Of a stretch of 22,789 nucleotides of DNA, positions 1 through 22,789 are shown piece by piece. The DNA comes from Promethearchaeota archaeon. GTDB taxonomy: Archaea > Asgardarchaeota > Lokiarchaeia > Sigynarchaeales > SOKP01. Numbering within the stretch: position 1 is the stretch's first letter; each line of letters begins with the position of its first letter. A program made the translations under genes and the position numbers. Under the pieces are notes generated by a model that was not told the DNA's origin, searched no databases, and saw only the letters and a program-made list of their open reading frames with translations. The stretch is taken from the NCBI GenBank assembly GCA_004524425.1, contig SDNN01000023.1:1-22789 (forward strand). The letters run 5' to 3'.

Positions 1-165
1 ATATTGAACGGAATCAATTTTAATTTTTTTTTCTTTTTTAGAGATTTCTGACATGACGTGGGGAAGATATTTCTCTAACTCCTTTTTATCATAGGATATA
101 TTTAATCCGTCATCCTTTTCAATTTTAGCTTTCTTGAAAGGCTTTTTTTTATTCTTATCGTTCAA
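1..165 (-). CDS. N-terminus of a small hypothetical archaeal protein (partial)
   Basis: An open frame of 55 codons runs from a TTG at 165 off the left edge. An in-frame TAG at 177-175 excludes an upstream start, and the only in-frame ATG lies much further in. The N-terminus is lysine-rich, followed by a segment reading DGLNISYDKKELEKYLPHV and then another lysine-rich stretch. This resembles small conserved archaeal proteins of the DUF2095 type, but I hold that only loosely from memory. It is divergently arranged with the SerA-type gene, and the roughly 90 bases between them hold AT-rich promoter-like sequence. No Shine-Dalgarno motif is visible. The function is unknown and the C-terminal part is outside the window. 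Confidence 0.5.
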   Translation of the reverse strand, partial: MNDKNKKKPFKKAKIEKDDGLNISYDKKELEKYLPHVMSEISKKEKKIKIDSVQY

Positions 166-257
166 CTTTTCAAACTATTAATGGTGAATAAATCTTTATA
201 GTTGTATAAATTAAAAATAATAACTTAAATTAATAAAATTATTTCTATAAAGAATAA

Positions 258-1196
258 ATGAAAATACTAATATCGGATGAACTGCAAGAGCAAGCCGTTC
301 AACTCCTCCAAAATAATGGATTTGAAGTTAAAACACATTATGAAATAAACTCTGAAGAGTTAAAAAATGAAATTGAAACTTATGATGCAATTATCATACG
401 TTCAAGAACCAAATTAACGTCTGAAATTTTGACGCATGCTAAGAAATTAAAAGCTATTGGGAGAGCTGGAGTTGGATTGGATAATGTGGATTTAGAAAAA
501 GCAGAAGAACTAGGAATAAAAGTTTTAAATACTCCAGAAGCCCCTTCCGTCTCCGTTGCTGAATTAACGATTGGATTATTATTAAATTTAATGCGGCATA
601 TTTCCAAGGCAGATCAGACCATGCACTGTGGCGAGTGGCTTAAAAGTAATTATCTAGGTTCAACCTTGGAAGGAAAGAAGATTGGATTGATAGGTTATGG
701 TAACATCGGACAAGCAGTTGCTGAAAGATGCGCAGCGTTAAAAATGAAAATAGGGATATATGATGTGGATCCAATCGTTAAAGAAAAAGCACGTAAGTTA
801 GGTTACACCGTACATTCCTCTGTTGATGAATTAATTAAGAACTCTCAAATAGTATCTCTACACATTCCTGCTACCGTTCAAACTGAAAATACTATCAATG
901 AAAACAGGTTAAAATTAATGAACAAGGATACTATTTTAATAAATACAGCTAGGGGAAATCTTGTCGATGAAGCTGCATTAATAAATGCCTTAAAAATGAA
1001 AAATATTGGGGGAGCTGCATTAGATGTGTATAGGGAAGAGCCTTTAAAAAACCTTGAATTTTGTGATTGTGAAGAAAACTTAATTCTTACACCCCATATA
1101 GGGAGCCAAACTAAAGAAACACAAATTCAAGCAAGTATCTCCATAGCTCAAAAAATCTCAGATTATTTAATCAAAAAGATTAAAATCAAGAAATAA
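258..1196 (+). CDS. serA: D-3-phosphoglycerate dehydrogenase-type 2-hydroxyacid dehydrogenase
   Basis: This is an NAD-dependent D-2-hydroxyacid dehydrogenase of the phosphoglycerate dehydrogenase type. That enzyme oxidises 3-phosphoglycerate to 3-phosphohydroxypyruvate, the first step of phosphorylated serine synthesis. The Rossmann motif GYGNIG is at residues 146-151. The family triad is present: Arg232 in the TARG motif, Glu261 in the YREEPL segment, and His280 in PHIGSQT. At 312 residues it is the short form, without the C-terminal ACT or ASB regulatory domains, so feedback by serine through an ACT domain is not expected. The ATG at 258 follows an AT-rich upstream region with no Shine-Dalgarno motif, suggesting a short or absent leader. 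Other 2-hydroxyacid substrates such as glyoxylate are possible, because substrate specificity cannot be read from these motifs. Confidence 0.85.
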   Translation: MKILISDELQEQAVQLLQNNGFEVKTHYEINSEELKNEIETYDAIIIRSRTKLTSEILTHAKKLKAIGRAGVGLDNVDLEKAEELGIKVLNTPEAPSVSVAELTIGLLLNLMRHISKADQTMHCGEWLKSNYLGSTLEGKKIGLIGYGNIGQAVAERCAALKMKIGIYDVDPIVKEKARKLGYTVHSSVDELIKNSQIVSLHIPATVQTENTINENRLKLMNKDTILINTARGNLVDEAALINALKMKNIGGAALDVYREEPLKNLEFCDCEENLILTPHIGSQTKETQIQASISIAQKISDYLIKKIKIKK

Positions 1197-1228
1197 TAAA
1201 AATCATAAAATTATTTAGCATTATCAAA

Positions 1229-1237
1229 TTTTATAAG
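1229..1237 (+). promoter_or_regulatory. TATA box for eL15
   Basis: TTTTATAAG lies about 25 bases before the GTG/ATG start pair of the eL15 gene, inside the 57-base gap after the SerA-type gene. At the usual TATA-to-start spacing of archaea, transcription would begin near 1255-1260. That predicts an essentially leaderless mRNA and a transcription unit separate from serA. Confidence 0.45.
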
Positions 1238-1253
1238 ATATTGTAAAGTTAAA

Positions 1254-1850
1254 GTGAGCATGCATTTGAAATCAGGATATAAACATATTAAGGAAACTTT
1301 TGAGACTCATGAAAGAGGATATAAAACACCAGATTGGTATCGTGGTATTGAATATAGAAAAGGCCACTCAATTGAAAGAATAGAGCATCCGACTAAACTC
1401 CATCGAGCTCGGACATTAGGATATAAAGCAAAACAAGGATATATTTTAGTGAGATCAAGAATAAGAAAAGGCGGCATGCATAAAGTTAGACCAAAACGTG
1501 GGAGGAAACCCCGAGCTTTGGGTGTCACCAGATATACAACAGGTAAAAACCTTCAATGGGTTGCTGAAGAACGAGTTCAAAGAAAATATCCCAACATGCA
1601 AGTGTTAAACTCATATAAAGTTTATTCTGACGGCAAGCACTGGTATTACGAAGTAATTTTGATAGATCCCAATCACCCCGTAGTTAAAGCCGATCCTAAT
1701 ATAAATTGGATATGTGATGCTTCTCATAATAAAAGAGTAACAAGAGGATTAACTTCCGCTGGAAAGAAGGCCAGAGGGTTATATAAAAAAGGTTGGGGCT
1801 CGGAAAAGAATCGTCCTTCAATTCGAGCAAATAAAGGCAGAGGAAAGTGA
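1254..1850 (+). CDS. rpl15e: Large ribosomal subunit protein eL15
   Basis: This is ribosomal protein L15e, a basic protein of the archaeal and eukaryotic large subunit. Recognition rests on family blocks along the whole length: HRARTLGYKAKQGYILVRSR, RGRKPRALGV, the LQWVAEERVQRKYPNMQVLNS block, and the C-terminal RGLTSAGKKARGL and RPSIRANKGRGK. Length (198 aa) is normal for the family. The start is ambiguous. A GTG at 1254 gives an MSM N-terminus, similar to archaeal homologues that begin MGM or MSM. The ATG two codons later (1260) lies near the transcription start predicted from the TATA box at 1229. In many archaea this gene is adjacent to Rpp30 and Pop5; here they are about 6.3 kb downstream in the same orientation. 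Confidence 0.95.
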   Translation: MSMHLKSGYKHIKETFETHERGYKTPDWYRGIEYRKGHSIERIEHPTKLHRARTLGYKAKQGYILVRSRIRKGGMHKVRPKRGRKPRALGVTRYTTGKNLQWVAEERVQRKYPNMQVLNSYKVYSDGKHWYYEVILIDPNHPVVKADPNINWICDASHNKRVTRGLTSAGKKARGLYKKGWGSEKNRPSIRANKGRGK

Positions 1851-1869
1851 TTTGCTTTTAGTTCTTTTT
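1851..1869 (+). terminator. T-rich tract after eL15
   Basis: Two short T runs follow immediately after the eL15 stop codon. Archaeal RNA polymerase terminates at oligo-T tracts without a required hairpin, so this is a plausible 3' end. There is no stem, and the rest of the 170-base gap to the aminotransferase is plain AT-rich sequence. Confidence 0.35.
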
Positions 1870-1991
1870 AAATTAATTTAATTCTATAAATATTTTAGAA
1901 ATTCACTCTTTTTTAAAATAAGCTATTTTAAGAAAGATATTATTTTGACGTAATATTTTTCAAAGTATTAAAATTCTAAATTTTTAAATTA

Positions 1992-2000
1992 TATATAAAA
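1992..2000 (+). promoter_or_regulatory. TATA box for class III aminotransferase
   Basis: TATATAAAA is centred about 28 bases before the ATG at 2024. This spacing implies transcription starting at or next to the start codon, so a leaderless transcript. No Shine-Dalgarno motif precedes the gene, which agrees. Confidence 0.5.
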
Positions 2001-2023
2001 TTGTCAAAAAGTTTGAAGTTTTT

Positions 2024-3475
2024 ATGAAAGAAATAGAACCAATATCATTAAATAAGGAAGAATTAACCCGAATTTCATCTGGGGTCAACGAGGAAGAGAT
2101 TTTAGAGTTTGATAAACATAGCCTAAACAATTTTGTTGAACCATTGACTGCGATTGAAGCTAAAGAACCAGGGAGTGCCTGGGTAAAAGTTCGAGATAAA
2201 GACGGTTCAATAAAGGATATACTTGATGTGACTTCCATGAATTGGACCCTAACCTTAGGATTTGCCCATCCAGATGTGAATTACGCTGCGATGCAACAGA
2301 TGATGCGATTGACACATGTGAGATATAATGTGCTTACTCCCGCGCGAGCAAAGTTATGTAATAAGTTAGCAGACTTAGTACCTGGTAAGCTTAAAGGAGG
2401 TAGAGTTGCATTGAATTGTGAAGGTGGTGGCATGGCAAATGAGTCGGCCATTAAGTTAGCAATGATCGCCTCACGAGGGGCAGATCATTTTGGAGCATTC
2501 TGGCATGGATATCATGGATCTTCTTTAGCTTCAGCTACCGCTTCACAACCCATCCATGCAGTAAGTAGATTTTATCCTTGGGGAATGGAGCATTTTACAC
2601 GAATGCCACATCCCTATTGTTATAGATGCATGTGGAATTATAAAAACGGGGTTTATGGTAAAAAAGATCCTGACTGCAATTTAGAATGTTTTCAAATAGT
2701 TGAGAAATATTTAAAAGGAATGGCTCCTAAAAAAATGGCTGGAGTGATTCTTGAACCAATTCAAGGGGCAGGAGGACACATTCCATTTCCCCCGGAATAT
2801 TTAAAAAAATTAAAAGATACTTGTGAGGAAGAGAAGATTTTTTTGATATATGATGAATGTCAAACTTGCATGTGGCGTACTGGAAAATATTTCACAATTT
2901 CAGAACGATATGAAAAAGAAAACAACATTGATGTTTCACCAGACATGATGACTTTTACCAAAGGTTTAGGCGGGGGATTTCCCCTAGGAGCATTAGTTGT
3001 TTCGCCAAAGTTAAAGAAAAGATTTACTCCTTCTGAAGAACACACCACATTTAGTTCCGATCCGATTTCAATGGCCACCTCCTTGGCTGCTATTAGGGTG
3101 ATTGAAAAGGAGAATTTAGGTGAGAATTGTGAAAAGATGGGTAATAAAATCACCAAGCGTCTATTAGAAATGCAGTCTGAATATGAAGTTATAGGAGATG
3201 TTAGATGCCCCGGTTTATTTATTGGGATTGAATTGGTGAAAAACAAGGAGACAAGAGAGCCATTTACAGAATTAACTGAAGAGATCATACAAACAGCTCC
3301 CGATCATGGTCTATATCTTGGGGAAAGCATGCCAATTTTATCGGGATCAGGTCAACTCCTCATGAGAAATGTGGTTAAGATGAAGCCTCCAATAATTATT
3401 ACTGAGACGGATGTAGATTTCATTTTAGAAAAGTTTGAGATAATTCTAAAAGAAGCATTAAATAAAGTAAAATAA
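2024..3475 (+). CDS. Class III PLP-dependent aminotransferase
   Basis: This fold type I, class III aminotransferase moves an amino group to a keto acid using pyridoxal phosphate. Family members include GABA, ornithine and alanine-glyoxylate aminotransferases and dialkylglycine decarboxylase. The Schiff-base lysine is Lys313 in FTKGLGGGFPLGAL. Asp277 in LIYDECQT should contact the PLP ring nitrogen, and the ILEPIQG block (Glu244) precedes it. A Cys pattern, C199-x2-C202-x15-C218-x3-C222, sits in an insertion after MPHPYCYRC, reminiscent of archaeal and bacterial class III enzymes with a Cys-rich loop. Length (483 aa) is slightly long because of an N-terminal extension and that loop. The true substrate cannot be told from sequence. 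It converges with the SDR gene and ends in a T9 tract. Confidence 0.88.
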   Translation: MKEIEPISLNKEELTRISSGVNEEEILEFDKHSLNNFVEPLTAIEAKEPGSAWVKVRDKDGSIKDILDVTSMNWTLTLGFAHPDVNYAAMQQMMRLTHVRYNVLTPARAKLCNKLADLVPGKLKGGRVALNCEGGGMANESAIKLAMIASRGADHFGAFWHGYHGSSLASATASQPIHAVSRFYPWGMEHFTRMPHPYCYRCMWNYKNGVYGKKDPDCNLECFQIVEKYLKGMAPKKMAGVILEPIQGAGGHIPFPPEYLKKLKDTCEEEKIFLIYDECQTCMWRTGKYFTISERYEKENNIDVSPDMMTFTKGLGGGFPLGALVVSPKLKKRFTPSEEHTTFSSDPISMATSLAAIRVIEKENLGENCEKMGNKITKRLLEMQSEYEVIGDVRCPGLFIGIELVKNKETREPFTELTEEIIQTAPDHGLYLGESMPILSGSGQLLMRNVVKMKPPIIITETDVDFILEKFEIILKEALNKVK

Positions 3476-3491
3476 ATATAACTTAAAATTG

Positions 3492-3500
3492 TTTTTTTTT
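3492..3500 (+). terminator. T9 tract after the aminotransferase
   Basis: Nine consecutive T bases follow the aminotransferase stop by 16 bases, followed by a second T-rich stretch. No stem-loop is evident. The convergent SDR gene ends directly beyond it at 3511. Confidence 0.5.
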
Positions 3501-3510
3501 ATTCCTATTT

Positions 3511-4314
3511 TTATAGTTTATTGATTGAAATGGTCATTCCGCCATCTAAAACTATATTTTGGCCCGTAATATAATCTGCAGTTGGAGAAGCTAAAAATAA
3601 TGCTAGATCAGCGACCCATTGAGCTTCACCAATCCTATCAATTGGAATTTTAACCTTTCTAGAATCTAAAAATTGTCTTATTAGTTTAGGATCATTATTG
3701 TATATTGGAGTTAGAAAGACTCCTGGAGATATGGCATTTACAGTAATATCACTTGATCCTAGTTCAAGCGCCCATAGTTTAGTAAATGCAATGAGTGCTG
3801 CTTTGCTCGCACTATAAATTCCTATGAATGGATTAATACCGTTATCAGTTCCAGCACATGATGCTATGTTAATGATTTTTCCTCTAATTGGTTGAAATTG
3901 CTTTTGACGCTTCATTCTTCTAAAGAAAGCTTTAGTTACATTCCAAGCACCTTTTACATTTACAGCCATGACTTTATCATATATTTCTTCTTTCGCCTTA
4001 AGCGAAGAGTATAAGCCTCCATCTATTCCTGCATTATTTACTAGTAAAAAGATATTGTCAAAATGCTCAAACACTTTTTCAGCCATGTTATTTATTTCAT
4101 TTGAATTTGATATGTCAGCTTTTGCTAAAAGAATATCAACTTTATTTTCTTTTAATATGATATCTCGTGTCTCCTTCAATCCTTCCATTTCAATATCATT
4201 TATGACTAAATCTGCTCCTTCCGCAGCAAATGTCTTTGCCATTTCTCTTCCAAATCCGCCACCTGCTCCTGTAATTAAAGCAACTTTCCCTTTTAAAAAA
4301 TTATTATCTTTCAT
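3511..4314 (-). CDS. Short-chain dehydrogenase/reductase (SDR)
   Basis: This is a classical SDR of about 267 residues, an NAD(P)-dependent oxidoreductase of the FabG-like type. The nucleotide-binding motif TGAGGGFG follows the first strand (KVALITGAGGG). NNAG appears in LLVNNAGIDGG, a catalytic Ser lies in INIASCAG, and the catalytic YSASK (Tyr-x3-Lys) follows in GIYSASKAAL. The C-terminal end ITGQNIVLDGG is typical. Asp in VINDIE after the second strand suggests NAD(H) rather than NADP(H). I prefer the ATG at 4314 because GGTGAT lies 10 bases upstream; TTG 4332, GTG 4329 and ATG 4326 are in-frame alternatives. An oligo-T terminator of the ThDP gene lies just upstream, so this gene is probably transcribed separately. 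Its substrate is unknown. Confidence 0.88.
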   Translation of the reverse strand: MKDNNFLKGKVALITGAGGGFGREMAKTFAAEGADLVINDIEMEGLKETRDIILKENKVDILLAKADISNSNEINNMAEKVFEHFDNIFLLVNNAGIDGGLYSSLKAKEEIYDKVMAVNVKGAWNVTKAFFRRMKRQKQFQPIRGKIINIASCAGTDNGINPFIGIYSASKAALIAFTKLWALELGSSDITVNAISPGVFLTPIYNNDPKLIRQFLDSRKVKIPIDRIGEAQWVADLALFLASPTADYITGQNIVLDGGMTISINKL

Positions 4315-4324
4315 TTTACTTATC

Positions 4325-4330
4325 ATCACC
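4325..4330 (-). promoter_or_regulatory. Shine-Dalgarno site deciding the SDR start
   Basis: GGTGAT on the minus strand lies 10 bases before the ATG at 4314. It overlaps the upstream in-frame candidate starts at 4332-4326, which argues against those. Confidence 0.45.
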
Positions 4331-4378
4331 AATCATTTGTCTTAGAAAATATTGAGAATAAAAATAATATTACCTTTT

Positions 4379-4390
4379 AAAAAAAAAAAA
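4379..4390 (-). terminator. T12 tract after the ThDP enzyme
   Basis: Twelve A bases on the plus strand give a T12 run on the minus strand, about 37 bases after the stop of the ThDP-dependent enzyme and before the SDR start. This is a strong archaeal-type oligo-T terminator. Confidence 0.55.
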
Positions 4391-4427
4391 TAAATTTGGT
4401 AGGGAAACATTTTTGGTATTACACTAT

Positions 4428-6164
4428 TTATTTCCCGAGCAGTCCTTTATTAACCTTGTATAATCTAATAAGATTCATTGAAGGTGGGGTTTCAAATGAG
4501 ATATCAACATCGATAACTGCTGGTTTATTTGAATCAAATGCTCGTTGCAGTGCTGCTCTAAGATCTTCCGGAGTATCAACTTTTTCTCCGTAACACCCAA
4601 AACCTTTGGCGATTTCAGCATAGTTTGTTGGTGGAAAATCAACATCACAATACCTTTTATTAAATACTCCTTTTTGCACGCTCTTTATCATTCCCCAAGC
4701 ACAATTATTAGCAATAACAATGATGACAGGTAAATTCAGTCTAACTAAGGTGTCTAATTCTTGAACATTGAACATGAAACTTCCATCTCCTGAGATACAT
4801 ACCACCGGTTTATCTGGCTTTGCCATTTTAACAGCCATCGCATAAGGTATTCCCGTTCCAAGATGACCCATGGTCAGTGGCCAAAATGTACTTCTTGGTG
4901 GTCTTGGTTTGTAAGTGATGAATGAAAAGGTAAATACTGCAATATCTCCTCCATCAACAATTATTTGTGTATCTGCTGGAATGAAATCTAGTACTTCAAG
5001 GGCAAGTCTCTGAGGTTTCATCGGGAGTTTTTTAGATTTGAACACTTTTTGAATATTTTTCTTATCAGTCTCATGAAATTCTTGCAAATAATTATTCCAT
5101 TCGGACCATTCAGTGATCTTGTCTTTAGGTAGATTCTGTTCCATTTCTGATATAATCTGGTTTATGACAGTTTTAGCATCACCAATAATTCCCACTTCTA
5201 CAGGGCGATTCTTACCGATTTCATTAGGATCAATATCCACTTGAATTAATTTTTGATTTTGGCCCCATATAGGTGCGCTTCCATAAAGGACAGTATAATC
5301 CCATTTACAACCTAAAGATAAAACAACATCTGCTTCAGTTGCAGCTGTTCTAAAGGGTGTTGCTGTAGGATATGAACCAATGAACGTATTTTTATCACTT
5401 GAAATTGAACCCATTCCATTTATTGTTGTACCCGCAGGTATGGTATATGCTAGTGATAATTTCATGAGATCTTCATGAGCATCTGAAGCTAATACTCCTC
5501 CACCAGCTATTATTATTGGTTTCTTAGCATTTTTTAGGAGCTGAACTGCCTTCTCTATAAGATCAGGATTTCCTGCAGGTCGGTAAACAGGGCGATATTT
5601 TTCAGGATCCAAGATTTTTTTTTCATCCTCTTCACTAGCTTCTCTTACTAGAGCAGTTTCTCTTAATTCAAGAAATACTGGACCTGGTCTGCCAGATAAC
5701 GCGGTTTTTATACATCTCTGAATGGCATGTGGTATTTCATATGGATCTTCCACAGAAACTTGAAGTTTAGTGATCGGTTCCATTAATTTCATTTGGTCTA
5801 AGCCCCCTTGAAGAATCCCAGTATCATCAAACATTCTTGCTATTTGTGCGCCTATTACTAAAAGTGGAATAGAATCAGAATTCGCAGCTGCGATTGCGGG
5901 TACTAAATGTGTTACGCCTGGACCAGCTGTTCCCAAGCAGACTCCGAGTTCTCCTGTTGCTCTTGCCCATGCATCGGCAGCATGACCTGCTGCCTGCTCA
6001 TGCCTAACCATTACCGTGTCAATACCTTCTTCACGACCCCATCGTTCAATAGCATCATAAATCTTCAATAATTCACCACCGACAAGTCCAAATATAGTGG
6101 TTACTCCCTCTTTTATTAAGGCTTTTACTACTAAATCTCCGCCATTTAAATTTTGTTTAGCCAT
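4428..6164 (-). CDS. ThDP-dependent enzyme, acetolactate synthase large-subunit family
   Basis: This is a three-domain thiamine diphosphate enzyme (578 aa) of the acetolactate synthase/pyruvate oxidase/benzoylformate decarboxylase family. Glu56 in VRHEQAAGHAADA is the conserved ThDP-activating glutamate. The central domain contains SGRPGPVFLE and KKPIIIAGGGV. The cofactor/Mg motif runs from GDG (459-461) to NN (486-487). The branch that makes acetolactate usually has a separate small regulatory subunit, and no ilvN-like gene is visible here. Several positions differ from classical acetolactate synthase (LQGG in place of the FQE region; PLTMGHLGTG in place of the SGGLGTMG region). A decarboxylase or lyase role is therefore equally possible. 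A promoter-like GTTTATTTTT about 30 bases upstream of the ATG and the lack of a Shine-Dalgarno motif suggest a leaderless mRNA. Confidence 0.82.
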   Translation of the reverse strand: MAKQNLNGGDLVVKALIKEGVTTIFGLVGGELLKIYDAIERWGREEGIDTVMVRHEQAAGHAADAWARATGELGVCLGTAGPGVTHLVPAIAAANSDSIPLLVIGAQIARMFDDTGILQGGLDQMKLMEPITKLQVSVEDPYEIPHAIQRCIKTALSGRPGPVFLELRETALVREASEEDEKKILDPEKYRPVYRPAGNPDLIEKAVQLLKNAKKPIIIAGGGVLASDAHEDLMKLSLAYTIPAGTTINGMGSISSDKNTFIGSYPTATPFRTAATEADVVLSLGCKWDYTVLYGSAPIWGQNQKLIQVDIDPNEIGKNRPVEVGIIGDAKTVINQIISEMEQNLPKDKITEWSEWNNYLQEFHETDKKNIQKVFKSKKLPMKPQRLALEVLDFIPADTQIIVDGGDIAVFTFSFITYKPRPPRSTFWPLTMGHLGTGIPYAMAVKMAKPDKPVVCISGDGSFMFNVQELDTLVRLNLPVIIVIANNCAWGMIKSVQKGVFNKRYCDVDFPPTNYAEIAKGFGCYGEKVDTPEDLRAALQRAFDSNKPAVIDVDISFETPPSMNLIRLYKVNKGLLGK

Positions 6165-6243
6165 ATTAAGAGGTATTGTAAATTAAAAATAAACTTTGTT
6201 GATAGCAGATTTTTTTAAAAAAGCCTTAATTAATAAAAATGAA

Positions 6244-6687
6244 TTAAAAGGCAATCAGTTCAAGGAAAAATCCAATAACATCTCTAGTATCTAGGTAATA
6301 AAAATTAACTTTTCCAGCTTTACCTGATTGAGCTACTTCTATATTATATTCTCTCTTAAAATAGTCAATCAAATTTTCGGCATTTTTAGTGTATATGCCC
6401 AGGTGATGAAGTCCAAAATTACCTTCATCAATATATTCTTTGTATAAATGATCTCCTGATGATTCTACAACTTCCACAATTTCAAACTGTTTGCCTCCAA
6501 AATTTTGCATGATCTTCTTCATCTTGAAGGTAACCTCGTTTCCTTTATAGACAACTGTGGAACTCTGTTCCACGATATTCAAAGGTGATTTAAAATCTAA
6601 AAGACCTTCATATATTTTCGCTGCTTTTGTAATATCTTTAACGATAATTCCAATTTGATCAAACTTTTCTATTTTTAAAGCATTAAT
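6244..6687 (-). CDS. VOC (glyoxalase-like) family protein with probable AUU start
   Basis: This is a vicinal-oxygen-chelate protein of about 147 residues, similar in layout to methylmalonyl-CoA epimerase and lactoylglutathione lyase. Two beta-alpha-beta-beta-beta modules are visible. The first starts FDQIGIIVKDITKAAKIYEGLL, and the second starts at GLHHLGIYTKNAENLIDYF and ends FFLELIAF with a potential metal-binding Glu. The first module usually begins DHIG; here His is Gln. No ATG, GTG or TTG lies early enough to include the first module. The earliest usual start (TTG 6582) would remove 35 residues of it. An ATT at 6687 has AAGGTG seven bases upstream, so I infer an AUU start. The gene begins 26 bases after the DUF39 enzyme stop, suggesting co-transcription. 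The substrate is unknown. Confidence 0.7.
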   Translation of the reverse strand: MNALKIEKFDQIGIIVKDITKAAKIYEGLLDFKSPLNIVEQSSTVVYKGNEVTFKMKKIMQNFGGKQFEIVEVVESSGDHLYKEYIDEGNFGLHHLGIYTKNAENLIDYFKREYNIEVAQSGKAGKVNFYYLDTRDVIGFFLELIAF

Positions 6688-6694
6688 ATTTTTA

Positions 6695-6700
6695 CACCTT
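6695..6700 (-). promoter_or_regulatory. Shine-Dalgarno site before the VOC gene
   Basis: AAGGTG on the minus strand lies seven bases before the ATT at 6687 and within the short gap after the upstream stop at 6714. It is the main evidence for initiation at the AUU codon. Confidence 0.5.
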
Positions 6701-6713
6701 TTTGATAAGTTTT

Positions 6714-8003
6714 TTAATATACTTTAGGATAAAATTCAAGTTTATCTGTTGGTTCCTTTATTACAAATTCTCCATCAATTATCAGGTTTTTAAGTTGAGT
6801 TGCTAATTTAATGGCCCCGTGTCTATCCGACTGTCTTAAGACCACGGGAATTTCTTTTCCCTTATAATGGATGGATTTTAACTCTGCATTAAAGGCATTT
6901 TCAGGGCAGACTACTGCACAGCTCCCACAATTAAAGCATCTCGTCCTATCTATCCCCGTTTTTAAATTGAATGCATTAGTTGGACATAAACCATCTACAG
7001 GACAATCATCGCAATCTTCGCATTTCTGAGGATCAAATGTTATGAGGAAGTTATTGCCCCATACATCTCCATATGAAACTTCTCCTAGTTTATTTCTGCC
7101 CACCACATTCAATATTACTAACGGAACTTGGTGATCCGATTTCATGATGTTATTCCATACTTTTTCATTTAAAATAGGAATAGGAACAGCAATGCTACAA
7201 ATATTTTCTAAACCATAAGATGTACGAAAAGCTCCCATGTATTCCGACTTCATTCCTTTGAAATCAGCAATAGTTTGCATGTTTGGCTTTAAGCGATCAT
7301 TTCTCGTGCCCGGACCAAAGATATAGCCAATTGCACCATTAACTAGAATCTTGGTACCAACGCCAAAAACATCTGCATTAGGATCATTTTGAAAAGGATT
7401 CATGGCTCCACATCCAGAAAAAGTAGCTTGTTTATAATGACCCTCCAAAGGGAGGACTGAAAAAATTGTATGCACCTTGCTTGGATTTGGATTTACCATG
7501 GCGAAATAATTTTTAATTGCTTGACGCGTTCCCATCATTCTTGCGAATTGCATATCATTTAATGTAATTTCTTTTTCTATTACTACTCCCTCTTCGCTCT
7601 TCCCTATTACTTCTATTTTCTTTCCTTCTACAAGATCTCTAAATAACATGCCCCCAGAATATTCTTTTTTTGTTTTACTGAGAGCAGTCCCATATAATAT
7701 TAAATCTACGATTCCCAAGAATTCATTAGGGCAGGGTCCCGGAAATGCCGCTATTCCATTTAGTGATACTTCCGTAAATTTTCTAACTTTTTTCGGAGGA
7801 GTGACTCTAAATGAAAATAATCCTGCTATTCCACTCATTAATGCTTTTGTAGCTGTTGTTACGACATCTACATCTTCGAACCTTAATTTTTCACCATTAC
7901 TTAACTTATCAAGAAGTTCTTGGACTGTGTAGATTTTTGCTGAACCTTGTTTGATCTTTGTGTTTATTTCTGAGAGAGTTCTATTTTTAGGCACAAGAGA
8001 CAC
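6714..8003 (-). CDS. COG1900/DUF39 homocysteine biosynthesis protein with two ferredoxin Fe-S motifs
   Basis: This is a DUF39 (COG1900) protein with a C-terminal ferredoxin domain, the architecture of methanogenesis marker 16 and L-aspartate semialdehyde sulfurtransferase. The Methanosarcina relatives convert aspartate semialdehyde and sulfide to homocysteine. Conserved cysteines lie in FPGPCPNEF (Cys91) and TFSGCGAMNP (Cys198). The ferredoxin part has C328-x2-C331-x2-C334-x5-C340-P and a canonical C356-x2-C359-x2-C362-x3-C366-P, so two [4Fe-4S] clusters are likely; the first has an unusually wide last spacing. In methanogens the Fe-S/NIL partner can be a separate gene; here the ferredoxin is fused. 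The start is GTG at 8003, with only a weak GGA upstream. It is transcribed divergently from Rpp30 and leads into the VOC gene. A role in methionine synthesis is inferred from the family. Confidence 0.82.
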   Translation of the reverse strand: MSLVPKNRTLSEINTKIKQGSAKIYTVQELLDKLSNGEKLRFEDVDVVTTATKALMSGIAGLFSFRVTPPKKVRKFTEVSLNGIAAFPGPCPNEFLGIVDLILYGTALSKTKKEYSGGMLFRDLVEGKKIEVIGKSEEGVVIEKEITLNDMQFARMMGTRQAIKNYFAMVNPNPSKVHTIFSVLPLEGHYKQATFSGCGAMNPFQNDPNADVFGVGTKILVNGAIGYIFGPGTRNDRLKPNMQTIADFKGMKSEYMGAFRTSYGLENICSIAVPIPILNEKVWNNIMKSDHQVPLVILNVVGRNKLGEVSYGDVWGNNFLITFDPQKCEDCDDCPVDGLCPTNAFNLKTGIDRTRCFNCGSCAVVCPENAFNAELKSIHYKGKEIPVVLRQSDRHGAIKLATQLKNLIIDGEFVIKEPTDKLEFYPKVY

Positions 8004-8115
8004 TTAAAATTTCCAAAACGATAATCCTTTTAATATGCAATCATAATAAAACTTTTTTATTATATATCTAATTACAAATCTTAGAGTTTACTGATTAAAA
8101 AATATAGAAAACCTT

Positions 8116-8120
8116 GGTGG
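8116..8120 (+). promoter_or_regulatory. Shine-Dalgarno site before Rpp30
   Basis: GGTGG ends nine bases before the TTG at 8130, and 30 bases before the first in-frame ATG (8151). It supports TTG as the start. Confidence 0.5.
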
Positions 8121-8129
8121 TTTTTTTCT

Positions 8130-8849
8130 TTGTCATATTTTGAATCAAGAATGAGAGTAAATTTCAAAAATTTTAATGATATAAAACAAAAATTAGTTTG
8201 CTGTGAGAACTTGGGAATAAGTAATATTATTTTAGAGCCTTTAGATTTTTCTCAAGAAATAAGTACGAAATTAATAAAAGAGATTGAAAAACAATTTAAT
8301 TTAACAATTTTTTATCGCCATAATTTAAAAATGAATCACATTAAAGAATTTAAGAAAAAGTTAAAGTTCTATAATAGAACCAACCACATAATATCAGTTG
8401 AGAGTTCAAACAAAGAGATTCAAATACATGCTGCGAGAGATTCGAGAGTGGATATCCTTAGCTTTTCCGATCCAGTTATTATTAAATCACTTACTCAGGG
8501 CATCACTTCATTAGTGAAGCAAAACAATTCATTTATTGAATTTTCTTTAGCACCCATAATGGTTCAAAATTTTTCAATGCAATCTAAAAATTTGAGAAAT
8601 TTATATCGATTCATTCATCTTGTTAGAAGTTTAAAAGCAGAATACATAATAAGCGGAAATTTCGACAATGTCTTTGATTACAGGCATCCTAGAAATTTAA
8701 TTAGTGTATGTCATACTCTACTTGACATTCCTATTGATGAAGCTAAGAAATTATTTAAAGTAAATCCTATTAAGTTAATAAAAAGAGCAAAAAAAAGAAT
8801 GAATACAGAATTTTTAAGAGAAGGCATTAAATTAGTAAAGAGTGACTAA
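8130..8849 (+). CDS. rnp3: Ribonuclease P protein component 3 (Rpp30)
   Basis: This is the archaeal/eukaryotic Rpp30 homologue, a TIM-barrel-like protein of the RNase P holoenzyme that trims 5' leaders from tRNA precursors. Family blocks are clear: IQIHAARDSRVDILSFSD (97-114), FIEFSLAPIM (135-144), YIISGNFDN (172-180) and the RHPRNLISVCHTLLDIP run (185-201). Length (239 aa) is normal. The start is taken as TTG at 8130 because of the GGTGG nine bases upstream; ATG 8151 would drop seven residues. The gene ends within the region where Pop5 begins. Rpp30 and Pop5 form paired heterodimers in archaeal RNase P (family knowledge), consistent with this tight coupling. Confidence 0.92.
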   Translation: MSYFESRMRVNFKNFNDIKQKLVCCENLGISNIILEPLDFSQEISTKLIKEIEKQFNLTIFYRHNLKMNHIKEFKKKLKFYNRTNHIISVESSNKEIQIHAARDSRVDILSFSDPVIIKSLTQGITSLVKQNNSFIEFSLAPIMVQNFSMQSKNLRNLYRFIHLVRSLKAEYIISGNFDNVFDYRHPRNLISVCHTLLDIPIDEAKKLFKVNPIKLIKRAKKRMNTEFLREGIKLVKSD

Positions 8850-8853
8850 AAAC

Positions 8854-9171
8854 ATGGTAAGAATTGAAAGGCAAAGATATATATTATTTAAAATTATGAA
8901 AGAAGATGAACAAATAATAGAGCAGAGAGATTTTCTGAAAAATGTTTGGCAATCATTGTGGAGATATTTTGGCATGAAGGGTGCAAATAAAATAGGGTTA
9001 TGGTTGTTAGAATTTGAAGCAAATCATGGTATATTAAGGTGTTCTCAATCAACAAAAGAAATGTTAATAACTGCATTGACCTTAATAAGGGAAATCAATG
9101 GAAAAAGAGTCATAATCTCACCAATAAAAACATCCGGAACAATTAAAACTATAAAAAGAATCAAAATTTAA
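8854..9171 (+). CDS. rnp2: Ribonuclease P protein component 2 (Pop5)
   Basis: This is the Pop5 homologue, the RNase P subunit that with Rpp30 stabilises the catalytic core of the RNA. Visible blocks are RYILFKI near the N-terminus, FGMKGANKIGLWLLEFE, the following HGILRCSQSTKEMLITALTLI, and the C-terminal SGTIKTIKR. About 105 residues is normal. Two starts are possible. GTG 8842 would overlap Rpp30 by eight bases. ATG 8854, four codons later, lies eight bases after a GAGTGA motif and gives a family-like N-terminus (MVRIERQRYI), so I prefer it. Either way the two genes are translationally close and surely one transcript. Confidence 0.92.
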   Translation: MVRIERQRYILFKIMKEDEQIIEQRDFLKNVWQSLWRYFGMKGANKIGLWLLEFEANHGILRCSQSTKEMLITALTLIREINGKRVIISPIKTSGTIKTIKRIKI

Positions 9172-9226
9172 AAAAATAATAAAATAATAGATAATTAATG
9201 GAATATGCGAATGGAATATTAAAGTT

Positions 9227-9673
9227 ATGAGCAATGAAATACTTACTAAAGCTGTTATTAAAGAAATTGAAGGAGAGAACTTTAATGATTTAATAGTGAA
9301 TATTCCATTGAGAGATATTTCAAAAAGAAAAAATTTACCATATATATTAATCATTCAATCTACAACTGAAGTGTGCACAAAAATAACAATTTATCCAATT
9401 CAGAAAGTGAACGTCATTAAAATTAGCATGCACGGGAAAAATGTTTCAGAAGAAATAACTAATATCATCTCTAATGCTCTTAGGAAACATGATATTATAC
9501 ATACAAGTGGTCTTATTGTAAAACAAGGCATTTATTCTTTTGAATGTTATCTTAATTTAAGCTTAAAAGAGCTAAATTCATTGGAATTGAAGAATTCTTT
9601 AAATAAAATAAAAAAAACCGTTGATCATATTAGAATTGAAGAAGTAAAATTAACTAAAAATAAAAATGATTAG
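9227..9673 (+). CDS. Hypothetical protein with an ACT-like C-terminal half
   Basis: This 148-residue soluble protein is not recognised. Its C-terminal half (roughly 63-142) reads as a beta-alpha-beta-beta-alpha-beta pattern: VIKISMHG, then the helix VSEEITNIISNALRKHD, strands IIHTSGLIVKQG and FECYLNLSL, helix LKNSLNKIKKTV, strand HIRIEEVKL. That pattern is compatible with an ACT-type ligand-binding or dimerisation domain; this is inferred from secondary structure, not from recognised conserved residues. It starts 55 bases after Pop5 and ends two bases before the next gene, so it likely belongs to the RNase P operon. In other archaea this slot often holds proteasome or exosome genes; this protein is neither. 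Confidence 0.6.
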   Translation: MSNEILTKAVIKEIEGENFNDLIVNIPLRDISKRKNLPYILIIQSTTEVCTKITIYPIQKVNVIKISMHGKNVSEEITNIISNALRKHDIIHTSGLIVKQGIYSFECYLNLSLKELNSLELKNSLNKIKKTVDHIRIEEVKLTKNKND

Positions 9674-9675
9674 AA

Positions 9676-10119
9676 ATGTGGAAAGTATTTTTGAATATAA
9701 ATGGTAAGGAAACTGCCCAGCAACTTGAGTTAAATGATGCTAAAGCTTTTTTTGGAGGATATCTTAGGATTAAAAGAAGTTATTTTAATGAATTGGCAAA
9801 GAATATTAAAATGACTAAGAAATATTCTACAGGGAACGCCATTGAAAAGGTTATAGCGCCAGATAACTCTGATTGGACCCTAAATCCATGGATGCTTATT
9901 ATAGTAAAAGATACTGAAAAAGGTAAACCTTTCTGGTTCTTCATAAAAAGAGAAAAAGATTTATCTGGACATCTCATTGCCATTGGACCTGAACAGTTTG
10001 CAGAATTCAGTAAAAACGATTCTGAACCAAGACGGAGGATTAAGCAAATAATTAATTATATCATAACCTATATAAACAAATTTAACGTTATAATTCTCTT
10101 TCCCCTCTACCTGACTTAA
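9676..10119 (+). CDS. Hypothetical protein in the RNase P operon
   Basis: This 147-residue protein is unrecognised. It starts two bases after the stop of the preceding gene, so the two are surely co-transcribed. The N-terminal part alternates short strands and charged helices. The middle is rich in aromatic residues (DWTLNPWMLIIVKD, KPFWFFIKRE). The C-terminus becomes hydrophobic (NVIILFPLYLT), which is too short and too late to be a clear membrane span. No metal-binding or catalytic motif stands out. Its position after Rpp30, Pop5 and an ACT-like protein is the only functional clue, and an RNA-related role would be a guess. Confidence 0.6.
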   Translation: MWKVFLNINGKETAQQLELNDAKAFFGGYLRIKRSYFNELAKNIKMTKKYSTGNAIEKVIAPDNSDWTLNPWMLIIVKDTEKGKPFWFFIKREKDLSGHLIAIGPEQFAEFSKNDSEPRRRIKQIINYIITYINKFNVIILFPLYLT

Positions 10120-10259
10120 TTTTAGCATGATGAATCGTGAAAAAATGGTGATCTCTATAAAAAATTAAGTTAAATATCGAAATTTTTTAAACTAAAATTT
10201 AATTATCAATTCTAAAGTGAAACTTAAGTGAATTAGAAAATTTTATTTGGTATTAAGCC

Positions 10260-11081
10260 GTGAAAAAAAAAACCATTATTCTCCTAACAATCTTACTGCT
10301 AAATAATTTTTTACTTTTATCTAGTTTTATAATCATAAACAGTCAAGCTGCTGAGGAGGAATTTGAACCGGAATATGGATATGCCCCAATCATTGATGGT
10401 GATATTGATAGAGGGGCTAAAGAATGGGAAAACGCCTCCAAAGAAACAATAAGATTAAAATCGGAGTCCCCTTCAGATGTTGGGATTGAAACAGAATTAT
10501 GGGTAATGCAGAATGAGTCTGATATCTATATTTCCGTGCAATTTGAAATTGAAATTCATTCAGCTCAGGAATTCATTGCTATTTTAATATCCGAAAGTGA
10601 GTCAGAGAGTGATGATTCATTTTTTGATGCCAAAATAGTACAATTCTTCGATTTAGGCGGTCCTAATGAAGAAGTGGAATTTAAGGATTATTATATAGAT
10701 AATGGTAATTTTATTGAAGATGATGATGAAAATGGCGATGGAGATGCCGATATTGATGATAATGAGGTGATATATGAATTTAGAATACCAACAAATGAAT
10801 CCGAGGGTGAGGATAATGAAGATGTAAATTTAGAATTTGGAGAAGAATATGCATTCATGGTTTTATATGGTGAAAATTCTAATTATAATGATATTAGTAA
10901 TAAAAAATCAAGCATTGTATTAATTGAAATTCAATATCCTCCTAAAATTGAGCCAGATATATGGAGCATTGTTAGATTCGTTTTACTAATAATTGGTTTC
11001 AGCGCCATAGCCATACTATATGGTTTTTATGTCTATAAAATTACTCTTATAAAAAAGAAAATGAGAAGAATAAAAGAATAA
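10260..11081 (+). CDS. Secreted, membrane-anchored DOMON/CBM9-like protein
   Basis: This 273-residue cell-surface protein has an N-terminal signal sequence (KKK, a long hydrophobic run, then NSQAA near residue 30), an extracellular domain, one C-terminal transmembrane helix (about 236-259) and a basic tail KKKMRRIKE that should face the cytoplasm. The extracellular part opens with APIIDGDIDRGAKEW, the typical entry to CBM9/DOMON-like beta-sandwich domains that bind sugars or haem. Residues 153-169 are almost entirely Asp, Glu, Asn and Gly (DDENGDGDADIDDNE), a likely calcium-binding loop. The start is GTG at 10260. The next gene begins one base after the stop, so both form an operon. The ligand cannot be told. 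Confidence 0.75.
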   Translation: MKKKTIILLTILLLNNFLLLSSFIIINSQAAEEEFEPEYGYAPIIDGDIDRGAKEWENASKETIRLKSESPSDVGIETELWVMQNESDIYISVQFEIEIHSAQEFIAILISESESESDDSFFDAKIVQFFDLGGPNEEVEFKDYYIDNGNFIEDDDENGDGDADIDDNEVIYEFRIPTNESEGEDNEDVNLEFGEEYAFMVLYGENSNYNDISNKKSSIVLIEIQYPPKIEPDIWSIVRFVLLIIGFSAIAILYGFYVYKITLIKKKMRRIKE

Positions 11082-11082
11082 A

Positions 11083-11499
11083 ATGCCTAAGATTAGAAAA
11101 AAGAAGAGAAAAACTTCGATTTCAAAAAAAATATCTGAAAAAGATGAGACATTTATTTTAAGATCTTTAAAGATCTCAGCTTTTTTGGCTGGTCTTTTCT
11201 TATGCCTTTCTCTTCTTTTCAATGGGGAGATTATTACAATATTCATGAATCGTGATATCTATTGGGATATTTTGGATATCTCGATTAAAGTCAGCTTAAT
11301 TCTTTTAGGTTTTCTTTTCATGATCATTAGTATCAGTAATTATAAGGAATTAACAGGAAAGCCAATTGGACTTAAGGAAATCCTTTTACTGATTGGATTA
11401 TCCTTGGCACAAACAGTTAGAAATTTGTATGTATTCATCTTCACTTCAGTGGGTCTGATCATGTTAGTAGTTTATCTGTATTTAATCCAAGAAAGCTAA
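11083..11499 (+). CDS. Small multi-pass membrane protein
   Basis: This 138-residue protein has a strongly basic N-terminus (residues 1-16, Lys/Arg-rich) and three or four hydrophobic segments at about 31-55, 66-84, 97-110 and 114-134. By the positive-inside rule the N-terminus should be cytoplasmic. No family is recognised. It starts one base after the DOMON-like gene, so the two are surely made from one transcript, and it may be a membrane partner of that surface protein; this is inference from context only. Confidence 0.65.
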   Translation: MPKIRKKKRKTSISKKISEKDETFILRSLKISAFLAGLFLCLSLLFNGEIITIFMNRDIYWDILDISIKVSLILLGFLFMIISISNYKELTGKPIGLKEILLLIGLSLAQTVRNLYVFIFTSVGLIMLVVYLYLIQES

Positions 11500-11536
11500 A
11501 AAAAAATCAAAATCTTGATTATAAATTGTTTTTCTA

Positions 11537-12283
11537 ATGAAGGAAGATTTTCTTTTTATCGGCCATAGAGGGTGTAGAACAGAATTCATCGATGAAAATA
11601 CCGTTAATGCTTTTCAAATGGCCTTAGAATATGGTGCAAATTATATTGAATTTGACGTTCGCAAGACAAAAGATGGATCATTAATAATAATACATGATCA
11701 AACATTAGAACGTACCACTCAAGGATCCGGTAGTATAAAAAACTTATTATATTCTGAAATCATTAATTTTAAAACTGAGAAAACAAGACAGAAAATTCCA
11801 TTATTACCAGAAGTTCTTGAAAAATTTAAGGGGAAGATTAAGTTCATGATTGAATTGAAGGATAGGAACATCCAAGGAATGGTCTTAGATTTGGTGGAAA
11901 GAAAAAATTTAGTGAATGATTGTATATTTAGCGGGAGATATTTATCAGACTTATATTTGCTTAGAGAGCTAAAATCGAATATAAAAATCTGCTATAATAT
12001 TACCAAAGGTCATGAATTTAATCTCGAAAAATTTTTTACATCCAAAGATCAACATGAAATGTTGTTCCACAATATTGATATGATAAGTTTAAGGTCAGAT
12101 TTAATAACCGAAGATTTCCTTAACATATGCCACAAGAATAATGCATTAGCGTTGTCATGGGATTTTTACAAGTATGACAATTCAATATATATAATTAAGG
12201 AGTTAATTAGAAAAGGAATAGGTGGTATATTGTTTGATAATTATAAAAACATTCCAGTTATTCAAGATTGGTTGAAGCGTTGA
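11537..12283 (+). CDS. Glycerophosphodiester phosphodiesterase
   Basis: This GDPD-family phosphodiesterase (248 aa, cytoplasmic, no signal peptide) hydrolyses glycerophosphodiesters to glycerol phosphate and an alcohol. The TIM-barrel metal and catalytic residues are present: HRG at 10-12, ENT at 20-22, Glu38 and Asp40 in YIEFDV, HD at 53-54, and Glu106/Lys108 in FMIELKD. The archaeal equivalent may act on glycerol-1-phosphate headgroup diesters from archaeal lipids; that is inference. The stereochemistry cannot be read from sequence. It follows the membrane-protein gene by 37 bases and its last 22 bases overlap the end of the convergent NFACT gene. Confidence 0.9.
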   Translation: MKEDFLFIGHRGCRTEFIDENTVNAFQMALEYGANYIEFDVRKTKDGSLIIIHDQTLERTTQGSGSIKNLLYSEIINFKTEKTRQKIPLLPEVLEKFKGKIKFMIELKDRNIQGMVLDLVERKNLVNDCIFSGRYLSDLYLLRELKSNIKICYNITKGHEFNLEKFFTSKDQHEMLFHNIDMISLRSDLITEDFLNICHKNNALALSWDFYKYDNSIYIIKELIRKGIGGILFDNYKNIPVIQDWLKR

Positions 12284-14343
12284 TTGTGATTTTCAGATAT
12301 TGTGGATTTTCCATTAGGAAGAGCCAAAATAATCTCATCTAGAGACAAGATTTTAACGAATTTCTTAAATACTTCACTGGTATTTTCTATAAAATACTTT
12401 TTAATTTTTTTAGCTAATTTTCCACTTGTTAACCCAGATTTAGAGGGGATTATTGTTATTAAACCAATGTTAGATTTATTTTGTATGGCATCAAAAGGGC
12501 CTATGATTATTTTTGGATAATAAAAGGTAGACATTTCATTATTATTAATATCTAGTTCAATCATTTTTATTCCGATTGTAAGTTTGGTTTGTGCATTTTT
12601 TATAAAATTTTTTTTACCAGATATCATAAAAGAACCCTTAGATAAATACTCTCCTGATGGAGGAGTTTTTGAAACCTGCTCTGAATTTACATAATAGACG
12701 TCTACCACGCCCCATGCTTCCTTCCAAGCCCGAGAAAAACTAGCTACAAAATCAGCACTCTCTTTTAATGTAGTCTCAGGAATTTTTCTATTTTCTGGAT
12801 TTTTTATAACTACTAATGGAGATCCAGGAAAATTTGTATGAAAAACCAGATCATTTTTTTCAAGGTGTTTTTTAAAAATGATTTCGTTCGAAGTCGCATC
12901 TCTTCCTCCAATTACTAAGAATTCATCAGATGATTTAAACCAACGATACTTTTCATACCATTTTTTACTTGGTTTTTTTATCAGAAAATCAATTTCCATT
13001 TCAATGGATTCTTTTTCTTCCAATAACTTTTTGATTTTTTCTTTAGTTTCCGCAATGGCATTGATCGTACCTTTAATTTTTTTATCTGCTTTTTTTCCTT
13101 TATTATAAATCCTACTTGCGTTTTCTCCTATGCTTTTATTGAGATCTAAGTAGATCTCATCATCATTTTTATTAATTATCAATTGTTTAGTTGCGGGAAT
13201 TATCTTTTTATAAAATCTTGTTCCTTTTAGAAGGTCTTGCTTAGCTTGAATTAATTTATCGTGTATTTCTTCCCAAGAATAACCTTTCGAGCTTGCATCA
13301 TTTATAACTCTCAATAAATTCTCTAGTGGCTTAAAATGAGCATAAATAAAATCTCCTAGTTCATAATATTTTTCTTTCTTGAGCCTTAATTCTTCAAGAT
13401 ATGATGTTTGATTTTTTAATACCTTTTCTAATTCTTTGATTTTTTTTGAAACTTCTTGGTCTTTTGGAACAGCAATATTATCGTAATCTATTTTTGAGTA
13501 ATAATAATCGACAGCTTCATTAAATGAGCTAAAATATATTTTTTTATAATTTTCAAAGATTTCTAATTCAAAAGGTAGAGCTGCAAATTCATTCTCTTCA
13601 TCATCAATGACTACATTTGGTTTAATTTCACCAAATAATAGTTTATTTCTAAGAGATTTAAATGAATTGAATAATTTATCTATATTTTCATCGGTTAATT
13701 CATTTGCAGGAATAGTTTTTTCGATATCTGCACAAAAACATAATTCTTCACTGTATAATCCCGCTATATTGATGTTTCTTGCAAGAACTCTTACTATCTC
13801 TGAACTAGAATCTTTTATCACTCCAAGGAATTCTTCTTTATTTATAGTTAAAAAGTTTTCTCCTCTAGGCTCGGGAAATTGAAATACTTGACCGGGTAAT
13901 AGATCTCTATTTCTCAATTTTTTATATCTTTTAGCAACTTTTAAGATATTGTCATCATCAATAAGCAAATAATTACCTTTATTAAATAATTCGATAATCA
14001 ATTTCCATGGTCCTGAATTTAAGCTACTTAATTCTATAATAATAATTCTATCAAAATTATGTTGAGTAACACTCTTAATTTGCCTATTTCTTAAAAATTT
14101 ACGCAATGATCTTATATATTGGGAAGGATAATCAGGAATTGGATATTCGTAATCAGTCAAATTAATTCTTGAATCACTTTTGATAATGAGATTCTTTCGA
14201 CCCTCATTTGTGTTGATTTTTAAAATTAAAAGATCCTCAACTTCATAAACATTTAGTATTGACCCCCCGAACAGAATTTTATTCAATTCTTTCGTTATAG
14301 TAAATACATCGAAATTAGAAAAAGTTCTGTATTGTTTTGACAT
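12262..14343 (-). CDS. rqcH: NFACT protein, NEMF/Rqc2/RqcH-type ribosome quality control factor
   Basis: This 693-residue NFACT protein is the archaeal relative of NEMF, Rqc2 and RqcH. Those factors bind peptidyl-tRNA on split large ribosomal subunits and add C-terminal residue tails to stalled chains. The order is the NFACT-N domain (about 1-180), a helical region with HhH-like character, a long Lys/Glu-rich coiled coil (about 295-450), and the NFACT-R (DUF814) domain from about 460 with KKWYEKYRWF and DEFLVIGGRDA. A C-terminal part contains an SKSGLTSGKLAKKIKK segment. The tailing-linked residues match yeast numbering: Asp98-Arg99 in NFDR, and Asp12 in FSNFDVF near the expected N-terminal Asp. 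A TATA box 30 bases upstream of the ATG implies a leaderless transcript. Confidence 0.92.
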   Translation of the reverse strand: MSKQYRTFSNFDVFTITKELNKILFGGSILNVYEVEDLLILKINTNEGRKNLIIKSDSRINLTDYEYPIPDYPSQYIRSLRKFLRNRQIKSVTQHNFDRIIIIELSSLNSGPWKLIIELFNKGNYLLIDDDNILKVAKRYKKLRNRDLLPGQVFQFPEPRGENFLTINKEEFLGVIKDSSSEIVRVLARNINIAGLYSEELCFCADIEKTIPANELTDENIDKLFNSFKSLRNKLLFGEIKPNVVIDDEENEFAALPFELEIFENYKKIYFSSFNEAVDYYYSKIDYDNIAVPKDQEVSKKIKELEKVLKNQTSYLEELRLKKEKYYELGDFIYAHFKPLENLLRVINDASSKGYSWEEIHDKLIQAKQDLLKGTRFYKKIIPATKQLIINKNDDEIYLDLNKSIGENASRIYNKGKKADKKIKGTINAIAETKEKIKKLLEEKESIEMEIDFLIKKPSKKWYEKYRWFKSSDEFLVIGGRDATSNEIIFKKHLEKNDLVFHTNFPGSPLVVIKNPENRKIPETTLKESADFVASFSRAWKEAWGVVDVYYVNSEQVSKTPPSGEYLSKGSFMISGKKNFIKNAQTKLTIGIKMIELDINNNEMSTFYYPKIIIGPFDAIQNKSNIGLITIIPSKSGLTSGKLAKKIKKYFIENTSEVFKKFVKILSLDEIILALPNGKSTISENHNQRFNQS

Positions 14344-14367
14344 TTTTAATGGGTGTTAAACTTCTTA

Positions 14368-14377
14368 CTTTATAAAA
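14368..14377 (-). promoter_or_regulatory. TATA box for the NFACT gene
   Basis: TTTTATAAAG on the minus strand is centred 30 bases before the ATG at 14343, the spacing expected for a leaderless archaeal gene. It lies in the 69-base divergent gap with the small membrane protein at 14413. Confidence 0.5.
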
Positions 14378-14412
14378 TGATTTTTTAATAATAATAATTT
14401 ATAATAATAATT

Positions 14413-14844
14413 ATGGGAACTAAAAAGCGAGCAAAAAAAAAAGTAGATATTAGAAAAAAGCGGCTTAAGTTAATAAAAAGAAGAGAAAAACAACAGCCAA
14501 ATCAAGATGAATCTAGCGAGAAAAAGAAATTTAAAACTGAGAAAGAAGAAAAACTAGAAAAACGATTAGAGAAAGAAACAAAAATGTACTGGGTAAGAGC
14601 AATAACTGGCGCGCTTAGTGGAATTATTGGAATATCAATTGGTTTGACAAGCTGGGGGTTATTTTTTTGGATGTTAGCATTTTGGTTTGGTTTACCTTTT
14701 ATCGTTAGTTTTGCAATATTTAGATTTGAATATGATCAAGAAGAATGGAATTGGAAAAATATTATCATGCCAGGAATCGGTATTTTTTTCTTTTTATTCA
14801 TGCTTTTTGCAATCCTTATATATACACTACAGGTTATTCCTTAA
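14413..14844 (+). CDS. Small membrane protein with basic N-terminal helix
   Basis: This 143-residue protein is unrecognised. Residues 1-57 are almost all Lys, Arg, Glu and Gln and should form a soluble, highly charged helix or coiled coil. Three hydrophobic segments follow at about 62-82, 83-104 and 117-139, separated by the loop FEYDQEEWNWK. Such an arrangement could hold a charged cytoplasmic arm near the membrane or a nucleic acid; nothing in the sequence decides this. It diverges from the NFACT gene and converges on pyrI. Its TAA stop lies in the left arm of the hairpin at 14841-14860. Confidence 0.65.
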   Translation: MGTKKRAKKKVDIRKKRLKLIKRREKQQPNQDESSEKKKFKTEKEEKLEKRLEKETKMYWVRAITGALSGIIGISIGLTSWGLFFWMLAFWFGLPFIVSFAIFRFEYDQEEWNWKNIIMPGIGIFFFLFMLFAILIYTLQVIP

Positions 14845-14860
14845 GCTCATTATAGCTTAA
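14841..14860. terminator. Hairpin shared by convergent genes
   Basis: A perfect 7-bp stem, TTAAGCT (14841-14847) and AGCTTAA (14854-14860), with loop CATTAT, spans the stops of both convergent genes. On the plus strand it is followed by a long T-rich stretch, which on the other strand encodes the Lys-rich C-terminus of PyrI. It looks like an intrinsic-type terminator for the plus-strand gene. Whether it acts on pyrI is unclear, since the minus-strand side lacks a T run. Confidence 0.5.
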
Positions 14861-15356
14861 TTTTCTGTTTTATTTTCTTTTCTTTTTTCTCTTTGGACGT
14901 GAATATAATCTCATCTAATTTGTAGATGCGATCACAATAGGCACATTGAATTTTTAATGGTTTCTCCTCTAACACATAAAATTCCGTATCAATCGGTTCT
15001 TTTTGTGAATTCGATATGCATGTTTTATTAATGCACAGAATTAATTTTTTTATTATTTTTGGTAATTTTACTTTCTTTTTTTCTATTACATTATAATTTT
15101 CTATCAAAGAAATAGTAGCATTTGGAGATAAAATGGAAATTTGTTGCATTTGAATTTCATTTAGGAAAACACCTTCTATTTTTATTATATCTTTTTTGAC
15201 ATGTTTTTTTGAGGGGACATTAACACCTATGGTCATTAAGTTTGGTGATTCATCCAAACCTGTTAAGTTTAAAATTGTTAGTGCATAACCAGCATCTATG
15301 TGGTCAATGACAGTTCCCTTGCGAATTCTTTCAATTTTTAATTTAGCATCCGACAT
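14850..15356 (-). CDS. pyrI: Aspartate carbamoyltransferase regulatory chain (PyrI)
   Basis: PyrI binds CTP/ATP allosterically and bridges PyrB catalytic trimers in aspartate transcarbamoylase, the first committed step of pyrimidine synthesis. The N-terminal nucleotide-binding domain begins KIERIRKGTVIDHIDAG, with a G(L)NVPS-like NVPSKK segment. The zinc site is complete and at almost the same positions as in E. coli: Cys108 and Cys113 in CINKTC, Cys138 and Cys141 in CAYC. Length is 168 aa; the last dozen or so residues are an added Lys-rich tail (KEKKEKKIKQKIKL). No pyrB lies next to it in this window, whereas pyrB and pyrI are often adjacent in archaea. A TATA box at 15393 sits about 42 bases upstream of the ATG. 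Confidence 0.92.
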   Translation of the reverse strand: MSDAKLKIERIRKGTVIDHIDAGYALTILNLTGLDESPNLMTIGVNVPSKKHVKKDIIKIEGVFLNEIQMQQISILSPNATISLIENYNVIEKKKVKLPKIIKKLILCINKTCISNSQKEPIDTEFYVLEEKPLKIQCAYCDRIYKLDEIIFTSKEKKEKKIKQKIKL

Positions 15357-15392
15357 TTTTAAATCGAGCTAATTATTCTAGTTATATTTTTA

Positions 15393-15402
15393 GTTTATAT
15401 AG
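15393..15402 (-). promoter_or_regulatory. TATA box for pyrI
   Basis: CTATATAAAC on the minus strand, about 42 bases before the pyrI ATG, predicts a leader of roughly 15 bases. It lies in the 76-base gap after the upstream membrane-protein gene. Confidence 0.4.
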
Positions 15403-15432
15403 ATAAAGATCTTTAAATAATTAAAATTTACA

Positions 15433-16539
15433 TCAGAAATATTTGTTTTGAATAATAAAAATTGATAAAAAAAATAATACCGTCGTTGATATAAAAATAA
15501 AAGTTAAATTATCATCAATTTCGAGATCTAGATAATCTAGAAACCCAATGATTATAGCGCCAGCTAAAGGCAATATTAAAAGAGCTAAAGGTTGTATCGT
15601 AAAAAATTCGCTTAAGATATTCAAGATTATTACCCCTGAAATAAACGCTACAATCATTCCCGAACCCAAACCAATATATGTTTTATTGGTATTTCGGATT
15701 TTTTTATGACTTTTTCCTATGGTTCTACCTATTAAATTTGCTGAAATATCTCCAAATATTGACATGGTCATCGATGTACAGATAATTAACGGTCCTATAG
15801 GTTGGAATAGCCCATATAGGATTATGACGGAATAACATCCTACTGCCATCGAAATTTGTGGGCCTAGTCTTATGTGAAGTTCTTTTTCTCTTAAAATTTG
15901 GTTAATAGGTTTTAATGGATAAATACTTGGTTTTAAAATTCTCACGAAATCTGCCGTCGAGAGACCAATTAAAGAAATTCCTACTAGAAAAACCACTAGA
16001 TATTGCGTGAATAACATAACATCTCTTTCAATTGAATATATTGAAAAAAATATTTCAGAAACCAATTTAGGAAAGAAATTTAACAAATAAACAAAAAAAT
16101 TTTTAACTAAAAACCCGAGAGTAAAATAAAATAGAATTATCGCCAATACCACTAAATGAGTTATTTTTCTATAAATATCATATTTCAACGGCAAGATTGT
16201 TGGAGTCTTTTTAAAATTTTCATTTAAATCTTTATTTTTTCTTTTCTGCTTAAATTTTTCATTTAAAGTAAACAAGTAGAAAATTGGGAAGAAAACAATC
16301 AGGAAAGCTAAGAATAAATAATTGAAGGGAAAGACAATGAAATCCATCTCGTTGGGATAGAAAAAATTTATTATGAAAATATTGATTGATATTGAAGCGA
16401 CAAAGACTATAGATACGGCAAGGTTGTTTACAAAAGCTCCATATTCTTTTTCTTTTTTTGCTAAATAAGAGATATATATCATAATAAAACCGTAGATATA
16501 CATGAAAAAAAGAATAATGAAAGATATGTAGTTCAACAA
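15433..16539 (-). CDS. Polytopic membrane protein, dolichol/phytol kinase-like CTP-dependent transferase family
   Basis: This 368-residue, very hydrophobic protein has about ten membrane segments and resembles the SEC59/phytol kinase/DGK1 superfamily of CTP-dependent lipid kinases. Shared signals are the RK-x2-H motif (YRKITHL, 123-129), the GDISANLIGRTIGKSHK block at 263-279, a following KT-type motif (NKTYIG near 283-288), and the C-terminal DDNLT at 342-346 after FLDYLDLE. A polyprenol (dolichol) kinase for glycan carrier lipids is the most likely role. The Glu that usually follows KT/KS is Ile here, which makes activity less certain. The start is TTG at 16539 or 16536; ATG 16503 is also possible. 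A TATA box lies at 16555-16566. Confidence 0.65.
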   Translation of the reverse strand: MLNYISFIILFFMYIYGFIMIYISYLAKKEKEYGAFVNNLAVSIVFVASISINIFIINFFYPNEMDFIVFPFNYLFLAFLIVFFPIFYLFTLNEKFKQKRKNKDLNENFKKTPTILPLKYDIYRKITHLVVLAIILFYFTLGFLVKNFFVYLLNFFPKLVSEIFFSIYSIERDVMLFTQYLVVFLVGISLIGLSTADFVRILKPSIYPLKPINQILREKELHIRLGPQISMAVGCYSVIILYGLFQPIGPLIICTSMTMSIFGDISANLIGRTIGKSHKKIRNTNKTYIGLGSGMIVAFISGVIILNILSEFFTIQPLALLILPLAGAIIIGFLDYLDLEIDDNLTFIFISTTVLFFLSIFIIQNKYF

Positions 16540-16554
16540 TCACACAGACTCATA

Positions 16555-16566
16555 CTTATTTATAAA
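16555..16566 (-). promoter_or_regulatory. TATA box for the dolichol-kinase-like gene
   Basis: GTTTATAAATAA on the minus strand lies 16-27 bases before the TTG pair at 16539/16536. Transcription from it would start near 16535, so either a leaderless TTG start or initiation at ATG 16503 with a 30-base leader. Confidence 0.4.
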
Positions 16567-16608
16567 CATGTTAATCTTGTAAATAATTTTAAGATTATCA
16601 TTAAAAAT

Positions 16609-16629
16609 AAAAAAAATAATAAAAAAAAA
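16609..16629 (-). terminator. T9/T8 tracts after trpB2
   Basis: Two A runs on the plus strand (16621-16629 and 16609-16616) give T9 and T8 tracts on the minus strand, starting 10 bases after the trpB2 stop. They separate trpB2 from the promoter of the next gene. Confidence 0.55.
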
Positions 16630-16639
16630 TTTAAATTAG

Positions 16640-18040
16640 TTAAAATTGAGACTCATCGATTTTGGGCATTTCAGCAGAGGACAAAGCCTTATCAATCGCT
16701 TCTTGTGGTAATTCGTAATCCTCTAAATCTCCAGTCATGTATTCCTTATAAGCTAATAAGTCAAAAAAGCCGTGACCGCTGAAATTAAATAAAATATTTT
16801 TCTTTTCATTATTTTCCCTTGCCTTCATTGCCTGATCAATAGCTTCTTTTATAGCATGAGCTGTTTCAGGAGCTGGAAGAATTCCCTCCGCGTTAGCAAA
16901 TTTAAGACCAGCCTCGATGATTTCTGTTTGATGATGCATGGTTGCCGATATGATTTTATGATTATATAACAATGAAATAATGGGAGCAATGCCATGATAT
17001 CTTAAACCTCCCGCATGTATTGGATGAGGTATAAAGGTATGACCAAGAGTATGCATTTTTACAATTGGCCCTTTCATTGCTGTATCTCCAAAATCCCATC
17101 GATATTGTCCTTTACAGACACTTGGACAAGCTCTGGGTTCAACTCCTATTATTTCTACATCTGGAAGTTTTCCTTGTATTTTATCTCTAGCAAAAGGTAC
17201 CATCAATCCTGAGAAATTCGATCCACCACCCATGCAGCCAATAATGATATCAGGTTTTACTCCTACCTTCTCGAGTTGAATTTTAGCTTCTTGACCCACA
17301 ATAGTTTGATGCAAAACAACAAAGTTCACGACGCTCCCTAATGAATATCTTGCTTCATCCCCTCTTAGACTGTGTTCTACGGCTTCTGATATGGCAATTC
17401 CTAGACTCCCAGGATGTTCTGGATCTTTTTCTAAAAATATTTTTCCAGCTTCAGTAAATCTAGATGGACTTGCATGCACTTCCGCATTGAAAGATCTCAT
17501 TAGAATTTTTCTTCCTGGTTTTTGAATGAAACTTGCTCTTACCATATATACAGTACATTTTAAACCGAATAAGCTGCATCCAAAGGAGAGTCCAGAACCC
17601 CATTGCCCTGCTCCAGTTTCAGTAACCAACCCTGTAAGACCTTGCTTCTTAGCATAATATGCTTGTGCGATTGCTGTATTTGGTTTATGGGATCCTGTAG
17701 GAGAATAAGATTCATTTTTATAGAAAATCTTTATATCATCTCCCTCCATTCCTAAGGCTTTTTCTAATCCCAGAGCACGATGTAGTGGTGAAGGTCGGTA
17801 TGATTTTGCATAAATTTCCCTTAATTCCTTTGGAATAGGAATATTTGGTTCTTGGGATACCTCCTGCAGGACGCATTCTTTCGGAAAGATTGCTGTAGCC
17901 ATCTCAAACGGTGCGGGTTTCCCATCCATTGGGTTGATCAAGGGCGTCATTGGTGAAGGTAAATCTGCTAAAATGTTTACCCATTCCTTTGGTACTTCGC
18001 TTGGTTGTAACAATATTCTTGAATTAAAATAGTCAACCAT
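16640..18040 (-). CDS. trpB2: Tryptophan synthase beta chain, TrpB2 type
   Basis: This is a TrpB2 (TrpB-like, COG1350-type) PLP enzyme that joins indole with serine (or O-phosphoserine in some archaeal TrpB2) to make tryptophan. The Schiff-base lysine is Lys119 in TGSHKPNTA; Glu141 and the loop follow in ETGAGQWGSG; the phosphate-binding loop is GCMGGGSNFSG. The long N-terminal part and the RPSPLHRALGLEKALG block distinguish it from TrpB1. Length (466 aa) is slightly long for TrpB2. No trpA or other trp gene is in the window, so indole must come from elsewhere. The ATG at 18040 has an AAAAGGTAAG ribosome site. Upstream lies a Trp-rich leader ORF, strong context for a real role in tryptophan synthesis. 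Confidence 0.93.
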   Translation of the reverse strand: MVDYFNSRILLQPSEVPKEWVNILADLPSPMTPLINPMDGKPAPFEMATAIFPKECVLQEVSQEPNIPIPKELREIYAKSYRPSPLHRALGLEKALGMEGDDIKIFYKNESYSPTGSHKPNTAIAQAYYAKKQGLTGLVTETGAGQWGSGLSFGCSLFGLKCTVYMVRASFIQKPGRKILMRSFNAEVHASPSRFTEAGKIFLEKDPEHPGSLGIAISEAVEHSLRGDEARYSLGSVVNFVVLHQTIVGQEAKIQLEKVGVKPDIIIGCMGGGSNFSGLMVPFARDKIQGKLPDVEIIGVEPRACPSVCKGQYRWDFGDTAMKGPIVKMHTLGHTFIPHPIHAGGLRYHGIAPIISLLYNHKIISATMHHQTEIIEAGLKFANAEGILPAPETAHAIKEAIDQAMKARENNEKKNILFNFSGHGFFDLLAYKEYMTGDLEDYELPQEAIDKALSSAEMPKIDESQF

Positions 18041-18127
18041 CTTTTCTTACCTTTTTATTTTTCATTTTTTAAAGACGTGTATCATCATAATATTGGATAT
18101 CAATATCATTAATGCACTTTTAATGGC

Positions 18128-18164
18128 GGAAATAAAAGCATGTAAAAAATAAGAGAACAATATC
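18128..18164 (-). promoter_or_regulatory. U-rich tract between leader ORF and trpB2
   Basis: On the minus strand the leader RNA runs through several T-rich stretches here (TTATTTTTT, then TTTTATTT). They begin about 20 bases after the nested hairpin at 18182-18242. Archaeal termination needs only U-rich RNA, so this is the best candidate site for conditional termination before trpB2. There is no direct stem abutting it. Confidence 0.35.
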
Positions 18165-18181
18165 GAAAATAAGAAGCGTGA

Positions 18182-18242
18182 TTTGGTTTAGACCGATGCA
18201 GAAGGCGTTATCGCCAACGCCAAGACCACTGCCAACACCAAA
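18182..18242 (-). promoter_or_regulatory. Nested GC-rich hairpin overlapping the Trp codons
   Basis: Three nested stems pair in order: TTTGGT (18242-18237) with ACCAAA (18187-18182), GCAG (18232-18229 complement) with CTGC (18201-18198 complement), and GGCGTT (18221-18216) with AACGCC (18209-18204), with small internal loops. Read on the minus strand, the 5' arm contains all five Trp codons of the leader ORF, and the stop codon falls at the apical loop and inner stem. A ribosome paused on the Trp codons would prevent the hairpin. The segment is visibly GC-richer than surrounding intergenic DNA. Confidence 0.6.
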
Positions 18243-18264
18243 CAAAATTTTTCACAGTAGCCAT
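18208..18264 (-). CDS. Tryptophan-rich leader peptide (trpL-like)
   Basis: This 18-codon ORF reads MATVKNFVWCWQWSWRWR then TAA. Five of its last ten codons are TGG, alternating with Cys, Gln, Ser, Arg and Arg. The ORF lies on the trpB2 strand, its stop about 168 bases before the trpB2 start. A TATA box about 30 bases upstream predicts transcription starting within a few bases of the ATG, so leaderless translation is likely. An upstream AAAGGTT is only a weak Shine-Dalgarno candidate and may not even be transcribed. In bacteria, such Trp-codon clusters before trp genes sense charged tRNA-Trp by ribosome pausing. Here the same function is inferred from position, codon content and the overlapping hairpin. 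A chance ORF is unlikely but not excluded. Confidence 0.65.
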   Translation of the reverse strand: MATVKNFVWCWQWSWRWR

Positions 18265-18289
18265 ATGAACTAAACCTTTTTTTAAACAA

Positions 18290-18299
18290 ATTTATATTT
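18290..18299 (-). promoter_or_regulatory. TATA box for the leader ORF and trpB2
   Basis: AAATATAAAT on the minus strand is centred about 30 bases before the leader ATG at 18264. This matches the spacing seen before other leaderless genes in this window, so the transcript should contain the leader ORF and continue into trpB2. Confidence 0.5.
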
Positions 18300-18451
18300 T
18301 CTTATCTATCAAGCTTTAAAAATTTAATCAATTTTTAGACATGTAATAAATTAATAAATGAATCACATGATTATTTGAAGATAAGGTCCCAATGATGCTC
18401 CATTTTAAAGAATTATATTAGTTCAAAATATATAATTTAAACAAAAATAGC
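18300..18451. other. Intergenic, no gene seen
   Basis: This is plain AT-rich sequence between the trpL-like promoter and the end of the Roadblock gene. I see no ORF, tRNA or convincing hairpin. An ATGATG near 18393 is not accompanied by the other box needed for a C/D small RNA. Confidence 0.5.
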
Positions 18452-18856
18452 TTATCTTCCTTCAAAAATTTTGTATAAATTTTTAGCAGCAATCCTCATG
18501 ACCTTTACCGTTTTCATCATGGTATCAATTTGTGTTCCCGCACATACAATTACTAATCGCCCTGCATTAGTAATAACAATATATCCATCATCTGCTCTAA
18601 CAATTACTTCACTTAGATCTTCTTGAAATAAACTTTGTATAGTAGAACGTCCTGTCATTAATAGGGCTGATGCAAGTCCGCAGAATTGATCTCCATCCAC
18701 GTGATATTGAGGTAAAGCTGAAAACGCTATTTGGTACCCTTCCTGTGATACTAAAGCAATTGCTTCAATATCAGCATTTGACGTAATAAATGTAATTTGA
18801 GGGCTAATCTTTTCTATATCACTCTGATCTATTCCTAAATCACTTCCAAATTGCAT
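18452..18856 (-). CDS. Roadblock/LC7 domain protein
   Basis: This 134-residue protein is made of a single Roadblock/LC7 domain, the fold that dimerises and serves as platform or GAP-like partner for small Ras-like GTPases (MglB, Rag/Gtr-type regulators). It shows the usual order: helix, strand pair DIEAIALVSQEGYQIAFSA, a central helix QFCGLASALLMTGRSTIQSLF, strands EVIVRADDGYIVITNAG and LVIVCAG, and a C-terminal amphipathic helix. Asgard genomes contain many such proteins together with expanded small GTPases (established knowledge). No GTPase gene is next to it here. An AAGGAGAT site nine bases upstream fixes the ATG at 18856. It is divergent from the large unknown protein at 19349. Confidence 0.85.
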   Translation of the reverse strand: MQFGSDLGIDQSDIEKISPQITFITSNADIEAIALVSQEGYQIAFSALPQYHVDGDQFCGLASALLMTGRSTIQSLFQEDLSEVIVRADDGYIVITNAGRLVIVCAGTQIDTMMKTVKVMRIAAKNLYKIFEGR

Positions 18857-18865
18857 TATAAATCA

Positions 18866-18873
18866 ATCTCCTT
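18866..18873 (-). promoter_or_regulatory. Strong Shine-Dalgarno site for the Roadblock gene
   Basis: AAGGAGAT on the minus strand ends nine bases before the ATG at 18856. Many other genes here seem leaderless, so a full Shine-Dalgarno implies a transcript with a real 5' leader. Confidence 0.6.
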
Positions 18874-19348
18874 AAAATTATCTAAGAAAATGTGTAAAAG
18901 ATCTTCTTAAATTAAATTCTTAAAAATCAATTACAAAAATTCTATATTTATTATAATTATTATCATTTTTATTTGTATTTCATTTTAGAGTTTGTGAAGA
19001 AAATTACTCCAATTTAATATTGATTAATAAGTAACTTTTTAAACTAATTGATATACAAGGAGATTAGTCTAAACTCAAGAAGAATAAATTTAGTTTATTT
19101 CTTCAATTAGATTCTAAAAATCCTCATTCAAGAAAAACATGACTTCTTAGATTTTAAGAAGCAGAAATAGATCTAATGAAAAAGTAAAAGATTCGAAAAA
19201 ATCATTAAAATTATATAAACCTAAATTTATAATAAATCTAAGAAAAGTAACCTATTTCATTCCAAGTCTTATATAATAGGATAAATTAAAAAATTTCATT
19301 TTTATGTAAAGATCATAAAAAATTAAAAAAGAATCAACTGAAATTGAA
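18874..19348. other. Long divergent intergenic region with two hairpins
   Basis: No ORF worth reporting is present on either strand. Two inverted repeats stand out. One is 19079-19104, about 10 bp with one bulged base and loop TTTAG. The other is 19143-19161, perfect 7-bp arms CTTCTTA and TAAGAAG. TATA-like elements for the plus-strand gene lie at 19211-19219 (TTATATAAA) and about 19268 (CTTATATAAT). The region could hold long leaders of either gene, an operator, or a small RNA; the sequence does not decide. Confidence 0.4.
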
Positions 19349-21655
19349 ATGATAACAACTAGGGAATCAATTAATTATCAATTTTCCTTAATATTTGGAT
19401 ATTCTTCACCGGAAGACATAATTGTAGGTGATGTTATTGGACCGGGAAAGTTAACCAAGGAGAAGGTGAAGGAACTCTCCTTATCAGTAATGCAATTCTT
19501 AAGGATGTATAATGCAATGTTGAGAGATTATACTGGATCTGAGGTCTTTTCTATTGAATTTGAGTTACATGATATAGAAGCTGGATCTGAAATTAAAATA
19601 TATCCAAAATCCATGATATTAATACCCGGACAATATAAGGACTGTGAGAGCTTATTACTCGCTTTAAAACCAGAAACAGGGATATTAAACACCCATAAGT
19701 CCAGAGATGAATTAAATGATATAAGTAGCTTGTTCTATGAAGTTGAAGAGTTTGCTAATCGGCCAGATTTAGACAATCATGGAAAGGAATTAGTTTTTAA
19801 GAAATTTGCTTCAAGATTCAGCAAAAAACTTTTTGGAGATTTAATCGAAGATAAATGGAATAAAAAGCTAATTGGTCTGAATGTCTCTCTACCAACGGAG
19901 AAAGAACTTTTGAATACTTATGAAACCATCAAATCTAACGTTGAAATTCTCTGGTATAAAAGTCCCTATGAAATCAAAATATTAAATCCCCAATTTTCCA
20001 GATTAAGCCCTCCTTTTGAGAGCCAAGCGGCTATAGACCATTTAAAATTTTCAATTTCGGAACCAAGCGCAAATTTTGTAATTGAAAATACTTTGAAATT
20101 AGGTACTAATCTCATAAATTTAGCAAATACAGGTACAATAGATGAATCTCAAGATGAGATTGTTTCTTTCATCATCAATCAGATTGAATCAAAGATTAAC
20201 AATATTAATGTTCCTCACAATGCGAAATGGGTAATTAATGAGATAAACAAAATATTAGGGAGCTTAGAGACTTACTTTAATAAATTTATGAATTATTCGA
20301 AAACTTTTACAAGTACGGGTGAGAAAGGTAACTCATCAGCAATATTGAATAAATTTAGAAATCATATTAGTGAAAGAGCAAAACTTGAAAATGAAAATTT
20401 TGAAAACCTTTGTCAATTAGCCATAAATACTTTTGAGAATTCAATAATTAGGGGAGAGAATGTAAGAGCAATCGATTTAGATTCAGCAATTTATTATTTT
20501 TCAGAATTAATTAAAAATACGCTAAATCTTATCCGTAATTCTTTACCGAAATATTTTTCTCGCCGAAGATTAAAAACCTTGACTATTAATTTCATCACAA
20601 GAATTAAAGAAATATTCGATAAAGAACAAAAACCCGCAAAAAATTTGGGTAATAAATTCATGGAGAAATTTAATACATTTATCTTCAACCAGATTGAAGT
20701 AAATCCCCTATTGCTATCTTCAAATCTTAAATTTGACGAAGCCAAATTGATAAAAGAGTTTAAGTATGTTGTAAAAGAGAATATTGAAGTTTTTTTTGAT
20801 AACATCGAATTGGATATATCAGATTTGATCTCATTCGCAGAAGTTTTAATGGAAGGAGATTCAAGTATGATTAAGGACCATATTGATAAATTTAAAAGAT
20901 TTTCAAAGGAATTGCATTTTCTTTTGAGTTATCTTTTGAGACACACGACAATAAATCGATTTTTAAAAGAAGAACCTGATAAAGAAATATCAGATCCCGT
21001 AACCTTTGCCACTAGGTTTCATCGCTTCTTAGAAAAAAGAACTGGTGGAATTAATCTTGAGTGGAAATTTTATATTTTAGATTGGATAAAAGATTATGCT
21101 AAAAAATTTATTAATTTAGAAGAGCAAAGGCAATGGAATTTACAGGAAATATATCAGGATTTTATTGGATATTTTGAACAAAGAGAATCCAATGAACAAC
21201 AATCTGATAAGTTTTTAAAAGTATTGGACAGTTATATAGCTCAAGTTTCTGATGATGATAAAAAACCGTATTTCATAGAATTTTTTAAACAATATGAATT
21301 TTGTAATAAAATTAAAGGCGAATTTCCCAAATATATAAAAAAAATTGTAGAAAAAGAAATAATTGCCCTTAATCCTCCTTTTGAAGAACAAATCCCTCAA
21401 AATTTCTTTAGCTTAGGGGATACAGATAGATTTTATGATTACTTACGTGATTTTGAATTGAAGTATTTCTCAAAATTGATCCCTAGACCTCTAACATTAA
21501 TACTAAAACACAATTTAACTAATGAAGAGAAGAGTTTATTTAAATCAGATTTATTTCATGTATTTAATTTTCGATTTTGGGGCAAAAATAATTTTAAAGT
21601 TGATGTCTCTGATAATTTTAAAGAAGCATATAGAGAATGGGTGAAAAATTTATGA
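19349..21655 (+). CDS. Large helical protein of unknown function
   Basis: This 768-residue protein is not recognised. It has no signal peptide and no membrane segment, so it is probably cytoplasmic. Residues 1-120 mix strands and helices (FSIEFELHDIEAGSEIKIYPKS region). From about 130 onward the pattern is long amphipathic helices rich in Lys, Glu, Asn, Phe and Ile, typical of scaffold or helical-repeat proteins, though I see no obvious sequence repeat. No Walker, zinc or protease motif is visible. The start is ATG 19349. Its stop overlaps the ATG of the next gene (ATGA), so the two are translationally coupled and likely work together. A link to the divergent Roadblock gene is possible but unsupported. 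Confidence 0.75.
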   Translation: MITTRESINYQFSLIFGYSSPEDIIVGDVIGPGKLTKEKVKELSLSVMQFLRMYNAMLRDYTGSEVFSIEFELHDIEAGSEIKIYPKSMILIPGQYKDCESLLLALKPETGILNTHKSRDELNDISSLFYEVEEFANRPDLDNHGKELVFKKFASRFSKKLFGDLIEDKWNKKLIGLNVSLPTEKELLNTYETIKSNVEILWYKSPYEIKILNPQFSRLSPPFESQAAIDHLKFSISEPSANFVIENTLKLGTNLINLANTGTIDESQDEIVSFIINQIESKINNINVPHNAKWVINEINKILGSLETYFNKFMNYSKTFTSTGEKGNSSAILNKFRNHISERAKLENENFENLCQLAINTFENSIIRGENVRAIDLDSAIYYFSELIKNTLNLIRNSLPKYFSRRRLKTLTINFITRIKEIFDKEQKPAKNLGNKFMEKFNTFIFNQIEVNPLLLSSNLKFDEAKLIKEFKYVVKENIEVFFDNIELDISDLISFAEVLMEGDSSMIKDHIDKFKRFSKELHFLLSYLLRHTTINRFLKEEPDKEISDPVTFATRFHRFLEKRTGGINLEWKFYILDWIKDYAKKFINLEEQRQWNLQEIYQDFIGYFEQRESNEQQSDKFLKVLDSYIAQVSDDDKKPYFIEFFKQYEFCNKIKGEFPKYIKKIVEKEIIALNPPFEEQIPQNFFSLGDTDRFYDYLRDFELKYFSKLIPRPLTLILKHNLTNEEKSLFKSDLFHVFNFRFWGKNNFKVDVSDNFKEAYREWVKNL

Positions 21656-22789
21656 TAAGTGGGATAAAAAGGAAAACTACTGCCATTGAGACTACATTCA
21701 GGTATTTTCAGACCGTCGATCTGATTATTAACCATTTTAAAAGAGAAGCAGACAGAAGGAAGATTTTTGAGTTAACAACCCAAGAAACAACACTTAAAGA
21801 TTTATTGGTTGGTACGGCAGCTGTCCATTTATATCATAACTTAGGCATTAGAGTAAATGAGAACCTTAATTTATCCAAACTTTCTCTTGAATCGACTAAA
21901 AATTTAGAACTTTCGGAAAAAAAAGTTTTGATAGATGAGGTTGTGTCTTTATTAAAAGATTCTCTATCATTGGAAGTCGATATGCTCAAAAGATCAATAA
22001 AATTGGAAAATCAGATTATTTCTTTTTTAATTGAAGAAAGAACTACTAAAATTAATGATAAAAAACGAAATGAATTGATTAAAGCAATCGATCAGGATAT
22101 CGAACAGAATCTGATTGAAATCATCTTAAATTATCCACCCTTCTATTTTTATGACCTAATTGCTGATTTAATTGGATTAACTAATGAAATCAAGATCGCT
22201 ATTCTTGAAGAGAGCTCTGCATTTAAAGATCTTTCCGTGGAGATAGAAAAAAAATTATCAATGGAGGAAAAAGAAGATAAATTTATTGAATTGTCCACCT
22301 TAAGTCGGTTGATAAGTAAAATTCAAGATAATTTTGAATTTAAATCATATAAAGAATTGCAAATGCAGAACATGTCGGTGCGAATGATTAAGAGAAAAAT
22401 AATAGATTATAATCTTAATCGCTTTCCAATATCTCTGGATGGATTAAAAACTTTTCTCAAGGCGAACCATGTGAAAAAGGGGATTATTGACAAAATACAT
22501 GATGCTCTCAGTAAAAAAATCAATTATGATGCATTTGAAAAAGAAATGCTCTCCTTTATTAAGTCCAAATTAATTGAACAATTGAAAAAGAATCCAAATG
22601 ATTTTATCTATTACCTTGAATCACTGAATGAAAGTAATTTTCATGAGATTATTTACATGATTAATAAATATGGAATATATAACATCTTGCATGTTATGAA
22701 CATAAACGAGGAAATCGCACATCAAGTCAGTAAGAATATGATAAGATACAATATCGATAAATTTGACATAATGAATCTAAATAGTGAAA
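21652..22789 (+). CDS. Helical protein of unknown function (partial, runs off the window)
   Basis: From the ATG at 21652, which overlaps the TGA stop of the preceding gene in ATGA, the frame stays open for about 379 codons to the window edge. It begins MISGIKRKTTAIETTFRYF and is predicted to be almost entirely alpha-helical, rich in Lys, Glu, Ile, Leu and Asn. There is no signal peptide or membrane span. A segment YPPFYFYDLIADLIGL is unusually aromatic. No family motif is recognised. Codon use and composition match the upstream gene, and the 4-base overlap suggests a coupled pair. The full length is unknown. Confidence 0.75.
   Translation, partial: MISGIKRKTTAIETTFRYFQTVDLIINHFKREADRRKIFELTTQETTLKDLLVGTAAVHLYHNLGIRVNENLNLSKLSLESTKNLELSEKKVLIDEVVSLLKDSLSLEVDMLKRSIKLENQIISFLIEERTTKINDKKRNELIKAIDQDIEQNLIEIILNYPPFYFYDLIADLIGLTNEIKIAILEESSAFKDLSVEIEKKLSMEEKEDKFIELSTLSRLISKIQDNFEFKSYKELQMQNMSVRMIKRKIIDYNLNRFPISLDGLKTFLKANHVKKGIIDKIHDALSKKINYDAFEKEMLSFIKSKLIEQLKKNPNDFIYYLESLNESNFHEIIYMINKYGIYNILHVMNINEEIAHQVSKNMIRYNIDKFDIMNLNSE

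Follow-up and report, generated by a model that had tools for sequence, protein, structure and literature searches.

Regulation by translated leader peptides is a textbook mechanism of bacteria. The trpL and hisL systems of Escherichia coli are ribosome-mediated attenuators with leader peptides, and TnaC is a tryptophan-sensing arrest peptide with fixed peptide residues that serves the breakdown of tryptophan. The mechanism of ribosome-mediated attenuation in bacteria is covered by excerpts of PMC9413887 and PMC2965389. For archaea, the excerpt of PMC6737238 describes control of trp genes by TrpY in Methanothermobacter and Tar (TK0271) in Thermococcus and reports that little is known of tryptophan control beyond TrpY; the words leader and attenuation are absent from this text. 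According to excerpts of PMC8116511 and PMC11616081, both poly(U) and FttA/aCPSF1 bring about termination by archaeal RNA polymerase, and FttA/aCPSF1 prefers U-rich RNA and was proposed as a competitor of the coupled ribosome; attenuation and leader peptides are not mentioned in PMC8116511. Among the matches listed for archaeal leader-peptide attenuation (tryptophan, histidine, Asgard) in the open-licence literature, titles and abstract openings presented no case. PMC12482152, in its excerpt, concerns leaderless genes. The comparison presented here suggests that Lokiarchaeia gauge their tryptophan supply by ribosome stalling.

The short ORF upstream of trpB2

In the window, i.e. the whole stretch of DNA that was analysed (22,789 nt), a short ORF with the codons ATG GCT ACT GTG AAA AAT TTT GTT TGG TGT TGG CAG TGG TCT TGG CGT TGG CGA TAA lies on the strand of trpB2 (Table 1). 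Its position and sequence were exactly those given in the first-pass annotation, as was the pattern of five tryptophans within the last ten residues of MATVKNFVWCWQWSWRWR, one in every second codon. Tryptophan has a share of 0.88 % over the 5328 residues of 13 ORFs in the window, and the binomial probability of at least five tryptophans in 17 residues is 3e-7, uncorrected for a genome-wide search. The ORF is followed on its strand by trpB2 as the next gene, which starts 167 nt past the stop codon of the ORF. With a Roadblock/LC7 protein gene upstream and trpB2 next downstream, the ORF is intergenic. The TATA box placed ahead of the ORF in the earlier reading (18287-18299) was not conserved in relatives and is probably not the promoter. 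A conserved A/T-rich box, reading TTAACTTTTTAA or TTAACTTTATAAG in relatives, was obtained from the alignment instead; this is the probable promoter, with a predicted start site about 25 nt downstream, near 18290. Comparison of the window with the covariance models of 4227 Rfam families revealed no match at E up to 1, and a search of the plasmid collection with the DNA was also without a match. Elsewhere in the window, a gene for PyrI, the regulatory chain of aspartate carbamoyltransferase (PF01948/PF02748), was located at 14850-15356 on the minus strand, beside an ORF (15433-16539) without Pfam match.

Table 1. Position and basis of assignment of the features around the leader ORF.
Feature	Position	Strand	Basis
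Roadblock/LC7 protein gene, 5' of the leader	18452..18856	-	
TATA-like box, A/T-rich and conserved (ATTAAATTTTTAAAGC); probably the promoter	18313..18328	-	alignment of 23 leaders
Outer stem P0, 5' strand (GGTTTAGTTC), just 5' of the leader ATG	18267..18276	-	pairing comparison
Trp leader ORF, MATVKNFVWCWQWSWRWR and stop	18264..18208	-	sequence; conserved 5' of trpB2/trpD
Hairpin P1 (GGCGTT-GGCGAT-AACGCC), last Trp codons and stop codon	18204..18221	-	fold and comparison
Conserved CANNGG motif (CATCGG), after P1	18193..18198	-	alignment; 40 of 48 leaders have it at most 34 nt from the stop
Outer stem P0, 3' strand (GGTCTAAACC)	18185..18194	-	pairing comparison
Pyrimidine/U-rich tract after P0, candidate premature termination site	18144..18176	-	composition; termination putative
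Element 2, imperfect inverted repeat GTGCATTAATGATATTGATATCCAATATTATGATGATACAC, before trpB2	18077..18117	-	conserved over 23 rows
trpB2, TrpB-like PLP enzyme, 466 aa, presumed regulated gene	16640..18040	-	PF00291; NF009057, 638 bits; TIGR01415, 590 bits

Occurrence and coding character of the leaders

A contig scan for TrpB2 yielded 32 loci, 25 from Lokiarchaeota/Lokiarchaeia and seven bacterial. In 22 of these 25 nearest loci, trpB2 was preceded at a distance of about 200 nt by a short ORF with its Trp codons in a cluster, with typical peptides such as MATVIYFTWQWPWWRQ, MTLAKNLAWRWQWPWRWR and MVTEDILFCWQWPWRS; no leader ORF preceded trpB2 in the remaining three (L001, L002, L023). Conservation of the Trp codons in related upstream regions, put forward by the first-pass annotation as the check on its reading, was observed: the in-frame TGG codons and a nearby stop were kept while other codons and the lengths of the ORFs drifted, in close as well as in distant relatives, the distant leaders having been chosen by their tryptophans. 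The start codons were aligned, and gaps between the start and the Trp cluster were multiples of three. The stop codon, TAA, TAG or TGA, was within or beside a hairpin in nearly all aligned leaders; in L006 one base was lost after the Trp cluster and the frame runs to a later stop. Several leaders deviated from the common form: a core Trp codon was lost in L013 and L020, only two Trp codons were left in L097 and L099-L104, and L017, L020, L021, L105, L118, L121, L128, L131-L133 and L141 start with GTG or TTG.

A covariance model of the nucleotide sequence, R1, was built on 26 leaders and searched with E up to 0.1 against 227 genomes of the phylum, which we take to be Asgardarchaeota, with Lokiarchaeia as the class surveyed. 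Forty-seven matches were obtained in 45 genomes, 25 of them the model's own rows and 22 new. The coordinates place every one of the 47 before trpB2 (39) or trpD (8); sequences and downstream ORFs were inspected directly for 25. The eight trpD leaders comprised two model rows (L033, L038) and six new matches. The weak matches, MIDNKRLLGWQMPWRY and MIENDFFLGWQMPWRY before trpD and MKIFSRDSRTWHCFWHR and MFTKINLLKCWHGLWRFKTLFQR before trpB2, each closed by a stop codon, kept two Trp codons four apart with varying residues between them. A pattern match without R1 match (G011:C36, L106) was judged not to be a leader. In one genome (G005:C50) trpB2 occurs twice, at a distance of about 15 kb (L005, L109), and each copy has its own, different leader.

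The class survey covered 83 genomes; above the family cut-off, trpB2 was found in 60 of them (61 genes) and trpD in 23. Since only 23 of 83 genomes have such a trpD and 60 of 83 have trpB2, many members of the class may make tryptophan with indole obtained elsewhere and carry the leader at trpB2 only. A leader preceded 53 of the 61 trpB2 genes, 39 by R1 and 14 among the 22 others; these counts include kin, and related genomes are not independent events. The 14 diverged trpB2 leaders are short ORFs with closely spaced Trp codons, five with a TTG start only. Eight trpB2 genes lacked a leader, and in five of these genomes (G001, G002, G124-G126) the leader was at trpD in place of trpB2; none was found in the other three (G160, G105, G112). 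Fragments of trpB2 below the cut-off had a leader in G158 and G114 and none in G022. For trpD, 20 of 22 genes examined had a leader, eight by R1 and 12, in diverged form, among the 14 others; the trpD of G117, at a contig edge, was left out of the 22. Outside the 20 stands L115, by eye an open frame ending FWSWSWHY with no common start codon, and the L112 locus, in which trpE comes first, had no leader. Beyond the class, trpD regions of 17 genomes (18 regions) were inspected and only G178 and G179 had a convincing leader, that of G179 readable with a start set by eye as MWLKWGIEFGSLNRQ...TTWFCWLFWYW and a stop. These two Trp-rich ORFs (L219, L220) precede trpD in another group of the phylum, and AAGCTCT..AGAGCTT follows the leader stop of L219. 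The TTG-started short candidates of G227 (LWRSWWWI) and G098 (LWWLRATFLA) were not counted as leaders.

The fair measure of the reading frame is provided by the 22 model-found leaders outside the model rows: 79 of 92 TGG triplets were in the frame of the ORF (79/10/3 in frames 0/1/2), and the spacing of neighbouring TGGs, counted blind to the ORF, was 69/8/20 for 0/1/2 modulo three. For 74 distinct leaders the frame counts were 241/31/13, a figure that is partly built in because 28 of the 76 leaders, the diverged ones, were selected by in-frame Trp codons. Stop codons in the 76 leaders were TAA (43), TAG (22) and TGA (11), and the codon between two tryptophans encoded Q, R, P, A, C, S, L, V, H or F. 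A short ORF enriched in codons of the product amino acid stands 5' of the biosynthesis genes. A short ORF with W.{0,3}W in its final nine residues occurred in 64 of 86 upstream regions of trpB2 or trpD (450 nt), whereas 60 dinucleotide shuffles gave a mean of 1.5 and at most 5 of 86, and the opposite strand had it in none of the 86; the 22 failing regions include leaders more than 450 nt from trpD, leaders with deviating spacing or tail and leaderless loci. Upstream of other genes (at least 200 aa; 12 loci and the window, trpB2 excluded) the pattern was present in 0 of 52. In 400 kb of the relative G130 it occurred in one of 698 intergenic ATG-started short ORFs, namely the trpB2 leader, and a crude count in the same sample gave 0 to 4 of 698 for each of H, C, M, R, P, Q, Y and T. 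A chance Trp-rich ORF or a low-complexity hexamer repeat, as the nearly hexameric TTGGNN of the window copy might indicate, is contradicted by the conservation in relatives and by these controls; its probability is practically negligible.

The last tryptophan is one to three residues from the stop in 67 of 76 leaders, and R, H or Q often follows it (by eye). This arrangement would also suit a nascent peptide which, in the manner of TnaC, senses free tryptophan at termination with W-x-W beside the stop, and not charged tRNA-Trp. Such a peptide is quite unlikely: number, spacing and neighbours of the tryptophans vary widely (WQWPWR, WHCFWH, WFCICCWHA, WPWH, WAWREL), and the constraint by the hairpin P1 described below accounts equally well for their position.

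Histidine operons, first taken as a control, presented a similar picture. Among 31 hisG regions, 12 hisIE-led loci were scored, while 19 incomplete or not hisIE-led regions were scanned and left unscored. In six of the 12, a count made post hoc, a His-rich ORF preceded the operon (L188, L189, L191-L194), 83-87 nt 5' of the gene ahead of hisG, with the endings HHLHHK, HHWLHHE, HHFPTHK, HHWLHH, HHHQHHE and HHWHYHL; it was absent in six related loci (L190, L195, L208-L211). The gene ahead of hisG was HisIE by HMM in L188, L190 and L192 and just below the cut-off in L191; the other eight were assigned by eye from a similar start sequence. A stem starting at the stop codon was seen by eye in the His leaders (ATTCCGATGAAT/ATTCATTGGAAT); it has changed pairs in L191, L192 and L194. 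From their sequence, these short ORFs are candidate His leader peptides, and they fit a more general leader device in these archaea.

RNA features and the proposed mechanism

Hairpin P1 takes as its 5' arm the last Trp codon or codons and the next bases, and the stop codon lies in the loop or the 3' arm in most leaders and beyond the stem in L006 and L101-L103. A predicted stem thus overlaps or adjoins the regulatory codons with its 5' arm. The arms differ among leaders (GGCGTT/AACGCC, GGTCTT/AAGACC, GGCGCG/CGCGCT, GTTGGC/GCCAAT), and over 26 leaders 91.4 % of the cells are paired, compared with 40-63.4 % in slid controls. Four cells were changed on both sides, which 3 of 500 shuffles reached; counted by pairs, two of six were changed on both sides, which 100 of 500 shuffles reached. 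The outer stem P0 would join the stretch before the ATG to the stretch past CANNGG, e.g. TATGGTTTA/TAAACCATA and ATATGATTTA/TAAATCATAT. It was examined in 40 of 48 leaders, the eight that lack CANNGG in the 34 nt past the stop being excluded, and the own pairing scored 17.60 against a mean of 13.89 and a maximum of 15.90 for permuted partners (2000 permutations, relatedness uncontrolled). In 14 of the 40 leaders the pairing was below the permuted mean; for this reason, and with relatedness uncontrolled, P0 is assigned to part of the leaders. The leader is richest in T between +30 and +45 past the stop, the bin in which P0 ends (T 0.55, A 0.21, G 0.06; 48 leaders), and pyrimidine windows were modestly above shuffles, with 16.2 against 14.7 of 20.

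Element 2 has invariant GCATTA, TTG, TCCA and ACA over 23 rows and could act as a hairpin in the RNA or as an operator in the DNA. A similar sequence precedes trpD in L033 and L038; L001 and L023, both without leader ORF, retain the 3' part of the element. The NN positions of CANNGG vary freely and no partner was found for the motif; its pairing with TCCAAT of element 2 as an antiterminator was rejected, as no covariation was observed and NN varied without a matching change. P1, CANNGG and element 2, as well as P0 in some of the leaders, are conserved in nucleotides, which would suit a structured RNA, such as a riboswitch or a protein-binding RNA, with the TGGs there by accident. The phase and three-base spacing of TGG, the in-frame stop written with all three stop codons, the drift of distant leaders (picked by Trp) almost everywhere except at TGG, and the window without an Rfam match argue against this possibility and make it very improbable.

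The first-pass annotation had interpreted the locus as leader-peptide attenuation. The leader part is upheld by the conserved Trp-codon ORF before trpB2 and trpD; the attenuation part stays a proposal: the hairpin at the stop codon, P0 in some of the leaders and the U-rich tract stand at the places that attenuation would require, but neither alignment nor RNAalifold found a terminator/antiterminator pair common to all leaders. RNAalifold over the whole leader returned six pairs only, and the free fold of the window leader was only slightly more stable than those of shuffled sequences (z -1.38; 20 of 200 matched it). Candidate alternative pairings were present only in single folds of GC-rich leaders among the 12 leaders folded, e.g. 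in L122-L124. The stems of these three are stronger, for example CCTGGCG/CGCCAGG and GGCGC/GCGCC, which share bases and look switchable.

A Trp leader peptide could also act on translation or mRNA stability, e.g. by freeing or hiding a ribosome-binding site. In L219, outside the class, CTCTCC after the stop can pair with GGAGAGG before trpD, and in most of the His leaders a second hairpin stands directly before GGGGG (all by eye). In the trp leaders of Lokiarchaeia no conserved pairing of the gene start region was seen, and the U-rich tract is located at the end of P0; we consider this output a minor possibility. Accessibility at the gene start, 0.42 unpaired and equal to the ORF, does not separate translational from transcriptional output.

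The reading we prefer is a cis-acting Trp leader peptide (uORF) of the Trp regulon of Lokiarchaeia that senses the charging of tRNA-Trp, most likely via premature termination of transcription; we hold this to be probable. For its parts, control of the gene in cis by a translated leader with Trp codons is very likely, and we give about an even chance to an output by termination at the U-rich tract. The leader would be transcribed from the conserved A/T box and the ORF translated at once. With ample Trp-tRNA the ribosome would reach the stop codon in P1 and leave, P1 and P0 would form, and RNA polymerase would halt at the U-rich tract, with little expression of trpB2 or trpD-trpC. When Trp-tRNA is short, the ribosome would stall on the TGG codons, within or adjoining the 5' arm of P1; covering this arm and standing inside P0, it would prevent both stems, and transcription would continue into the gene. 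Premature termination under tryptophan sufficiency would be the simplest output because a stall blocks the stem beside the U-rich tract and a finished ribosome frees it. The polarity, expression upon stalling, is assumed because biosynthesis genes should rise as Trp-tRNA falls. Termination might be intrinsic or brought about by FttA/aCPSF1.

Comparison with known systems

We lean towards the view that Asgard archaea run amino-acid-specific leader-peptide attenuators, for tryptophan at trpB2 and trpD-trpC and for histidine at hisIE-led his operons, which couple ribosome stalling to transcript output on a eukaryote-like transcription machine. If this is true, the attenuator family would have evolved separately from those of bacteria, and a Trp/His sensor family would have been found by comparative genomics alone. 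An archaeal RNA polymerase made responsive to a stalled ribosome would imply tight coupling of transcription and translation in the lineage closest to eukaryotes; Lokiarchaea are relatives of the ancestors of complex cells. The leaders would then offer a direct genetic read-out of this coupling in Asgard archaea, testable by a few codon swaps.

The TrpY and Tar systems likewise control archaeal trp genes according to the supply of tryptophan or aromatic amino acids, but in contrast to a leader they are DNA-binding proteins at the promoter (excerpt of PMC6737238). Two known or proposed ingredients of FttA and poly(U) termination, U-rich RNA and a coupled ribosome as competitor, recur in the proposed device; as described in the excerpts of PMC11616081 and PMC8116511, this termination is general and without an amino-acid-specific leader. 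TnaC resembles the archaeal leaders in its Trp-containing leader and in events at the stop codon, whereas the archaeal leaders keep little beyond tryptophan. The closest known kind are the bacterial leader-peptide attenuators. The host differs, being an archaeon whose RNA polymerase resembles Pol II and terminates by other rules, and so does the placement before trpB2 and trpD. In the archaeal leaders Trp codons are often arranged in alternation with others, and in 67 of 76 the last Trp is separated from the stop by one to three residues. Most leaders have the stop codon inside the hairpin, and no canonical 1:2/2:3/3:4 set is common to all of them. As in the bacterial attenuators, the short ORF of Lokiarchaeia clusters codons for the amino acid of the downstream gene, the 5' arm of a predicted hairpin overlaps or adjoins the regulatory codons, a U-rich stretch follows past the stem, and both Trp and candidate His versions occur.
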